Translations under genes and position numbers: made by a program
Part shown: positions 1-64,000 of the stretch, one piece after another
Layout of the letters: each line of letters begins with the position of its first letter
Position numbering within the stretch: the stretch's first letter is position 1
Source of the DNA: Macrococcoides bohemicum
Lineage (GTDB): Bacteria > Bacillota > Bacilli > Staphylococcales > Staphylococcaceae
Reading direction: 5' to 3'
Length of the DNA stretch: 64,000 bases
NCBI RefSeq assembly: GCF_003259675.1
Contig: NZ_PZJG01000002.1
Coordinates: 248,001 to 312,000, forward strand
Notes under the pieces: model-generated
What the model was told of the DNA's origin: nothing
The model's input: the letters and a program-made list of their open reading frames with translations, nothing else
The model's database searches: none

Positions 1-731
1 GCGGGTTCTTGTAACAATACTTGTGCTAGTGTAATCACTTGCGCTTTTCCATTTGAATCACCGTAATAAACGATGTCCCACAAGTCCTGATCGCTTCCTT
101 CAATAAATTCCTGAATAATAATATCCTCACGATATCCATTATTATGAAGTAGTTCAATCGTCTCATTAATTCCAGCGTAATCATCAAGGACATAAATTTT
201 CTGTTTCCCTTTAAACTTTAAATTAAAGTACGTTGTGCCATCATCAACTTTAATAATTGCCGGGAATCGGATAGGTTCCTTAAATGTTTCGATGGTAGCT
301 AAATTAAAGTGGTATGTCGTAGGAATATCAATACCGTATGAAGCAACCGTCTCATAGAAATGTTTCTTATAATATAATTGGTTAAATAAATCTTGTGTCG
401 GAAAATTAAATGTAAAATCTTCTCTCAATTTTGCTTCATGTTTAATTAGCACCTTAACATATTCATCTGTCGTTGCGACAAGCAATAGTTTACGATTTTT
501 CTTACGATATTTCTTTGCAATGCGCTCAAATGTTTCTATGAAAACTTTGTCATCATAAATCATTTTATCGATATAGTAATCGCTAATAAGACTAGAAAAT
601 TTTGTGAATGATAAATAGTCAGCTGCCACGACAACTGACTTTTTCTTATAATCTTTATGAAAACTTGCTGCTGCAGCATACGCATGTATGTTTGCACCCA
701 AAATTATTGGGATAAAGTTAAATTTAGCCAT
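1..731 (-). CDS. ATP-grasp domain protein, carboxylate-amine ligase type (partial, 3' end outside window)
   Basis: An open frame starts at the ATG at 731-729 and runs off the left edge without a stop, giving about 243 residues. The start is supported by AAGGA about 10 bases upstream. The N-terminus (MAKFNFIPIILGANIHAYAA) looks like the preATP-grasp fold of carboxylate-amine ligases. Further in, the stretches FPAIIKVDDG and IIIQEFIEGSD resemble the ATP-grasp lysine and acidic-loop motifs. This family couples ATP hydrolysis to amide or peptide bond formation between a carboxylate and an amine; the substrate cannot be read from the fragment. D-aspartate-ligase-like and other ligases share the layout. 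The family call is an inference from motifs; the C-terminal catalytic part is missing from the window. Confidence 0.6.
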   Translation of the reverse strand, partial: MAKFNFIPIILGANIHAYAAAASFHKDYKKKSVVVAADYLSFTKFSSLISDYYIDKMIYDDKVFIETFERIAKKYRKKNRKLLLVATTDEYVKVLIKHEAKLREDFTFNFPTQDLFNQLYYKKHFYETVASYGIDIPTTYHFNLATIETFKEPIRFPAIIKVDDGTTYFNLKFKGKQKIYVLDDYAGINETIELLHNNGYREDIIIQEFIEGSDQDLWDIVYYGDSNGKAQVITLAQVLLQEP

Positions 732-904
732 GTTCATTATCCTTTATATAGTAGTTTAATCTAGACTTTCCAAGCTGCTTAGTTCATTATATTTTTGTAT
801 GGTAATTAATGCAAGTATACATTCACCAAGGAATGTTAATATACAAATATTTTCTTTAACATATTATAACATTAAATTTTTAAAGCACATGATATTCTGA
901 TTTA

Positions 905-1183
905 TTATCGTTCTAATAAACCTTTTCCCTGATAAATTTTCTCAGTATATTTTTCTATACGATTCCTTTTCGTCTCACTGCGTTTTGCTTTACTAATTTC
1001 AATGGCGTACGCACGTTGACGACCAGGTGTTAATTTATAAAACGCTTCTCTTAAACGTTCGTTCTCTTTAAATGCTTCTTCTAATTCTAAAGGGATTTCT
1101 AGCGGTCCATGTTCTTTTTTAGGAGGTTTTACGCCTGATTTCTCAATTCGAATTGCTTCTTTAATATAAAAACGAATTTTCAT
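905..1183 (-). pseudogene. YdeI/OmpD-associated family protein, C-terminal fragment
   Basis: This 92-residue frame starts at ATG 1183-1181 and carries the C-terminal signature of the YdeI family: PLEIPLELEEAF, then LTPGRQRAYAIEISKAKRSE, then a basic tail ending in GKGLLER. Full YdeI-family proteins are roughly twice as long, with an N-terminal DUF1801-like part. That part is absent, because the frame upstream runs at once into the 3' end of modA. I see no convincing ribosome binding site. I call it a remnant left by a deletion whose other end lies near 1184-1220. A short expressed protein cannot be excluded. Confidence 0.55.
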
Positions 1184-1220
1184 TATATTATTGTTCTTTA
1201 TTTTTAAAAAAGAAGCAGCA

Positions 1221-1997
1221 TTATCCCTTTCCATTAATATCAAAACCATATTTTTGATACACTTTTTTACTTTGATCATTCTGTAAATACTGATAAAGTT
1301 CCTCAGTTTCCTTTTTATATTTAGTGTCTTTAATTTTAGCAATTGGATATGTAATCGGTTCATGTAAATCATCTTGAATTTTGAGTGTATACTTTATTTT
1401 ATTTGTTGATTTGAGGTCTGATGTGTATATGATACCTGCTTCAGTATTACCGGTTTCTACATAGGTCAACACTTGACGTACGTCCTTCGTTAATACTAAT
1501 TTTGATTTGACTTTTTGATATAGTTTTTTGTTTTCTAAGGCTTGTTTACCATATTCGCCTGCAGGTACTAATTCCGGATTGCCAAGAGCAATTTTTTTTA
1601 TTTTTTCTTCTTGTAAATTATCAAGAGATGTTAATTTATCTTCTGAAATAAGTACAAGATGATTTTTAAGTAAAGACTTTGTATCTTCTTTATCCACCGC
1701 TTTATTTTTTACTAAATCATCTACTTTATCCTGTGCAGCCGAAAAGAATATATCAACTGGAGCACCTGACATAATTTGTTGCGCTAATGCACCGGACGCA
1801 CCATAATTAAATTTAATATCAATATGCTTATGTTCAGCTTCATATAATTTTTCGATATCATTTAATGTATTTTTTAAACTTGCTGCAGCTGATACAGTGA
1901 TGATTATTTTTTCATCACTTTTTATGCTTTCTTTTCCTTGATTTCCACAGCCACTCAATAATATACACGTAAGAAATATTAACAATGGTTTTTTCAT
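1221..1997 (-). CDS. modA: Molybdate ABC transporter substrate-binding lipoprotein
   Basis: 258 residues. The N-terminus is a lipoprotein signal peptide with the lipobox LLSGC, so the mature protein should be tethered to the outer face of the membrane. The body follows the ModA pattern: VSAAASLKNTL near the mature start, FNYGASGALAQQI, GAPVDIFFSA and AGIIYTSDL, the segments that line the oxyanion site in periplasmic molybdate binders. The start is preceded by TAGGAGG at a good distance. It should deliver molybdate or tungstate to a ModBC importer for molybdopterin enzymes. No modB or modC follows; a YdeI remnant lies directly downstream, so the gene is orphaned here, either by deletion or with its partners elsewhere. 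Confidence 0.88.
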   Translation of the reverse strand: MKKPLLIFLTCILLSGCGNQGKESIKSDEKIIITVSAAASLKNTLNDIEKLYEAEHKHIDIKFNYGASGALAQQIMSGAPVDIFFSAAQDKVDDLVKNKAVDKEDTKSLLKNHLVLISEDKLTSLDNLQEEKIKKIALGNPELVPAGEYGKQALENKKLYQKVKSKLVLTKDVRQVLTYVETGNTEAGIIYTSDLKSTNKIKYTLKIQDDLHEPITYPIAKIKDTKYKKETEELYQYLQNDQSKKVYQKYGFDINGKG

Positions 1998-2037
1998 TAT
2001 TAGCCTCCTAGTATTATTATGTATATTTTACCATATA

Positions 2038-2071
2038 AAAAAAGACATACTACGTAAAAACGTAATATGCC
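2038..2071 (-). terminator. Rho-independent terminator downstream of ahpF
   Basis: On the minus strand an 11-bp stem (with G-U wobbles) and a 6-base loop are followed by a run of six U. It lies between the ahpF stop at 2095 and the modA ribosome binding site, separating the two units. The wobble pairs mean that it folds well only in the minus-strand transcript. Confidence 0.7.
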
Positions 2072-2094
2072 TTTTAACTTAAATCAGTATTTAA

Positions 2095-3618
2095 TTAATT
2101 CCTGATTAAATAATCAAAAGCACTTAATGCTGCTGTTGCACCAGATCCCATAGAAATAATGATTTGTTTATAAGTTTGATCTGTACAGTCACCTGCAGCA
2201 AAAATACCTGGTACATTTGTAGCACCATTTTTATCAACGATGATTTCACCACGGTTATTTCTAGCAACTAAGTCTCCAACAAATTCAGTGCTCGGCACTA
2301 AACCAATTTGAACAAATACACCTTCAAGATCAAGTGTATGTTCTTCATTTGTATTGCGATCAACATATGTCAATGCTTTTAACGTCGTATCCCCAGTTAA
2401 TTCTTTTGTTGCAGCTGATTTAATTATTTCAGCATTATTTAATGACGCTAAACGATCTTGTAATACTTTATCTGCGCGTAATTCCTCACCAAATTCTAAT
2501 AACGTTACATGTTTAACAATACCTGCTAAATCTATTGCTGCTTCAACACCAGAGTTACCGCCGCCTACAACTGCAACGTTTTTACCTTCAAATAAAGGAC
2601 CATCACAGTGCGGACAATATGCTACACCTTTTGTTTGATATTCAGCTTCTCCTGGTACATTCATGTTACGCCATTTTGCACCTGTTCCGATGATTAATGT
2701 TTTAGATGTTAATTTACCACCGTTCTCTAAAGTAACATGTACTAAATCATCAATTTTTTCTAACTTTTCAACACGAACAGCATTCATAACATCAATGTCA
2801 TAACTATTAATATGTTCTTTTAAGTTTTGAGAAAATTCTGGACCTGTTGTTTCTTTTACTGTAATAAAGTTCTCAATACCAGCAGTATCATTTACTTGAC
2901 CACCGATACGTTCTGCAACGATACCTGTACGTAAACCTTTACGTGCTGCATATATTGCTGCACTACCACTTGCAGGTCCTCCACCGATTACTAATACATC
3001 AAATGTTTCTTTCGCATCAAATTCGGAAGCATCTGTTCCACCACCAAGTTTACCGATAATCTCTTCAATAGTAGCTTTACCACTACCAAATTCTTCACCG
3101 TCTAAGAACATTGTAGGAACAGCCATAATATCTTTAGATTCTTCTCTAAATGCTGCACCATCAATCATCGTATGTGTAATATTTGGATTTAATACCGCCA
3201 TCATATTTAAAGCTTGTACAACATCTGGACATTTCGTACAAGTTAAGCTGATGAATGTTTCAAAGTTAAATGGTCCTTCTAACTTTTTAATTTGATCAAT
3301 TACAGATTGATCTGCTTTAGGTGCACGGCCACTTACTTGTAATAAAGCTAAGACAAGAGAAGTGAACTCATGTCCAAGTGGCACACCAGCAAATGTAATA
3401 CGTGCTTCTTCTTCAGGACGTGCTAGTGTGAAACTTGGTGTGCGTTTCAAAGGTGCTTCTTTCAAAGTGATACGTGAAGACATCTCTTTTATTTGAGTGA
3501 GTAAGTCCATCATATCTTGGCTTGTTTTGTCATCTCCAGCACTCGCTGTAATTACAACGTCGCCTTCCATTAACTCTAAATATTGAGCTAATTGTTGCTT
3601 TAATGTATCGTTTAACAT
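2095..3618 (-). CDS. ahpF: Alkyl hydroperoxide reductase subunit F
   Basis: 507 residues from the ATG at 3618, which has GGAGG seven bases upstream; an in-frame extension to 3672 has no such site. AhpF is a cytoplasmic FAD flavoprotein that passes electrons from NADH through two disulfide centres to AhpC. Visible are the N-terminal thioredoxin-like pair with CTKC near residue 130, the FAD-binding GGGPASGSAAIYAARKG near 212, the NAD(P)H-binding GGGNSGVEAA, the redox motif CPHC near 345, and the C-terminal GIFAAGDCTD that contacts FAD. Length matches staphylococcal AhpF. It follows ahpC with about 170 bases between and no terminator with a U-run, so it is probably cotranscribed from the PerR-type promoter. 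Confidence 0.97.
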   Translation of the reverse strand: MLNDTLKQQLAQYLELMEGDVVITASAGDDKTSQDMMDLLTQIKEMSSRITLKEAPLKRTPSFTLARPEEEARITFAGVPLGHEFTSLVLALLQVSGRAPKADQSVIDQIKKLEGPFNFETFISLTCTKCPDVVQALNMMAVLNPNITHTMIDGAAFREESKDIMAVPTMFLDGEEFGSGKATIEEIIGKLGGGTDASEFDAKETFDVLVIGGGPASGSAAIYAARKGLRTGIVAERIGGQVNDTAGIENFITVKETTGPEFSQNLKEHINSYDIDVMNAVRVEKLEKIDDLVHVTLENGGKLTSKTLIIGTGAKWRNMNVPGEAEYQTKGVAYCPHCDGPLFEGKNVAVVGGGNSGVEAAIDLAGIVKHVTLLEFGEELRADKVLQDRLASLNNAEIIKSAATKELTGDTTLKALTYVDRNTNEEHTLDLEGVFVQIGLVPSTEFVGDLVARNNRGEIIVDKNGATNVPGIFAAGDCTDQTYKQIIISMGSGATAALSAFDYLIRN

Positions 3619-3668
3619 TATAATTCCTCCTCTAAAGGATAAATTTCTATATTTTATTGCAATAGATA

Positions 3669-3694
3669 CCACAACGCAAAAACTTACGTTGTGG
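3669..3694 (-). other. Intercistronic hairpin between ahpC and ahpF
   Basis: An 8-bp perfect stem (CCACAACG with CGTTGTGG) and a 10-base loop sit between the two genes. On the minus strand it is not followed by a U-run, so it looks more like an mRNA processing or stability element than a full terminator. It could set different ahpC and ahpF levels. Confidence 0.5.
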
Positions 3695-3788
3695 CAGCAT
3701 TTTAATATTTAATTGTTAACTAATTACTTTATAAATTACAATTTATTAAATATATAATTCGGACTGATAAGTATCCGCCAAAATCTTA

Positions 3789-4358
3789 TTAGATTTTACC
3801 AACTAAGTCTAAACCAGGTGTTAAAGTTTCTCCGCTTTCTTTCCATTTTGCAGGACAAACTTCGCCGTCATGGCTAGCTACATATTGAGCAGCTTTAACT
3901 TTGTCTACTAATACTGAAGCATCACGACCGATTCCATCATTGTTGATTTCCATTGTTTGAACAACACCATCTGGGTCGATTAAGAATGTCGCACGTTGTG
4001 CAAGGCCTGCTTCTTCATCTAATACATCAAAGTTGTTAGCAATAACGTGTGATGGATCACCAATCATTGTATATTGAATTTTGCTGATTGCTTCTGAATG
4101 ATCGTGCCATGCTTTATGTGTAAAGTGAGTATCACATGATACAGAATATACGTTAACTCCTAAACCTTGTAACGTTTCATATTGATCTTGTAAATCTTCT
4201 AATTCAGTTGGACAAACGAAAGTGAAATCTGCTGGGTAGAAGCATAGGATATTCCAGCTACCTTTCATTGATTCATTTGATACTTCAACAAATGCATCTG
4301 ATTTTGGATCATAAGCATTAGCTGTGAATGGTAAGATTTCTTTGTTAATTAATGACAT
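3789..4358 (-). CDS. ahpC: Alkyl hydroperoxide reductase subunit C (2-Cys peroxiredoxin)
   Basis: 189 residues, the usual AhpC length. The peroxidatic cysteine is in FVCPTE near residue 49 and the resolving cysteine in GEVCPAKW near 168. AhpC reduces H2O2, organic peroxides and peroxynitrite in the cytoplasm and is re-reduced by AhpF, encoded just downstream. The ATG at 4358 has AGGAGG upstream. A perfect 7-1-7 PerR/Fur-type inverted repeat overlaps the start region of the transcript, so peroxide induction by PerR derepression is likely. Confidence 0.98.
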
Positions 4359-4407
4359 GTGTAATTCCTCCTGAGAATTTATTAAGTAATTTCAAACAAT
4401 CTCTAGA

Positions 4408-4422
4408 TTAGAATTATTCTAA
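4408..4422 (-). promoter_or_regulatory. PerR-type operator upstream of ahpC
   Basis: TTAGAATTATTCTAA is a perfect 7-1-7 inverted repeat, matching the PerR box pattern TTATAAT-N-ATTATAA at most positions; the symmetry extends three bases further on each side (4405-4425). It lies just downstream of the -10 element of the ahpC promoter, where a bound repressor would block transcription. Fur-family boxes look alike, so Fur rather than PerR is possible. Confidence 0.75.
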
Positions 4423-4434
4423 TCTCTACAAAAC

Positions 4435-4465
4435 TTATTATTACATGACGAACGTATTAAGTCAA
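4435..4465 (-). promoter_or_regulatory. SigA-type promoter of ahpCF
   Basis: On the minus strand a -35 TTGACT (4465-4460) is followed after 16 bases by TAATAA (4443-4438), overlapping a second TAATAA three bases further on. The PerR-type box begins shortly after. Confidence 0.6.
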
Positions 4466-4594
4466 CCAACTCAATCTTTAAAATTATGAAAATTATTTGT
4501 CGTATTTTTATTTTTTCTAAAATAAAAATAATTACTAAAATTCATTTGTGAAAAATTACTTTTTACAATATCAATTACAGTGCCTCATTCTCAT

Positions 4595-5929
4595 TTACTT
4601 GATAATCAAAGTAACAAATACAGCCAGGATAACAAGCGGAATAATATAGCGCAACAAGAAAGCCCAAATTTTAAATAAACCTCGATATTTACCATCCATT
4701 AATTCATGCTTAGCAATTGCAGTATCTAGTTTGTAACCCGCAAATAACGCATAACATAATGCTCCAATCGGTAACATAATGTTCGAAACTAAGTAATCCA
4801 TATTATCAAAGAATGTTCCTGCTAAAAATTTCATTTGACTTAAAGTACCGTTCGATAATGCAGAAGGTACACATAAAATAAATAATAGTAATGCGATGAA
4901 ATATACATATTTTTTTCGTTTCTTTTGTTCGTGCTTAATTGCGTTCGAAACATTAATTTCAATTAATGAAATAGACGATGTAATAGTTGCAAAAAAGAAT
5001 AGCGATAAAAATATAAGATAAAAGATACTTCCAAACGGTAACTGATCGAATACATACGGTAAAACGATAAACAATAAACCAGGACCTTGTGCATTATCGA
5101 TGCCTAATGAAGCAGTTGCAGGAAATATTGCAAGTCCTGCAAGTATCGTAACCAGTATATTTAAACCGACAACAGAAAAGGCAGATTGAACAATGTCTGT
5201 CTTCTTATCTAAATAGGATGCATATGTTAACATGCCACCAAATCCTACTGAAAGCGAAAAGAATGATTGACCTAAAGCAAAAAGTACTCCTTCAGCATTC
5301 AGTGAATTAAAATCAGGTTTCAGAAAATATACAACGCCATCCATTGCATTTGGAAGCGTTAAAGAACGAATGATAATTACAATAAATGCAATAAACAACA
5401 TAGGCATCATTATTTTTGAAGCTTTTTCAATCCCATCCTGAATGCCACGGGAAACAATTATCGCAGTGAGAAAAATAAATAATGCAGCGCCAAGTATTGC
5501 ATATATCGGGTTACTAATCAGTTGACCAAATAATCCCTCGTAATTCTTCGTGTGTTGATTTGTAACTATTACATAAACAGTCCTCATCATATAAAGTAAA
5601 ATCCATCCACCAATCACACTGTAAAAACTAAGTAAGAAGAAAACACCGACATTACCTAGATGACCTATTAAATTATAATATTTATTACCTGTAATTTTTC
5701 TGAACACTTCTGTGCTATATGTCTTTCCGTGTTTACCTATTACGAATTCTGCTAACAATAAAGGCATACCTATAAATAATGTAAATATCATAAACAGTAC
5801 TAAAAACGCTGCACCACCATTATCAGCCATGACATACGGGAATTTCCACATCGCACCAAGTCCTATTGCCGAACCTGCACTTGCTAAAATAAATCCAATC
5901 TTCGATCCCCAAACAGATCTTTTTTCCAT
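4595..5929 (-). CDS. Sodium-dependent transporter of the NSS (SNF) family, probable tryptophan uptake
   Basis: 444 residues and about 11 predicted membrane helices. The N-terminus has the neurotransmitter:sodium symporter signature WGSKIGFILASAGSAIGLG followed by MWKFPYVMADNGGAAFL, where the unwound first helix holds Na+ and substrate. Such bacterial transporters take up amino acids with Na+; TnaT of Symbiobacterium, for example, is specific for tryptophan. The family alone does not fix the substrate here. However, the mRNA leader encodes a short peptide with two consecutive Trp codons followed by competing hairpins and two terminators, which points to tryptophan as the signal and so probably as the substrate. 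The gene is monocistronic; an ECF transporter starts beyond its promoter. Confidence 0.9.
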   Translation of the reverse strand: MEKRSVWGSKIGFILASAGSAIGLGAMWKFPYVMADNGGAAFLVLFMIFTLFIGMPLLLAEFVIGKHGKTYSTEVFRKITGNKYYNLIGHLGNVGVFFLLSFYSVIGGWILLYMMRTVYVIVTNQHTKNYEGLFGQLISNPIYAILGAALFIFLTAIIVSRGIQDGIEKASKIMMPMLFIAFIVIIIRSLTLPNAMDGVVYFLKPDFNSLNAEGVLFALGQSFFSLSVGFGGMLTYASYLDKKTDIVQSAFSVVGLNILVTILAGLAIFPATASLGIDNAQGPGLLFIVLPYVFDQLPFGSIFYLIFLSLFFFATITSSISLIEINVSNAIKHEQKKRKKYVYFIALLLFILCVPSALSNGTLSQMKFLAGTFFDNMDYLVSNIMLPIGALCYALFAGYKLDTAIAKHELMDGKYRGLFKIWAFLLRYIIPLVILAVFVTLIIK

Positions 5930-5962
5930 GTGTAATCCCTCATTTCATATAATTTTTTAAAC

Positions 5963-5995
5963 AAAAAAAGAGGCCAATGCATATGCATCGACCTC
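5963..5995 (-). terminator. Second leader terminator (T2) ahead of the NSS transporter
   Basis: On the minus strand GAGGTC pairs with GGCCTC and the interior GATGCAT pairs with ATGCATT, giving about 13 bp with almost no loop, followed by seven U (5969-5963). It lies some 35 bases before the NSS start codon and is a near copy of T1. Confidence 0.8.
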
Positions 5996-6030
5996 AAAAA
6001 AAGAGACCTTATGCATACGCAACCGGCCTC
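5996..6030 (-). terminator. First leader terminator (T1) ahead of the NSS transporter
   Basis: On the minus strand GAGGCC (6030-6025) pairs with GGTCTC (6008-6003), followed by seven U. Its 5' arm can instead pair with the upstream GGCTTC at about 6048-6043, which would act as an antiterminator. Confidence 0.7.
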
Positions 6031-6047
6031 AAGTAACGCGAATGAAG

Positions 6048-6075
6048 CCGTCATAGATACTTATATCTATGACGG
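6048..6075 (-). promoter_or_regulatory. Leader hairpin with alternative pairing to the end of the leader peptide ORF
   Basis: A perfect 12-bp stem (CCGTCATAGATA with TATCTATGACGG) and a 4-base loop follow the leader peptide stop codon. The segment overlapping the stop codon (about 6095-6082, GTCATAACTTATAT) can pair instead with the loop and 3' arm of this hairpin (ATATAAGT, ATC bulge, TATGAC). The two folds are mutually exclusive, as expected of a ribosome-controlled attenuator. Confidence 0.65.
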
Positions 6076-6088
6076 GCATAAATATAAG

Positions 6089-6145
6089 TTATGACAGCTG
6101 CCACCACATATTTAATTTTGTACTGTTCTGTACAAAAGTCTTCAT
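6089..6145 (-). CDS. Tandem-Trp leader peptide controlling the NSS transporter
   Basis: An 18-codon ORF encodes MKTFVQNSTKLNMWWQLS. It begins at ATG 6145-6143 with GAGG (6157-6154) eight bases upstream and ends with TAA at 6091-6089. It carries two consecutive Trp codons four and five codons before its end, a rare residue in so short a peptide. The ORF contains its own 8-bp hairpin (6116-6137). The arrangement of promoter, Shine-Dalgarno, Trp-rich mini-ORF, competing hairpins, terminator and transporter is the classic layout of amino-acid attenuation. Translation and function are inferred, not demonstrated. Confidence 0.8.
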   Translation of the reverse strand: MKTFVQNSTKLNMWWQLS

Positions 6146-6178
6146 TCTAATTACCTCGCTTGTTTAAGATTACTGATT

Positions 6179-6207
6179 ATTCTATCAGTATATTGATTAT
6201 GCGTCAA
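6179..6207 (-). promoter_or_regulatory. SigA promoter of the Trp-leader/NSS transcript
   Basis: A -35 TTGACG (6207-6202) and a -10 TAGAAT (6184-6179) are separated by exactly 17 bases. Transcription would start near 6172, some 20 bases before the leader peptide's ribosome binding site. Confidence 0.75.
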
Positions 6208-6217
6208 ACAAATCTAT

Positions 6218-7009
6218 TTAACGTACATCCGTTATATGCGTTATAGGAAAATACATCGCCAATAAATAAGCAGTTACAACCATTATTAAAAAGACAACTA
6301 TCAATAAAATATCCCGATAGCTAAATGGAACATGATAATAGTACGTTCTAGTTCCATTATGGAATCCTTTTTTCTCCATTGCGACAGACAAACGATGTGC
6401 ACGTCTAATATTTTGACTTAATAGTGGTATAATCAAATGCTTTATTCGATTCAACCCTCTATATTGGCTCGAATTTATAACATGATAACGCATTTTCAAT
6501 GCATTGCGTAATTGGAAGAAAGACTCAAACATCATCGGCACCATACGGATGGCTGCCATAAATGCATAGGCGTATTTAGGCTTTACCTTCAAATGCTGCA
6601 TTAAACTATAGAATACTTTTACAATTTCACTTGTAAAGGCAATACTTAAACCAAAGAAACTGACTGTAATCGTTCTAAGCGATAAATGTATTCCTCTATA
6701 TAAACTTTCTTCTGTAATATGCACAATGCCCCATTTAAAAAGCGTAGTACTTCCGTCACCATAGAAAATCATAAATAATGATGAAGTGAAACTAAATAAC
6801 ATCATCACACTTACAAAAGCTATAATAAGTTTCAAACGCACACCACTAAATCCAATCATAAAGATAAACATAATAATAGCTAGATAGAGCATCCAGTCAA
6901 AATTATGAATAAATATGACAAGCACAAATAGTAAGACTCCTAATATCAACTTAGTAATCACATTCACATGATCCATAAATGTATGATAAATCTTAAACTG
7001 TTCGTACAT
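6218..7009 (-). CDS. ykoC: ECF transporter transmembrane component (EcfT, YkoC type)
   Basis: 263 residues from the ATG at 7009, with GGAGG seven bases upstream; a GTG two codons earlier abuts the ribosome binding site. It is the conserved T component that links the substrate-binding S protein to the two ABC domains. About five hydrophobic helices lie in the N-terminal two thirds. A cytoplasmic coupling segment with two short Ala/Arg motifs (AAIRMVP near 159 and RRAHRLSVAMEKKGF near 206) is typical of EcfT. It overlaps the end of the ABC protein gene, so it is the last gene of a ykoE-ykoD-ykoC operon under a TPP riboswitch. Confidence 0.9.
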   Translation of the reverse strand: MYEQFKIYHTFMDHVNVITKLILGVLLFVLVIFIHNFDWMLYLAIIMFIFMIGFSGVRLKLIIAFVSVMMLFSFTSSLFMIFYGDGSTTLFKWGIVHITEESLYRGIHLSLRTITVSFFGLSIAFTSEIVKVFYSLMQHLKVKPKYAYAFMAAIRMVPMMFESFFQLRNALKMRYHVINSSQYRGLNRIKHLIIPLLSQNIRRAHRLSVAMEKKGFHNGTRTYYYHVPFSYRDILLIVVFLIMVVTAYLLAMYFPITHITDVR

Positions 7010-8408
7010 TATCACCCCTCCTCACTTCAGAAAGTATGCCACCCTGAATGCGTAACACGGTAGAAGGGTATCGCTTTATGATTTCGTCATCATGCGTCAC
7101 CATAATAATCGTCTGACCGGATTGCACACGTGCTTTAAATAACTCAATAAGTTCGAACGTATTATGACTATCGAGACCAAATGTCGGTTCATCTAGTAAC
7201 ACAATATCAGCTTTTGTACTTAATGCCGTCGCAACACTCAATCTTCTCTTTTGTCCCATAGAAAGTTCAAAAGGATGACGATCTTTTAGATGGTACAGAT
7301 TTAATTGCTTTAATAAATGCGTTGTTTTTTCTCCTGCCTGAGTTTTATCTAAAAATTGAAAATTAAAGAATATTTCATCATATACACTACCCTGGATAAA
7401 TTGCAGCTCAGGATTTTGGTAAACAAGATACATGTTACGTGCTGCATCTTTCACCTTACGCAATGGTTTTCCATTATATTGTATTAAACCATCATAAGGA
7501 ATAAGTTGCATCAAAGATTCTAATAATGTTGTTTTTCCTGTTCCATTCTTTCCGGTAATCGCAATCCATTCATGACTATTCACGACAAGTCCATCAATTT
7601 GATATAACTTTTTTTCTTTTCGCTTTACAGTAACATCTTCAAGCTTGAGCTCAAACTTGTGAGATGGATAATCATAATGCAACGATTTCGGTGCAAATTG
7701 ATACGCATTTGGATGCCATACACCATACTTGTTTAATAAGTCTTCATGGTTATTAAGAATAAATTGTGGGGTACCTTGCGTAACCAATTTACCATTCGCA
7801 TCCATCAATAAAATCCGATCAACATATTGCCATATATGCTCAACCTTATGTTCTACGATAAGTACTGTCTTATCCTGCCATAAATCAATCATCAATTCCC
7901 ATAAATGCTTTGTCGCATCGCTATCGAGCATCGCTGTAGGTTCATCTAGAAACCACGTATCAGCATTCTGCAACAATGACCCTGCAATTGCTAGTTTCTG
8001 TTTCATACCACCACTGAGTTGATTGATTTGTTGTGAAGGTCCAACATCCAGACCAACTTTAATCAAAACATCATTAATCAAGTGATTCATTTGTGATTTA
8101 TCAACATTTTGATTTTCCAGAATAAAAGCTAGTTCTTCATATACTTTAGGCATACAAAATTGACTATCTGGATCCTGAAATATAACACTAGCATTCATAT
8201 CACGTTCTAATACATCATATTTCATCGGTAAATCTATCAACTCAGGGACGATACCACTTAGTACGTTCAGTAATGTGCTCTTCCCAGAACCTGAAGGTCC
8301 TAGCAATAATACTTTTTCTTTATCTGCTATCGTAATATCGATACTGTCAAATATCTTTTCTTTTTCCCCGGGATATTTCAATCTTAAATTTCTAACAGAT
8401 AACATCAT
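6993..8408 (-). CDS. ykoD: ECF transporter ATP-binding protein with two fused ABC domains (YkoD type)
   Basis: 471 residues holding two complete nucleotide-binding domains in one chain. Domain 1 has the Walker [10 protein letters not shown] near residue 37, signature LSGGMKQ near 128, Walker B TWFLDEPTA and H-loop EHK. Domain 2 has GKNGTGKTT near 289, signature LSMGQKRR, DIVLLDEPTFGLDSH and THD. Together they would energise uptake of a thiamine precursor through YkoC and YkoE. It begins one base after the ykoE stop codon and overlaps ykoC, indicating translational coupling. Confidence 0.93.
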   Translation of the reverse strand: MMLSVRNLRLKYPGEKEKIFDSIDITIADKEKVLLLGPSGSGKSTLLNVLSGIVPELIDLPMKYDVLERDMNASVIFQDPDSQFCMPKVYEELAFILENQNVDKSQMNHLINDVLIKVGLDVGPSQQINQLSGGMKQKLAIAGSLLQNADTWFLDEPTAMLDSDATKHLWELMIDLWQDKTVLIVEHKVEHIWQYVDRILLMDANGKLVTQGTPQFILNNHEDLLNKYGVWHPNAYQFAPKSLHYDYPSHKFELKLEDVTVKRKEKKLYQIDGLVVNSHEWIAITGKNGTGKTTLLESLMQLIPYDGLIQYNGKPLRKVKDAARNMYLVYQNPELQFIQGSVYDEIFFNFQFLDKTQAGEKTTHLLKQLNLYHLKDRHPFELSMGQKRRLSVATALSTKADIVLLDEPTFGLDSHNTFELIELFKARVQSGQTIIMVTHDDEIIKRYPSTVLRIQGGILSEVRRGDNVRTV

Positions 8409-8993
8409 CTATAAACTATCGTAATCTGATTGAGTTGACGTTCTAAACAGCTTCGTTACACCTGTCTGATCTAATGCTTTTACAATTAAATACGATAATA
8501 CCCCGGTTACCAGTGCTCCACTAATCAAACGCATAATTATATAAAGCAGTACGTTCCATCCCGCTACTTCAGACATATATCCATAGAAATATTCAATCGG
8601 CAGACTTATAATTGCAGCAGCAACACCCGCTAATATACACACCATCATGCTGCGTGATTGATATTTAAATAACATGAATACAAACTCACAAGCCAACCCT
8701 TGTAAAAATGCAAATACAAACGTCGGAATGTCGAATTTCCCCATTACAATTGTCTCTCCTGCACCCGCTGCAAACTCTGCCAGTAATGCAATTCCTGCTT
8801 TCGGAACAATTAAATACGCCACAACTGCAGCCATAAACCAAACACCATATATCAACTGTTCAAAATGTAGCCCTAATGGTTTCATTGCCTCATAAGGTAA
8901 CCAGACAAAATTGTATACCACCGCAAATAATACTGATACTAATACTGTCACCAATATATCTGACAACTTCAAACCCTGATTATTTCTGTTCAT
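8409..8993 (-). CDS. ykoE: ECF transporter S component for thiamine or HMP (YkoE)
   Basis: 194 residues from ATG 8993, which has GGAGG seven bases upstream; the ATG at 8999 would be too close to it. About five to six hydrophobic helices make up the protein. Segments such as FVWLPYEAMKPLGLHFEQLIYG and GAGETIVMGKFDIPTFVFAFLQGLACE match the YkoE family, whose members bind a thiamine precursor, thought to be hydroxymethylpyrimidine. The TPP riboswitch upstream supports this substrate. No ykoF homolog follows, unlike in Bacillus subtilis. Confidence 0.92.
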   Translation of the reverse strand: MNRNNQGLKLSDILVTVLVSVLFAVVYNFVWLPYEAMKPLGLHFEQLIYGVWFMAAVVAYLIVPKAGIALLAEFAAGAGETIVMGKFDIPTFVFAFLQGLACEFVFMLFKYQSRSMMVCILAGVAAAIISLPIEYFYGYMSEVAGWNVLLYIIMRLISGALVTGVLSYLIVKALDQTGVTKLFRTSTQSDYDSL

Positions 8994-9045
8994 TTTCATT
9001 CCTCCATAAAAAATACGCACCCTTCTATAGAGAAGACTGCGTAAG

Positions 9046-9075
9046 GAAAAATAGCCACACTAATACTGTGACTAT
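9046..9075 (-). terminator. Riboswitch-controlled terminator ahead of ykoE
   Basis: On the minus strand ATAGTCACA pairs with TGTGGCTAT around a 7-base loop, followed by five U. It directly follows the TPP aptamer, so TPP binding would favour termination. Confidence 0.75.
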
Positions 9076-9077
9076 AC

Positions 9078-9164
9078 ACTTCCCTACGCTAGTATCATCT
9101 AGATCAGGTTCAAAGGGTCTAAGGCTACAGCCTTATCTCAGTTTTTTTATAAAACACCCCTAGT
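9078..9164 (-). ncRNA. TPP riboswitch (THI element)
   Basis: The minus strand carries the hallmark sequence blocks of the thiamine pyrophosphate aptamer: ACTAGGGGTG at the 5' end, CTGAGA in the pyrimidine-sensing helix, then ACCTGATCTAGATGATACTA and GCGTAGGGAA. It lies between a SigA-type promoter and the ykoE expression terminator. Confidence 0.96.
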
Positions 9165-9188
9165 GCGCTTATTTAATTTGTTATTTTT

Positions 9189-9217
9189 ACAGTACTCGCG
9201 AAACTAAATTTTGTCAA
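9189..9217 (-). promoter_or_regulatory. SigA promoter of the TPP riboswitch-ykoEDC transcript
   Basis: TTGACA (9217-9212), a 17-base spacer and TACTGT (9194-9189) on the minus strand, about 25 bases before the aptamer. Confidence 0.6.
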
Positions 9218-9326
9218 CTCGAAATTTTTTTTTTGACAATTCACCATACATAAATTACAAATTGCTTATCATCGTATTTCAGTTCATAATAAGTGTAAAT
9301 AGACAAAAAGAAGGCGAGTGTTTTCA

Positions 9327-9848
9327 ATGCCAAAAATTACAATTAACCGCTTATCCGAACAAGATTTGCAACCCTTAATTTTCATCAGTAAAAAAACATT
9401 TGATGATACTTTTAGACCTGATAATAAAGACTACATCATCGATCATTACCTCGAAACTTCTTTCACCGAAGAAAAGATGAAAGCCCAATTGAACAATCCC
9501 AATTCAGAATTCTATTTCGCTTACTCAGATAATGACGTTGCAGGTTATTTAAAAATCAATATAAATGATGCACAAACTGAAGCTATGGGAGAAGATACAC
9601 TTGAAATTGAACGCATCTATGTTGATAATCGCTACCAAAAACAAGGCATCGGTAAACATCTTTACAACAAAGCAATTGAACGTGCTAAGTATTATCATTT
9701 AAAAAAAGTTTGGTTAGGCGTGTGGGAGCATAATCAAAATGCCCTTGCATTTTACAATAGAATGGGATTTAAACATATAGATTCTCATGTCTTTCAAATG
9801 GGTGATGAAGCACAAACAGATTTTATCATGGAGCTTATACTTAGATAA
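9327..9848 (+). CDS. GNAT family N-acetyltransferase, PaiA-like
   Basis: 173 residues from ATG 9327; a GTG at 9318 is an alternative start three bases after AAGGCGA. The acetyl-CoA-binding motif is clear: IERIYVDNRYQKQGIGKHL near residue 95, followed by NALAFYNRMGF. The C-terminal FQMGDEAQTDFIM resembles PaiA-type spermine/spermidine acetyltransferases, so a polyamine is a reasonable but unproven acceptor. It is a soluble cytoplasmic enzyme standing alone on the plus strand. Confidence 0.85.
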   Translation: MPKITINRLSEQDLQPLIFISKKTFDDTFRPDNKDYIIDHYLETSFTEEKMKAQLNNPNSEFYFAYSDNDVAGYLKININDAQTEAMGEDTLEIERIYVDNRYQKQGIGKHLYNKAIERAKYYHLKKVWLGVWEHNQNALAFYNRMGFKHIDSHVFQMGDEAQTDFIMELILR

Positions 9849-9973
9849 TGTTATTTCTTTCACAAATGAATCTATACACTTTTTTATATAACGGATATAA
9901 TATAGTTGTGTATTCATATTTTTATATATTTTTTTAAATTTACTGTGATAAAAACACATGAGGAGGCACTAAA

Positions 9974-10804
9974 ATGGCTATTGAAATTCCAGCTAAAACT
10001 ATCGAAGATACTTATGCTTCGAAAGGAAACATTGAAAATGTATTAAACCAAGTAGCAATGAAAGAGGTAATGGCAGATAAGACACCTGGGCGCTATATGT
10101 TAAAAGCGATTATGTCAGGTTTTTTACTAGCTATTATGGCAGTGCTTCAACTTGCAGCAAAGACACAATTTGCTGCAACTGAAAATGCAGGTCTTATCAA
10201 TTTAGTAGGTGCAATTGCATTCAGTATCGCACTCGTAATGATCGTACTTACTAATTCTGAATTATTAACAAGTAACTTTATGTTCTTTACAGCGGGTTAT
10301 TATTTCAAAACAATCACAATGGGTAAAATCATAAAAATATTTACGTTATGTTTCCTGGGAAATATTATTGGTGGATTTATCTTATTTGGAATGATGACAG
10401 GCACTAAAGTTATGACACCTGAAATGGTAGCAGCATTAACTAAAACAGTAGATGCAAAAACAATTGAATCAAGTTGGCATGCAATTTTAATTAAAGGGAT
10501 ATTCGCTAACTTCTTTATCAATATCGGTATTTATATTTCTTTACAATGTAAGGAAGTATTAGCTAAAGTATTCTTCATCGGTATCGGAGTAGTTATCTTT
10601 GTATTTATGGCTTACGAACACGTTGTTTACAATGCAGGATTGTTTGCCGGAATGATGTTCTACAATATCGATGCATTATCTTGGATTGACGTTCTGAAAA
10701 ACTTATTTTATGCATATATCGGTAACTACATCGGTGGTGGTTTATTTATAGGATTAGTTTATGCATACTTAAACGGCAGAAGAGACGATGTCATCAGAAA
10801 CTAA
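9974..10804 (+). CDS. Formate/nitrite transporter family channel
   Basis: 276 residues with six hydrophobic helices and the FNT pattern. LTNSELLTSNFMFF near residue 95 is the conserved first loop region, and MAYEHVVYNAGLFAGMMFY near 215 holds the central pore histidine and the Asn-containing loop. FNT proteins are pentameric inner-membrane channels that exchange formate, nitrite or other small monoacids with protons. The ATG has GAGGAGG upstream. Substrate cannot be told from sequence; no formate lyase or nitrite reductase is adjacent. Confidence 0.93.
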   Translation: MAIEIPAKTIEDTYASKGNIENVLNQVAMKEVMADKTPGRYMLKAIMSGFLLAIMAVLQLAAKTQFAATENAGLINLVGAIAFSIALVMIVLTNSELLTSNFMFFTAGYYFKTITMGKIIKIFTLCFLGNIIGGFILFGMMTGTKVMTPEMVAALTKTVDAKTIESSWHAILIKGIFANFFINIGIYISLQCKEVLAKVFFIGIGVVIFVFMAYEHVVYNAGLFAGMMFYNIDALSWIDVLKNLFYAYIGNYIGGGLFIGLVYAYLNGRRDDVIRN

Positions 10805-10818
10805 ATAACTTTTTATTT

Positions 10819-10847
10819 GCGTGAAGTTTACACTTCACGCATTTTTT
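10819..10847 (+). terminator. Terminator after the FNT channel
   Basis: GCGTGAAGT and ACTTCACGC form a perfect 9-bp stem with a 4-base loop, followed by ATTTTTTC. Its 3' part overlaps the end of the convergent acetyltransferase pseudogene. Confidence 0.85.
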
Positions 10848-11312
10848 CACATTTTTTCACCTTGCAGTAAGCTGGGTATCTTTCCCCCTCTACCTGATTA
10901 CCTTGTACAAATCCAAGTTTTAAATACATGTCATGTGCAACGATATTAGGGACATCCACAAGTAACGTTATATATTTAATATGCGGAAAATTACTCATAA
11001 TAAATTCCGGTAAAGCAAATAATGCTTGTTTTGCATAACCTTGTCTTAAATGTCTGTTGTCAGTCGAAAAAGATCTTAAATATATACTGTTATCTACTTC
11101 AAATTTGCTTTCAAATTCGCTATGTTCATGTAACACAAAAATACAACAGGTATTCCCTCTTCATTTAGTCCAAAAATTGGTGTGCGATTAGTATCTTCTT
11201 TTGCCACATTGATATTTATTTCAGGACTTTTCACAAACTTTAGTTGTTCTTCAGTTAACTCAAATTGTTCAAGTAAATCTTCGTGGTAATGGGTAGATCG
11301 AATAAGTTTCAT
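10828..11312 (-). pseudogene. GNAT family N-acetyltransferase, frameshifted
   Basis: Two overlapping minus-strand frames together give one GNAT protein of about 160 residues. The first starts at 11312 (MKLIRSTHYHEDLLEQF...) and runs through GIPVVFL. The second carries the acetyl-CoA loop HLRQGYAKQALFALPEF and the C-terminal NIVAHDMYLKLGFVQGN. The frames join at a run of five A on the plus strand (11137-11141): removing one base restores a continuous reading of VVF-VLHEHSEFES. It may be a true pseudogene, a slip-prone homopolymer or a sequencing error. Confidence 0.8.
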
Positions 11313-11436
11313 AAATTCCTCTCTAAAGTCATCTTATTTCATAAGGATTATTATTAAATTATAACAAATAGATATAAATACTGTTTACTTCTATAGCTGC
11401 TAGGGAATACATTCAAAAAGTATATGGAGGGTTTCT

Positions 11437-12297
11437 ATGGACATTAACCAATATAAAGTAATACCTAATACTAAATTTGATTTTAATAATTATAAATCAA
11501 CAGAAAATGAAAAACAAAATAATGATAAGATAAAAGCGGATATCGTACCTGTTTTAACAGAAAAACTTGAAAAACTCCATCTAAAATTACATGCTGCTGA
11601 AAAAAATGGTATCATCGTTGTATTGCAGGCGCTAGATGCTGCCGGAAAAGATGAAGTTATCAGTTATATCTTCTCTAACCTAAGTGCACAAGGATTAAAG
11701 ACTACTTCTTTCGGTAAGCCGAATGACACAGAGCTTAAACACGACTATTTATGGCGTTATCATGAAGGGTTACCTGAGCGTGGGCAAATTGGAATTTTTA
11801 ATCGTTCATACTATGAAGATGTACTTGCGCCAAGAATACATGATTCTGTTGCGACACACGAAACACCAAATAATGAAGTAGATGAATCAATTTGGAAAAC
11901 ACGATATCGTCAAATCAATGATTATGAACGTTATTTAACTGAAAATGGATTTGAAGTGATTAAATTCTTCTTCAACATGTCAAAAGATGAGCAACGTGAT
12001 CGTTTACTTGAGCGAATGACTAATAAAGATAAGAACTGGGAATTTTCATTCAATGACGTAAAAGAGCGTGAGTATTGGGATGACTACCAAAAAATATTCT
12101 CTGAAATGTTAGAAGCTACATCTACTGAACATAGTCCGTGGTTCATTTTACCTGCAGATGATGAATGGCATACAAGACGTATCGTTACAGAAGTTATGAT
12201 AGATACTATTGAGCGATTGAAACCTGAGTTTCCTGAAATTTCACAAGAAGATCAAGAGAAACTAGAGGAATATATCAATAAATTAAAAAATAACTAG
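11437..12297 (+). CDS. Polyphosphate kinase 2 family nucleotide phosphotransferase
   Basis: 286 residues. The P-loop variant of PPK2 enzymes is seen as VLQALDAAGKDEVI near residue 66, followed by GIFNRSYYEDVLAPRIH near 118, which holds the lid-like Arg and Asp residues, and RMTNKDKNWEFS. These enzymes transfer phosphate between inorganic polyphosphate and AMP, ADP or GDP in the cytoplasm. The subclass and nucleotide preference are not evident. ATG is preceded by GGAGG. It stands alone, with the methionine locus starting after its end. Confidence 0.93.
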   Translation: MDINQYKVIPNTKFDFNNYKSTENEKQNNDKIKADIVPVLTEKLEKLHLKLHAAEKNGIIVVLQALDAAGKDEVISYIFSNLSAQGLKTTSFGKPNDTELKHDYLWRYHEGLPERGQIGIFNRSYYEDVLAPRIHDSVATHETPNNEVDESIWKTRYRQINDYERYLTENGFEVIKFFFNMSKDEQRDRLLERMTNKDKNWEFSFNDVKEREYWDDYQKIFSEMLEATSTEHSPWFILPADDEWHTRRIVTEVMIDTIERLKPEFPEISQEDQEKLEEYINKLKNN

Positions 12298-12319
12298 CAA
12301 ATAATTTTAAAATAAATAT

Positions 12320-12348
12320 TTGACAATTCAGAATAATCGTTTTAGAAT
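12320..12348 (+). promoter_or_regulatory. SigA promoter of the SAM riboswitch-metY-metA operon
   Basis: TTGACA (12320-12325), exactly 17 bases, then TAGAAT (12343-12348). Transcription would begin about 20 bases before the S-box aptamer. Confidence 0.75.
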
Positions 12349-12376
12349 TATGTTTAATTCTTACAACTAAATATTA

Positions 12377-12468
12377 CTTATCCAGAGTGGTGGAGGGACT
12401 GGCCCTATGAAGCCCAGCAACCTATTCAATTAGGTGCTAATTCCAGCAGGTGTAACCTGAAAGATGAG
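12377..12468 (+). ncRNA. SAM-I riboswitch (S-box)
   Basis: The aptamer shows the conserved blocks of the S-box: CTTATCCAGAGTGGTGGAGG at the 5' side, ACTGGCCCTATGAAGCCCAG, GCAACC, and the closing AGGTGCTAATTCC and GATGAG at the 3' side. It lies upstream of methionine biosynthesis genes and directly before a terminator. Confidence 0.97.
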
Positions 12469-12471
12469 CTT

Positions 12472-12506
12472 ATGAGTCTACTTCTTTGAGGTAGGCTCAT
12501 TTTTTT
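12472..12506 (+). terminator. SAM riboswitch expression-platform terminator
   Basis: ATGAGTCTAC pairs with GTAGGCTCAT (one wobble), followed by a run of T. With SAM bound, transcription should stop here before metY. Confidence 0.85.
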
Positions 12507-12561
12507 GCTCCTCTTATTAAATTTAGTGTGGAATACAATTTAATGCCAGGAGGAATTTATA

Positions 12562-13839
12562 ATGACAAAACAGTACAGATTTGAAACTTTGCAAGTTCAC
12601 GCAGGACAAGTCATCGACAAGGAAACGAACGCACGTGCACTCCCTATTTATCAAACAACATCATTTACATTCAATGATACGGAACATGCTGCAAATCTCT
12701 TCGGTTTAAAGGAATTAGGTAACATATATTCAAGACTTACAAATCCTACAACAGCTGCTTTCGAGACACGTGTTGCTGAACTTGAAGGTGGCGTAGCCGG
12801 TGTCGCAGTGGCTTCAGGAATGGCTGCCATTACTTATGCAATACAAACTATTGCGAACAGCGGTGACCACATTGTAGCAACTACAAGCTTATATGGCGGA
12901 ACACACACTTTATTTGAACACACATTCAAGAAATTCGGTATTGAAGCAACACTCGTGGATACGACAAATTTAGAACATGTAAAAGAAGCATTAAAAGAAA
13001 ATACGAAAGCTATTTTTGTAGAAACTATCGGTAATCCCGAAGGAAATGTTGAAGATATTGAAGCACTTGCAAACATTGCACATAATCATGGTATTCCTTT
13101 AATCGTCGATAATACTTTTGCTTCTCCTTATCTGTGTCGTCCAATTGAGTTTGGCGCAGATATTGTCGTACATTCCGCAACTAAATTTATAGGAGGACAT
13201 GGTACTTCAATTGGTGGGGTCATTATTGACAGTGGCAATTTTGACTGGAATAACGGTATGTTTAAAAACTTATCAGAACCTGATCCTAGCTATCATAATC
13301 TCGTTTTTACCGAAGCTTTTGGTGAAGCAGCCTATGCTTTTAAAATACGTACAACACTACTCAGAGATACTGGTGCAGCAATTTCACCGTTCAATTCATT
13401 TCTATTAACTCAAGGATTAGAAACACTTTCGCTTCGTGTAGAGCGTCACGTGGAAAATACAAAAAAAGTAATCGCGTTTCTTTCAAATCACGATAAAGTC
13501 GCGTGGATTAAATATGCAGATACACCAGAGAGTCCACACAAAACATTACAAGAAAAATATTTACCTAAAGGTGCAGGTTCTATCTTTACGTTCGGAGTTA
13601 AGGGTGGACGTGAAGCTGGTAAGAAGTTTATCGAATCACTTGAGCTCTTCTCTTTACTTGCAAATGTTGGAGATGCAAAATCACTTATCATTCATCCCGC
13701 TTCTACTACACATGCACAACTTACAGAAGCTGAACAGCTCGCAGCAGGTGTAAGTCCAGAAACGATTCGAATTTCTATTGGTATTGAACATATTGATGAT
13801 ATCATCGCAGACCTGGAACAAGGATTAAGTGTGATTTAA
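12562..13839 (+). CDS. metY: O-acetylhomoserine sulfhydrylase
   Basis: 425 residues, the usual length for PLP-dependent Cys/Met metabolism enzymes of the MetY branch. The cofactor lysine lies in [16 protein letters not shown] near residue 205. SRLTNPTT near 52 and [10 protein letters not shown] near 88 are family motifs. It makes homocysteine directly from O-acylhomoserine and sulfide in the cytoplasm. The ATG has AGGAGG upstream. It is the first gene after the SAM riboswitch, with metA immediately downstream, so both steps from homoserine to homocysteine are under one switch. Confidence 0.95.
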
Positions 13840-14625
13840 TTGAATATTCCTCGTATCCTTATCATTAATTTAATGCCAAATAAATTCGAGACGGAACTGC
13901 AATTTAAACATCATTTTAAAACAGCTATGATTGATTTTTTATATTTAAAGACACATCGAGCAAATACTGAAAAGAGAAATTATGCTATGCAACATTATAT
14001 AAATTTCGACCAAGCTAAACAACACGATTATGATGCGTTAATCGTAACAGGAGCACCTGTAGAGCATCTCCCTTTTGCATCTGTGTATTATTATGATGAA
14101 CTTAAAAGCATCATAGATTGGTCTAAAGCACAACAACAAACGCGTTTATTTATTTGCTGGGCAACACAATTTGCACTACATCACTATTACAATATTGAGA
14201 AATTCACTTTTAAAGGTAATGATAAATTGTTTGGCGTTTATTCTTATGATGTTCTAGCAGATCATCCTTTAACAAAAAATTTTCAAAGCTATTATATACC
14301 CCAATCTCGTTATACTAATTTTGGGATACAGGATATTAAAGATAAGACTGACTTAACCATAATCAGCACTCATCCTGAATTTGGTGCAGATTTATTAATT
14401 TCAAAAGATAATAAAGACATTTATATAAATGGTCATTTAGAGTATGCACCTAATACGCTTCATACGGAATATATTCGTGATTGCAAAAAAGGGCTAACAA
14501 TTTCATTACCTGAAAATTACTATGCTCATGATAATTCTAGTAATTTGGTAATGCGACGTTGGAAGCCTTTTGCTGATTCATTTTTCAATGCCTTTGTAAC
14601 TATGGTTACTGATAAAAGCAAGTAA
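13840..14625 (+). CDS. metA: Homoserine O-acyltransferase (MetA type), short N-terminus, TTG start
   Basis: 261 residues starting at a TTG directly after the metY TAA stop, so translation is probably coupled. The sequence follows MetA: RILIINLMPNKFETELQF, LIVTGAPVE, the catalytic cysteine in FICWATQFAL near 109, PQSRYTNF, and the His and Glu of the triad in NGHLEYAPNT. MetA proteins are usually near 300 residues; about 35 N-terminal residues before ILIINLMP are missing here. Because MetY uses O-acetylhomoserine, acetyl-CoA is the likely acyl donor, an inference from context. No good ribosome binding site is seen other than AAGGA 15 bases before the TTG. Confidence 0.88.
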   Translation: MNIPRILIINLMPNKFETELQFKHHFKTAMIDFLYLKTHRANTEKRNYAMQHYINFDQAKQHDYDALIVTGAPVEHLPFASVYYYDELKSIIDWSKAQQQTRLFICWATQFALHHYYNIEKFTFKGNDKLFGVYSYDVLADHPLTKNFQSYYIPQSRYTNFGIQDIKDKTDLTIISTHPEFGADLLISKDNKDIYINGHLEYAPNTLHTEYIRDCKKGLTISLPENYYAHDNSSNLVMRRWKPFADSFFNAFVTMVTDKSK

Positions 14626-14751
14626 TAATATTAAAAATTCACAAAAATTTAATCATTGTGTTAATTCCTATTAAATACATTCCTTTCGTTAGAATTACTT
14701 AATTATTTGCGTTACGATAAGAGTAATACTATGCGCAAAGGAATGTTCATT

Positions 14752-17406
14752 ATGAAAAATGAAAAATGGTATCAACTCACGATCGATGACACGATCCTTG
14801 CATTTCACACCTCTATAAAAAGCGGTTTGTCCCATGAACAAGTTGAAGCAAACCGGTTAACTTATGGTCTTAATGCACTTCCAGCAAAGCGAGAAAAACC
14901 TAAAATCATTAAGTTTTTCGGCCACTTTAACGATATTTTAATATATGTATTACTAATTGCTGCAGCTATTACAGGATTTTTAGGACACTTTCTCGATATG
15001 TCGGTTATCATTCTTGTTGCAGTTATTAATGCAATCATTGGTTATGTACAGGAATCTCGTGCTGAAAAAGCTTTAGAAAGCATTCGTAAAATGATGACGA
15101 GTGAGGCTGTAGTAATTCGTGATGGCCGTAGTCAAACTATTCCCGGCGAACAATTGACAATCGGAGATATCGTTATTTTATCATCCGGTGAGAAGATACC
15201 TGCAGACTTACGTTTAATCGAAGCGAATAATCTAAAGATTGAAGAGTCTGCTTTAACCGGCGAATCTGTCCCAGTCCAAAAAAATACATGTAAAATCTCA
15301 GAAGATGCTGCACTCGGTGATAGAAAAAATATGGCTTATTCAAGCTCATCTATTACTTCAGGTTCTGGGATAGGTGTAGTTGTTGCAATCGGAAAAGACA
15401 CTGAACTTGGTAAAATTAATCAGGCAATGACTGACACAGAACAGATGACGACCCCATTGATGCAACAAACGGGTCAATTCGGTAAATCAGTGAGTATTGG
15501 TATTGTTGTAATTTCTATCGCAATTTATTTATTTGGTTTGTTTTATCACAATTATCCAGCAGACGAACTAATCTTATCTGTTATCGCGCTTGCAGTTGGT
15601 GCTATACCTGAAGGATTACCTGCTGTTATTTCAATTATTTTAGCACTTGGCGTACAGTCGATGGCAAAGAATAATGCAATCGTAAAGAACTTGCCTTCAG
15701 TGGAAACTTTAGGTTCAGTTTCAGTTATTTGTACCGATAAAACTGGTACGCTTACAAAAAACGAAATGACTGTGACTTCAATTGATTTAATGCATAATCG
15801 TTATAAAGTTACGGGCACAGGTTATGAGCCAATCGGAGAAATTATACCCGAGCTAACTGAAACACCCGAAACAGAACAAGAATTATACCAGTTCCTAACA
15901 TGCGTCAAAACAGTCAATGAAGCACGTCTCTCACAAGATGAAAATGGTCATTTTCAAATTACCGGTGAGCCTACTGAAGGCTGCTTAATGACACTCGCCC
16001 AAAAAACTGATTTAGAAATTCCAAACTTACAGGCAATCGGTAAAATCCCTTTTGATTCACTATATAAATATATGGCATATCTCGTCGAAGATCAGGGCAA
16101 GAAACGTATTTATATTAAAGGAGCACCTGACAGAATATTCGATCGTGTATTTACCAATGCTGATGATAGACAAGTATGGGAAGATAAATTAAGTGTAATC
16201 GCTAAAGAAGGTAAACGATTAATTGCTGCAGGATATAAAGATGTGCCTAATGATACAACTACACTTTCACATGACGATTTACAAAGTGGCATCACTTTAC
16301 TTGGGTTAGTAGGGATTATAGATCCACCACGTGAATCTTCAATAAAAGCGGTAAATGAATGTCAAAAAGCTGGAATTGCAGTAAAAATGATTACAGGTGA
16401 CCATAAAGAAACTGCAATGGCGATTGGGAAACAACTCGGAATCGGTGATGGTACAAAGGCTATCGAAGGTCGCGAACTAGATAATATGGATGAAGAAACA
16501 CTATACCAATCAGCGATTGAATACGATGTGTTTGCAAGAACAAGTCCGGAGAATAAATTACAACTCGTAAAAGCATTGCAAAAACATGACGAAATAACAT
16601 CGATGACCGGTGATGGTGTTAACGACGCACCAGCATTAAAACGCGCCGATATCGGTGTTGCAATGGGCATTAAAGGAACTGAAGTGTCTAAAGATGCTGC
16701 GCGTATGATACTGGTTGATGATAATTTTGAAACAATTGTAGATGCAGTACGTGAAGGACGTCGTGTCTATGATAATCTGAAGAAAACAATACTATTCATT
16801 TTACCGACAAACGGTTCTCAAGGATTACTCATTTTAACAGCGATTCTATTTGGTATTTCCATACCACTTACTCCTGTCCAAGTACTTTGGGTGAACATGG
16901 TAACAGCGATTACCATATCTTTTGCGCTTGCATTTGAACCACTAGAACCTGGTGCAATGAACAGAAAGCCAAGGCATAAATCTACACCGCTACTAAGTAA
17001 TTATTTCTTATTTAGAATACTACTCGTATCAGTCATTGTAGCTGGTGGAATACTTCTTGCAAATATGTACTTGAGCCATCTAAATTTACATAAAACTGTA
17101 CTGAATACAATCACATTGCAATCACTAGTATTTGCATTAATCTTCCATCTATTTAATTGCCGACACTTAAATCAATTTGCAATCAATCAAGATTTCTTTA
17201 AGAACAAAGTCGCATTTATCGTAACTGGTTTACTCATCACACTACAATTACTCATTACGTATGTGCCATTCTTTAATACGATATTAAAAACTGCCCCACT
17301 GACATTTTCACAATGGATGATTCCCATAGGTATCGGAACTGCTGTTTTTATCCTGATTGAAATCGAGAAATGGGTCACAAGAAACATATTTAAATATGAA
17401 GCATAA
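14752..17406 (+). CDS. P-type cation-transporting ATPase (P2 type)
   Basis: 884 residues from ATG 14752, chosen for AAAGGA nine bases upstream. All P-type motifs are present: TGES near 165, PEGLPA in helix 4, the phosphorylated aspartate in CTDKTGTLTKNE near 331, KGAPDR in the nucleotide domain, and MTGDGVNDAPALKRADIGVAMG. About ten membrane helices are spread as 2+2+6. The family pumps Ca2+ or other cations. In helix 6, where Ca2+ pumps have N-x-x-T-D, this protein reads VNMVTAITISFALAFEPLEPG, so the Asp is an Ala. That resembles the CtpF/Pma1-like subgroup, and the ion is uncertain. Confidence 0.92.
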   Translation: MKNEKWYQLTIDDTILAFHTSIKSGLSHEQVEANRLTYGLNALPAKREKPKIIKFFGHFNDILIYVLLIAAAITGFLGHFLDMSVIILVAVINAIIGYVQESRAEKALESIRKMMTSEAVVIRDGRSQTIPGEQLTIGDIVILSSGEKIPADLRLIEANNLKIEESALTGESVPVQKNTCKISEDAALGDRKNMAYSSSSITSGSGIGVVVAIGKDTELGKINQAMTDTEQMTTPLMQQTGQFGKSVSIGIVVISIAIYLFGLFYHNYPADELILSVIALAVGAIPEGLPAVISIILALGVQSMAKNNAIVKNLPSVETLGSVSVICTDKTGTLTKNEMTVTSIDLMHNRYKVTGTGYEPIGEIIPELTETPETEQELYQFLTCVKTVNEARLSQDENGHFQITGEPTEGCLMTLAQKTDLEIPNLQAIGKIPFDSLYKYMAYLVEDQGKKRIYIKGAPDRIFDRVFTNADDRQVWEDKLSVIAKEGKRLIAAGYKDVPNDTTTLSHDDLQSGITLLGLVGIIDPPRESSIKAVNECQKAGIAVKMITGDHKETAMAIGKQLGIGDGTKAIEGRELDNMDEETLYQSAIEYDVFARTSPENKLQLVKALQKHDEITSMTGDGVNDAPALKRADIGVAMGIKGTEVSKDAARMILVDDNFETIVDAVREGRRVYDNLKKTILFILPTNGSQGLLILTAILFGISIPLTPVQVLWVNMVTAITISFALAFEPLEPGAMNRKPRHKSTPLLSNYFLFRILLVSVIVAGGILLANMYLSHLNLHKTVLNTITLQSLVFALIFHLFNCRHLNQFAINQDFFKNKVAFIVTGLLITLQLLITYVPFFNTILKTAPLTFSQWMIPIGIGTAVFILIEIEKWVTRNIFKYEA

Positions 17407-17413
17407 CTATGAT

Positions 17414-17527
17414 GAGAGGCTGGGACAGAAGTGTTCTGCCACAAGCAAAAACCGAACAAAACTAATAAATCGTTCTTTGATTTATAGTTTTTTGTTCGGT
17501 TTTTGTCGTAGGGGCAACTTCTGTTCC
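17414..17527. repeat. Long nested inverted repeat with GAGGCTGGGACAGAA motif
   Basis: Outer arms GGGACAGAAGT (17422-17432) and ACTTCTGTTCC (17517-17527) enclose a longer stem. In it, AAAAACCGAACAAAAC... from 17447 pairs, with small bulges, to the T-rich complement ending near 17504 around a 7-base loop. It lies between convergent genes (P-type ATPase and hssS) and could act as a two-way terminator. The GAGGCTGGGACA start resembles intergenic repeats common in staphylococcal genomes, so more copies elsewhere in the genome are likely. Confidence 0.6.
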
Positions 17528-17584
17528 GCCGTTTAAGCTGTTAAACAGAAGAGGGCTAAGACTCATGTCGCACCCGCTTATTTA

Positions 17585-18937
17585 TTAAAGTAATTCAATT
17601 ATTATCGTTGTTCCTTTATCTATCTCACTATCGATATCGATAGTAAAGTCATGTACATCTAAAATCACTTTTACGATTGCCATTCCTAATCCATTTGATG
17701 TGATATTATCTTCGTTCACATTCGACTTATAGAAACGCTCAAAAATCATTTTTCTCGTCTCATCAGTCATCCCATAGCCATGATCTTCAATAATGAATAG
17801 TTTATTATCCTGTTCTTCTTTCAGTTCAATATGAATTTCACTGTCATTCGGACTATATTTAATCGCATTCGATAATAAATTAGTAATCATTTGATAGCAT
17901 AGATCTCTATTTCCCAGGACATATACATCTTCTAACGTGGTACTCAAAAATATATCTTTCTGATTAATTGTATACATATTATCTCGAATAACTTCCTGAA
18001 TAAGCATTTTAAAATTAAAGTTTTGTTTCGTTAATGATATTTTATTCTGCTCAATTGAGGCTAAAAGTAATAACTGCTTCGTCAGACCACTTAAACGTAA
18101 TGATTGATGTTCAATCTGATTAAGTAAACTCAAATCTTCTGTATCTTTGAATTTATTTATTTGCCCGATTAAGTTAGTAATCGGAGATTGTATTTCATGA
18201 CTTACATTTGCCACAAATCGCTGATTGATTTCTTCATGTTGCTTAATCTTCTTACTCATCTCATTCATTTCTTCAGCAAGAACACCTAATTCATCTTTAC
18301 GATCAACCGTTGTTTGGTAACCACTTTGTTCACCAATGCGTTGCGCGGCTTTTTTTAGTTCGATTACCGGGTGCACAATATATTTTGATGAAATAAAGAC
18401 AAGTAACATCGATATAAGAATAGTTAATACAAGCAATACTGCTAAAAATGAGCGGAATTCATTCATACTTTCGCCAACATCGGGTCTTATAAATACTGTA
18501 TATTGCTGATGATTGATGCGCATTTTCGTTCCTACTGTATTGCTTGATTCATTATCAAAAAATCCAGTGATGAATAGATTGAATGGTCGATTTTTAATAC
18601 CGTGATAAACGCCGTCTCGTTCCATTTTAATTTCATCTAATCTAAGGTTATCTATCCTGAACTTTGTGCCATAATTCTGTTTTGAATCGTTGTTATTAAT
18701 CGCCAGTACTTGAAAATTCAAATTTCCAAGTTGGGTAAAGAATTCTTGTGGTTTTATTTGAGGGTGTTTTTCAATATATTTTTTTTGAGATAATAGTACT
18801 TGCGTTACCCTTGCATCATTTTGTTCTTTCAATGTGACGTGATAATACATATTAGCAATAACAAAAGCAATTACTGCACTAATGAGCATGACATGGAGCG
18901 TTGTAACAATAAACCTTGTTGATAAATGTTTAAACAT
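17585..18937 (-). CDS. hssS: Heme-sensing histidine kinase HssS
   Basis: 450 residues. A membrane helix near 13-33, an extracytoplasmic sensor of about 130 residues, a second helix near 165-185, a HAMP linker, then HisKA with the phosphorylated His in NVSHEIQSP near 245, and an ATPase domain with NLLSNAIKYS, DHGYGMTD and SNGLGMAI. The sensor segment YHGIKNRPFNLFITGFFDN followed by FIRPDVGES matches staphylococcal HssS closely. HssS detects excess heme at the membrane and phosphorylates HssR. It overlaps hssR by 8 bases. Confidence 0.93.
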   Translation of the reverse strand: MFKHLSTRFIVTTLHVMLISAVIAFVIANMYYHVTLKEQNDARVTQVLLSQKKYIEKHPQIKPQEFFTQLGNLNFQVLAINNNDSKQNYGTKFRIDNLRLDEIKMERDGVYHGIKNRPFNLFITGFFDNESSNTVGTKMRINHQQYTVFIRPDVGESMNEFRSFLAVLLVLTILISMLLVFISSKYIVHPVIELKKAAQRIGEQSGYQTTVDRKDELGVLAEEMNEMSKKIKQHEEINQRFVANVSHEIQSPITNLIGQINKFKDTEDLSLLNQIEHQSLRLSGLTKQLLLLASIEQNKISLTKQNFNFKMLIQEVIRDNMYTINQKDIFLSTTLEDVYVLGNRDLCYQMITNLLSNAIKYSPNDSEIHIELKEEQDNKLFIIEDHGYGMTDETRKMIFERFYKSNVNEDNITSNGLGMAIVKVILDVHDFTIDIDSEIDKGTTIIIELL

Positions 18938-19601
18938 GATGCACCTTATACCCTAAACCACGTACTGTTACGATTTCCATTTGCGTATCATAATTTTCTA
19001 ATCGCTTCCGTATGCGTTTAATATGAACATCCACGGTACGTTCATCTCCCTCAAAATCCAGTCCCCAAATTGCTTCAATTAATTGCTCTCGAGTAGCGAT
19101 ATTAGGTTGGTGTTTAACTAAATAATACAGAAGTTCAAATTCTTTTCGCGGCAAATAAAGTGTGTCCTGATGAATATGAAGTTCATATGTATCCTGATCA
19201 AGTTCCACATTACCTATTTTTATCGATGTGATATCTAAGTTATAACGTTTTAAGATTGCATTCGCTCTAAAAAGTAATTCGTCAAACTCAAAAGGCTTTG
19301 TAACATAGTCATCGCTACCCGTTTCAAAAGCGATGCGTTTATCACCCAATGCATCACGTGCTGTAAGCATAATAACCGGTAGTTGATAACTTTCTTTTAT
19401 GGTTTCACACAATTCAAACCCGTTCATCCCCGGCATCATAATATCAACTACACACAAATCTATCTTCTCATTTTCCAGTACTTTAAGAGCAACCTCTCCA
19501 CTTTCCGCACTAAATACTTCATAATGATGTTTTATAAATCCTTCCACTACTTGATTTCTTATACTTTGTTCATCATCTACAATTAAAATTTTATTTTTCA
19601 T
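18930..19601 (-). CDS. hssR: Heme response regulator HssR (OmpR/PhoB family)
   Basis: 223 residues from ATG 19601, which has GGAG eight bases upstream; an earlier in-frame start at 19622 lies in the regulatory region. The receiver domain has acidic IVDDE near 6, the phosphorylated Asp in VVDIMMPG near 51 and Lys in VTKPFE near 101. The C-terminal winged helix ends with GDERTVDVHIKRIRKRLE and TVRGLGYKV. It should activate the divergent hrtBA when heme is toxic. A direct repeat matching the HssR site lies between the two promoters. Confidence 0.94.
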   Translation of the reverse strand: MKNKILIVDDEQSIRNQVVEGFIKHHYEVFSAESGEVALKVLENEKIDLCVVDIMMPGMNGFELCETIKESYQLPVIMLTARDALGDKRIAFETGSDDYVTKPFEFDELLFRANAILKRYNLDITSIKIGNVELDQDTYELHIHQDTLYLPRKEFELLYYLVKHQPNIATREQLIEAIWGLDFEGDERTVDVHIKRIRKRLENYDTQMEIVTVRGLGYKVHHV

Positions 19602-19616
19602 CCAATATACTCCTTT

Positions 19617-19636
19617 GTTCATATTCTGTTCATATT
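19617..19636 (+). promoter_or_regulatory. HssR-type direct repeat upstream of hrtBA
   Basis: GTTCATATT-CT-GTTCATATT is a perfect 9-2-9 direct repeat, the same arrangement as the HssR site of Staphylococcus aureus hrtAB. It covers the place of a -35 box; a -10 TATGAT follows at 19644-19649. This is the expected geometry for an activator. Confidence 0.9.
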
Positions 19637-19682
19637 GATTGTTTATGATAACACTATCAACAAAACGAGAAGGGTGATCATT

Positions 19683-20708
19683 ATGAATTTAGCACTTAAA
19701 GAAATTAAGTATTACAAAATGAAATATGTATTGATTGCTGCAATCATATTTCTATTAGCATTCCTGGTATTATTTGTTTCAAGTTTAGCACAAGGTTTAG
19801 GAAAAGATAATATTTCATTTATAGAACATATGGATGGTAAGTATTTTGTCGTATCAGAAGATGCAGATAACAATTTGCTCAACGCACCACTTGATAAAGA
19901 AGATGTAAAAGTTTTAAAAGATTTTAATATTCCTTTAGTTCAGATGCAACCGATTAAAATTCAAAACAACGATAAGTTTTTACTGACTACCATTTCTAAA
20001 TTACATGCATTGCCAAAAGATGGCGATGTCGCTTTAGATGTTCATCTTAACAAATCATATGACTTAAAAGATAAACTAAATATTGTAGATAGCGAAGAAA
20101 ATTTACGTATTTCAGACTTTGAAAAATTTCAAATGTATTCGCACATGCCTGTTGGTCTTGTTAATCAAGCAACTTATAACAAAGTTGTACCTCATGAAGC
20201 AATCAACACAGCAATCATTAATCAGCATGTATTAGACAATGTTTCAATTAAAGATTTAAAACAAAACTTAAAACATTCTAAAATCATAACACCTGAAGAT
20301 GCGATGAAAGCTATCCCAAGTTATGAAGCTGAGCAAATGCCTTTAAACTTAATGGTATTTTTCTTATTTTTAATCTCAGCTATCGTCATCACGGTATTCT
20401 TCTATATCATTACGATTCAGAAGACAACTGAATACGGCATTTTAAAAGCGATTGGAACAAGTCATAAAAAACTTATATTTAAACTGATTCAGGAAGTATT
20501 TATTATAGTAATTTTTAGTGTGTCATTAGCTATCATTATTATTACCGCTATCAATAACTTTATGCCGCCAGGCATGCCATTTTATCTAAATAATAATCTT
20601 ATTATGATTCTAGCTGGACTGTTCTTATTTGTATCGTTTATTGGTGTAATGTTATCTATCGTCAAGGTGCTTAAGATTGATCCAATAGAAGCAATAGGAG
20701 GAGAATAA
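19683..20708 (+). CDS. hrtB: Heme efflux ABC transporter permease HrtB
   Basis: 341 residues from ATG 19683 (AGAAGGGTG upstream). One N-terminal membrane helix near 15-38, an extracytoplasmic MacB-like region of about 180 residues, then three helices near 220-330 in the FtsX-like layout. The beginning (MNLALKEIKYYKMKYVLI), SSLAQGLGKDNIS near 40 and the C-terminal KIDPIEAIGGE agree with HrtB. HrtB takes heme from the membrane and expels it, using HrtA for ATP. Order B then A follows the divergent HssR-type promoter. Confidence 0.94.
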   Translation: MNLALKEIKYYKMKYVLIAAIIFLLAFLVLFVSSLAQGLGKDNISFIEHMDGKYFVVSEDADNNLLNAPLDKEDVKVLKDFNIPLVQMQPIKIQNNDKFLLTTISKLHALPKDGDVALDVHLNKSYDLKDKLNIVDSEENLRISDFEKFQMYSHMPVGLVNQATYNKVVPHEAINTAIINQHVLDNVSIKDLKQNLKHSKIITPEDAMKAIPSYEAEQMPLNLMVFFLFLISAIVITVFFYIITIQKTTEYGILKAIGTSHKKLIFKLIQEVFIIVIFSVSLAIIIITAINNFMPPGMPFYLNNNLIMILAGLFLFVSFIGVMLSIVKVLKIDPIEAIGGE

Positions 20709-20709
20709 T

Positions 20710-21381
20710 ATGATTCACGTGAAACATCTTTCAAAATCATTTAAACAGGGTGATACTGAAGTTACAGTATTAAAAGATATAAATTTTGAAGTCGCACCAG
20801 GTGAAGTCGTTTGTCTATATGGGCCATCTGGTTCCGGGAAAAGTACACTACTCACGATTATTGGTGCGTTACTTAAACCAACAAGTGGTGATGTACTAAT
20901 TGATAATCGATCAATAACTACATTGAAACAGCATGAGCTTACACAACTTCGTTTAAGTGAAATAGGCTTTATCTTTCAAGCCTCACATCTTGTACCATTC
21001 TTAAAAGTGAAAGAACAACTTATGCATGTAGCGCTTGAAAATAAAATGGAGAAGAAAAAAGCGAGTAAACGTGCTGATGAATTACTCAATACTTTCGGAC
21101 TTGGACATCGTACAAAACAATATCCAAAAAATTTATCAGGTGGAGAAAAACAACGTGTTGCCATTGCACGTGCCTTTATGAATGAACCTTCATTAATTCT
21201 TGCTGACGAACCTACAGCAAGTCTTGATTTTGAGCGTGCAACACAAGTCATTGAAGCGATTCGTGAACGTGTAAAAGCACAACAAAGTGCTTGTATCATC
21301 ATCACTCACGATGATCGTATTTTTAAATATGCTGATCATCTTTATCGTTTAGAAGGTGGAAAGATGGTAAAAGAAAGATAA
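20710..21381 (+). CDS. hrtA: Heme efflux ABC transporter ATPase HrtA
   Basis: 223 residues. Walker [10 protein letters not shown] near 38, Q-loop [10 protein letters not shown], signature [14 protein letters not shown] near 141, Walker [13 protein letters not shown] and H-loop ITHD. It starts one base after the hrtB stop, with AGGAGG inside the end of hrtB. It powers heme export with HrtB at the cytoplasmic face of the membrane. Confidence 0.94.
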
Positions 21382-21390
21382 GTATACACA

Positions 21391-21430
21391 AAATAAACCA
21401 AAGACATATTAACGTCTTTGGTTTATTTTT
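21391..21430. terminator. Two-way terminator between hrtA and actP
   Basis: A 14-bp perfect stem (AAATAAACCAAAGA with its complement) and an 8-base loop are flanked by T-rich sequence on both strands, between convergent genes. Confidence 0.85.
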
Positions 21431-21453
21431 ATGGGAGAATTTCTTATTTTTCT

Positions 21454-23001
21454 TTAATGTGTAACTTCTGAAGTTGCGATACCAGTCACTGACTTAACTT
21501 GAACTTCCTTAAATTTCTCTTCTGTATCTGCCTTACCTAAAAATGTACCTAGAAATGCAGCGATGAACCCTGCTGGTACAGAAATAATCGCTGGATTTGC
21601 AAGCGGGAAAATAGGGTCCATATTAATAAAACCTGTTCCTGCCGGATTCATAACATTCGGACTTAAAATCACTAATATAATAGATGTCAAAAGCCCTACA
21701 ACGATTCCTGCTATAGCACCTTGCGTATTAAATCTCTTCCAGAATATCGTATAAACGATTACCGGTAAGTTTGCACTCGCTGCTACACAGAATGCCAAAG
21801 ATACTAAGAAAGCAACGTTCATATTTTGTGCAAATAGCGCTAATATAATTGAAAGAATAGCAACTGCTAATGAGGCAATCTTTGCTGCACTCATTTGTTC
21901 TTTCTCACTAATGTTACCCTTCTTAATAATCTCACCATAAATATCATGTGCAAATGCAGAAGCACCCGATAACACAAGACCTGCAACAACCGCTAAAATC
22001 GTTGCAAATGCTACTGCGCATACAAATGACATGAGTAAATCTCCGCCAAGTTTATCTGCCAGTAACGGTGCAGCCATATTTCCAGCAGGATTCGCTTTTA
22101 AAATTTCTTCTCGAGATAAAAGACTAGCAGCACCAAAACCTAAGAATATGGTTAAGATATAAAATATACCGATAATCCAGGTAGCCCACATTACAGAACT
22201 TCTTGCTGTTTTAGCGTCACTTACCGTAAAGAAACGCATTAAAATATGGGGTAAACCTGCCGTTCCAAATAACAGGGCAATAATCAGTGAAATATTATCA
22301 AGGGGTGATTTACCTTGCGAACCTGGATTAATATATTCTCCTTTAAAGTCAGCTGATTTAATATTTTTCATCTGACCAAACATTTCAGCAATGCTGAAGT
22401 TAAAGTGTTTTAATACTAGAAAAGAAATGATGAGCGTTCCAACCATTAGAAGAATTGCTTTGACCATCTGAACCCAACTTGTTGCCGTCATCCCACCAAA
22501 CAATACATAAACCGTCATCATAATACCGACTATAATAACAGCCCAAGTATATGGAATATTAAATAACAGTTGAATTAATGCACCTGCTCCAACAAGTTGT
22601 GCTAACATATAGAATATTACAATCGTGATTGATGAAACTGCAGCCATTGCACGCACTTTCTTTAATTCAAAACGTGCTGCGATCATATCTGCTAAAGTAT
22701 ATTTCCCTAAATTTCTTAATGGTTCAGCAACGATGTATAATACAATTAAATACGCTGTTAAATATCCAATACTATAGAAGAAGCCATCGAATCCCCAAAG
22801 TGCGATAGCTCCAGCAATACCTAGAAATGATGCTGCCGATAAATAATCTCCTGCAATCGCTAAACCATTTTGCCAACCCGTTAAACCTCCACCAGCAGTA
22901 TAAAAATCTTCGGCAGAATTCGTTCTTTTTGAAGCAAAATATGTAATAAGTAGCGTTAAACTTACAAAAAATAAAAACATGATAATGACTGTCATATTCA
23001 T
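21454..23001 (-). CDS. actP: Solute:sodium symporter, cation/acetate (ActP/YwcA) type
   Basis: 515 residues with about 13 membrane helices. The start TNSAEDFYTAGGGLTGWQNGLAIAGDYLSAASFLG is the signature of the acetate-type branch of the SSS family, which takes up short carboxylates with Na+. It overlaps the upstream DUF485 gene by the ATGA pattern, the conserved yjcH-actP partnership. Acetate, pyruvate or similar substrates are possible; the exact one is not visible. Confidence 0.9.
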   Translation of the reverse strand: MNMTVIIMFLFFVSLTLLITYFASKRTNSAEDFYTAGGGLTGWQNGLAIAGDYLSAASFLGIAGAIALWGFDGFFYSIGYLTAYLIVLYIVAEPLRNLGKYTLADMIAARFELKKVRAMAAVSSITIVIFYMLAQLVGAGALIQLLFNIPYTWAVIIVGIMMTVYVLFGGMTATSWVQMVKAILLMVGTLIISFLVLKHFNFSIAEMFGQMKNIKSADFKGEYINPGSQGKSPLDNISLIIALLFGTAGLPHILMRFFTVSDAKTARSSVMWATWIIGIFYILTIFLGFGAASLLSREEILKANPAGNMAAPLLADKLGGDLLMSFVCAVAFATILAVVAGLVLSGASAFAHDIYGEIIKKGNISEKEQMSAAKIASLAVAILSIILALFAQNMNVAFLVSLAFCVAASANLPVIVYTIFWKRFNTQGAIAGIVVGLLTSIILVILSPNVMNPAGTGFINMDPIFPLANPAIISVPAGFIAAFLGTFLGKADTEEKFKEVQVKSVTGIATSEVTH

Positions 23002-23309
23002 GAGCGAGACCCCCTTTTGTACTCATTAATGATTCGCTCACTTGCGGCATCGAACTGCTTCGCTTTACTCATATAAATTGTGACTAATGTCCAGACCATC
23101 ACAAATAATAATAATGCATAAATCCATGCCCATGAAATATTCCAGAAAGCAATATTATTCAAAATTGTCGTATAACCTGTCAGAATCGGAAAGAGCAATG
23201 TAGCAACGATAAAGAACAAAGTAATAGGAAAAATAAACTTTTTTCTCGTCGCAACTAGATCATTGAAATCTTTCGATGCTGCAATTTTGTTATAATCCTG
23301 TTGATTCAT
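22998..23309 (-). CDS. DUF485 membrane protein (YjcH type), partner of actP
   Basis: 103 residues with two membrane helices (about 25-47 and 58-80). The conserved N-terminal motif appears as DFNDLVATRKKFIFPITLFF, typical of DUF485. Genes of this family almost always sit just before an ActP-type symporter, as here, with a 4-base overlap. Its role is unproven but it is presumed to aid the symporter. Confidence 0.88.
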   Translation of the reverse strand: MNQQDYNKIAASKDFNDLVATRKKFIFPITLFFIVATLLFPILTGYTTILNNIAFWNISWAWIYALLLFVMVWTLVTIYMSKAKQFDAASERIINEYKRGSRS

Positions 23310-23356
23310 GAAATCATCTCCTCTTTATGTAGTATGAAAAATTCCTCCCAAGTTTC

Positions 23357-23385
23357 ATTTTATTGATTTGTCAGAATATTGTCAA
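23357..23385 (-). promoter_or_regulatory. SigA promoter of the DUF485-actP operon
   Basis: TTGACA (23385-23380), 17 bases, TAAAAT (23362-23357) on the minus strand, about 45 bases before the DUF485 start codon. Confidence 0.65.
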
Positions 23386-23399
23386 TTTTTAAAATAAAA

Positions 23400-23424
23400 T
23401 AACCGTTGATATATTAATCAACGG
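23400..23424 (-). terminator. Terminator overlapping the end of the half-MFS gene
   Basis: On the minus strand CCGTTGAT pairs with ATCAACGG around a 6-base loop, followed by a weak T-rich tract. The stem includes the last codons and stop of the MFS fragment. Confidence 0.55.
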
Positions 23425-24046
23425 CTTTATACGAATATTTAATTGATAATAGTGCCAAAACAATAAATATACCCCCTACAATCATTAATGCATTATATGG
23501 TAATTGCCAGGCAATAATAAGACCGCCAATTGCTGCTCCTAATGCCATTCCAAATTGGGTAGATGACGTACTAAATGTTTGATTGAATCCTGCATTTATA
23601 TCTGAAATTTGAATTAAGCGCATTTGTGTCGGTACATTCATCGACCATCCAGTTAGGCCTAACAACATGACATTGATACTTAATGTCCATACATTATACT
23701 GTGTCACAATAAAAACAAGCAGCACAAAGAAATAAACTGTCATTAGCATCGTTAATGTCTTTTTAACCCCTAGTTTCTCTAAAAATATACTTCCTAAACC
23801 ACTTCCAGCTATACCACTTATACCGTACAGTAAATATAGAAAACTCACCATCGATGCTTGTAAACCTAATTGATTAAAGTAAGGCGTTAAATACATATAC
23901 AAATTACTTTGACCCACAAAAAATAAGAATGACTGCATATGTGTAAATAGTATTCGATGATCTTTCAAAGCGGCCCACTGATTAAAAAATGACGTGGCTT
24001 CTTTACCTAGAGATTCAAGTTCTGCCATCACTTCTTTAAACGTCAT
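23414..24046 (-). pseudogene. MFS transporter, C-terminal half only
   Basis: 210 residues from ATG 24046, with six membrane helices where a DHA1-type MFS protein has twelve. The first 35 residues (MTFKEVMAELESLGKEATS...) look like the cytoplasmic loop that normally joins the two halves, followed by helices 7-12 (FFVGQSNLYMYLTPYF, LYGISGIAGSGLGS, and so on). No N-terminal half is found upstream: the esterase promoter starts within 60 bases. A plausible ribosome binding site (GGAAGG) precedes the ATG, so a half-size protein may be made. I call it a 5'-deleted remnant. Confidence 0.7.
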
Positions 24047-24119
24047 TTTTCCTTCCCTTAACAACTCATAGTATAATGAATATTACATTTATTATACTGA
24101 TTACAACGGAGGTACTCCA

Positions 24120-24842
24120 ATGATAAAAGTAAAAAATCCAGATCCAATATATTTAGAAGGAAATGAACACGCAATACTTCTTCTCCATACATTTACAGGA
24201 ACAGTTAGAGATGTTAAACAACTGGGTCACTATCTTCATGAACAAGGTTACACAGTCCTCATTCCGTCGTATCCAGGGCACGGATTGCCTATCCAGGATT
24301 TTGTGAAATACGATATCGATGACTGGTGGAAAACTGTTGAAGAAAGCTATTTAAAATTAAAAGATCAATATAACACGATTTCATTAGTCGGTGTCTCTTT
24401 AGGTGGTTTATTTTCACTTAAGCTCGCAGAAAAATACGATGTTAATCAACTTATCGTGATGAGTGTACCAATGAAAAAAGATACAGAAGGAATTAAATAC
24501 CGTTTAAAACAATTTGCACCGAGAATGCATAAGGTCATCTCTTCTGAACCATTCCCAGAATCAAATTATCAGCTTATCGATAATTACACAGGTGCCAGTA
24601 AGTTTGTTGATTATATTGAAAATATAATCAACAACTTAAGTAAAATTAATAGTCCAACTATCATACTTTATGGTGATCGAGATGATATGAGCTATCATGA
24701 TAGTGCTCAATTCATTTATGATAGTATTCAGTCCAAAAAATTTATTAATCATTATCGCAATGCTGGTCATTTAATGACAGTAAGTAAAGATAAAGAAAGA
24801 ATTTATACAGATATATTGCATTTTTTAAAGCAGGATAACTAA
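24120..24842 (+). CDS. Carboxylesterase, Est30-like alpha/beta hydrolase
   Basis: 240 residues. The catalytic Ser is in GVSLGGLFS near 93, Asp in YGDRDDM near 192 and His in NAGHLMT near 221. HTFTG near 23 gives the oxyanion-hole region, which in this family reads HGFTG; here Gly is replaced by Thr. Such enzymes cleave short-chain esters in the cytoplasm. The ATG has GGAGG upstream. The last codons overlap a terminator stem. Confidence 0.9.
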   Translation: MIKVKNPDPIYLEGNEHAILLLHTFTGTVRDVKQLGHYLHEQGYTVLIPSYPGHGLPIQDFVKYDIDDWWKTVEESYLKLKDQYNTISLVGVSLGGLFSLKLAEKYDVNQLIVMSVPMKKDTEGIKYRLKQFAPRMHKVISSEPFPESNYQLIDNYTGASKFVDYIENIINNLSKINSPTIILYGDRDDMSYHDSAQFIYDSIQSKKFINHYRNAGHLMTVSKDKERIYTDILHFLKQDN

Positions 24843-24856
24843 TATCCCGCTTTTTT
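24828..24856. terminator. Terminator between the esterase and the convergent permease
   Basis: GCAGGATA pairs with TATCCCGC (one mismatch) around a 5-base loop, with T6 on the plus strand and A-rich sequence on the other side. It overlaps the esterase stop codon. Confidence 0.65.
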
Positions 24857-25760
24857 ACATAGATTTATATTCTGTTTCAAGTGCATCGGTCAACATTTGT
24901 ATTGCAATTAATATTAATACCACAAATGTACAAGGCACCATAAATGTCCACCACGAAGAATATAATTCTGTCATATGGAACCCTAATAACGTCGTAAGCT
25001 CCGGCATAATGAGTGTAAAATCGTTACCTAAACATGCTTCAAAACCATCACATGTCTTCGTTCCCCCAAAGAAAATACGGAAAAATGAAATATGGCTAAG
25101 TACCATTAATACTTGATATAACATACGTACAAAGATAATCAATAATCTATTCTTTATATTAGGATAGACATGACGGATTAATTTTTGTGTCTTGCTGGCA
25201 CCGATTACTGTTGCCGCATCCATATATTCTGTATTTAATACTTGCCTTACCTGATCTCTAACGACCACCATCGTCGTTGGTACCATCACTAGCGCAATCA
25301 CGATTAACATGTAACCTATTCTAAACGTCATATCGTAGCTGAACTTACCTTTTACAGCTGTCAGCACTGGAAATAACAACATATATGTAACGATTGCCTG
25401 TGGTATAAAGTAATAAGCATTTAAAAATCCATCTGTAACAATATCTACCGTTCCTTTACGAAAAGCGAGATAACTTCCAAGAATAACGGCAATGATAAAA
25501 GAAATAAGTACTATCCCAATGACAAAGATAAACGTGATGCGATAACCGTGCCAGCTTTCCATAAATATTGAAGCACCAAAACGGTCTGTACCGAACCAAT
25601 TCACAACGCCTGGTGGCACTGGATTTTTTATTTCACTTGTCATCACGTTAAATTTATATACTTTTACTTTGTTCTGAAAAATATCAAAGTAAAGGACACT
25701 TGTAATAAAAGGTAAGATGAGGATAATTAATGCCAGCCAAATCTTTAATAATTTCCTCAT
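24855..25760 (-). CDS. Peptide/nickel-type ABC transporter permease (DppC/OppC family)
   Basis: 301 residues with six predicted helices. The DppC features are an extracytoplasmic N-terminal loop with NWFGTDRFGASIFMESWHGYR near 54 and the ABC-coupling EAA-like loop YMDAATVIGASKTQKLIRHVYPNI near 178. It overlaps the preceding permease gene by four bases. No ATPase or substrate-binding lipoprotein gene is adjacent, so the rest of the transporter must be encoded elsewhere or be lost. Substrate is unknown: peptides, nickel and metallophore complexes are all used in this family. Confidence 0.85.
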   Translation of the reverse strand: MRKLLKIWLALIILILPFITSVLYFDIFQNKVKVYKFNVMTSEIKNPVPPGVVNWFGTDRFGASIFMESWHGYRITFIFVIGIVLISFIIAVILGSYLAFRKGTVDIVTDGFLNAYYFIPQAIVTYMLLFPVLTAVKGKFSYDMTFRIGYMLIVIALVMVPTTMVVVRDQVRQVLNTEYMDAATVIGASKTQKLIRHVYPNIKNRLLIIFVRMLYQVLMVLSHISFFRIFFGGTKTCDGFEACLGNDFTLIMPELTTLLGFHMTELYSSWWTFMVPCTFVVLILIAIQMLTDALETEYKSM

Positions 25761-26617
25761 AACTTCACCCCAGTTCTAAATTCAACGAGTTTCTGAATGA
25801 CAAATAAAACGAGATATATCGGAACAAACATCAGTACTAATATCGTCATTAACATAATTGGAGCATGATAGTAATATAAAAATTGTGTTGCTCCAAAATA
25901 ACCTAATATCACTTCCATAATTAATAGACTGGAGAGTGTCATCCAGACAACTTGCTTAAAATTGATGTAAAATGTTATCCATACATTAGACAGCACATGT
26001 CTTAACAGGATTTCAAAATCATTAAGTCCTTTTGCGCGTGCGAGTATCACATAATCTTTGTCAAGTTCCTCGGTAATTACCTGATCCAAAATTTTATAAA
26101 GCTGTACAAAAGGAATTACAGATAGCATGATCGAAGGAAAAACAATAGCTTCTTGTTCCCCATAACTTGCTACTTCCATTATCAATATACCTGTTTGCTG
26201 ATAGAAAAAGATAATAAAGACAATGACACAAGGAATATAAAAAATATCCGGTAAATAACCCAAAATTTTTACGATATGTTTCATTATGTAATCAATCACC
26301 TTAAACCTTTTGGCAATGACAACACAAAATATACTTAAGATACTTCCGAGCATTATACTCAAAAATAAAATAAGCATCGAATTTCGCCATGGTCTAATAA
26401 TAAAGGATAAAAATGGATTTTCTATGTAACTGCCGGGTGTCTTAAATGTAACTTTATCAATATGTATCAATTGTTCAAGAAACTGTGGAAAAGCATCAAA
26501 AAAATGAGATAAATCAAATTTAAAATTCTGATTAAAAAGTAAAATAAAGGAACTCAATAGAAAAAAATTAAGCAATACTAATATTATTTTAATTCCATTT
26601 ACAAATAATTTATTCAA
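25757..26617 (-). CDS. Peptide/nickel-type ABC transporter permease (DppB/OppB family)
   Basis: 286 residues. One N-terminal helix, then five in the binding-protein-dependent permease fold, with the EAA-like coupling loop DKDYVILARAKGLNDFEILLRHVLSNV near 186. The usual OppB N-terminal region is divergent. It is translationally coupled to the DppC-type gene. The pair alone forms the membrane channel of an importer; both are more divergent than typical OppBC, which suggests a specialised substrate. Confidence 0.82.
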   Translation of the reverse strand: MNKLFVNGIKIILVLLNFFLLSSFILLFNQNFKFDLSHFFDAFPQFLEQLIHIDKVTFKTPGSYIENPFLSFIIRPWRNSMLILFLSIMLGSILSIFCVVIAKRFKVIDYIMKHIVKILGYLPDIFYIPCVIVFIIFFYQQTGILIMEVASYGEQEAIVFPSIMLSVIPFVQLYKILDQVITEELDKDYVILARAKGLNDFEILLRHVLSNVWITFYINFKQVVWMTLSSLLIMEVILGYFGATQFLYYYHAPIMLMTILVLMFVPIYLVLFVIQKLVEFRTGVKL

Positions 26618-26649
26618 TATCGTGTCACTCCTCTCTGAATATTAAGCAC

Positions 26650-26672
26650 AAAAAAGACAGCGATGGCTGTCT
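26650..26672 (-). terminator. Terminator after the AGCS symporter
   Basis: On the minus strand AGACAGC pairs with GCTGTCT around a 4-base loop followed by a run of T, just after the stop codon at 26679. Confidence 0.75.
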
Positions 26673-26678
26673 TTATGT

Positions 26679-28253
26679 TTAATGTGCTTTTTCATCAAAG
26701 TGTTCTTTTCTTAAACGTTCCGGATAATCTTCTAACCAGAATGTCGCGTTCGGTAATTCTTTTGGGTCTGGATGATACACTGCATAGCGACCTGATCCTT
26801 TTTCTTTCTTTTGTTTTTCAAAGTCTTTCAATGCACGTAATGCTGGTTTATGTAGAATCCAGATTGCGATAATGTTACACCACGCCATTAATCCTACACC
26901 AAGATCCCCCATTGCCCACGCAACGTCTGCTGTTTTTATTGCACCGTAGAATGTTGCACCAACAATAATTAAACGTGTGACGTTAATTAAAAACTTATTT
27001 AAAGATACACTACCATTTTTCGTCAAATAAGATACATTGGTTTCTGCTATATATGCATATGCTAATATGGTAGTAAATGCAAAGAAGAACAGTGCAATGG
27101 CAACGAAATATGAACCAATACCCGAATATGCCGGGTCAAATTGATAACCACTTCCATGGAATGCTTTATCAATACCCGCTTGAACATACATTGCTGTTCC
27201 AGAGTAGTCCTTCTCTCCATCAGCATTTAGTGCATATACACCGCCATCGTTAATTAAGTTCGGCATATCACCCTTCATCGAGCCGTCCGTTGTATTGAAT
27301 GTACCTGATAATAAAATAATTAATGCTGTTGCAGTACATACAAACAACGTATCAACATATACCGAGAAAGCTTGAACTAAACCTTGTTTAGCAGGGTGTG
27401 ATACTTCTGCTGCTGCTGCCGGATGAGGCCCTGTACCTTGACCAGCTTCATTAGAATAAAGTCCACGTTTAACACCGATTTCAATCATTGCACCAAGTAT
27501 CCCACCAAACGCTGATTCCATATTGAATGCTGACTTGAATATTAATGCAAATAAACCAGGAACTTTATCAATATTAAGAACAATAATAACAACCGCTAAT
27601 AAAATATATAAGATTGCCATAAAAGGGACTACTGCAGTCGCTACAGATGCAATCCAGCGAACGCCTCCAAAAATAATCAATGCTAAAATCACTACAAGCG
27701 CTATACCGATAATCCATCCTTCGAATCCAAAAGCATTCTTCATAGAACTTGCAATGGCGTTAGATTGAATACCAGGTAATAATAATGCTGTTGATACTAT
27801 TGCCAGTACTGCGAATAATATTGCATAACCTTTCGCAAATCTGCCTTTCATTCCTGCTTCAATATAATATGCGGGGCCCCCACGATACTCACCGTTAATC
27901 TCTCTCTTATAAATTTGAGCTAGTGTAGATTCGATGAATGCTGAACTCGCACCCAAAAACGCAGTCATCCACATCCAGAATACAGCTCCCGGGCCACCGA
28001 TATAAATTGCTGTTGAAACACCGACTATATTACCCGTCCCTACACGTCCAGCAAGCGATAAAGCAATTGCCTGGAAACTAGAAATTCCTGTAGGTGACTT
28101 CTCCCCTTGAAACATCAGTCGGATCATCTCTTTTAAATGCCTGACTTGAAAGAACTTCATCATTAATGAAAATGAAATCCCTGTAATTAACAACCCATAC
28201 ACTAACGGTTTACTCCACACAATATCATTTAGAAAACTCACAATACCTTCCAT
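26679..28253 (-). CDS. Sodium:alanine (AGCS/AlsT) family amino-acid symporter
   Basis: 524 residues, about 11 helices. Family motifs are SLAGRVGTGNIVGVSTAIYIGGPGAVFWMW near 66-95 and GLYSNEAGQGTGPHPAAAAE near 270. AGCS proteins import alanine, glycine or glutamine with Na+ or H+. The C-terminal 60 residues are hydrophilic. ATG has AAGGGGTG upstream. Monocistronic between its own terminator and a 220-base gap before the next divergent gene, in which I see no strong motif. Confidence 0.93.
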   Translation of the reverse strand: MEGIVSFLNDIVWSKPLVYGLLITGISFSLMMKFFQVRHLKEMIRLMFQGEKSPTGISSFQAIALSLAGRVGTGNIVGVSTAIYIGGPGAVFWMWMTAFLGASSAFIESTLAQIYKREINGEYRGGPAYYIEAGMKGRFAKGYAILFAVLAIVSTALLLPGIQSNAIASSMKNAFGFEGWIIGIALVVILALIIFGGVRWIASVATAVVPFMAILYILLAVVIIVLNIDKVPGLFALIFKSAFNMESAFGGILGAMIEIGVKRGLYSNEAGQGTGPHPAAAAEVSHPAKQGLVQAFSVYVDTLFVCTATALIILLSGTFNTTDGSMKGDMPNLINDGGVYALNADGEKDYSGTAMYVQAGIDKAFHGSGYQFDPAYSGIGSYFVAIALFFFAFTTILAYAYIAETNVSYLTKNGSVSLNKFLINVTRLIIVGATFYGAIKTADVAWAMGDLGVGLMAWCNIIAIWILHKPALRALKDFEKQKKEKGSGRYAVYHPDPKELPNATFWLEDYPERLRKEHFDEKAH

Positions 28254-28481
28254 AACTACACCCCTTTAATGTATTAACGAGAAATACTTACTTCTATATT
28301 ATATAGTCACATATTACATGTTGCAATAGTATTTATTTATTATTCTGAATATTTAATTAAATATTCATTCTAAAACATTGCGATTTAGGGGTTCAATGAT
28401 TAATAAATAATCATTTCCAATGAATAAATAAGCGATAATCGATATAATAGTATAAAATACCAATACTGATGGAGGTTGCAT

Positions 28482-29375
28482 ATGAACATTTTAATTACAG
28501 GCGGTACAGGACTAGTAGGTTCAGCTCTTATAAACACTATTCAGCAAAAATATAAACATGCGCATATTTATATTACAACGAGAAGCGATAAACAAAGCTC
28601 GAATGGCATCAGCTATATCAGCTGGAAAAAAGATGATTGGTATAAGGCAGTACCACAATTAGATTTAGTAGTTAATCTGGCTGGGGCATCTTTAAATAAG
28701 AGATGGACGAAAGAACATAAAGAAACGATCATCAAAAGTCGTATTGAAAGTACTGAAAAGCTTATTCCGTTATTTGAATCTCTCAACAAGAAACCTTTCT
28801 TTATATCAGCAAGTGCGGTAGGTTACTATCCAGCTGCTAAATCATTAACTTATGACGAAACAAATACATTCTTACCATTTGATTTCTTATCAAAGACTGT
28901 TTATCTATGGGAACAAACAGCTCGAAAAATTGAATCTTTAGGGGTAGAAACAGCAATCTGCAGATTTGGGATAGTTTTTTCTAACCAAGGTGGGGCATTA
29001 CCTTTGATGATAAAGCCTTATCAATTCTTTGCAGGTGGTAATATTGGTGATGGACAGCAGCCATACAGCTGGATCCATATCGAGGATCTTGCAGAAAGTA
29101 TGCTTTATATTTTTGACAAACAATTAACAGGTATATTTAATATGACTTCTCCTCAACCTGTAACACAACAACAGCTCGGAACAGTAATCGCGCGTGTTAT
29201 ACACCGACCACACTGGACGAAAGTACCCAACAAAGTAATGGACATCGTACTAGGAGAGCAATCCGTAATGGTTACAAAAGGACAAAGCGTATTACCTCAT
29301 CATCTATTGCAAGCTGGATATACATTTAAATATCCTAACGTACAGTTAGCTCTGGCGCAGTTGTATGGTGAATAA
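28482..29375 (+). CDS. TIGR01777-type SDR-family epimerase
   Basis: 297 residues from ATG 28482 (GGAGG six bases upstream). The Rossmann start is MNILITGGTGLVGSAL, followed by VVNLAGASLNKRWTKEHKE near 67, the hallmark of the TIGR01777 group, and SASAVGYYP in the active-site region near 113. The C-terminal DUF1731-like part has VLGEQSVMVTKGQSVLPHHLLQAGY. These are atypical extended SDR proteins of unknown substrate. The stop overlaps the next ORF. Confidence 0.9.
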   Translation: MNILITGGTGLVGSALINTIQQKYKHAHIYITTRSDKQSSNGISYISWKKDDWYKAVPQLDLVVNLAGASLNKRWTKEHKETIIKSRIESTEKLIPLFESLNKKPFFISASAVGYYPAAKSLTYDETNTFLPFDFLSKTVYLWEQTARKIESLGVETAICRFGIVFSNQGGALPLMIKPYQFFAGGNIGDGQQPYSWIHIEDLAESMLYIFDKQLTGIFNMTSPQPVTQQQLGTVIARVIHRPHWTKVPNKVMDIVLGEQSVMVTKGQSVLPHHLLQAGYTFKYPNVQLALAQLYGE

Positions 29376-29736
29376 AGAAGGAAAGAAAGCAGTTGAAAAT
29401 CTGTGGCGAAAAGAAAAGTATAAAGTGATGTACTATAACCAGAATCAATATAACTCTATTCGTCAACTGATGCGTGAACAACTGGATGATATACACATAT
29501 TAGAACAGATTATTTATGAAACATATCGCATGACACCAACGCGAGGCTCGAAGTTAAATAGCTATCAGCATATGTGGGGATATTTTAAAAAAATTGCTAC
29601 TGAAGATGAAAAATCACAATATCAAACATTTATTCAAAACTTTGATAGCAACGAATCAGAACTTCATATTTTACTAAAGCAACTTGCTGAAAAATATGAT
29701 GTACAATATTTAAAAAACAGCAGCATCTTATTTTAA
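29365..29736 (+). CDS. YbgA family (DUF1722) protein
   Basis: 123 residues. LWRKEKYKVMYYNQNQYNSIRQL near 13 and the TRGSKLNSYQHMWGYFKKI segment near 58 match DUF1722, a small helical family often fused to DUF523. Function is unknown. ATG 29365 lies inside the end of the SDR gene (11-base overlap), so the two are coupled. A terminator stem covers the last codons. Confidence 0.8.
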   Translation: MVNKEGKKAVENLWRKEKYKVMYYNQNQYNSIRQLMREQLDDIHILEQIIYETYRMTPTRGSKLNSYQHMWGYFKKIATEDEKSQYQTFIQNFDSNESELHILLKQLAEKYDVQYLKNSSILF

Positions 29737-29757
29737 AGATGCCGCTGTTTTATTTTA
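29714..29757. terminator. Two-way terminator after the YbgA-like gene
   Basis: A 15-bp stem with one mismatch (AAACAGCAGCATCTT with AAGATGCCGCTGTTT), followed by T-rich sequence on the plus strand and by T-rich sequence on the minus strand as well. It overlaps the ends of both convergent ORFs. Confidence 0.75.
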
Positions 29758-29923
29758 TATTAAATTGCTGTTTTAATAAATTTACATCCTTTGTCCAGAA
29801 GTAGCGAACATGATTTGCCTGGTACGCAACCTGAATTAAACCATTTGTCATCCAGGCAGATAATAACTCAAAAGGCACACCCATCGCATAAATTTCTTCA
29901 TCTGTCACAAAATCTTTGTGCAT
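29750..29923 (-). CDS. Small hypothetical protein, 57 residues
   Basis: A short ORF from ATG 29923 with AGAGGG eight bases upstream, ending in TAA at 29752-29750. The product begins MHKDFVTDEEIYAMGVPFEL and continues with three Trp/Tyr-rich stretches (SAWMTNGLIQVAYQ, HVRYFWTKDVNLL). I do not recognise a family. It looks like a soluble, compact protein; coding is supported by the ribosome binding site, by the terminator overlapping its end and by the lack of any competing frame in this gap. Confidence 0.65.
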   Translation of the reverse strand: MHKDFVTDEEIYAMGVPFELLSAWMTNGLIQVAYQANHVRYFWTKDVNLLKQQFNIK

Positions 29924-30005
29924 AATATCCCTCTTTAATTGTATGAATTAGTTCATATTTTCAACTACAATACAATTAAAGTCAATATTATAAAGATAAT
30001 TTATT

Positions 30006-31337
30006 TTACTGTTTAACAGCACTATATCCACCTTTAATATTTATAATATCGTTATATCCTAATTGATGTAACACACTCACTGCTATCGCACTTCTGACAC
30101 CTGATTGACAATGAACATAAATTCTTTCATCTTTTTTAAATGGTATTTCCTCTTTTTCTAATTTACCAAAATGCACATGTTTTGCATTATCAAAATGTGA
30201 TTCTTGCCATTCCTGATTGTTGCGTACATCCAAAATATTAATTTGTGAATGATCGATTGATTTGAAATCTTGTGGTTCAATTTGATTCATTGATTCACTA
30301 GACGCATTTTTAATGTAACCAATCACATTATCAAATCCTATTAATTTTAAGTCATTTGCTGCGTTCTGAACTTCTTCGAACGAACCGATTAACTGAATCG
30401 GTGTTTCGTAGTCCAGATACCATCCTACAAACCCTAAAAATTTACTGTTATAAGGCACATTAATGCCGTCACTTAAGTTATTTAGGTAAATTTCTTTCGC
30501 CCTTAAATCCATGATCTTTACACCGTTAAATAAATTTTGTAGTGGTGGTACTACTGCATTATCCGTTAATGCTACACCATCGCGATTCATATGTTTCATT
30601 TCTTTGAAATAATATGGTGGTTCTGGTTGTTCACTTGTTAATGTTTTAATGAAAGTTGCTTCATCTTTAATTTGAAATGCCCAACTCTTTTCACGTTCAT
30701 ACCCTAAAGTTGTTACCGGAACTGAACCAAGTGATTTACCGCACGCACTGCCTGCACCATGTCCCGGCCATATTTGAATATAATCTGGTAATTCATCCAT
30801 CTTTTTAAGTGATTCAAACATTGCTTTTGCACCGATTTCAGTAGTATCTTTTATACCAGCTGCTTCTTCTAATAAATCCGGACGACCGACATCTCCTACG
30901 AAGATAAAGTCTCCAGTAAAGAGTCCCATCGGTACTTCTGTTGCATTATCAAACAACAGAAAACTAATACTTTCAGGCGTATGTCCTGGTGTATGGATCA
31001 CTTTAAGTTTTACATTGCCGACATTAATAATATCGTCTTCTTTTAGTAATTGATAATCTCCATTAATATGCTGATATGACCAGTCATCTCCACCTAATGC
31101 AGAGACAAATGCTTTAGCATTTAACGTTTCATTCGCTTCTCTTAACCCGGAAGCAAAGTCTGCATGAATATGCGTTTCAGTTACTTTATTAATCGTCAGC
31201 CCTTCTTGCTCTGCAGCTTCAATATAAGGTGTAAGATCTCTCAGCGGATCGATGATGATTGCTTCTCCTGTCTTTTGACAACCTACTAAATAAGACATTT
31301 GTGCTAATTGCTGATTAAAAAACGATTTAAAATACAT
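30006..31337 (-). CDS. cstB: Persulfide dioxygenase-sulfurtransferase CstB
   Basis: 443 residues. The N-terminal metallo-beta-lactamase fold has the metal ligands in ETHIHADFASG near 57, HTPGHTPES near 117, TGDFIFVGD near 141 and WPGHGAG near 191. A middle rhodanese-like domain lacks a catalytic Cys, and the C-terminal rhodanese has it in VHCQSGVRSA near 416. CstB is a non-heme iron enzyme that oxidises low-molecular-weight persulfides and forms thiosulfate. It ends the operon that begins with the CoADR fusion, driven from the CstR-controlled intergenic region. Confidence 0.93.
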   Translation of the reverse strand: MYFKSFFNQQLAQMSYLVGCQKTGEAIIIDPLRDLTPYIEAAEQEGLTINKVTETHIHADFASGLREANETLNAKAFVSALGGDDWSYQHINGDYQLLKEDDIINVGNVKLKVIHTPGHTPESISFLLFDNATEVPMGLFTGDFIFVGDVGRPDLLEEAAGIKDTTEIGAKAMFESLKKMDELPDYIQIWPGHGAGSACGKSLGSVPVTTLGYEREKSWAFQIKDEATFIKTLTSEQPEPPYYFKEMKHMNRDGVALTDNAVVPPLQNLFNGVKIMDLRAKEIYLNNLSDGINVPYNSKFLGFVGWYLDYETPIQLIGSFEEVQNAANDLKLIGFDNVIGYIKNASSESMNQIEPQDFKSIDHSQINILDVRNNQEWQESHFDNAKHVHFGKLEKEEIPFKKDERIYVHCQSGVRSAIAVSVLHQLGYNDIINIKGGYSAVKQ

Positions 31338-31357
31338 TGTTTTACCTCCATTATCAA

Positions 31358-33844
31358 TTAAATAAATAAGTTTAAGTTTGCTTTTTCAGTATCACCTAAG
31401 TATGTTGCTACACCACCATATTCAACACCTTCAATTAACTCTTCACGTGAAACAGCCATAATATCCATACTCATTGTGCAGGCTACCATCTTGATGCCCA
31501 TACTTTGCGCTTTTTCAATCATCACTTCTAACGAATCTACTTTCTTCTTATTCATAACATGTTTAATCATTCTAGACCCCATACCACCCATGTTCATTTT
31601 AGAAATAGGTAATTTTCCTGCATGTTTCGGCATCATTTGACTAAACATTTTATCTAAACCTTGTTTATCTACTTTTATTCCTGGACGTTTGATTACATTA
31701 AGACCCCAGAAAGTAAAGAACATCGTCACTTCTTTACCCATAGAGGCAGCACCAGTTGCTATAATAAATGACGCTAAAGCCTTATCTAAGTCTCCGCTAA
31801 ACACAACCATTGTAGCACCAGTCTTAGTTTCAACTAATTGGTGACCATTACTATCGTCCATCACATTCACTGGTAGACTCTGACCTTTTTGAATAACGGC
31901 AACCACTTTACTTCCTTCTGTCTCATTCTTCACAACTGTATTGCCTGTCACTTTAGCCCATGATTCGATATCTTGACAGAAACCGAAGTCTGTAACGTGG
32001 ATTTCTAGTTGTTCACCATCCTGCATACCATCTAAATTTTCTTTTACTTTTAATATTGGACCTGGACATTGCAATCCACTTGCTTCTACAAATCTTCTAT
32101 CTTCTCTTAATGTCATTTGATTCACCTTTTCATTTTGTTCTGTAAAGTTTATATTTTCTTCATTATTTTTATTTATATTCGCCTCATCTTTAATTTGAGA
32201 TGAGTTTGATGTATTTTGTGGTTGCGATAAGTAATTCTGTTTATATAATTTGTAACCACCATCTAAATTAATAACATCGAATCCTTCATTTTTTAAAATA
32301 CGGGCTGCATTATATCCACGTTGTCCAACCTGACAATAAATAACAACCGGCATTTGCTTATCAATTTCTGATAAACGCGTTCTTAACTCACCTAACGGTA
32401 TATTTTTAGCATCTTTAATATGTCCCATTTCATATTCAATAGGTTCTCTTACATCGATAATCTGATGTTCAGTATCCTCAATTTCACTCACCTGCATCAA
32501 TTTCATGTTATCTTCTAATACATTTTGTGCAATATATCCAGCCATATTCACCGGATCTTTTGCAGACGAGAATGGTGGAGCATATGCAATTTCAATACGT
32601 TGTAAATCTGTAACTTTCTGGCCAAATGTAATCGCACTGGCAATTAGATCAATACGTTTATCTATACCTTTTCGTCCAACGATCTGTGCTCCGTAAATCT
32701 CTCCTTCTGGAGAAAATATTACTTTGATTGTCATCGGCGTTGCACCAGGATAATAACTTGCATTAGATTGACCAGACACATGAATAACATGATATTGTTT
32801 TCCTAAAGTTTTTAAAACCTTCTCATTTAAACCTGTACTCGCAACATTCAGGTCGAACACTTTAGCAATCGCTGTACCAATCGGATTGAATTTCTCGATT
32901 GTTTTTCCATTTAAATGATCAGCAAGCAATCTGCCTTGTCGATTAGCAATCCATGCAAGTGGAATGTGAGCATCTTGTTCACTAATCGCATGCGTTACTT
33001 CTGCAACATCACCAATGGCATAGATTGATTCATCCGAGGTTTGGAATACGTCATTTGTCTTAATTGCTTTCTTCACACCTAAATCTAATCCTGCTTCCTC
33101 TGCTAATGTAGATTCCGGTATTACCCCAATGGCCATAATGATCATATCAGCATTCACAACATCACCATTACTTGATACAACAGTGTGCTCATCTATCTTC
33201 TCTATCGATTGCTTCAATCTTAAATCTACACCTTTACTGATCATGTGGTTATGAAGCTCAACTGCCATATCCATATCAATACCCGGCATCACTTGTTCAC
33301 CTAACTCAAATAAGGCAACATCTAAATCGATTGCTTTCAAGTTCTCAGCCATCTCTAAACCAATGAACCCTCCACCGATGACTGCTGCTGACTTCACATT
33401 ATTTTCTTTAATATGTGCAATAATTTTATCCATATCCGGAATATTTCTTAATGAAAAGACATGCTCAAGATCCGCACCTTCAATTGGTACTTGGATAGGT
33501 TTTGCACCCGTTGAAAGTATTAAGACATCATATGCCATTTCACTTGGTTGTCCATCCCTCTCAATCGTAATTATTTTGTTTTCTCTGTTAATTGCTACAA
33601 CATTTGTATCTGTCATAACATTGATATTCATTCTGCTTTCCATAAGTTCTGGTGTCTGAATCAATAATTTACTTCTATCTTTTATTTCATCGCCAATGTG
33701 ATATGGTAATCCACAATTAGCAAAAGAAACGTAGCTACCTCTTTCGATTAAAGTAATATCGTCCTGTTCATTTAGTCTTCTTAAACGTGCTGCTGCTGAA
33801 GCACCACCTGCCACTCCACCAACGATCACTATTTTTCTGTTCAT
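31358..33844 (-). CDS. CoA-disulfide/persulfide reductase-rhodanese-TusA-DsrE fusion protein
   Basis: 828 residues in four domains. Residues 1-440 are a flavoprotein of the CoADR type with FAD motif IVGGVAGGASAAARLRR and active-site Cys in YVSFANCGLPYH near 44. About 455-550 is a rhodanese with Cys in VIYCQVGQRGYNA. After an Asn/Glu-rich linker (about 550-590), 595-665 is TusA with LQCPGPILKV. The rest is DsrE-like, with a Cys in VACTMSMDIM. The last three together correspond to CstA of Staphylococcus aureus, fused here to a CoA-persulfide reductase. It should channel persulfide sulfur between thiols. It is first in the operon, 20 bases from cstB. Confidence 0.93.
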   Translation of the reverse strand: MNRKIVIVGGVAGGASAAARLRRLNEQDDITLIERGSYVSFANCGLPYHIGDEIKDRSKLLIQTPELMESRMNINVMTDTNVVAINRENKIITIERDGQPSEMAYDVLILSTGAKPIQVPIEGADLEHVFSLRNIPDMDKIIAHIKENNVKSAAVIGGGFIGLEMAENLKAIDLDVALFELGEQVMPGIDMDMAVELHNHMISKGVDLRLKQSIEKIDEHTVVSSNGDVVNADMIIMAIGVIPESTLAEEAGLDLGVKKAIKTNDVFQTSDESIYAIGDVAEVTHAISEQDAHIPLAWIANRQGRLLADHLNGKTIEKFNPIGTAIAKVFDLNVASTGLNEKVLKTLGKQYHVIHVSGQSNASYYPGATPMTIKVIFSPEGEIYGAQIVGRKGIDKRIDLIASAITFGQKVTDLQRIEIAYAPPFSSAKDPVNMAGYIAQNVLEDNMKLMQVSEIEDTEHQIIDVREPIEYEMGHIKDAKNIPLGELRTRLSEIDKQMPVVIYCQVGQRGYNAARILKNEGFDVINLDGGYKLYKQNYLSQPQNTSNSSQIKDEANINKNNEENINFTEQNEKVNQMTLREDRRFVEASGLQCPGPILKVKENLDGMQDGEQLEIHVTDFGFCQDIESWAKVTGNTVVKNETEGSKVVAVIQKGQSLPVNVMDDSNGHQLVETKTGATMVVFSGDLDKALASFIIATGAASMGKEVTMFFTFWGLNVIKRPGIKVDKQGLDKMFSQMMPKHAGKLPISKMNMGGMGSRMIKHVMNKKKVDSLEVMIEKAQSMGIKMVACTMSMDIMAVSREELIEGVEYGGVATYLGDTEKANLNLFI

Positions 33845-33865
33845 TAATTTTTCCTCCTTAGTTAA

Positions 33866-33881
33866 ATACCTATAGGGGTAT
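33866..33881. promoter_or_regulatory. CstR-type operator near the CoADR-fusion start
   Basis: ATACCTATAGGGGTAT is an imperfect palindrome with the ATACC...GGGTAT arms expected of CstR sites. It lies about 25 bases upstream of the minus-strand start codon. A half site ATACCCC lies at 33909-33915. Confidence 0.6.
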
Positions 33882-33932
33882 ATTAAACTATATATACCAA
33901 CATGTCAAATACCCCACCCCCTATATTTACAA

Positions 33933-33962
33933 TTGACAAAAATACCCCATTAGGTATATAGT
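33933..33962 (+). promoter_or_regulatory. cstR promoter with CstR-type operator between -35 and -10
   Basis: TTGACA (33933-33938) and TATAGT (33957-33962) are 18 bases apart; TATATA at 33955 is an alternative. Between them lies ATACCCCATTAGGTAT (33942-33957), an inverted repeat of the same kind as that at 33866. A repressor here would shut off cstR and the genes behind it until persulfides inactivate it. Confidence 0.7.
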
Positions 33963-33996
33963 AATAGACATTACAAAACAGAAAGAGGTTATAACT

Positions 33997-34257
33997 ATGG
34001 AATACGATAAAAGTGCCATGAACAGACTTAAGCGTATACAAGGCCAATTAAATGGTGTTATTAAAATGATGGAAGAAGGAAAAGATTGCAGAGACGTCGT
34101 GATGCAGCTTAGCGCATCTCGTAGCGGGATTGAACGCTTAATTGGAGTGATTGTTAGCGAGAATTTAACTGAATGCGTTAAAGAAAGCGTTAAAAATAAT
34201 GAAGATACAGATGAACTTGTAAAACAAGCTGTTGATCTGTTAATAAAAAGTAGGTAA
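33997..34257 (+). CDS. cstR: Persulfide-sensing repressor CstR (CsoR family)
   Basis: 86 residues, all-helical CsoR/RcnR/FrmR fold. The two conserved cysteines are in GKDCRDVV near 31 and LTECVKES near 60. Copper-sensing CsoR has a His immediately before the second Cys motif, which is absent here, and this favours CstR. The N-terminal RLKRIQGQLNGVIKMMEEG is the family signature. It represses the divergent persulfide detoxification genes; di- and trisulfide links between the two cysteines relieve repression. It starts a three-gene plus-strand operon. Confidence 0.92.
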   Translation: MEYDKSAMNRLKRIQGQLNGVIKMMEEGKDCRDVVMQLSASRSGIERLIGVIVSENLTECVKESVKNNEDTDELVKQAVDLLIKSR

Positions 34258-34262
34258 TTAAA

Positions 34263-34559
34263 ATGACAAACTATCAAACAATTAATGTCGAAACATTAAA
34301 ATCACTATTAGACCAGAAAAAAATCAATCTCATCGATGTGAGAGAAGTTTATGAATATGAAGAGCATCATATTCAAGAAGCAGTTAATATACCCCTATCA
34401 GTATTAGCAGAAAATACTGATCAGTTCAATAAAGGTGAACACTATCACATCATTTGCAGATCAGGTAACCGAAGTGGGCAAGCTTCTCAGTATTTAAGTG
34501 GTTTAGGAATAAAAACGACTAATGTAGATGGTGGCATGCTAGATTGGGAAGCTTTATAG
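34263..34559 (+). CDS. Single-domain rhodanese sulfurtransferase
   Basis: 98 residues. LIDVREVYEYEEHHIQEAVNIPL and the active-site loop IICRSGNRSGQAS with catalytic Cys near 66 define a rhodanese homology domain. It lies five bases after cstR. It should carry sulfane sulfur as a cysteine persulfide, passing it to or from the CstA-like and CstB enzymes in the cytoplasm. Confidence 0.92.
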   Translation: MTNYQTINVETLKSLLDQKKINLIDVREVYEYEEHHIQEAVNIPLSVLAENTDQFNKGEHYHIICRSGNRSGQASQYLSGLGIKTTNVDGGMLDWEAL

Positions 34560-35311
34560 TGGCATTTATATTATTTGCTATTATTGGAGCACTCGGTGCA
34601 TTCCTTTCAGGGCTTATTGGTATTGGTGGTGCAATTATTATGTATCCGATGCTACTATTTATTCCACCAGTATTTAATATCGATATGACACCAACGGCAG
34701 CAGCAGGTCTCACTGCCGCTCAGGTATTCTTTAGTACATTAAGTGGTAGTATTAGCCAAAGAAAAAACGAAAACCTTAATTCTTCTATTATAATACCGAT
34801 GAGTATCGGTATTCTTTCAGGAAGTATTACAGGCGCATATGTCGCATCGGTATTTGATGAAAGTATCATCAATATCGTGTATACATTTCTCGCTATTGTG
34901 GCGGTCATCCTTATGTTTATTAAAGTGAACCCAAATGACACGAATGCAAAGTATAATAAAATAGCATTATTTATTGTAGCTGCATTAATAGGAATATTAT
35001 CAGGAATTGTAGGTGCTGGAGGAGCATTCTTAATCGTTCCGATCCTGCTTACATTCTTTAAAGTACCCTTTAGAGTTGTTGTTGCTAATAGTATCATCGT
35101 TGCTTTCGTATCATCAATCGGCACATTCTTCACGAAATTCATAACAGGCAGTGTCGATATTGAACATGCATTACCGTTAATTATCGCCAGTTTAATATTT
35201 GCTCCACTTGGCACGAAAGTATCTAAACAAACAAACCAAACAGTATTAAGATATATACTGACTGCTTTAATAATCATCGCAGCGATTAAGATGATTATGG
35301 ATATAATATAA
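34559..35311 (+). CDS. TauE/SafE family sulfite/sulfur-compound exporter
   Basis: 250 residues from a GTG at 34559 that shares a base with the rhodanese TAG stop and has GGGAAG upstream; a TTG at 34544 is the alternative. About eight helices in two repeats, each with a glycine-rich start (LSGLIGIGGAII near 16 and LSGIVGAGGAFL near 143), the signature of TauE/SafE. In cst loci this protein is thought to export sulfite or thiosulfate made by CstB. Confidence 0.88.
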   Translation: MAFILFAIIGALGAFLSGLIGIGGAIIMYPMLLFIPPVFNIDMTPTAAAGLTAAQVFFSTLSGSISQRKNENLNSSIIIPMSIGILSGSITGAYVASVFDESIINIVYTFLAIVAVILMFIKVNPNDTNAKYNKIALFIVAALIGILSGIVGAGGAFLIVPILLTFFKVPFRVVVANSIIVAFVSSIGTFFTKFITGSVDIEHALPLIIASLIFAPLGTKVSKQTNQTVLRYILTALIIIAAIKMIMDII

Positions 35312-35337
35312 AAGAGAGCCGAATGGCTCTCTTTTTT
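35311..35337. terminator. Two-way terminator between tauE and the ABC-2 permease
   Basis: AAAGAGAGCC, a 4-base loop and GGCTCTCTTT form a 10-bp perfect stem with T6 on the plus side. Confidence 0.85.
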
Positions 35338-36028
35338 AATCGATTGAGTTTTTCTTGAACAAAAATGCTGTGATAATAAACGAAATAAGTGTCCAAATCC
35401 CAATAATAATAATATGTTTTATATCATTATTTTGAGCTAATAAGTCATATTGCGCTGTAGGACTATAACTATTGAGTTTCACAAAGAAATTATCTTTATC
35501 AAACCCCATATTAGAGAAGGTTGGTGCCATTGCAAATAAAAATAGTACTGGTAAATAATATACACTAGTTTCAGATACATTCTTAACTGCTAAACCTATA
35601 GCAATTCCTATAAATAGGAAAAATAAGAATAATAGAATAAATCCTATAATCATTTTTCCATTTGTAAGTACACTGACATCTATAATTATTAGGCTTATAA
35701 AAATCGTAATTATAGTAAAGAAACTCACTACTAAACTTTTGCCTATAAGAATATCCAACATCGATGCAGGGGAATTAACAAGTCCCCTTAAGGTATTCTT
35801 CTCTTTTTCTTCAGCTATCATTGTCATCATTGTTCCAGTCAAGACTGCCCCTAAACAAATTGCAATCATTAATATTGCCAGACTTTTCCCCCCCTCTCCT
35901 TGTAAAGGAGTTTTACTAAATATTAAAGACATTACAATTGGCAATATCGGCATCGTTAGTAACATCATATTTCTCATAAATTCTTTGAAATCTTTCTCTG
36001 CAATTGCCATTACTCTGTTCATTTTCAT
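35336..36028 (-). CDS. ABC-2 type exporter permease
   Basis: 230 residues from ATG 36028 (AGGAG ten bases upstream); a TTG at 36037 is possible. Six hydrophobic helices in the ABC-2 layout, with the cytoplasmic motif MTMIAEEKEKNTLRGLVNSPAS near 75. It starts one base after the ATPase stop codon, so the two form one exporter. Substrate unknown; such pairs export drugs, peptides or lipids. A LytTR regulator is encoded just upstream on the same strand. Confidence 0.85.
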   Translation of the reverse strand: MKMNRVMAIAEKDFKEFMRNMMLLTMPILPIVMSLIFSKTPLQGEGGKSLAILMIAICLGAVLTGTMMTMIAEEKEKNTLRGLVNSPASMLDILIGKSLVVSFFTIITIFISLIIIDVSVLTNGKMIIGFILLFLFFLFIGIAIGLAVKNVSETSVYYLPVLFLFAMAPTFSNMGFDKDNFFVKLNSYSPTAQYDLLAQNNDIKHIIIIGIWTLISFIITAFLFKKNSID

Positions 36029-36029
36029 C

Positions 36030-36869
36030 TTAAACAAGCTCCTTTCCAGTCACTTTAATAAATACTTCGCCTAATGTCGGTTCGTTTGTATAAATACGTT
36101 TCACTTGTTTCGTATTGAGTAAATCTGTAATTTGCATTACATCTTCTTTATGCACTCTTTTCTTCTCTAAATTATTCATTTCCACGGTAATTGTCTGATC
36201 TGAATGTTGATATCTCAAATTATCTGGTGTATCCAGTGCAATAAGTTTTCCGTTATTAATTAACGCAATGCGATCACATAAACTTTCCGCTTCATCCATA
36301 TCATGCGTTGTTAAGAATATAGTTGTTCCACTTTCTTTTAATTTTAATAAACCTTTATGAATATGTCTTGTCGTATTTGGGTCTAAGGCTGAAGTTGGTT
36401 CATCCAGGAATAATAGTTTAGGTTGATGGATTAGAGCCTTTGCAAGCAGTATTCTTTGACGCATCCCTTTCGATAACTTTTTAACCACTGTTTTCTTCTC
36501 ATTTTCTAATTGTACAAATGAAAGTACTTCATCAATTCTATTTACAGGCTGCTTATAAAGTCCTGCAAACATTTTTAAATTATCAAATACTGATAACCTT
36601 TCATAAAGCGCACTATTATCTGAAAGTATCCCAATCTGTTCTCTAAACTCTGCTGTTTGAAGTGCTTTATCTTTATATTTAAATACTTGAATGCTACCTT
36701 CTGTAATAGATGTTTCTCCTGTTAGCATCTTAATCGTCGTTGTCTTTCCTGAGCCACTCGGTCCAAGAAGACCAAATATCTCACCTTCATTAATATTTAA
36801 AGATAAATGATTTACTGCTTTTTTACTGTAGTACATCTTTACTACGTCATTCATTTGTATAAGTGTCAT
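36030..36869 (-). CDS. ABC exporter ATP-binding protein
   Basis: 279 residues from ATG 36869, with GGAGG eight bases upstream. Walker A GPSGSGKTT near 38, Q-loop ILSDNSALYERLS, signature LSKGMRQRILLAKAL near 135, Walker B LLFLDEPTSALDPN and H-loop TTHDMDEAE. The C-terminal extension (about 215-279) is of the drug-exporter kind. It pairs with the ABC-2 permease immediately downstream. Confidence 0.92.
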   Translation of the reverse strand: MTLIQMNDVVKMYYSKKAVNHLSLNINEGEIFGLLGPSGSGKTTTIKMLTGETSITEGSIQVFKYKDKALQTAEFREQIGILSDNSALYERLSVFDNLKMFAGLYKQPVNRIDEVLSFVQLENEKKTVVKKLSKGMRQRILLAKALIHQPKLLFLDEPTSALDPNTTRHIHKGLLKLKESGTTIFLTTHDMDEAESLCDRIALINNGKLIALDTPDNLRYQHSDQTITVEMNNLEKKRVHKEDVMQITDLLNTKQVKRIYTNEPTLGEVFIKVTGKELV

Positions 36870-36950
36870 AAAAATAGCCTCCAATCAATTTGTTACCCAA
36901 ATTGTATTAGAGACTATGATTCCTCACTATAAAATGTACGTCAAATGTAC

Positions 36951-37979
36951 TTAATTTTCCGCGAACTGTACCGTATGACTATTAAAATATCCTTGAATTT
37001 CTTTCACTTTGTTACGTGATAAAGGTACAAATGTATTTTCCAACCCATCTATTTTAATCGAATATGAATTCTTCGACCAAGTAATCATCTCTATTACTTT
37101 CTGCAGATTGATAATATAAGAACGATGACATCTATAGAAACCATATACTTTCAATTTTTCTTCAAGTTCATTTAAAGTGTAATCCGCTTTAAATGATTCG
37201 CCATTGAAATGAATATTTACTTTTCCTTCTGCTCCTTCAATATAATCGACATCTTCAGGATTAATAAATAGCGTTTTATCTTCTGACTTGACGGTTATTC
37301 TAAATACGTTACTACGGGAGAAATTCGAATTTATTTCTTGGGAAATATTTTTTTGATTGTGCTTATTTATCACACTATCTAGCACATCGCTATTATTAAA
37401 TGATTGATCAGATTGTTCTTTTTCAACTGAATCATCTGCTTCGTTCGATTCTTCTCTGTCTTCATATACTTCTAAACGTTTTAATTGAGATCTTTTCACC
37501 TGATAAATTTCATTTGATAATAATAATCCATGGTCTAAATATGAAAGAATATGTAGAATTTTACGTTCAGCATTAAATTGTGAGAGTACATTTAGGATTG
37601 TATCAACTGTCTCCACTTTTAAATTATGTAATATATCTTTAAAAATGATAAATTTATTATCCTGTACATATGCCAAAGCTACTTTCAGTAACACAAATTC
37701 ATCATATTCTAATTTCTTTACTTTAACATTGCTGTATTCAAGTAACATAAACTGTCGTAAAATATCATCTATATTATAGGTTGCACCGAACCATCTCATA
37801 TAAAATTTTAATTGTTCTTTCACTGTTAAACGTTCATGAAAAGGTGTATTGAAAGTTTCTATCCATACATCTCGTTGATTAAAATAAGCTATAATTTCTT
37901 TTTGTTGATTCATATTTGAAACAATAGATGCATGATTCTTGAAATCTAATGTTTGTAAATGATTAATTAAGTCAGTCAT
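36951..37979 (-). CDS. LytTR transcriptional regulator with a degenerate ABC-ATPase-like N-terminal part
   Basis: 342 residues from ATG 37979. The C-terminal 110 residues are a LytTR DNA-binding domain (VDYIEGAEGKVNIHF, YTLNELEEKL, FYRCHRSYIINLQKV, PLSRNKVKEIQGYF). Residues 40-160 follow the helical and Walker-B regions of an exporter ABC-ATPase: ERLTVKEQLKFYMRWFG, then VKKLEYDEFVLLKVALAYVQD at the signature position, then FIIFKDI and ILHILSYLDHG at the Walker B and H-loop positions. Walker A and catalytic residues are missing. An acidic linker (175-215) joins the parts. It probably controls the adjacent ABC exporter, 80 bases downstream. Confidence 0.8.
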   Translation of the reverse strand: MTDLINHLQTLDFKNHASIVSNMNQQKEIIAYFNQRDVWIETFNTPFHERLTVKEQLKFYMRWFGATYNIDDILRQFMLLEYSNVKVKKLEYDEFVLLKVALAYVQDNKFIIFKDILHNLKVETVDTILNVLSQFNAERKILHILSYLDHGLLLSNEIYQVKRSQLKRLEVYEDREESNEADDSVEKEQSDQSFNNSDVLDSVINKHNQKNISQEINSNFSRSNVFRITVKSEDKTLFINPEDVDYIEGAEGKVNIHFNGESFKADYTLNELEEKLKVYGFYRCHRSYIINLQKVIEMITWSKNSYSIKIDGLENTFVPLSRNKVKEIQGYFNSHTVQFAEN

Positions 37980-38074
37980 ACATCCTCCCAATAGTAGTAT
38001 GTCATAGGAAATATATAGATACTATAAATCTATTATACATTAATCGTGATGTACATATTGAATTATCAAACATC

Positions 38075-38103
38075 AAAAAAAGCCTGTGAATTCACAGGCT
38101 TTA
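38075..38103 (-). terminator. Terminator after the large catalase gene
   Basis: On the minus strand AGCCTGTGAA and TTCACAGGCT form a perfect 10-bp palindromic stem followed by six T. It lies about 50 bases after the catalase stop. Confidence 0.75.
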
Positions 38104-38154
38104 AAAGTAACTTAATTAATCATTTTTATTTTTTCTTTCATTTTCAAATATTTA

Positions 38155-40155
38155 TTATAGTTTTCTATCCCAATGTCTTTGTACTACAAGCGCAACTAAA
38201 TATTTATTTGCATCATCGCTCAATTCAACAATTCCTGGTTGTGCTACATCAACAGCAGTCTCTTCCATCGCTTTAGCAACAGATGCATCATAACCGATTG
38301 TTTTAAAGTGACGGTTAGCTGCTTCAATGAAATCTTTCACTTGCGGTAATAACGGTGTTTTAACATCCAATACAATCAGACCGTCGAATAACGTAGAATG
38401 TACTGTATCAAATGTTTCAGACACTTTCAATTCACCTAATTTAAATGCTTTCTCGCTCACTAATTTATAATTAACTTTATTGTCAGCAAGTGTTGTTAAT
38501 AGTTTTTTGATTTTAGCTTCATCTGATTGTTCAGTTACTAATACTGCAACAGATAATGTATCTAATTTTTTAACTGTATTTTCCATGCTTAATGCTGGAG
38601 ATTTTTTATCTGACTTAACTTCTTCATCTGCAGTAGGTGCATCAACACCAATTTTTTCAGCAATTTGAGTCGCTAAGTCTTTATCTACTTTATTAATATT
38701 GGCAACCGCATTTTCTTTTACAAAGTCATGCTTACACTTACCTAATTCAAAAGCAAATCCATCTCTTAGATGTTCTTTTTCCGGTTGCGTTAAGCTATTA
38801 TAGTATAATTTTGCTTGTGCATAATGTTCTTTAAAACTATCACTTCTTGCACGTACTTTATGCGCATCTATCTTCTCATGATATGATTCAAATCCACCTT
38901 CTTCAACTGGTGTTGTATGTGGATTGTTATTATTGATCGCATTGTTATGGTAAGCAGTTTGTCCCTTATGCACAAACATTTGATGCATACCATCACGTTG
39001 GTTGTTAGCAAACGGACATACTGGTCTGTTAATCGGTAACTGATGGAAATTCGGTCCACCTAAACGTGATAATTGCGTGTCAGTATATGAGAATAATCGC
39101 CCTTGTAATAATGGATCGTTACTAAAGTCAATTCCCGGTACAAGATGTCCAGGATGGAATGCAACTTGCTCTGTTTCTGCAAAGACATTATCTACATTGC
39201 GATTTAAAGTCATTTTACCAACGCGTTTTACTGGCACTTCTTCTTCTGGCCATAATTTCGTTGGGTCTAGTATATCGAAATCAAATTTAAATTCATCTTC
39301 TTCAGGTAAAATTTGAAGTCCTAGTTCCCACTCAGGATAATCACCTTTATCGATAGCTTCATATAAGTCTTCACGATTATAATCTGAATTCTTACCCGCG
39401 ATGATCTGCGCTTCATCCCAAACGAGTGAATGCGTGCCGAGTAATGGTTTCCAGTGAAATTTCACAAAGTGTGACTTTCCTTCTTTGTTGATTAAACGGA
39501 ACGTATGCACTCCAAATCCTTCCATTGTGCGGAAGCTCTTTGGTAATCCACGATCACTCATGGTCCACATCGTCATATGAGTTGACTCAGGGTTTTGTGC
39601 AAAGAAATCCCAGAACGTGTCGTGAGCAGTACCACCTTGAGGAATTTCATTATGTGGTTCTGGTTTTATTGCGTGTACTAAGTCCGGGAATTTAATTGCA
39701 TCTTGAATAAAGAATACAGGAATATTGTTACCTACTAAATCATAATTACCTTCTTCAGTATAGAATTTAGTCGCAAATCCACGTGCATCACGTACTGTAT
39801 CATTTGATCCTTTTGAACCTTGTACAGTAGAGAAACGTACAAATACAGGTGTCTTTTTAGTTGTATCTGTTAAAAACTTCGCTTTTGTATATTCACTTAA
39901 ATCTTCATATAATTCAAATTCTCCATGTGCTCCATAACCACGTGCATGCACAATTCTTTCAGGAATTCTTTCGTGGTCAAAATGCGTCATTTTTTCTCTG
40001 AAATGAAAGTCTTCTAATAAGGTTGGTCCACGTTCTCCAGCTTTAAGAGAAAATTCATCCTCAGCCATTTTTAAACCTTGGTTTGTCGTTAACGGTGTAT
40101 CTTCAGAATGGTCTCTACGAAATGCTTCCAACTGCTTATCTTTTTCATTAGTCAT
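38155..40155 (-). CDS. katE: Large-subunit (clade 2) catalase
   Basis: 666 residues. Heme-catalase motifs: distal His in VHARGYGAHGEF near 70, FVRFSTVQGSKGSNDTVRDARGFATKFYTEEG near 105-135, FFIQDAIKFPD, and the proximal heme Tyr in RLFSYTDTQLSRLG near 357. A C-terminal domain of about 150 residues (from about 505, TLSVAVLVTEQSDEAK) resembles the glutamine-amidotransferase/DJ-1 domain that marks KatE-type large catalases. It decomposes H2O2. AGGAGG precedes the ATG. The upstream region holds a sequence like a SigB promoter, in keeping with general-stress control of katE. Confidence 0.94.
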   Translation of the reverse strand: MTNEKDKQLEAFRRDHSEDTPLTTNQGLKMAEDEFSLKAGERGPTLLEDFHFREKMTHFDHERIPERIVHARGYGAHGEFELYEDLSEYTKAKFLTDTTKKTPVFVRFSTVQGSKGSNDTVRDARGFATKFYTEEGNYDLVGNNIPVFFIQDAIKFPDLVHAIKPEPHNEIPQGGTAHDTFWDFFAQNPESTHMTMWTMSDRGLPKSFRTMEGFGVHTFRLINKEGKSHFVKFHWKPLLGTHSLVWDEAQIIAGKNSDYNREDLYEAIDKGDYPEWELGLQILPEEDEFKFDFDILDPTKLWPEEEVPVKRVGKMTLNRNVDNVFAETEQVAFHPGHLVPGIDFSNDPLLQGRLFSYTDTQLSRLGGPNFHQLPINRPVCPFANNQRDGMHQMFVHKGQTAYHNNAINNNNPHTTPVEEGGFESYHEKIDAHKVRARSDSFKEHYAQAKLYYNSLTQPEKEHLRDGFAFELGKCKHDFVKENAVANINKVDKDLATQIAEKIGVDAPTADEEVKSDKKSPALSMENTVKKLDTLSVAVLVTEQSDEAKIKKLLTTLADNKVNYKLVSEKAFKLGELKVSETFDTVHSTLFDGLIVLDVKTPLLPQVKDFIEAANRHFKTIGYDASVAKAMEETAVDVAQPGIVELSDDANKYLVALVVQRHWDRKL

Positions 40156-40194
40156 TGTAGTGCCTCCTATATTATATTTACATACAAATTACTT

Positions 40195-40219
40195 ATTCCC
40201 ATTTCAAATAAACAGAAAC
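40195..40219 (-). promoter_or_regulatory. Candidate SigB promoter of katE
   Basis: On the minus strand GTTTCT (40219-40214), 13 bases, then GGGAAT (40200-40195), close to the general-stress consensus GTTTAA-N12-15-GGGTAT. It is about 40 bases upstream of the start codon. Confidence 0.45.
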
Positions 40220-40343
40220 ATTGTACACTTTATATATATAAATAAAAAAATAAAAAATTGCATTTTAATTGTAGAATACAATTCCTATCTCATTTTCAAA
40301 ATCTCTTTATATTTTTTTATTTAATTTTTTAATATTTTTATAT

Positions 40344-40384
40344 AAAAAACCGTCCATTTTAGCTTGAGCTAAAACGAACGGTTT
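40344..40384 (-). terminator. Terminator after the amino-acid permease
   Basis: A long stem on the minus strand (AAACCGTTCGTTTTAGCT with its near complement, two mismatches) with a 2-4-base loop is followed by T6. Confidence 0.8.
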
Positions 40385-40411
40385 GAAAATATATTAATTT
40401 GCTGTTCTTAA

Positions 40412-41806
40412 TTATTTATCTAAGAAGTTACGACCTTCATCTAATTTTTGGAATCCTCTTAAGAAGTATACACCTGCCATAGCTGATAAGAAGATAATAC
40501 CAATAATAACTGATACACGTGTTTCATCATTAATTAACATTCCGATTAATACCATTACTAAGAAAGCAATTGTTATATAGTTCGAGAATGGCGCGAAAGG
40601 CATTTTAAATGGATGATTTTCAGCTAAATCAGGTCTTTGTTTTCTGTATTGTAAATGACTGAATAAAATCATAAACCATGGAATCATACCTGGCAGGATA
40701 GATGCACTATAAACATATACGAATATATTTGCTGCGCCATCAATATACATTGGTAATACTACATTTAAAATCACGCCAATGAAGATACCGATCGAAATCG
40801 TAAGCACAGCATAAACTGGTACACCATTTTTCATAACTTTCGCAAATGCATGCGGCATTTTACCTTCATTTGCTAATGTGTAGATCATACGGCTTGAACT
40901 GAAAATACCTGAGTTACAACCAGACATTGCTGCTGTAATCACTACGAAGTTAATAATTGCTGCTGCAGCTGTGATACCAACTTTAGCAAATGTCGCTACG
41001 AACGGGCTACCTACGTTACCTAATTCATCCCATGGATAAACAGTTACGATAACAAAGATTGCACCAATGTAGAAGATTAAAATACGCCAAATAATACCAT
41101 TGACTGCTTTTACTACGTTTTTCTGTGGATCTTTCGTTTCACCTGCAGTAATACCGATTAATTCTACCCCTTGGTAAGAACCTACTACCATTGAAAGTGC
41201 AAAGAAGAATCCTACGATACCTTTAGGGAAGAATCCACCATGTTCCGTTAAGTTACCAAATCCAATAGGATTACCATTGTTACCAAATCCAAATAATATA
41301 ATACCTAAACCGGCTACAATCATTAAAACAATTGTTACAATCTTAATCATTGCAAACCAGAATTCGAATTCTCCGAATGCTTTAACTGAAGCCATATTCG
41401 CTAATGCTAAAGTCACAATTACGATAATACCTGGAATCCAGGTAGGTAAATCCGGCCACCAATATTGCATATATTGTCCAACAGCGATTACTTCACTCAT
41501 ACCAACTACAACCCACTGGAATATATTTGCCCATGCTGTAACATAACCAAACACCGGGTGTAAGTATGTTGAAGCATAATCAGCAAATGATCCTGTTGTA
41601 GGGAATAAGTAAACTAATTCCCCCATCGCACGCATTACTAAAAATAAAAATAATCCAGCAACTAAATAAGCTAAAATTGCTGACGGTCCTGTCCATTTAA
41701 TCGTACTTGATGCACCCATGAATAAACCTACCCCAATGGTACCACCTAATGCGATCATTTGGACTTGTCTTGAACTAAGACCCCTCTTTAAATGATTGTC
41801 TTCCAT
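40412..41806 (-). CDS. APC-family amino-acid permease (AAT type)
   Basis: 464 residues, 12 helices. The start RGLSSRQVQMIALGGTIGVGLFMGAS is the substrate-binding helix 1 signature of the amino-acid transporter (AAT) group, followed by VMRAMGELVYLFPTTGSFADYA. These are proton symporters for neutral or other amino acids; D-serine/D-alanine/glycine and proline permeases belong to the same group. Specificity is not visible. It is monocistronic with its own terminator. Confidence 0.92.
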   Translation of the reverse strand: MEDNHLKRGLSSRQVQMIALGGTIGVGLFMGASSTIKWTGPSAILAYLVAGLFLFLVMRAMGELVYLFPTTGSFADYASTYLHPVFGYVTAWANIFQWVVVGMSEVIAVGQYMQYWWPDLPTWIPGIIVIVTLALANMASVKAFGEFEFWFAMIKIVTIVLMIVAGLGIILFGFGNNGNPIGFGNLTEHGGFFPKGIVGFFFALSMVVGSYQGVELIGITAGETKDPQKNVVKAVNGIIWRILIFYIGAIFVIVTVYPWDELGNVGSPFVATFAKVGITAAAAIINFVVITAAMSGCNSGIFSSSRMIYTLANEGKMPHAFAKVMKNGVPVYAVLTISIGIFIGVILNVVLPMYIDGAANIFVYVYSASILPGMIPWFMILFSHLQYRKQRPDLAENHPFKMPFAPFSNYITIAFLVMVLIGMLINDETRVSVIIGIIFLSAMAGVYFLRGFQKLDEGRNFLDK

Positions 41807-41916
41807 TTTTTCTATCCCCTTTTGTTTTTTAAATATAAAAACATTCTTTACTATTCTGAAATTATACTATAATTTCAGAATAGTAGAAGTATTATTTATA
41901 AACTTTAGGAGAACAT

Positions 41917-41947
41917 GAAAAGGGTGCAAGGAAAAACCCTTACACCC
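41917..41947 (-). terminator. Terminator after the HesB-like gene
   Basis: On the minus strand GGGTGTAAGG pairs with CCTTGCACCC (one wobble) and is followed by TTTTC. The complementary strand has no T-run, so it serves the minus gene. Confidence 0.65.
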
Positions 41948-42005
41948 ACGTGCTTTAACGCTTTAAACTTTTTAAAAAAATTATTTTTAAATAGATTATT
42001 TCCTT

Positions 42006-42299
42006 TTATTTTTTATAATCGTAAGCAACTTCTTGTAATTTTTCATCATATTCAATATATAAATCGTAATCTTTGAAAAACCACTCATCCATTTCGTTAA
42101 CGTAGAAAATAATGCCATCTGCTTCAATTTTTGCAATTGCTTTATCATAATCCGGATCTACTGTAAATGCTAAAGAGTGACTCTCCTGAATCTTGCTTGA
42201 TCCATAAATTTTCGCAAAGAATTTAACTGCCTGCCCCGCTTCTAAACCAACCTCGTCTTTGAACCATTGCAATGCTTTATCTGAAATATAAATATTCAT
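42006..42299 (-). CDS. HesB/IscA-like protein (YneR type)
   Basis: 97 residues. The fold is that of HesB/IscA-like proteins (IYISDKALQWFKDEVGLEAGQAVKFFAKIYG, FYVNEMDEWFFKDYDLYIEYDE) but the three conserved cysteines of iron-sulfur carriers are absent, as in the YneR/YfhF branch. A role as an iron-sulfur scaffold is therefore unlikely; function is unknown. The ATG has GGGAGG upstream. Confidence 0.82.
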   Translation of the reverse strand: MNIYISDKALQWFKDEVGLEAGQAVKFFAKIYGSSKIQESHSLAFTVDPDYDKAIAKIEADGIIFYVNEMDEWFFKDYDLYIEYDEKLQEVAYDYKK

Positions 42300-42386
42300 A
42301 TCGTACCTCCCATATTAAGTCTTTCTGAAGAAATTATATCATCTGACTCATATGAAAGTCTTAAATTAAGTTTTCATATAAAATGA

Positions 42387-43457
42387 TCAATATGTTAGCG
42401 CAACCTCTTTACCCTTCAATACACGCATTACACCTTCGTATAAAGCGAGCAACTCTTCTTCACCTGGCATTACTTTAACTTCAGAAATCCACTCAACGTG
42501 TGATTTTATGTTATCAACAACATACTGGGAATGACTCACGCCACCTGTTAAAATGATATAATCTACATCACCTTTCAATACAGCTGCCATTTCAGCAATA
42601 CCTTTAGCAATCTGATAACACATACCATCAAAATAAAGCTTTACTTCATCATCTCCGTTTAGAGCTTTTTGTTCAATCGTTTGAATATCAATTTCACCTA
42701 AATAAGACTTCATACCACCTTCTCCAGCTAATATTGATTTCACTTGTGAAATATTTAACTGTTCTTCAATAATGAGCTTCGCAAAATTTATTAACGGGAG
42801 TTGACCGGTACGTTCCGGTGAATAAGGTCCTTCGCCATCAAATGCATTGACGCAATCAATAACACGCCCTGACTGATGTGCACCAATGGAAATACCTCCA
42901 CCGATATGGGTAACAATCACATTAGCATCAAAATAATCCATGCCTTCTTCGGCTAACACCTTACGTGCCACAGCTTTTTGATTTAGTGCGTGAAATACAC
43001 TACGACGTTCGATACCTTTAAATCCTGAAATGCGTGCGAGATCTTCAAATTCATCAACTACAACCGGATCTACTGTATATGCTTTCACACCGTAATCACG
43101 CGCAATATCATTAGCGATGATTGCACCTAAATTTGAAGCATGCATGCCATATGTACCAGAGCGAAGATCATTTACCATCTCTTCATTCACTATGTACGTG
43201 CCTCCAACTATTGACTTCATCAGTCCACCACGGGCAACAACTGCTGCTAAATCTCCTGGATAAATATTATGAGACTCTAAGAAAGTACGTAAACGCTCTT
43301 CTCGCATCTCAATTTGATCCATTACAGTATCATACTTTCCAATCTCATCAACAGTATATCTAAAGATACTTTCGTCTACACAATTATCACTACAATATAG
43401 AGCAACCTTACTAGAAGTTGAACCTGGATTAATAACTAATATGTATTTTCCGTCCAT
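42387..43457 (-). CDS. buk: Butyrate kinase (acetate kinase family)
   Basis: 356 residues. NPGSTSSKVALYCSD near 10 and HIGGGISIGAHQSGRVIDCVNAFDGEGPYSPERTGQLP near 180 are the ASKHA-fold phosphate and substrate motifs of butyrate kinases. It converts butyryl-phosphate (or branched-chain acyl-phosphates) and ADP to the acid and ATP. It overlaps the end of ptb as TAATG, so the two are coupled. Branched-chain dehydrogenase genes, which follow ptb in Bacillus, are not present here. Confidence 0.93.
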   Translation of the reverse strand: MDGKYILVINPGSTSSKVALYCSDNCVDESIFRYTVDEIGKYDTVMDQIEMREERLRTFLESHNIYPGDLAAVVARGGLMKSIVGGTYIVNEEMVNDLRSGTYGMHASNLGAIIANDIARDYGVKAYTVDPVVVDEFEDLARISGFKGIERRSVFHALNQKAVARKVLAEEGMDYFDANVIVTHIGGGISIGAHQSGRVIDCVNAFDGEGPYSPERTGQLPLINFAKLIIEEQLNISQVKSILAGEGGMKSYLGEIDIQTIEQKALNGDDEVKLYFDGMCYQIAKGIAEMAAVLKGDVDYIILTGGVSHSQYVVDNIKSHVEWISEVKVMPGEEELLALYEGVMRVLKGKEVALTY

Positions 43458-44290
43458 TATAAGTCCCTCACTTGTCGCACTGCAAAGTCTAGAGCGTACA
43501 TTTTACTTTCTGTAGAATCACTGCGTGAAGTAAGAACGATCGGGACTTTTGCCCCCACAATTGTCCCTCCAATTACAGCATTCCCTATTACTGAGAAAGC
43601 TTTATATATTACATTACCAACATCAATTGTAGGTACTACTAAGATATCTGCATCTCCTTGAATAACCCCGTCATACCCTTTATGATCTGCAGCTTCCTTA
43701 GAAGTAGCTAAATCAAAAGAAATAGGACCAGCTACAAGTGCATTTTCACTACCTTTAAATAATGAAACGACCTCACTTGCTAATACTGAAGATGGCATCT
43801 TCGGATTAAATGTCTCTGCAGAACTAATCATAGCCACTTTAGGTTGCGAAATACCTATGCGATGCGCTACATCAATGGCATTATCAGCAATTTGCTTTAA
43901 CTGTTCAGAAGTTGGTGTGATATTCATTGCAGCATCCGTTAATAATAACTGCCTGTTATTTCCCGGTAAATCAACAAGCGCCACATGAGATAACACGGAT
44001 TGACCGCAAAGATTATATTCTTTTTGAAGTACTTCTTTTAATAGCGTACGCGTTTGAACCATCCCCTTCATAAGCACTTGGGCATCTCCAGTTGCCGCCA
44101 TTTCTACAGCACGTTTAACAGAATCTCCCTCTGTTTCACATTGCTCATACACCCATACATCATTTGAATCAATATTCTCTTCTGTATCAAATACGAAAAA
44201 AGATACAACATCTTTATATAATTGTTTCGCTTTTGTTATCACTTCTAATATCTCTGGCCTTGAACCACCAGGAATAGCTACCTTAATCAT
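43457..44290 (-). CDS. ptb: Phosphate butyryltransferase
   Basis: 277 residues. MKGMVQTRTLLKEVL near 95, TDAAMNITPTSEQL, ISSAETFNPKMPSS and DILVVPTIDVGNVIYKAF near 220 follow the phosphate acyltransferase family in its butyryl branch. It exchanges CoA for phosphate on butyryl- or branched-chain acyl-CoA. AAGGAATATAG lies before the ATG. With buk it gives ATP from acyl-CoA. Confidence 0.92.
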   Translation of the reverse strand: MIKVAIPGGSRPEILEVITKAKQLYKDVVSFFVFDTEENIDSNDVWVYEQCETEGDSVKRAVEMAATGDAQVLMKGMVQTRTLLKEVLQKEYNLCGQSVLSHVALVDLPGNNRQLLLTDAAMNITPTSEQLKQIADNAIDVAHRIGISQPKVAMISSAETFNPKMPSSVLASEVVSLFKGSENALVAGPISFDLATSKEAADHKGYDGVIQGDADILVVPTIDVGNVIYKAFSVIGNAVIGGTIVGAKVPIVLTSRSDSTESKMYALDFAVRQVRDL

Positions 44291-44629
44291 CTATATTCCT
44301 TCTTTCTGATTATAACCTAGTACTAAGACTAGATAATATTTTTGTTCGATAGTATTTTCTCACATTCGAAAATAGATGTAAAGGAAACATACAATGGTAG
44401 TTCTATGTAAAATACAACTTAATTAATTTTAATGTTCATGGATCTTCTTTTATAATGTTTAATTTACATAATAAAAAATATGAATGAAGACGATTATTTA
44501 AATATTTAACAAAAATTTATACACAAAATTTTCATATTTCTGACCTATTATTTTCACAATCTTGTGATTTTATTATATGTACTTTATGCTAATATTTATT
44601 TTAACTTGTGAAAATATGGAGGAAAGTTT
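44291..44629. other. 338-base intergenic region between divergent ptb and the PepSY-TM gene
   Basis: This gap is very AT-rich. It holds the presumed divergent promoters and one perfect 6-2-6 palindrome, TCACAATCTTGTGA (44554-44567), upstream of an extended -10-like TGCTAATAT (about 44587-44595) for the plus-strand gene. I find no ORF or RNA element. Confidence 0.4.
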
Positions 44630-45931
44630 GTGAAAAAGTATTTTAATAATGTGTTTTGGAGATGGCATTTCTATGCAGCGATTTTCATTACACCGCTACT
44701 CATTACATTAAGTATTTCAGGCATCATGTATTTATTCTATCCAGAAGTAGAAAACAAATTAAATCACGATCTGTTGTTTGAACAAACGAATAAGCCAGAA
44801 CAATCGCTTAATGATGGTATCAGTGACATACTAAGTAGTCATCCTGGGTATCATGTTATGAAGATTAGTTTCCTAAAAGGCGATTACAACACACGTGTAT
44901 CCATAATGGGACCTGATGATGCTTCTAAAGTTGTCTATCTAGATCATCATAACCAAGTAAAAGGTGAAATAGAACCTTCTAAATTATTTTCAAATTTCTC
45001 ACGTGAAATGCACTCAAATCTATTAACTGGTAATACCTTTATTAATTATTTAGTGGAGCTTGCGAGTTGCTGGGCAATATTCCTGATTATTACAGGATTG
45101 TTCATGACTTTCTTCCGTAAATATATTACAAACAGTGCTTCAAAAATCAAACGTAAAAATCAAGCGAAATTCCACGCAATGCTCGGTACAGTTTTAAGTA
45201 TTCCGTTATTACTGATTGTGTTAACTGGATTACCCTGGTCAGGATTTATGGGTGCAAAAATTTATGACTTTGCAGTCAATCATTCATTTGTCGGTTACCC
45301 TGAATCCGTAAAGTCGCCACCGGTATCTAATAACGAAATTGCATGGGCAACCCGTGGTGAACATACAAATTCAAAATCTCATGATGGCCACAGACTACCG
45401 ATTACCCATATTAATATGATTGCGCAAGAGGAAGGATTTAAGAAGCCATATAGTATCACTGTACCGATGGATGATAAGGGGACCTATGTATTATCTAAAG
45501 CTGCTGGAACAGGTGTGACTGGTCTAGATGCAAATCCACTAGAAGAACGCACTATTCATCTTGATCAATATTCTGGAATGAAACTTGCGATTTACGACTT
45601 TAATGACTATGGCATACTTGCGAAGTTTATAGCAGTCGGTATCCCACTTCATGAAGGGAATTTATTTGGGCTAGCTAATAAAGTAATCAACTTATTATTT
45701 ATTGTTGGTTTACTCACATTAACTTTCTTTGGTATTAAGATTTATTTTATGCGCAAACAAAAAGGTAAACTATCAACACCCATGGCACAGCCTTATATGA
45801 AATATACTTGGTTTTTCGCAATATTACTTATTCTAATGGGAATATTAATGCCTCTATTTGGCGTCTCACTCCTAATCATTACATTTATCGAACTCATTTT
45901 ATTGATGCGCAACAAGAAATATGCGATATAA
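44630..45931 (+). CDS. PepSY-associated TM protein, GTG start
   Basis: 433 residues starting at GTG 44630, with GGAGG seven bases upstream. The N-terminal RWHFYAAIFITPLLITLSISGIMYLFYPEVE is the first helix of the PepSY-TM (PiuB-like) family. Further helices lie near 145-165, 185-205, 350-370 and 390-430. HAMLGTVLSIPLLLIVLTGLPWSG and a His/Trp-rich soluble part lie between. Members are linked to iron or metal handling at the membrane in some bacteria; that link is not shown here. Terminator follows. Confidence 0.85.
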   Translation: MKKYFNNVFWRWHFYAAIFITPLLITLSISGIMYLFYPEVENKLNHDLLFEQTNKPEQSLNDGISDILSSHPGYHVMKISFLKGDYNTRVSIMGPDDASKVVYLDHHNQVKGEIEPSKLFSNFSREMHSNLLTGNTFINYLVELASCWAIFLIITGLFMTFFRKYITNSASKIKRKNQAKFHAMLGTVLSIPLLLIVLTGLPWSGFMGAKIYDFAVNHSFVGYPESVKSPPVSNNEIAWATRGEHTNSKSHDGHRLPITHINMIAQEEGFKKPYSITVPMDDKGTYVLSKAAGTGVTGLDANPLEERTIHLDQYSGMKLAIYDFNDYGILAKFIAVGIPLHEGNLFGLANKVINLLFIVGLLTLTFFGIKIYFMRKQKGKLSTPMAQPYMKYTWFFAILLILMGILMPLFGVSLLIITFIELILLMRNKKYAI

Positions 45932-45945
45932 AATAAAACTCATCA

Positions 45946-45975
45946 AGTAGCTGGATAATTCCAGCTACTTTTTTA
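45946..45975 (+). terminator. Terminator after the PepSY-TM gene
   Basis: AGTAGCTGGA and TCCAGCTACT form a perfect 10-bp stem with a 4-base loop, followed by T-rich sequence. Confidence 0.88.
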
Positions 45976-46053
45976 ATTTTCAAACAATTGTGATTGTGTG
46001 ACATCATTTATTCATGTAAGATAAGTCATAATATATTGTACGGAGCTGATTGT

Positions 46054-46758
46054 ATGGATCAAAACAGACATAAACTCGCATTAAAGGTTGCATTTCCACC
46101 TACTATCCCAATCTTAACTGGATTTATCTTTCTCGGAATGACTTTCGGTATATATATGCATTCTTTAGGACATCCAATATGGATGGCTGTTCTTATGAGT
46201 GCTTGTATTTTCGCTGGTTCTATGGAATTTGTAGCAGCAACGATGCTGATTGGTATCTTTAATCCGTTTAGTGCTTTTATACTTGCACTTATGATCAACG
46301 CACGACATCTATTTTACGGGATTGCAATGCTTGAACGATTTAAAGGTACCGGGAGAAAGAAATGGTATTTAATATTTGGTATGTGTGATGAAACATTCGT
46401 AATCAATCAAACAATATCCATTCCTAAAAATGTCGACAAAGGATTAGTTATGACGTATGTTACGTTATTCAATCATTTATACTGGGTAACTGGTTCCTTT
46501 CTAGGAAGTATTATTGGGGGCTTTATTACAGTTGATTTGGAAGGTTTAGAATTTGTAATGGCAGCACTCTTTTTAATTATTTTTCTTGAACAATGGTACA
46601 AAGGTGGAAGACGCTTTTCAACACTAGGCATAATCATTTCAATTGTCTGTCTATTAATATTTGGTACGTCTTACTTTGTACTACCTACAATGCTAATTAT
46701 GCTAATCATTTTCATTGTCTTTAAACGTCCTTTGACGAGAGTTGGTGAGCGCATATGA
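46054..46758 (+). CDS. azlC: Branched-chain amino-acid exporter, AzlC subunit
   Basis: 234 residues from ATG 46054 (CGGAGC seven bases upstream). AFPPTIPILTGFIFLGMTFGIYM, ACIFAGSMEFVAATMLI and LALMINARHLFYGIAMLERFK are conserved AzlC segments. Five to six helices. With AzlD it forms an exporter for branched-chain or related amino acids. The stop overlaps azlD by four bases. Confidence 0.93.
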   Translation: MDQNRHKLALKVAFPPTIPILTGFIFLGMTFGIYMHSLGHPIWMAVLMSACIFAGSMEFVAATMLIGIFNPFSAFILALMINARHLFYGIAMLERFKGTGRKKWYLIFGMCDETFVINQTISIPKNVDKGLVMTYVTLFNHLYWVTGSFLGSIIGGFITVDLEGLEFVMAALFLIIFLEQWYKGGRRFSTLGIIISIVCLLIFGTSYFVLPTMLIMLIIFIVFKRPLTRVGERI

Positions 46759-47078
46759 CAATAGCAGAACAGCTGATTATTATCTTTTCTGTTACAATCG
46801 CTACAATGTTAACCCGCTTCTTACCTTTCATCATATTTAAAGACGATAAACCATTACCTGAGCTTATTGAATATTTAGGTCGTGTATTACCTCCCGCTGT
46901 ATTTGGATTACTTGTAGTATATGCATTAAAGGATATTAAATGGAGTTTACCTTCTGCCAATATTCCCGCAATACTTTCGATAACTTTGATTATCGTATTA
47001 CATTCATGGAAACGTAATATGCTTTTATCTATCGCTGTAGGGACGTTATACTATATGTTACTTATTCGATTAATCTAA
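46755..47078 (+). CDS. azlD: Branched-chain amino-acid exporter, AzlD subunit
   Basis: 107 residues, four short helices; TMLTRFLPFIIFK and LGRVLPPAVFGLLVVYALKD are the AzlD motifs. It starts within the azlC stop (ATGA overlap), so the two subunits are made together. Confidence 0.93.
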   Translation: MTIAEQLIIIFSVTIATMLTRFLPFIIFKDDKPLPELIEYLGRVLPPAVFGLLVVYALKDIKWSLPSANIPAILSITLIIVLHSWKRNMLLSIAVGTLYYMLLIRLI

Positions 47079-47080
47079 AC

Positions 47081-47119
47081 AGAAAAAGCTACAATTCTTA
47101 TCGAATTGTAGCTTTTTCT
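47081..47119. terminator. Two-way terminator between azlD and the PepSY lipoprotein gene
   Basis: A perfect 17-bp stem (AGAAAAAGCTACAATTC and its complement) with a 5-base loop, ending in T5 on both strands. Confidence 0.92.
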
Positions 47120-47128
47120 ATATTATGA

Positions 47129-47647
47129 TTAAGCATCTTGTTTGATGATTTCTTTAGTCTTAGCATCGATTTCAAATTCTTTTGATTTTCCATCTTTAAC
47201 TAGTTCTACGTCATATTTCACTACGCCGTCATCTTCATCTAAACTCCACTCTTTCACATCTCCGTTGTATTCTTTCTTAGCAACTTCAATGATATCTTCA
47301 ACTGGCGTTACATCTTTATAATTGATTGTTGTTTCTTTGTCATTTTCTTTTTCTGATTCTTTTTTAAGTACTTTGTTACTTACAGCATCAACTGTCACTT
47401 CATGAGATTCATTTCCATCTCTTAAATTAACATCATAAGCCCATTTTTTCTCTTTATCATCATAGTCAAAAGAGATACTTTCAAGATCACCTTTTACTTC
47501 TTTTTGTGCTGTTTCTATTGCTTGAGTCGCATCCGTCTTTACTTCGCTATAATCAACTGATTTATCATCTTCATTGCCACAAGCACCTAATAATAATGAT
47601 GCACCTAGCACAAGTGCTGAAGATTGTTTTATATATTTGTTCATCAT
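47129..47647 (-). CDS. PepSY-domain lipoprotein
   Basis: 172 residues from ATG 47647 (AAGGA seven bases upstream; a GTG at 47653 is inside that spacing). The signal peptide ends in the lipobox LLLGAC. Two PepSY repeats follow: about 45-95 (AIETAQKEVKGDLESISFD ... VTVDAVSNKVL) and 110-170 (EVAKKEYNGDVKEWSLD ... FEIDAKTKEII). The mature protein is acidic and surface-anchored. PepSY domains often inhibit or chaperone proteases and redox partners; no target is suggested here. Confidence 0.88.
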   Translation of the reverse strand: MMNKYIKQSSALVLGASLLLGACGNEDDKSVDYSEVKTDATQAIETAQKEVKGDLESISFDYDDKEKKWAYDVNLRDGNESHEVTVDAVSNKVLKKESEKENDKETTINYKDVTPVEDIIEVAKKEYNGDVKEWSLDEDDGVVKYDVELVKDGKSKEFEIDAKTKEIIKQDA

Positions 47648-47762
47648 ATTCACATCCTTTTTGAGTTATTAAATTTATACCCAAAATTTGATATATACAA
47701 ACAAATATTATCAATACGGATTACATTCACCATATATAGCGAACTAAAAACAATAGTATTTT

Positions 47763-48125
47763 TCATAAAATTTTTATCAATTTTATCAAAGCAAATTGCA
47801 ATGGTAATCTCCCATATAAAGCGCTCTTCGGTAGTCGTTTATCACCTAACGGAATTCCTTTTCTTGCCATATAAATATTCGCCGGAAATACCCCTAATAA
47901 AAATGTATTGATTAACTTCTTAGCACTTTCACTTGGTTTTTTGATAATCAAGTAAACACCCATTATCATCTCAATCACCCCGGAAATATAGACAATTTCC
48001 TTTTTAAAGGGTATATAACCTGGAACAATCTTCGTAAAATTCGGCTCTCTTAGGAAATGAAGTATTCCTGCCGTAAAAAATCCTAATCCTAGTATCGTTT
48101 TCAGTAATAATTTTATTAATTTCAT
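47763..48125 (-). CDS. DoxX-like small membrane protein
   Basis: 120 residues with three to four helices. LGLGFFTAGILHFLREPNFTKIVPGYIPFKKEIVYISGVIEMIMGVYLI is typical of DoxX-like proteins. It follows the cupin gene by one base and is probably the last gene of a four-gene unit starting at 49502. Function is not known; relatives belong to membrane redox systems. Confidence 0.78.
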   Translation of the reverse strand: MKLIKLLLKTILGLGFFTAGILHFLREPNFTKIVPGYIPFKKEIVYISGVIEMIMGVYLIIKKPSESAKKLINTFLLGVFPANIYMARKGIPLGDKRLPKSALYGRLPLQFALIKLIKIL

Positions 48126-48126
48126 T

Positions 48127-48615
48127 TTATTGCTCCTCTATTGTTGTTAGTGCGTATTTCTCAATCACATCTTCCAAATGCGGATACACTTGCTTTAATT
48201 CATCTTTCGTAAATAATTCAAATCCCTCAAATGTAAATCCAGGTGATACCATACATCCAACGAAACTCCATTCATTGTCATCTTCGACACTTGAAGCGAA
48301 AATTGTATTCTTCGGTACTAAAAATTGTGGTACTTCTCCATTCATTACATCTAATCCCAACTTAACTGCTTCATACTTACCATCGGGATAAATCATATGA
48401 ACGGTAAGTGAATCCCCTCCCTGGTAATACCATAATTCATCTGAATCTATCCGATGAAAATGTGAGATATTTCCTGTTTCTAAAAGAAAATAGATGCTTG
48501 TATATAGCACTCTACCATCACCATTTACTTCATTTGAACGATATGTTTCATAATAATAGCCACCTTCAGGATGTGGTTGCATACGTAATTTTTTAATCAA
48601 TTGATCTTTATTCAT
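48127..48615 (-). CDS. Cupin domain protein (DUF985)
   Basis: 162 residues. MQPHPEGGYYYETYRS near 12, SIYFLLETGNISHFHRIDSDELWYYQGGD near 40-70 and PGFTFEGFELFTKDEL near 125 define the DUF985 cupin group, compact beta-barrels that bind small molecules. The ligand is unknown. It overlaps the upstream glycosylase-like gene by 8 bases. Confidence 0.88.
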   Translation of the reverse strand: MNKDQLIKKLRMQPHPEGGYYYETYRSNEVNGDGRVLYTSIYFLLETGNISHFHRIDSDELWYYQGGDSLTVHMIYPDGKYEAVKLGLDVMNGEVPQFLVPKNTIFASSVEDDNEWSFVGCMVSPGFTFEGFELFTKDELKQVYPHLEDVIEKYALTTIEEQ

Positions 48616-49102
48616 ATTCTTTCTCCATAATTTTATTAATTTTAAAACTACACCTTGGTGCTATTTTATCATTTAACCACTTTTCATATAGTAAATTCTG
48701 ATAAGCTATATAAGCATTCTCTCCATAAATCTTATCTGGACCATATACATATAATGGTGGTAGAGCTGCTGGATTAGATAAATGCTTATGTTCGGAAATA
48801 ATAGTAGCCAGAATGTCGATGTCTTTCTTAAATGTTTCTGAACGTTTACCCCCTCTTCGTGTATGTTCATCATCCATCACTTTTAGCATAGCAAAGCAAT
48901 CTAAAATATATGGATGACCTTCATTATACACATGTTTAACAATGGGATGGTGTAAGTATCTAATGTTCCCATCAATAATATTTAATGCCGATAAACACAC
49001 ACGAATAATCTGATAAAGTTCTAACACTTGTTTAGACAATCTTCTATTATCTAAATAACGTGCAGATATTTCATGGTTCTCGCTAACTCTAAAAATTTGC
49101 AT
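48608..49102 (-). CDS. Pyrimidine dimer DNA glycosylase/endonuclease V-like protein
   Basis: 164 residues. It keeps the pattern of T4 endonuclease V-like proteins: an early DNRRLSKQVLELYQIIR (dimer glycosylases have a comparable DxRRLxKQ near the N-terminus), then HHPIVKHVYNEGHPYILDCFAMLKVMDDEHTRRGG. Such proteins excise UV photodimers by a lyase mechanism using the N-terminal amine. The usual Thr/Gln at position 2 is Gln here (MQIF). DNA repair activity is inferred. It overlaps both neighbours. Confidence 0.7.
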   Translation of the reverse strand: MQIFRVSENHEISARYLDNRRLSKQVLELYQIIRVCLSALNIIDGNIRYLHHPIVKHVYNEGHPYILDCFAMLKVMDDEHTRRGGKRSETFKKDIDILATIISEHKHLSNPAALPPLYVYGPDKIYGENAYIAYQNLLYEKWLNDKIAPRCSFKINKIMEKEYE

Positions 49103-49502
49103 GGTGATTTTCTTCCTTCATAAATTGATATACGATATATAAATAGATAACATGACCTACCATCCAAACTAAAAACATCGGTAAAGAAGATGAATATTGT
49201 TGATATACTGCAATATTTATTAATAAAAAATACAGCAAAATAAAAACAAGTATAGTTATTAGTAGCGCTATTTTGAATAATGTTCCTTTTCGATATAATT
49301 GTTCTAGCGTACTGAAGAGGATGATGCTAACGATAAAGTGTGGTAATAACTCTTTCCATAAAACCATTTCTTTTTGATGTGTCAAAAAATCAATATTTAA
49401 TAATAGTCGGACAGTGTTTGTACCAAAACAATAATCGCCTATTAACAACAATATATATAATGAAAGTCCGGATAACATTCCCAGTATAATTTTTCTAACC
49501 AC
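49089..49502 (-). CDS. Small four-helix membrane protein of unknown function
   Basis: 137 residues from a GTG at 49502, with GGAG upstream. Four hydrophobic segments lie near 5-25, 50-68, 75-98 and 105-128, with little between them. I recognise no family motif. It begins the unit with the glycosylase-like, cupin and DoxX-like genes, overlapping the next gene by 14 bases. Confidence 0.65.
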   Translation of the reverse strand: MVRKIILGMLSGLSLYILLLIGDYCFGTNTVRLLLNIDFLTHQKEMVLWKELLPHFIVSIILFSTLEQLYRKGTLFKIALLITILVFILLYFLLINIAVYQQYSSSLPMFLVWMVGHVIYLYIVYQFMKEENHHANF

Positions 49503-49587
49503 GTGTCATTTTCTCCTCGATGCTTATTATTTAGTAAAAGAAGCAATCAACATCTTAAGTGATTGTCTCTTTCATTATTATATTGTA

Positions 49588-51321
49588 TCAAAAGAATCTT
49601 CTCATAATTGTTTTTAATGGTGGCATCTTTTCAAATTTATTTTCTTCTAGAATTGATCGTAACTCAAATTTAGCATATCCTAACGCTTCATCCCATACAA
49701 TTTGCCCAGGAAGTGGTGCCGCATCCGGGTCAACATAAGCATTGATAATCACTGGTTTATTCACTTCTTTTGCATGTCTGAAGGCACCCGCGAGCTCTTC
49801 TGGTTTCCTTACAGTAATACCCACACCACCACAACTTTCCGCAAATTTAGCAAAATCGATATCACCAAAATCAATGGCATACTCTAATTCACCCGCTGCT
49901 TGTTGTTCATATTTAATGAATGATAACTGTTTATTATTTAATACAACAATAATCATCGGTAAGTTATGGTATACAGCTGTAGCAAAGTCCTGCATTACCA
50001 TTGCCATAGCTCCGTCACCTGTAATTGCAATTGCCTGACGATCTGGATACGCTATCTTACTTGCGATCACTCCTGGTAAAGCACATCCCATCGTACCTAA
50101 CCATGGTGAAGTTAAGAAGCGATTATTATGATCAAGTCTTAAATATCTTGTTCCCCATACGGTTGATGTTCCTACATCAATCGAGAATACTGCATCTTCA
50201 TCAGCTATTTTATCGATTTCAGCCATAATACGCTCTGGACGTAAAGGAAAACTGTTATTTGCTCTATCTTCATCAAGCCATTGATTCCATTCCGCCATAT
50301 TTTCTTTACATGCTTCTAAGAATGGTCTTTCTTTTATTGCTGGTAATTTTTCAATTAATAATTGCAATATCTCTTTTGAATCACCCACCAATGGTACTGT
50401 CACTTTATGGCGAGTGCCAATATTTTCCGGGTTATTATCAATTTGAATACATGGTACATCTTCATCCGGCAGATAATCTACATATGGAAAGTTTGTACCA
50501 ATCATAATCAATAAGTCCGCTTCTTTAGTTGCTTCAAATGCAGGTTTCGTACCAATTTTCCCTAAGTTCCCTAACATATTTGGATGGGTATCAGGAATTA
50601 ATCCTTTTGCAGGTAAAGTCACAATAGAAGGTAATTGTGCATGTTCAATAAACTGCACAAGTAATTCTTTAGCATGCTTTGTTCCTGTTCCGGCAAGCAC
50701 TACTGGATGCTTACTTTGTTCAATCAGTTTTATTGCTTCTGAAATGTTTGCCTGATCAATCTCAGACGTTTGTACTGGCATTTTAATTGGTGCTTCTGCT
50801 GTATGATCTTCTATTTTTGTGCTTAATAGATTACCGGGAATCGAAAGCACTACGACACCTTTTTTATCGTAAGCTGTTTGTATCGCTTCATTTACAACTT
50901 CAAATACATTTTCCGCCTGATCGAGTTGTTTATTATACACAGCAACATCAGCAAACATTGCTGTTAAATCTAACTCCTGGAAGTACTTTGTACCTAATAA
51001 ATCTGTGTTAGCTTGACCAACGAGGACAAGCTGTGGAATATTATCCATCTTAGCGTCGTACATACCATTTAACAAATGAATTGCGCCAGGTCCACCAATT
51101 GCAACAGAGACTGCGATTTTACCAGTTAATTTCGTATAACTTGCTGCTGCAAGAGAAGCCACTTCTTCATGGCGTACATTATAAAATTTAATCTCATCTT
51201 CAGCGCCTTTTAATGCATCTATTACAGTATCTATCGTATCACCTGGAATACCATATACATGATCAATCTCCCAATGTTTAAGTGCTTTGACAAGTGCATG
51301 ATTTGCTTTTAATTTTGACAA
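49588..51321 (-). CDS. cidC: Pyruvate oxidase (ThDP-dependent), CidC type
   Basis: 577 residues if started at the TTG at 51321, which lines up with staphylococcal CidC; GTG 51330 and ATG 51348 are alternatives, with AAAGGA at 51341-51336. Motifs: HVYGIPGDTID near 18, the ThDP-activating Glu in VRHEEVASLAAA near 47, and the ThDP/Mg site GDGAMAMVMQDF with NNKQLSF near 440-470. CidC decarboxylates pyruvate to acetate and CO2, passing electrons from FAD to menaquinone at the membrane. The C-terminal RSILEENKFEKMPPLKTIMRRFF is a likely membrane-binding tail. cidAB are not adjacent. Confidence 0.93.
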   Translation of the reverse strand: MSKLKANHALVKALKHWEIDHVYGIPGDTIDTVIDALKGAEDEIKFYNVRHEEVASLAAASYTKLTGKIAVSVAIGGPGAIHLLNGMYDAKMDNIPQLVLVGQANTDLLGTKYFQELDLTAMFADVAVYNKQLDQAENVFEVVNEAIQTAYDKKGVVVLSIPGNLLSTKIEDHTAEAPIKMPVQTSEIDQANISEAIKLIEQSKHPVVLAGTGTKHAKELLVQFIEHAQLPSIVTLPAKGLIPDTHPNMLGNLGKIGTKPAFEATKEADLLIMIGTNFPYVDYLPDEDVPCIQIDNNPENIGTRHKVTVPLVGDSKEILQLLIEKLPAIKERPFLEACKENMAEWNQWLDEDRANNSFPLRPERIMAEIDKIADEDAVFSIDVGTSTVWGTRYLRLDHNNRFLTSPWLGTMGCALPGVIASKIAYPDRQAIAITGDGAMAMVMQDFATAVYHNLPMIIVVLNNKQLSFIKYEQQAAGELEYAIDFGDIDFAKFAESCGGVGITVRKPEELAGAFRHAKEVNKPVIINAYVDPDAAPLPGQIVWDEALGYAKFELRSILEENKFEKMPPLKTIMRRFF

Positions 51322-51502
51322 GTCGTTCACATTCCTTTCTTCACTCATATTCATACATATTATTTGCATTACCCGTTGCGAACAATATTAATCAAAATAT
51401 ACATCTTATAGGTATACATTCCTATTTCCATTATGTGCAAATGACATATCATTTTTGTTAAGATATAAATATACGCATCATATAAAATGAGGAGGTAACA
51501 CA

Positions 51503-52456
51503 ATGAAAGTTTTAGTAGCCGGCGAAATACCAGAAAAGGGTCTAAAGTTCTTAAAAGAAAACTTCGATGATGTTGATGTATTCGAAGGAGATAAATTAAT
51601 CACTAAGGAGGAATTAATTAAACGTATTGCGGATAGAGATGCATTGATTAGTTTACTATCTACTAATGTAGATAAAGATGTCATTGATGCTGCACCAAAT
51701 TTAAAGATCATCGCAAACTATGGCGCTGGATTTAACAATATTGATAGTGAATATGCACGCTCAAAAGACATCGATGTTACCAATACGCCGAAAGCTTCAA
51801 CAAATGCAACAGCAGATTTGACATTTGCGATACTACTAGCTGCAGCAAGACGTGTTGTCGAAGGAGATAAAGTATGTCGTACGACCGGCTTTAACGGATG
51901 GGCACCATTATTTTTCCGTGGCCGTGAAGTTTCAGGTAAGACAATTGGTATTATCGGTTTAGGAGAAATCGGACAAGCTGTGGCACGCCGTGCAAAAGGA
52001 TTCGATATGGATATTCTATATACAGGACCAAACCGTCATGAAGACCGCGAAAAAGATACTGGCGCAAAATATGTTTCACTTGAAGAATTGCTACAGCAAT
52101 CGGACTTTATTACAATTAATTCTGCTTATAATCCATCAATGAAACATATGATAGATAAAGCACAAATCGAAATGATGAAATCAACTGCATATTTAATCAA
52201 CGCATCACGTGGACCTGTCGTTCATGAAGCAGCACTTGCTGATGCATTGGAAGCGAAAGTTATTGAAGGTGCCGCTTTAGATGTATTTGAATTCGAACCT
52301 GAAATCAATGAAAAGCTAAGAAAATTAGACAATGTAGTCATCACACCACATATCGGAAACGCAACATTTGAGGCACGTGATATGATGGCCGATATCGTTA
52401 CACAAAATGTATACAAGAAACTGAATAACGAACAACCAGATTATATCGTTAATTAA
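51503..52456 (+). CDS. D-isomer-specific 2-hydroxyacid dehydrogenase
   Basis: 317 residues. NAD-binding GKTIGIIGLGEIGQAVARRAKGF near 145, catalytic Arg in NASRGPVV near 232, Glu in FEFEPEIN near 262 and His in TPHIGNAT near 280. This cytoplasmic family reduces glyoxylate, hydroxypyruvate, pyruvate and similar keto acids; which one is unclear. GAGGAGG precedes the ATG. Divergent from cidC, with both promoters in the 180 bases between. Confidence 0.92.
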   Translation: MKVLVAGEIPEKGLKFLKENFDDVDVFEGDKLITKEELIKRIADRDALISLLSTNVDKDVIDAAPNLKIIANYGAGFNNIDSEYARSKDIDVTNTPKASTNATADLTFAILLAAARRVVEGDKVCRTTGFNGWAPLFFRGREVSGKTIGIIGLGEIGQAVARRAKGFDMDILYTGPNRHEDREKDTGAKYVSLEELLQQSDFITINSAYNPSMKHMIDKAQIEMMKSTAYLINASRGPVVHEAALADALEAKVIEGAALDVFEFEPEINEKLRKLDNVVITPHIGNATFEARDMMADIVTQNVYKKLNNEQPDYIVN

Positions 52457-52506
52457 AAAATAGAAAGACAGATAAATAAGCATTTTAAAGTGAAATAAAT
52501 TGAAAA

Positions 52507-52546
52507 GAGGAAATCAACTTCCGTTGACTTCCTCTCTTCTTTTTCT
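52507..52546 (+). terminator. Terminator after the hydroxyacid dehydrogenase
   Basis: GAGGAAATCAAC and GTTGACTTCCTC pair with one mismatch around a 4-base loop, followed by a T-rich tail. Confidence 0.7.
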
Positions 52547-52557
52547 TAGGTAATACG

Positions 52558-53064
52558 CTATAATGTCGCCGATGTTGCAACTGTAGTGTTACCTGACTGC
52601 ATATCCGTGTGAATCGCCATAACGATTGCAATAACGTGTGTTACATTTACACTTTCATCAAGAATATCAATTCCAAATGTATCTCTCCATTGAAAGAATT
52701 CTTTACTAATTTCAGCTACAATACGTCCAGAACCATCTTCAATCGTGTATTCATAATTCAAGAAGTTACCACGTACAATCCAGTCTTCTCCTTCAATAAG
52801 GTAAGTCGGTCTAAACGATAACATCTTCTTACGGATCGTTAGTGTTTCATAACCATTCACTGATACATCCATCGTTGTAGAAAAAGCTGCTGCACGTTGT
52901 TTAATAAACGCTAACTCATTACCATATGTATCTAGAATTCTTAACTTTCTACGTGCTAATAAATCATGCTGACCTTTCGCCGTGTAAACGACTTCATCCT
53001 GTTCATTCATAATCGAAAAATCTTGAGTCCACGAAAGTAACTTTTTCTTTGCATAAAGTCTCAT
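52558..53064 (-). CDS. LURP-one-related (YxjI-type) family protein
   Basis: 168 residues from ATG 53064 (GGAG nine bases upstream). MRLYAKKKLLSWTQDFSIMNEQDEVVYTAKGQ, LRILDTYGNELAFIKQR and the repeated short beta segments match the tubby-like/LURP fold of YxjI proteins. The last 30 residues are hydrophobic at first (VTHVIAIVMAIHTDM). Family members may bind lipid or act as membrane-linked scaffolds; no precise role is known. Confidence 0.82.
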   Translation of the reverse strand: MRLYAKKKLLSWTQDFSIMNEQDEVVYTAKGQHDLLARRKLRILDTYGNELAFIKQRAAAFSTTMDVSVNGYETLTIRKKMLSFRPTYLIEGEDWIVRGNFLNYEYTIEDGSGRIVAEISKEFFQWRDTFGIDILDESVNVTHVIAIVMAIHTDMQSGNTTVATSATL

Positions 53065-53179
53065 CTTCAACAGCTCCAATTCTAAATTATTTATTTATAT
53101 TATAACCTTTTAATTATCTACGATAAAATTACACACAGTACATTCTTTCCGGCACTTTAATATTTTTATATTCCATCAT

Positions 53180-54094
53180 CTAATGCACCTCAAAATCAAA
53201 TCTTTCACGTTCTTTTTGTGCACTTTCATCATTACCAAACCACACTTGTTTCACGTAAAACTTTCCTTCCCAATCCTTATCAAACGAGACATTGACGTTG
53301 CCATAGCGATAACTTTTATTGCCTAAAGCTATCCCTTTTTGCTCAGGTTTACCCCATACTTTCATGAATGCTTTCATACTAATATTCTCATGCATTTCAT
53401 AATAATAATTAATATCAGTAAATACATAATCCTGTTCATCCATCCCTTTTGCTCCTTTAAAGAACGGAGAGATGATTGTATTATTATATCGACTGCGATA
53501 ATACAATGCAGTTACGTATTTTTCTCCCATATTGATCAATGCTTCTGTCGGTTGACCAAAGATTGCTTCAAATTCTTTTCTCGTAATACCGAATTTAGCA
53601 TCTTTAAAGCCATAAGTTTTACCTTTCATAGCTTTCATCACTTTCTTATCCAGTATATCCGGCAATTCAATTTCATGTACATTATCAGGAATTTGAAGTT
53701 TGTAATTGGGTTCGATGGCTTTTATCTTCTCAGCTACAAATCTAAAAAGTGCATTTGGAATAATATCATAATCTGGGTGTTCTGCATTACCAATAAATGC
53801 TTTCATCGATGCAACATCTTTAAATTCTTGTAATTCTAAAATTCTGAAACCATGAAAGGCTGCTAAATAATAGGATTGATCCAGCCAATTGACAGCGATA
53901 TCAAATAAAGATTCTCCCATGATATGTGCCTCAACTGTATCCATATGCGTAGCAATATTTGAAACTAAATAGGCTAATTCTGTATCCGCTTCTTCTTCCA
54001 TAAAATAACCCATCACTTCATTAGCATCACAATCTGCAACAATTTGTTGTAAATCCTTGGGTAATTTATTAATTACTATATCAATAGATTTCAT
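53180..54094 (-). CDS. Hypothetical protein, 304 residues, family not recognised
   Basis: Starts at ATG 54094, with AGAGGTG upstream. A soluble protein without signal peptide or membrane helix. The N-terminal half is helical (AYLVSNIATHMDTVEAHIMGESLFDIAVNWLDQSYYLAAFHGFRILEL); the C-terminal half has alternating aromatic beta-like segments (TALYYRSRYNNTIISPFF, YVFTDINYYYEMHEN, KFYVKQVWFGNDE). The halves may be separate domains. Neighbours give no clue: a LURP-like gene downstream and an unknown anchored protein upstream. Confidence 0.75.
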   Translation of the reverse strand: MKSIDIVINKLPKDLQQIVADCDANEVMGYFMEEEADTELAYLVSNIATHMDTVEAHIMGESLFDIAVNWLDQSYYLAAFHGFRILELQEFKDVASMKAFIGNAEHPDYDIIPNALFRFVAEKIKAIEPNYKLQIPDNVHEIELPDILDKKVMKAMKGKTYGFKDAKFGITRKEFEAIFGQPTEALINMGEKYVTALYYRSRYNNTIISPFFKGAKGMDEQDYVFTDINYYYEMHENISMKAFMKVWGKPEQKGIALGNKSYRYGNVNVSFDKDWEGKFYVKQVWFGNDESAQKERERFDFEVH

Positions 54095-54182
54095 AATGAA
54101 CACCTCTTTAAATTTATATAGCTTTCATTATAAAATAAAAATACAAATATTGTATATGTAGATGTATTTAAGAACTTCTCAT

Positions 54183-54215
54183 AAAAAATTGCCGAAGCAA
54201 ATGATTACTTCGGCA
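54183..54215 (-). terminator. Terminator after the anchored hypothetical protein
   Basis: On the minus strand TGCCGAAG pairs with CTTCGGCA across a 10-base loop, then T6, just after the stop at 54220. Confidence 0.8.
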
Positions 54216-54219
54216 TTTT

Positions 54220-54741
54220 CTATTGCACCTGATATGCTACTTCTACCTGATCTTCAACAAACGAGTGTCGAATACTGTCTTCAAAAGGATTACTTATCGG
54301 ATTACCTACATACATTTGAACTGTATCTTTACCTACTTTCATCGTATCTTTTTTCGGTTGCATGCCGTCATACGTCTTAATGTTAACGTCACCCAGTACT
54401 AATCGATATTGATTTCCTTCTGGCACTGCAAATGCAAACCCGGAATATGTTGATTTATTTTTGTGATAAGATACTTGAATCACATAGAACTGTGTCTTCC
54501 ATGCTTTATTTGGTGTGTAAATAGCAGAAACTACATCATCTGTCTTTATAATATTTTTCACCATTGCCTTCTGCGCATCTTCTGCCGAATCATATAACCC
54601 TTTCTCTACTGCAGTAATATGTTCTGTCTTCACTTCTTGTTTACCTTGTTCATCATGCGGCATCTTCAGCCAAACGATACCCATAAATAAAAGTATTGCT
54701 AACACAGATACCGGAAGTAACAACTTTTGTTCGTTACGCAC
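54220..54741 (-). CDS. Membrane-anchored hypothetical protein, GTG start
   Basis: 173 residues starting at GTG 54741, with GAGG seven bases upstream. A single helix at 8-26 (LLLPVSVLAILLFMGIVWL) anchors a soluble domain outside the cell. Residues 85-145 contain repeated Tyr/Val strands (FYVIQVSYHKNKSTYSGFAFAVPEG). I do not recognise the domain. Not obviously in an operon with its neighbours. Confidence 0.72.
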   Translation of the reverse strand: MRNEQKLLLPVSVLAILLFMGIVWLKMPHDEQGKQEVKTEHITAVEKGLYDSAEDAQKAMVKNIIKTDDVVSAIYTPNKAWKTQFYVIQVSYHKNKSTYSGFAFAVPEGNQYRLVLGDVNIKTYDGMQPKKDTMKVGKDTVQMYVGNPISNPFEDSIRHSFVEDQVEVAYQVQ

Positions 54742-54821
54742 ACTTACACCTCACTCTACACTTTTATCTTATCTACATTGTATAATACATTAATATTTTT
54801 GTAAGCGTTATCAATTATAAA

Positions 54822-56420
54822 TTATTTATTTTCTAAATTATCTATATGCTTAAGTTGTTTTTTAAGTTCTTCCATATTAATTGTTTCATCAATTGTCGTT
54901 TTTGAGTCTACCAAGTGTTTATCGTGCAGCGTTAATGTACGCGTCTTAATCATGTCACTAAAATATGCATCATGACTGACAAAGAGTACTGTTCCTTTAT
55001 ATTGTTTAAGCAGATTACCAATAATGTCCTGCATTTCAATATCGAAGTAATTTGTCGGTTCGTCGAGAATGAGTAGATGTGCTTTTGAGAAATAGAGTTT
55101 TACAAATGATAGCCTGCACTTCTCTCCCATAGACAAATTTTGAACAAGATCATCCATACGTGATGCATCAAATCTGAATGCTGCAAGTATTGTGCGTGCC
55201 TGAGTTACGTCAATATCAAGTATTGTTATTTCTTCCAGAACGGTATGACTTGGTATTAAATTCTCAAGTTTTTGAGAAAAATACCCTATTTCAAGTGTGG
55301 GTGGCATTCTTATCTCACCATGTTGTATCGGTATTTCTCCTGTGATAAGTTTGAGTAACGTAGATTTTCCTGAGCCATTCTTACCTTTAATTTGAACAAC
55401 TTCCCCGCGTTCTAATGAAAAAGTAACATGGTTAAATAATGGTTCATCAAATGCATGACTTACATCTATGCATTGCAATAAGTATTTATTATTGATTTCA
55501 CTCGCTTCAATATCATATTCCGTACGCACTGCTTTTTCTACTTTACCTTCAAAGTTTGACATTTCATGATTCAATCTCGATTCTCGTGCCTTCATCCTTT
55601 TTGCCATTTTGGCAAGCTTTTTCTGCTCCCCGAAATCTCGTACACTCGCTTTATGATTCATTTCATGATGCCATTCACGCATCTCCTGAATCATTTGTTT
55701 CATACGTTTCTTTTCTTTTTGTTCTTTTTCAACGAGTGCTGCATTCGTCTTCTCTTCTAGATCAATCTGTGATTTATATTGATCATATGTCATATGAAAC
55801 TTCCTTAATCCATCACGTGTTAACTCCAATATATAATCTGCTGTTTGATTAATAAACGCTCTGTCATGACTGGCATATAGAATCGTAAAATCATTGTGTT
55901 TCATCCAGTTTACGAGCCAATCTTTCGTTTCATCATCAATATGGTTTGTGGGTTCATCAAAGATAAACTTTGCCTTCCCTGATAACATCAAACGTATTAA
56001 AGATATTTTTGTTTGCTCTCCACCTGACAGCGTTACTAATTTTCTTTCAGCATCACTTTCAGATAAATTAAACTTATGCATCATCGTAATAATCTCAGAT
56101 TCAAATGTATAACCATCCTGTTCCAGGTAATCGCTCATCGCATTCATATCTGTGTCTAAATTCATCTTTAGATGGTATAGCTCTGGGCGCCCTTGCATAA
56201 TATAATCGATTACCGTTAATTCAGATACGTCCGACTGTTTAAGTTGTTGTTCCAGCAGTCCAATTTCTTCATCTTGCGCTATCAATGTATTCAGTATTGT
56301 TGTCTTGCCAATGCCATTGTTTCCAAGCAAAGCTACATGCTTGCCTGCTTCTATTTCAAAGTGTAAATCTTTGAATAATAATTTTTCCCCTGCATAAATG
56401 TCTGTTTTATTTAATCTCAT
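54822..56420 (-). CDS. ABC-F family ATPase, probable ribosome-protection type
   Basis: 532 residues: two ABC domains and no membrane helices. Domain 1 has Walker A GNNGIGKTT near 34, signature LSGGEQTKISL near 131 and KFIFDEPTNHID. Domain 2 has GKNGSGKST near 344, LSMGEKCRLSF and LLILDEPTNYFD. The linker (about 210-300, rich in Lys, Glu and Met: EKKRMKQMIQEMREWHHEMNHK) is the domain that in ribosome-protection ABC-F proteins reaches the peptidyl-transferase centre. The upstream region can fold as a uORF-controlled attenuator, typical of genes induced by ribosome-targeting antibiotics. Which drug class, if any, cannot be told. Confidence 0.85.
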   Translation of the reverse strand: MRLNKTDIYAGEKLLFKDLHFEIEAGKHVALLGNNGIGKTTILNTLIAQDEEIGLLEQQLKQSDVSELTVIDYIMQGRPELYHLKMNLDTDMNAMSDYLEQDGYTFESEIITMMHKFNLSESDAERKLVTLSGGEQTKISLIRLMLSGKAKFIFDEPTNHIDDETKDWLVNWMKHNDFTILYASHDRAFINQTADYILELTRDGLRKFHMTYDQYKSQIDLEEKTNAALVEKEQKEKKRMKQMIQEMREWHHEMNHKASVRDFGEQKKLAKMAKRMKARESRLNHEMSNFEGKVEKAVRTEYDIEASEINNKYLLQCIDVSHAFDEPLFNHVTFSLERGEVVQIKGKNGSGKSTLLKLITGEIPIQHGEIRMPPTLEIGYFSQKLENLIPSHTVLEEITILDIDVTQARTILAAFRFDASRMDDLVQNLSMGEKCRLSFVKLYFSKAHLLILDEPTNYFDIEMQDIIGNLLKQYKGTVLFVSHDAYFSDMIKTRTLTLHDKHLVDSKTTIDETINMEELKKQLKHIDNLENK

Positions 56421-56433
56421 AAACTCACCTCAT

Positions 56434-56467
56434 AAAAAAATGTATCCCGCACAACGTTTGGGATACA
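56434..56467 (-). terminator. Attenuator terminator ahead of the ABC-F gene
   Basis: On the minus strand TGTATCCC pairs with GGGATACA around an 11-base loop, followed by seven T (56440-56434), 14 bases before the ABC-F start codon. The loop and flanks (56460-56449) are complementary over 12 bases to an upstream segment. Confidence 0.85.
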
Positions 56468-56537
56468 CAAAATAAGCCTATGAACGATAGACATACAATA
56501 AATAGACAGACTCATCCCGATAATTCAAACGTTGTGC
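56449..56537 (-). promoter_or_regulatory. Predicted antiterminator pairing ahead of the ABC-F gene
   Basis: The minus-strand segment GCACAACGTTTG (56537-56526) is the exact complement of CAAACGTTGTGC (56460-56449). The latter lies in the terminator loop plus part of its stem. Pairing of the two would break the terminator stem; the 5' segment is part of the last codons of a short uORF. Confidence 0.75.
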
Positions 56538-56560
56538 AATTCAATTTGCTCAGCTTTCAT
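56525..56560 (-). CDS. Leader mini-ORF (uORF) of the ABC-F attenuator, 11 codons
   Basis: ATG 56560-56558 starts MKAEQIELHNV and TGA is at 56527-56525. It overlaps by TAATG a four-codon ORF (MIIR, 56574-56560) that follows GGAGG (56594-56590) at 15 bases. Its last four codons contain the antiterminator arm, so ribosomes reaching the end would mask it and leave the terminator free. Translation is inferred; the spacing from GGAGG is long. Confidence 0.5.
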   Translation of the reverse strand: MKAEQIELHNV

Positions 56561-56606
56561 TATCGAATGATCATCTCTAAATATTGATGCCTCCTTTTAT
56601 ATTTGA

Positions 56607-57959
56607 TTACATTTTAACAGATTTACGCATTTTATACAAAATAAATCCTATTACAAAGCCAATCAATGCAGGTAATACCCACCCCATACCAATGGCAGAG
56701 AAAGGTAAGAATTTCTCTCCGAAAGTAGCTACACTTTCTCCAAAAGCAGATTTTGAAAGAAATGCAGGGCTAGCTTTTATACCGTCAATAATCGCTGCAA
56801 TCATCGTTACAAAAGTCGTCCATTGATAGACAATTTTTGAATCATTGAAAGAACCACTGATTAAAGTTAACAGTATTAATGTAATCGCAAGAGGATATAA
56901 AAACATCAGGACGGGAATCGAATACTCGATAATCTTAGTTAAACCTACATTTGCCAGTATAAATGAAATAATACTTACTACGGTAGCAAACATGATATAG
57001 CTACGTTTCGGGAATAACTCAGTAAATGTTTCAGAGAAAGCTGTTATTAAGCCAATCGCTGTCTTTAAACAAGCTATGATAATAATTAATGACAGTAAAA
57101 TAATACCGTAATTGCCCAGGTAATATTGCGCGATTTGTGCTAACGCTATACCACCATTCTCACTTACTTTAAACTGACCTAAACTCATTGTACCGAGCAG
57201 TGCGAGTAACGTATAAATTACACCCATAAGTACAATGCTTAAGAAACCTGACTTCACTGTTTCTTTTGCGATATCAGATGGATTCGTAATACCCAGCTTC
57301 TTAATAGTTGTTACGATAATAATACCGAAAGCAAGTGACGCTAAAGCATCTAATGTATTGTATCCATCAATAAATCCTTTAAGTAAAGCACCATCTTTAT
57401 ATTCCGGCTGAATTGGTGCATCTATGCCACCCATCGGTTTTAAGAAAGCAAGGATAAACAACACACCTAATAACAATAGGAATAAAGGATTTAAAAATTT
57501 ACCGATATAATCTAATATTTTAGAAGGTCTTCTTGCAAAGAACCACGCAATACTAAAGAATAACAGACTAAAAATAAATAAATAAAGACGAACATTTTCT
57601 TTAGCAATAAATGGTGTAAATGCGATTTCGAATGGCACTGTTGCAAGACGCGGTAAAGCAAACAATGGACCGATTACTAAATAAAGTGCAATTGTAAATA
57701 AATATGCATATGTCTTATTCACACGTGAAGCAATATCAAATAAACCATTCGTTTTAGACACACCAATGGCAATAATACCTAAGAAAGGTAATCCAATTGC
57801 GGTGATTAAAAAACCAAAGTTCGTAATGAAGACATTTGCTCCACTCATCTGTCCTGAATGAATCGGGAAGATTAAGTTACCTGCTCCGAAGAATAAACCG
57901 AAAAGCATAGAACCGATAAAGATATTTTCTTTTAATGATAATTTCGTTTTTGTATTAAT
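56607..57959 (-). CDS. brnQ: Branched-chain amino-acid:cation symporter BrnQ, apparent ATT start
   Basis: About 450 residues, 12 helices. LKENIFIGSMLFGLFFGAGNLIFPIHSGQMSG is the LIVCS family signature; YLVIGPLFALPRLATVPFEIAF is the second. It imports Leu, Ile and Val with Na+ or H+. The upstream GGAGG (57971-57967) is seven bases before ATT at 57959-57957, followed by NTKTKLSLKEN, the normal beginning for this group. The only ATG in frame, at 57983, has no ribosome binding site and would put GGAGG inside codons 4-6. I therefore place the start at ATT, with ATG 57983 as the conventional alternative. Confidence 0.88.
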   Translation of the reverse strand: MNTKTKLSLKENIFIGSMLFGLFFGAGNLIFPIHSGQMSGANVFITNFGFLITAIGLPFLGIIAIGVSKTNGLFDIASRVNKTYAYLFTIALYLVIGPLFALPRLATVPFEIAFTPFIAKENVRLYLFIFSLLFFSIAWFFARRPSKILDYIGKFLNPLFLLLLGVLFILAFLKPMGGIDAPIQPEYKDGALLKGFIDGYNTLDALASLAFGIIIVTTIKKLGITNPSDIAKETVKSGFLSIVLMGVIYTLLALLGTMSLGQFKVSENGGIALAQIAQYYLGNYGIILLSLIIIIACLKTAIGLITAFSETFTELFPKRSYIMFATVVSIISFILANVGLTKIIEYSIPVLMFLYPLAITLILLTLISGSFNDSKIVYQWTTFVTMIAAIIDGIKASPAFLSKSAFGESVATFGEKFLPFSAIGMGWVLPALIGFVIGFILYKMRKSVKM

Positions 57960-57996
57960 AGTGACCCCTCCAGAGCAATACATAAATTTTTATACT

Positions 57997-58020
57997 ATAT
58001 TCTTTAATATTAAAGAATAT
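57997..58020. promoter_or_regulatory. Perfect 24-bp palindrome at the brnQ promoter
   Basis: ATATTCTTTAAT is followed directly by its reverse complement ATTAAAGAATAT. On the minus strand it lies just downstream of an extended -10 (TGCTATAAT at about 58039-58031), so it is in operator position for brnQ. It partly resembles CodY-type AT-rich sites but does not match the consensus well. Confidence 0.5.
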
Positions 58021-58105
58021 AATTTTTTATTATAGCATTACGAAACTATAAAATGAATTGAATTTTTAAAATATTTTAAAAATAGAAAAATTTCTATGTC
58101 TGTTA

Positions 58106-59863
58106 TTAACTCACTATCTGCTCTTTAACATAATCTCGATATAATTCGTGTGATGCAATTAATTCCTGATGTGTACCAGATCCTGTTATCATACCTTTTT
58201 CAACGAAGTAAATATTATCCGCATCGACAATAGTCGATAAACGATGCGCAATAACGAGTGTAGTACGTCCTTCCATCAATTGATTTAATGCACGCTGAAC
58301 TTGTTCTTCTGATTGTGAATCAAGTGATGCTGTTGCTTCATCGAGCATTAAGATTTGTGGATCGCGTAAGAATGCACGAGCAATCGCAATTCTTTGTTTC
58401 TGTCCTCCAGATAATTTCACACCACGTTCTCCAATCTCAGTATCTAACTGTTCCGGGAAATCTTTAACAAATGATGCTGCATAAGCTAAAGATAAGCCTT
58501 GCCATAACTCATCATCAGATAAATTTCGTTCTAACCCATACTGTAAATTTTCTCGAATCGTACCTGCAAACACCGCACTATCTTGAGACACGAATCCTAT
58601 TTGACTGCGCCATGAATGGAGTTGTACATCATTAATATCGGTGTTACCAATCTTAATCTCACCCTTACTCGGATTATAGAAACGTTCTAGTAATGAGAAG
58701 ATAGTAGATTTCCCACCACCACTGGGTCCTACGAACGCTACGACACTATTTTCTTTTGCTTCGAATGAAACATTTTTTAAGATTGGATGATCTTCCTCGT
58801 ATTGGAACGATACATCTTTAAACATAATTGTTTCACCTGAAACATTTTTTGTCATCCCTATATCAATTGCTTCTGAAGGCATATTCATTAACTGTACAAC
58901 ACGTTCTGTTGCCCCCATTGCTTTTTGTAATTGCGAGAAGAATATTGCAAAACTTCCAACTGGCATCATTATATTAAATAAATAAAGCAAGAACGCTACA
59001 AACTGACCACTTGTTAGACTGCCATCTTGTACACGTACTGCACCGTATCCTAATACGACTACGAATAATCCAATCATTGCTGTCATCATAATTGGTTGTA
59101 AGACTGCTTCAATCTTCGCATCTTTAATCCCTAACTTAAATACATTCATAATGAGATTTCTTCCAGATTGTTTCTCGTATTCTTCACCATTGCTCGATTT
59201 AATTAAACGAATTTCTGATAATTTCTCACTGGCATCTGCATTAAAAGCTGCAGTCGCTGTTTGTAACTGACGACCGATTTTAGACATCATTCGCCCAATT
59301 GGTACCATAATTAAACCAATGACAGGTACGGCTAAGAACATTAATCCCGCCATCTTCCAGTCCATAATAAACAATATAATCATCGATCCGATTAACTGAA
59401 TTCCCCCGGCAATAAAGTTAGGGAAATGTGAAGTCATCAATTCTTTAATGACCGTCGTATCATTTACTAATCTTGAACTCGTTTCACCCGATTTGTGATC
59501 ATCGTAATACTTAACCGGCAATGTAAGCAGATGATCCCATAGTTGTTCACGCAATGATTTCACAGTATGCTCTCCACTGAAACGCAACAAATAGCTCCCT
59601 ATTGCTCCAAATCCAAGCTGAGCAACAAATGCCAGAATCAAAGTAAAAAGCAATGACATATTCATCTGAGTTAATCTGCTACCATCAACTAAGTTCTTTG
59701 TAAGCTGAGGAACTATAAGCGCCGCACCACTCGTTAATAGCGTAAAAAACATACCTATCATAAATACTCTCTTTTTAGGATTCATCTTTGTTACAAATTT
59801 TACGAAGTCCTTTGTCTTAAATTTTTTAATTGAGGAGCTTTGTTTTTTATTTACTCTATCCAT
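58106..59863 (-). CDS. ABC exporter, half-transporter with fused membrane and ATPase domains
   Basis: 585 residues from ATG 59863 (AAGGTGG five bases upstream). Six helices between about 35 and 315, then an ATPase: Walker A GPSGGGKST near 378, Q-loop VSQDSAVFAGTIRENL, signature LSGGQKQRIAIARAFL near 486, Walker B ILMLDEATASLDSQ and H-loop AHRLST. The type is that of BmrA/MsbA-like homodimeric exporters of drugs or lipids. No partner gene is adjacent. Confidence 0.92.
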   Translation of the reverse strand: MDRVNKKQSSSIKKFKTKDFVKFVTKMNPKKRVFMIGMFFTLLTSGAALIVPQLTKNLVDGSRLTQMNMSLLFTLILAFVAQLGFGAIGSYLLRFSGEHTVKSLREQLWDHLLTLPVKYYDDHKSGETSSRLVNDTTVIKELMTSHFPNFIAGGIQLIGSMIILFIMDWKMAGLMFLAVPVIGLIMVPIGRMMSKIGRQLQTATAAFNADASEKLSEIRLIKSSNGEEYEKQSGRNLIMNVFKLGIKDAKIEAVLQPIMMTAMIGLFVVVLGYGAVRVQDGSLTSGQFVAFLLYLFNIMMPVGSFAIFFSQLQKAMGATERVVQLMNMPSEAIDIGMTKNVSGETIMFKDVSFQYEEDHPILKNVSFEAKENSVVAFVGPSGGGKSTIFSLLERFYNPSKGEIKIGNTDINDVQLHSWRSQIGFVSQDSAVFAGTIRENLQYGLERNLSDDELWQGLSLAYAASFVKDFPEQLDTEIGERGVKLSGGQKQRIAIARAFLRDPQILMLDEATASLDSQSEEQVQRALNQLMEGRTTLVIAHRLSTIVDADNIYFVEKGMITGSGTHQELIASHELYRDYVKEQIVS

Positions 59864-59961
59864 TTTGTCCACCTTATAATGTCTACAATGACATTCTGAT
59901 TATATAATTAAAAAAATTACTTTATATACATTTTCAATATAGACAATATATGAACGACCTC

Positions 59962-60312
59962 TTACGTCGCAGTGCCTAATTCTCGTTTTAAATTATTTAA
60001 TACATTATGCGTAAACTGATTACCATAGATTTCTACTTGACGATCAATGATAGAAGCTTTCATTTCATGTAAATCTGTCAGCTCGTTCGTTCCAGCAATA
60101 CCGTAAAGACTTGATATAAATTCCAGCATATACGCAATAACTTCAGTATCTGTTGATTGCAATAAATAATTAATCGCTTCATCGATTAATTCATATGCTT
60201 CTTCTCCAGATAATTGTTTAATCATACTATAGAATTGTGCACCGACTTTATCTTCATCAAAATAACCATCTTCTTCTTTTATGAATACTCCATCCAACTG
60301 TTCTTGTAACAT
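59962..60312 (-). CDS. Hypothetical acidic helical protein, 116 residues
   Basis: Starts at ATG 60312 with AGGAGG upstream. All-helical in appearance, acidic at the N-terminus (DGVFIKEEDGYFDEDKV), with no membrane helix or signal. Segments such as EEAYELIDEAINYLLQSTDTEVIAYMLEF suggest a small TPR/immunity-like helical bundle, but I recognise no family. Lies between an ABC exporter and the ohrR-like regulator on the same strand. Confidence 0.7.
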   Translation of the reverse strand: MLQEQLDGVFIKEEDGYFDEDKVGAQFYSMIKQLSGEEAYELIDEAINYLLQSTDTEVIAYMLEFISSLYGIAGTNELTDLHEMKASIIDRQVEIYGNQFTHNVLNNLKRELGTAT

Positions 60313-60352
60313 AATCAGACCTCCTCATAATATTTATATTCATTTAAGATAT

Positions 60353-60799
60353 TTACTTAAGATTACTGTTTTGAATTGCCTCTATCAATCGATTATTTTC
60401 TGCTATTAATTCACTTGCTCTCTCTTCAGTCAAACCTTCAATCGTTGAGAAACATGTTAAAAGATGGCTTTCAACTTTCTTTTGTAGCGTACGACCCTCT
60501 TCTGTTAACTGAACGATTAACTGACGTTTATCTTTCTCCGGGCGTAATCTCATCACATACCCCTTGCCTTCTAAACGTTTAAGCAGTGGTGTTAATGTAT
60601 TACTTGCAAGATCCAGCTCTTTCCCTAATTCATTTAAAGTTTGACTCGGTTTCTCCCATAAACTGACTAATGCTAAGTATTGTGTATAAGTCAGATTAAA
60701 TGATTTTAATGACGATTTATAAAACTGATTAAACAATCTATTCACATTATAGTATGAAAAGCATAATTGTTTTGACAAATTATTTCCTTGCGTATTCAT
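60353..60799 (-). CDS. MarR-family peroxide sensor, OhrR/SarZ type
   Basis: 148 residues from ATG 60799 (GGAGG five bases upstream). The reactive Cys is in KQLCFSYYNVNRLF near 12, the OhrR/SarZ/MgrA arrangement. The winged helix follows (LNELGKELDLASNTLTPLLKRLEGKGYVMRLRPEKDKRQLIVQLTEEG near 60-108). It faces the ohr gene and should repress it until organic peroxides oxidise the Cys. A copy of the operator sits in its own leader. Confidence 0.9.
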   Translation of the reverse strand: MNTQGNNLSKQLCFSYYNVNRLFNQFYKSSLKSFNLTYTQYLALVSLWEKPSQTLNELGKELDLASNTLTPLLKRLEGKGYVMRLRPEKDKRQLIVQLTEEGRTLQKKVESHLLTCFSTIEGLTEERASELIAENNRLIEAIQNSNLK

Positions 60800-60809
60800 C
60801 TTTTCCTCC

Positions 60810-60823
60810 AATCGTTCACGATT
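60810..60823. promoter_or_regulatory. OhrR-type operator in the regulator's leader
   Basis: AATCGTTCACGATT, an inverted repeat with the same AATCG...CGATT arms as the site near ohr. It lies just before the regulator's ribosome binding site, suggesting autoregulation. Confidence 0.65.
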
Positions 60824-60846
60824 TTTTATTTTAATAAGTATATCAT

Positions 60847-60875
60847 TTGACTTCAAAGATTATAAAGTTTAATAT
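60847..60875 (+). promoter_or_regulatory. SigA promoter of ohr
   Basis: TTGACT (60847-60852), exactly 17 bases, TAATAT (60870-60875). The operator begins 10 bases later. Confidence 0.75.
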
Positions 60876-60885
60876 TTTATTTATC

Positions 60886-60899
60886 AATCGCGCACGATT
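60886..60899. promoter_or_regulatory. OhrR-type operator at the ohr transcription start
   Basis: AATCGCGCACGATT, an inverted repeat positioned over the expected +1 region of ohr. It differs from the other site only in the two central-left bases. Confidence 0.7.
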
Positions 60900-60923
60900 A
60901 ATAAATAAAAAGGAGTTTTTAGA

Positions 60924-61352
60924 ATGGATAAAGTATTATATGAAACAACAGTGATTAGTAAAGGTGGTCGTAACGGTAAGGTGTTTAGTGAAGATAACAC
61001 TTTCTATTTAGACATCGAATCACCAAAAGAATTAGGCGGTAAAGGTACAACTGAATCAAATCCTGAACAATTATTTGCAGCAGGTTATGCAGCATGCTTT
61101 AACAGTGCTTTAACATTACTGTTAAAAAAAGCCGGTCATACCGATATCGACCCTGAAGTAAGAGGTACTGCAAAGTTAATTTCAGATGAATCTGATGGTG
61201 GCTTTAAGTTAGCTGCTGCATTAGAAGTACGCATTGAAGGTTTAGATCAAGCGACTGCTGAATCATTCGTTGAAAAAGCACACAATTTCTGTCCTTACTC
61301 AAAAGCTTTAAAAGACAGCATTAATATTGAATTATCAGTAACTACTGACTAA
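60924..61352 (+). CDS. ohr: Organic hydroperoxide resistance protein Ohr
   Basis: 142 residues, the standard length. The catalytic cysteines are in AAGYAACFNSAL near 53 and NFCPYSKAL near 117, and the N-terminal ETTVISKGGRNGKVFSEDN matches the family. Ohr reduces fatty-acid and other organic hydroperoxides in the cytoplasm, using dihydrolipoamide. Divergent from the MarR regulator with operators between. Confidence 0.97.
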   Translation: MDKVLYETTVISKGGRNGKVFSEDNTFYLDIESPKELGGKGTTESNPEQLFAAGYAACFNSALTLLLKKAGHTDIDPEVRGTAKLISDESDGGFKLAAALEVRIEGLDQATAESFVEKAHNFCPYSKALKDSINIELSVTTD

Positions 61353-61358
61353 TAGATG

Positions 61359-61392
61359 AAAGACGCCTACAAATTTCGTAGGCGTCTTTTTT
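61359..61392 (+). terminator. Terminator after ohr
   Basis: AGACGCCTAC and GTAGGCGTCT form a perfect 10-bp stem with a 7-base loop, followed by T6. Confidence 0.92.
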
Positions 61393-61393
61393 G

Positions 61394-61588
61394 TTACTTT
61401 ACTAAATCTAAAAACGCTTCAGTTATCATCGTTTGACCCATTACAGGAAATACATTATCAATCGGAAATTGATGTAAATCTGATCTAGGCGCGCTCATCA
61501 TATCTGTAATAAAGTATTGATTATATCCATACTAATATTCCTTTTTGTAAATCGATTAATACAAGTGCTGTTTTTTAAAGTCTATCAT
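61394..61588 (-). pseudogene. Isochorismatase-family hydrolase remnant with internal deletion
   Basis: The minus strand retains both ends of an isochorismatase-like gene. The start, ATG 61588, reads MIDFKK and, after a one-base frameshift in an A-run, TALVLIDLQKGIL, the usual N-terminus. About 20 codons later, in another frame, comes YFITDMMSAPRSDLHQFPID then NVFPVMGQTMITEAFLDLVK and a stop at 61394-61396, the usual C-terminus. About 120 middle residues with the catalytic Cys are missing. Confidence 0.75.
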
Positions 61589-61626
61589 CTTTTTCATCCA
61601 TTATTATTATTAGATTCGTATTTAAA

Positions 61627-62190
61627 TTATTCCATTAATCTTTCAATAAATATGTAGTGAATTCTATCTGCAAATATTTTAGGTTGAACGTGTTTTTCAA
61701 TACAATGGTGTTCAAATACGTCTTTCGAAAATGAATTTAGCATAATATCTGTATGGAAATCTGCATCTTTTACAATATTCAACGCTTCAACTAAATTTAA
61801 TAAAGCAGCTTTAAGTTGCGGATAGAAATGTAAGTCCATCATAACTTTACGCTTACTGCCTTCAGTTTTCATTTCCTCTAACTTCTCTCGATTATCACTT
61901 ATTAATGTAACAAATGAATGAAGGATTTCCTTCACCTTTTCAGAATCTGATAACTGCGTTTGTTGAATCTGTTTAATCTCTACAAACATCTCCTCTATCG
62001 CTTCATCCATTAAAGCTTGGCAAATCTCTGCTTTACTACTGAAATGTCGGTATAAAGTTCCCTGTCCAATACCACAATCCGTAGCAATTTGCTTCATCGC
62101 CACTTCACTGACACTATTTGCACTAAATAAACGATTTGCTGTTTCTAGTATACGTTTTTTATTATGCATGGCATCACTTCGTTGCTTCAT
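61627..62190 (-). CDS. TetR-family transcriptional repressor
   Basis: 187 residues, ATG with GGAGG upstream. The helix-turn-helix is in RILETANRLFSANSVSEVAMKQIATDCGIGQGTLYRHFSSKAEI (about 13-57). The C-terminal ligand domain is not specific to a known regulator. It is divergent from the remnant of a DHA2 efflux gene, so it probably once controlled that pump. Confidence 0.88.
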   Translation of the reverse strand: MKQRSDAMHNKKRILETANRLFSANSVSEVAMKQIATDCGIGQGTLYRHFSSKAEICQALMDEAIEEMFVEIKQIQQTQLSDSEKVKEILHSFVTLISDNREKLEEMKTEGSKRKVMMDLHFYPQLKAALLNLVEALNIVKDADFHTDIMLNSFSKDVFEHHCIEKHVQPKIFADRIHYIFIERLME

Positions 62191-62261
62191 ACGTAACCTC
62201 CAAAAATCATTTTATTGACAAATATTACTGATGTGATTATTATAAATGAGAATAGTGTCCG

Positions 62262-62406
62262 TTTACAAGTGAAAGGTTGACGACAATATTTATGCTCATT
62301 AATGGTATTATGATTCCAATTTCAGCTTACTTAACGTCTAAATATTCTACAAGACGATTATTCAATACAGCATTAATCTTATTTATAATTGGATCATGGC
62401 ATTGAC
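62262..62406 (+). pseudogene. DHA2-type MFS efflux transporter, short remnant
   Basis: The plus-strand frame reads SERLTTIFMLINGIMIPISA, then YLTSKYSTRRLFNTALILFI, then IGSWH and a stop. This is helix 2 to helix 3 of an EmrB/QacA-type pump, where LTT.FMLVNGIMIP and TRRLF are characteristic. Neither the start nor the remaining 400 residues exist. Adjacent to a divergent TetR gene, the classic regulator-pump layout. Confidence 0.7.
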
Positions 62407-62455
62407 TTTACCGAATTCACGAACGAAATAGTAAATACAACAATAAAAACCATAA

Positions 62456-62486
62456 TGAAAAGACATGCCGGCTGGCATGTCTTTTC
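62456..62486. terminator. Two-way terminator downstream of the SDR gene
   Basis: AAAAGACATGCC and GGCATGTCTTTT form a perfect 12-bp stem with a 4-base loop; it lies 50 bases beyond the minus-strand SDR stop codon. Confidence 0.75.
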
Positions 62487-62535
62487 ATATCTATATACAA
62501 ATAAGTAGTTAATTTTAATAAATTTAATAAATATA

Positions 62536-63414
62536 TTAATTAATTGGAGAACCACCAGTTACACCATACACTTGACCTGTAATAAAGCTTGCATTATCAC
62601 TAGCAAGTAACACGTATACATCAGCAAGTTCTACAGGTTGACCAGCACGTTGTAACGGTTCTTTCTTACCGAATTCAGGAATTTTCTCTTGCGGTTGTCC
62701 ACCACAAATTTGAAGTGGTGTCCAAACTGGACCAGGTGCTACAGCATTGACACGGATGCCTTTAGGGCCAAGTTGTGCTGCTAATGCTTTCGTCAATGAA
62801 ATATTACAGCTCTTCGTCATTGCATAATCTAATAAATGTGGACTTGGTTTTACACCCTGAATAGAACTTGTCAAAATAATACTTGCACCAGGTTCTAAAT
62901 ATTTCAATGCAGCTTGTATAGAGAAGACACCAGAGAACACGTTCACTTCGAAAGTGTCACGTAATTGCGCTTCATCTAAGTTTTCAATATCATATTCATA
63001 TTGCTGCATACCAGCGTTCAATACTAATATATCTAACCCACCAAGCGCTTCGTGAGCTTTATCTACCATATCTTTAGCAAATTGCTTATCACGAAGATCA
63101 CCAGGAATTAATACACACTTCTGACCAGCTGCTTCGATAACTTGTTTAACCTCTTCAGCATCAGACTGTTCATCCGGATGATAGTTAACTGCAACATCTG
63201 CGCCTTCTTTAGCATAACTAATAGCAGCAGCACGACCTATACCAGAATCTCCACCTGTAACTAGCGCTTTCTTACCAACTAACTTCTCAGCCCCTTTATA
63301 ACTCTCTTCACCACAATCAGGAACAGGTGTCATCTTACTTTGAATACCAGGATATTCCTGTGGCTGCTCTTCATATTTTTCGTTAAAATACTTATTTAAT
63401 GGATTGTTACTCAT
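62536..63414 (-). CDS. SDR-family oxidoreductase, general-stress (YhxC/YhdF) type
   Basis: 292 residues. A hydrophilic N-terminal arm (PQEYPGIQSKMTPVPDCGEESYKG) precedes the Rossmann motif ALVTGGDSGIGRAAA near 49, NAGMQQ near 134, Ser in LTSSIQ near 183 and the YxxxK site YAMTK near 197. The arm and motifs place it with Bacillus general stress SDRs of unknown substrate. AGGAGG precedes the ATG, and a GGGTAT (minus strand, 63456-63451) about 35 bases upstream may be a SigB -10, though no clear -35 is seen. Confidence 0.92.
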   Translation of the reverse strand: MSNNPLNKYFNEKYEEQPQEYPGIQSKMTPVPDCGEESYKGAEKLVGKKALVTGGDSGIGRAAAISYAKEGADVAVNYHPDEQSDAEEVKQVIEAAGQKCVLIPGDLRDKQFAKDMVDKAHEALGGLDILVLNAGMQQYEYDIENLDEAQLRDTFEVNVFSGVFSIQAALKYLEPGASIILTSSIQGVKPSPHLLDYAMTKSCNISLTKALAAQLGPKGIRVNAVAPGPVWTPLQICGGQPQEKIPEFGKKEPLQRAGQPVELADVYVLLASDNASFITGQVYGVTGGSPIN

Positions 63415-63539
63415 TTGTAATTCCTCCTAAGAAAATTTAATACTTCTTGTATACCCCAAAAATATAACAATAAAGATTTACTCGAATTATTTTTATTACA
63501 TTTATACATATTATTCATTTAAACCCAAAGTAATATGGT

Positions 63540-64000
63540 CTATCGCTTCAACTTAAAAATCTCAGATAACGGATTGTACTTCCCTTCGATCATATCCAGC
63601 AGTAGTTTGCTACCAAATGAGGAGTAAACTGTTCCATTGCCACCATATCCATATAATCCATATACTTCAGCATCTTCTTCTATCTTCCCGATAAATGGTT
63701 TCCCATCCTTCGTTTCACCAAATCTTGCACCGTACGCATACGCTACTTCTAATTCAATGTCCGGATACAGTTTATTAAACGCTTTAATTAATCGTTTACC
63801 TTGTTTTTGAATATGTTTTTCATTAGGTATCTTATCTGTCTTCTCATCCAATCCACCAATTAACACTCTATTTCCCGGGACATGTCTTATGTATAAGTAT
63901 GGTCTTGCAGATTCCCAAATCATCGCTTTATCTTTCCAGAATTGATTTTCTTCAATCGGCTGCGTCACAACTGCATAACTCGCGACAAATTCTTCACGAT
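63540..64000 (-). CDS. FAD-dependent (DAO family) oxidoreductase, C-terminal part, truncated by window edge
   Basis: The open frame continues past 64000: just before the first visible Met-like codon it reads EEFVASYAVVTQPIEEN. About 153 residues are in the window. ESARPYLYIRHVPGNRVLIGGLDEKTD and GLYGYGGNGTVYSSFGSKLLLDMIEGK are typical of the C-terminus of DAO-fold oxidases, where the glycine-rich loop closes over FAD. The substrate cannot be judged without the N-terminal half. Confidence 0.8.
   Translation of the reverse strand, partial: REEFVASYAVVTQPIEENQFWKDKAMIWESARPYLYIRHVPGNRVLIGGLDEKTDKIPNEKHIQKQGKRLIKAFNKLYPDIELEVAYAYGARFGETKDGKPFIGKIEEDAEVYGLYGYGGNGTVYSSFGSKLLLDMIEGKYNPLSEIFKLKR

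Follow-up and report, generated by a model that had tools for sequence, protein, structure and literature searches.

The E. coli trp operon attenuator carries a leader peptide, trpL, in which tandem Trp codons lie close to the stop, followed by competing hairpins and a U-tract terminator. Attenuators of the his-operon type are built from multiple hairpins that form an alternating relay. In E. coli tnaC, a Trp leader peptide is found beside a Trp permease gene, and this system is Rho-dependent and induced by free Trp. Leader-peptide attenuators have been predicted for his genes in Firmicutes (PMC9413887), and leader peptides replace T-boxes at Firmicutes hisS genes (PMC2965389). Leader-peptide attenuation is also known in staphylococci, at S. 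aureus ilvD (PMC5794164), and Trp, Phe and Leu T-boxes lie ahead of NSS genes in the B. cereus group (PMC2494555).

We analysed a 64,000-nucleotide stretch of DNA from Macrococcoides bohemicum (the window; contig NZ_PZJG01000002.1, positions 248,001 to 312,000), in which a leader of about 240 bases (6207-5963, minus strand) sits between an ECF-type transporter operon and an NSS gene. The best explanation, which we consider probable from the comparison of sequences, is that a ribosome-mediated transcription attenuator makes expression of an MhsT-like aromatic importer depend on how much charged tRNA-Trp is available, and that its sensor codons were swapped between lineages. The locus resembles E. 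coli trpL in its short peptide with tandem Trp codons near the stop, its competing hairpins and its U-tract terminator. It differs in that the target is a transporter gene in Firmicutes, that seven segments replace four, and that a free first segment would favour read-through here, whereas it favours termination in the E. coli trp attenuator. No sequence relation to that attenuator was detected, as the leader region had no Rfam match, and a T-box or another Rfam family was rejected as an explanation on the same result. E. coli tnaC shares a Trp-containing leader peptide adjoining a Trp permease gene; here, in contrast, the terminators are intrinsic and Trp probably represses. With the his type the locus shares the alternating hairpin relay, and the his leader peptides of Firmicutes carry runs of the regulatory codon, but the sensor codons here are aromatic and the target is an NSS gene. 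S. aureus ilvD belongs to the same bacterial family and its leader-peptide attenuation has mutational support, yet it senses Leu/Ile and controls biosynthesis (PMC5794164). The T-boxes of NSS genes act on the same gene family, with the same logic of aminoacyl-tRNA shortage and transcription read-through, but through another sensor, and no T-box above the Rfam threshold was present in this region of the window.

We found no description of such an attenuator for an NSS gene in the open-licence literature. The leader would add an amino-acid-specific leader-peptide attenuator to Gram-positives, where relatives use T-boxes, and it points to a likely aromatic or Trp substrate for a poorly annotated transporter in bacteria apparently unable to make tryptophan. 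The recoding of the sensor between lineages is unusual, and it offers a natural series, in which one RNA switch is combined with various sensor codons, that may be useful for learning how attenuators change specificity.

Organization of the leader

A sequence-only reading of this DNA had proposed a promoter, a GAGG, an 18-codon ORF, a 12-bp hairpin, an alternative pairing of the stop-codon region and two U-tract terminators, and all of these were located on the minus strand (Table 1). The complementarity that it had noted between GGCTTC and the 5' arm of T1 was likewise seen in the sequence. Its picture of the hairpins was revised: the helices are present, but they are arranged as a relay of seven segments whose arms can pair with either neighbour (S1:S2, S2:S3, S3:S4, S4:S5, S5:S6 and S6:S7). 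Intrinsic terminators lie between the leader and the structural gene. Upstream, the ECF-type transporter operon is headed by a TPP riboswitch (window 9064-9171, minus strand), and a SAM (S-box) riboswitch lies at 12375-12470 on the plus strand.

Table 1. Coordinates of the leader elements and the NSS gene in the window
Feature	Position	Strand	Description	Basis or conservation
Promoter	6179..6207	-	TTGACG-17-TAGAAT, TG before the -10	sequence
Shine-Dalgarno	6154..6157	-	GAGG, for the leader ORF	sequence
Leader ORF	6089..6145	-	MKTFVQNSTKLNMWWQLS-stop, 18 codons	WQLS-stop in 16/16 genomes, synonymous changes
Tandem Trp codons	6101..6106	-	TGG-TGG, -5/-4 from stop	Trp -4 16/16, Trp -5 10/16
S1	6077..6089	-	ACTTATATTTATG, overlaps stop codon; partner S2 (6071-6059)	9-15 pairs, 16/16 leaders
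S2:S3	6048..6075	-	perfect 12-bp hairpin, 6075-6064/6059-6048, loop TAAG	pairs kept in relatives
S3:S4, antiterminator	6024..6050	-	CGGCTTCA (6050-6043) : TGAGGCCG (6031-6024)	predicted helix
T1 = S4:S5	5996..6030	-	GAGGCC (6030-6025) : GGTCTC (6008-6003), then 7 T	
S5:S6	5990..6008	-	GGTCTC : GAGGTC	weakest link in window
T2 = S6:S7, terminator	5963..5995	-	5995-5985/5980-5970, then 7 T	
NSS/SNF transporter, MhsT-like	4595..5929	-	444 aa	PF00209, E 1.6e-53

When Trp is ample, the ribosome would reach the stop codon and cover S1, so that S2:S3 forms, followed by S4:S5 (T1) and S6:S7 (T2), and transcription would terminate. When Trp is short, the ribosome would stall on the Trp codons and leave S1 free; S1:S2, S3:S4 and S5:S6 would then form, with read-through into the importer. 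S5:S6 would counter T2 while S4 is held by S3:S4.

The folding energy of the leader strand was -89.4 kcal/mol against -51.7 kcal/mol for shuffled sequences (z = -8.9), and 0 of 200 shuffles were as good. The stacking energies in the window, from S1:S2 through S6:S7, were 16.4, 21.7, 16.3, 11.8, 6.2 and 21.1 kcal/mol, and the low value for S5:S6 compares with 10-23 kcal/mol in several relatives. A chain of competing helices matching that of the window was found in 0 of 300 shuffles for four helices, 2 for five and 8 for six, and such a chain is unlikely to arise by chance. In eight Macrococcus genomes (G012, G004, G002, G008, G013, G009, G011 and G010) none of 300 shuffles gave an equally strong six-helix chain, the program following a partly different path in G011. 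The longest chain that it found in G001 had four helices, and the best six-helix chain in G014 and G023 was weak or differed from the relay described here.

Two further features varied between genomes. The sequence-only reading had T1 as a terminator, in keeping with its seven-T tract in the window, but several relatives keep the pairing without a U-tract. This was the case for the S4:S5 hairpin in M. caseolyticum and in the lineage designated g7, where S4:S5 is therefore better seen as a link of the relay than as a terminator. Separately, the Shine-Dalgarno and start region of the leader (window 6159-6138) can pair with the tail of S3 (6046-6029) on the minus strand. This pairing had a mean of -14.6 kcal/mol within the same leader versus -10.9 kcal/mol across lineages; it was strong in some lineages and weak elsewhere (-6.5 in G023), and it was dropped as a general part of the switch.

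Conservation in Macrococcus and Macrococcoides

Every one of the 16 Macrococcus/Macrococcoides genomes searched had the leader ahead of the orthologous NSS gene (g1, 9/9; g2, 6/6; g4, 1/1). Among them were M. caseolyticum (G004, G005), Macrococcus epidermidis (G006), Macrococcoides goetzii (G007), M. bovicus, M. brunensis, M. carouselicus, M. equipercicus, M. hajekii and M. lamae (G009-G014, in that order) and Macrococcus sp. DPC7161 (G023). The leader of the window was 98% identical to those of M. goetzii and M. epidermidis, and the promoter, ORF and helices were found again in the 15 genomes besides its own. TTGAC(N)-17 with an extended -10 recurred in nearly all Macrococcoides relatives, and a Shine-Dalgarno sequence preceded every homologous leader.

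Absence of the mini-ORF, or of Trp codons in it, from relatives had been named as grounds for abandoning the attenuator, and the opposite was observed: the short ORF with Trp near its stop was kept in all 16 genomes. The peptide ended in WQLS-stop throughout, with Trp-Trp in ten leaders and a single Trp in six, where position -5 was Gly or Ser. In the genus Macrococcus, one Trp codon seems to suffice. Counted from the stop, Ser -1 was encoded by TCA, TCT or TCC and Gln -3 by CAG or CAA, and the stop itself was TAA, TGA or TAG. Leu -8 was retained through five different codons, and the N-terminal half of the peptide diverged freely. This codon-level pattern read from the stop makes it very probable that the leader ORF is translated and that amino-acid selection acts on its C-terminal part. 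The codon of Leu -2 was CTG in every leader, so part of the conservation lies at the RNA level.

The mutually exclusive helices were kept as well. Over 15 distinct sequences, 100% of the pairs of S2:S3 and S1:S2 were retained. S2:S3 had five variable pairs, all compatible and none changed on both sides, and S1:S2 had one change on both sides. An alignment of relatives had been suggested as a check for conserved Trp codons together with covarying stems; the codons were conserved, fully at -4 and in ten leaders at -5, but covariation was thin inside Macrococcus. Taken as a comparison across genomes, these data support the leader-attenuation reading well.

When the remaining 92 genomes of the family, g3 and g5 among them, were searched at the DNA level, no further copy of the leader was found. 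A covariance model gave none either in 157 genomes of the order, the model being too specific for the leaders of g6 and g7 (described below) at genome scale. In 400 genomes of the class it gave only two marginal matches (E about 0.03), one of which was the window's own site read on the opposite strand. Candidate relatives from a pattern scan (Caulobacter, Phenylobacterium, Paenibacillus, Clostridia and others) were dropped as chance, ten of them having been tested with no covariance-model match. The regions upstream of the NSS genes in g3 and g5 (L048-L051, L054-L061) had another conserved motif just before the start codon, CGCTTTAACGC..TAAAG or AAAGCTTTACCGCTTTAAAG.

Ribosome position and predicted switching

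The footprint of the ribosome was masked codon by codon together with the upstream RNA, and pairing of the GG of S3 with the CC of S4 was taken as the measure. Predicted S3:S4 pairing was maximal with the ribosome at -5/-4, the Trp positions, where it reached 1.00/1.00 in leaders with two Trp codons and 0.93-1.00/0.90-0.99 in those with one. With the ribosome at the stop, it fell to 0.27 in leaders with one Trp codon (0.64 when the footprint was set widest) versus 0.86-0.91 in the Trp-Trp leaders, and the contrast between Trp and stop was therefore weak in the latter at the S3:S4 stage. When the S5 arm was included in equilibrium folding of the M. caseolyticum group, S3:S4 was 0.76-0.92 with the ribosome at Trp, and S4:S5 was 0.94-0.98 with the ribosome at the stop.

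The window's own sequence behaved differently once T1 was complete: S4:S5 pairing was at least 0.98 in all ribosome states, Trp or stop. Since this equilibrium fold does not switch, switching in the window must be kinetic, that is, set by the order of folding during transcription. The proposal that a stall at Trp frees the antiterminator and that the stop position favours the terminator thus agreed with the S3:S4 peak and with the M. caseolyticum equilibrium, but not with T1 of the window at equilibrium.

Recoded leaders in related lineages

Orthologues of the NSS gene with 55-58% identity were found in two other lineages of the same order, g7 (probably Gemella) and g6, and a leader was upstream there too. 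The g7 leader (seven genomes; L146, L147, L159, L161, L164, L169 and L170) was MKILNLTKREYFFVPF-stop and variants, ending REYFFVPF-stop, or KEYFFVPF in one, with FF at the -5/-4 positions of WW. The g6 leader (one genome; L174) was MTHELVITTQFNYFWSYLQ-stop, ending NYFWSYLQ-stop. Both were followed by the same relay built from other sequences, and a six-helix relay as good was obtained in 0 of 300 shuffles in four genomes of other lineages (G110, G116, G111 and G108). At all seven g7 loci the best match of the Macrococcus covariance model fell on the leader (E 0.0023-0.18), which makes common descent of the Macrococcus and g7 RNAs likely. In g7, S1:S2 stayed intact with the ribosome up to the penultimate codon, and occupation of the last codon or the stop flipped the fold to S2:S3; in g6 (G108), S2:S3 outcompeted S1:S2 whatever the ribosome position. 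In these lineages Phe/Tyr or mixed aromatic codons would be read by the same relay, the sensor apparently having been exchanged and the RNA switch and target gene retained.

Transporter and tryptophan physiology

The NSS protein matched the SNF family, with an MhsT-like length and sequence, and MhsT (4us3) was its closest solved structure (E 3.2e-93, residues 4-440). MhsT carries Trp, Tyr, Phe, Val, Leu and Ile (PMC9350835). None of the 16 genomes with the leader had the gene for Trp synthase alpha, trpA (PF00290), and 91 of the 92 genomes of the family without the leader had it, an association that may reflect very few evolutionary events. Tests of four g6/g7 genomes and four f4 genomes showed trpA to be absent from all of the former and present in all of the latter. 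Phe synthesis was rejected as the factor that sorts the sensors, because g7, g6 and most Macrococcus all lacked prephenate dehydratase. G012 and G014 retained this enzyme (PF00800), unlike the other Macrococcus genomes tested. Elsewhere in the window's genome, T-boxes precede trpS, pheS and tyrS, the identity of these genes being taken from the protein starts.

Weighing alternative mechanisms

The invariance of WQLS-stop, with just synonymous changes at Gln, Ser and the stop, could also be expected if high free Trp made the peptide arrest the ribosome at or near the stop codon, as in TnaC. S1 would then be covered and transcription terminated, and at low Trp the ribosome would be released, S1:S2 would form and read-through would follow. 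The retention of Leu -8 beside a divergent N-terminal half fits such an arrest, as does the OFF helix that the fold scan yields when S1 is covered at the stop codon. A single Trp codon, with which six leaders manage, would be weak for a starvation sensor. On the other hand, TnaC has a Pro before its stop codon and WQLS-stop does not, the invariant CTG of Leu -2 may reflect pairing of CUGUC with GACGG of S3, and g7 has its tandem aromatics at precisely -5/-4, where the amino acid is another one and the tail differs (VPF), which is what a sensor based on codon stalling would predict. We regard the conserved WQLS-stop as only suggestive of TnaC-type arrest, and this mechanism as unlikely. The L and N before Trp and the QLS after it are conserved as amino acids, beyond what pure codon stalling needs, which leaves room for a nascent-peptide mechanism. 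A broader view, of a modular leader that is ancient in the order and joins one relay and one transporter family to recoded sensors, with the peptide possibly sensing as a nascent chain, is tentative and in our judgement rather doubtful.

Because the fold scans depend on ribosome position alone, a ribosome halted for whatever reason within the final few codons would leave S1 free, and the leader might report slowed translation in general, by antibiotics or general starvation for instance, instead of Trp. Aromatic sensor codons in all three lineages, which fit an MhsT-type transporter, and the lack of trpA in leader-bearing genomes make this very improbable. Still less credence is given to a leader that merely fixes a constant level of attenuation while the transporter is mainly regulated otherwise. 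The equilibrium folding of the window's T1, which predicts termination in every ribosome state, would agree with it, but mutually exclusive helices kept with different sequences in several lineages are hard to explain without switching. Attenuation by stalling at the Trp codons is thus the reading that we prefer.

NSS genes of other Bacilli

Upstream regions of 40 NSS genes of other Bacilli were inspected, 17 with Rfam and the rest by eye. T-boxes above the Rfam threshold were found in 8 of the 40, directly before the NSS homologues (L185, L188, L192, L197, L201, L204, L211 and L214). Four of them (L188, L201, L204 and L211) had the specifier region GAATTTC, which probably specifies Phe. Another group (f29 g41; L175, L176 and L178-L181) had no evident leader ORF or T-box upstream of its NSS genes. 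Besides a strong promoter, these regions carried a short terminator-like hairpin, AGGCTATTTGA..TCAAGTAGCCTTTTC, and could possibly represent another attenuator.
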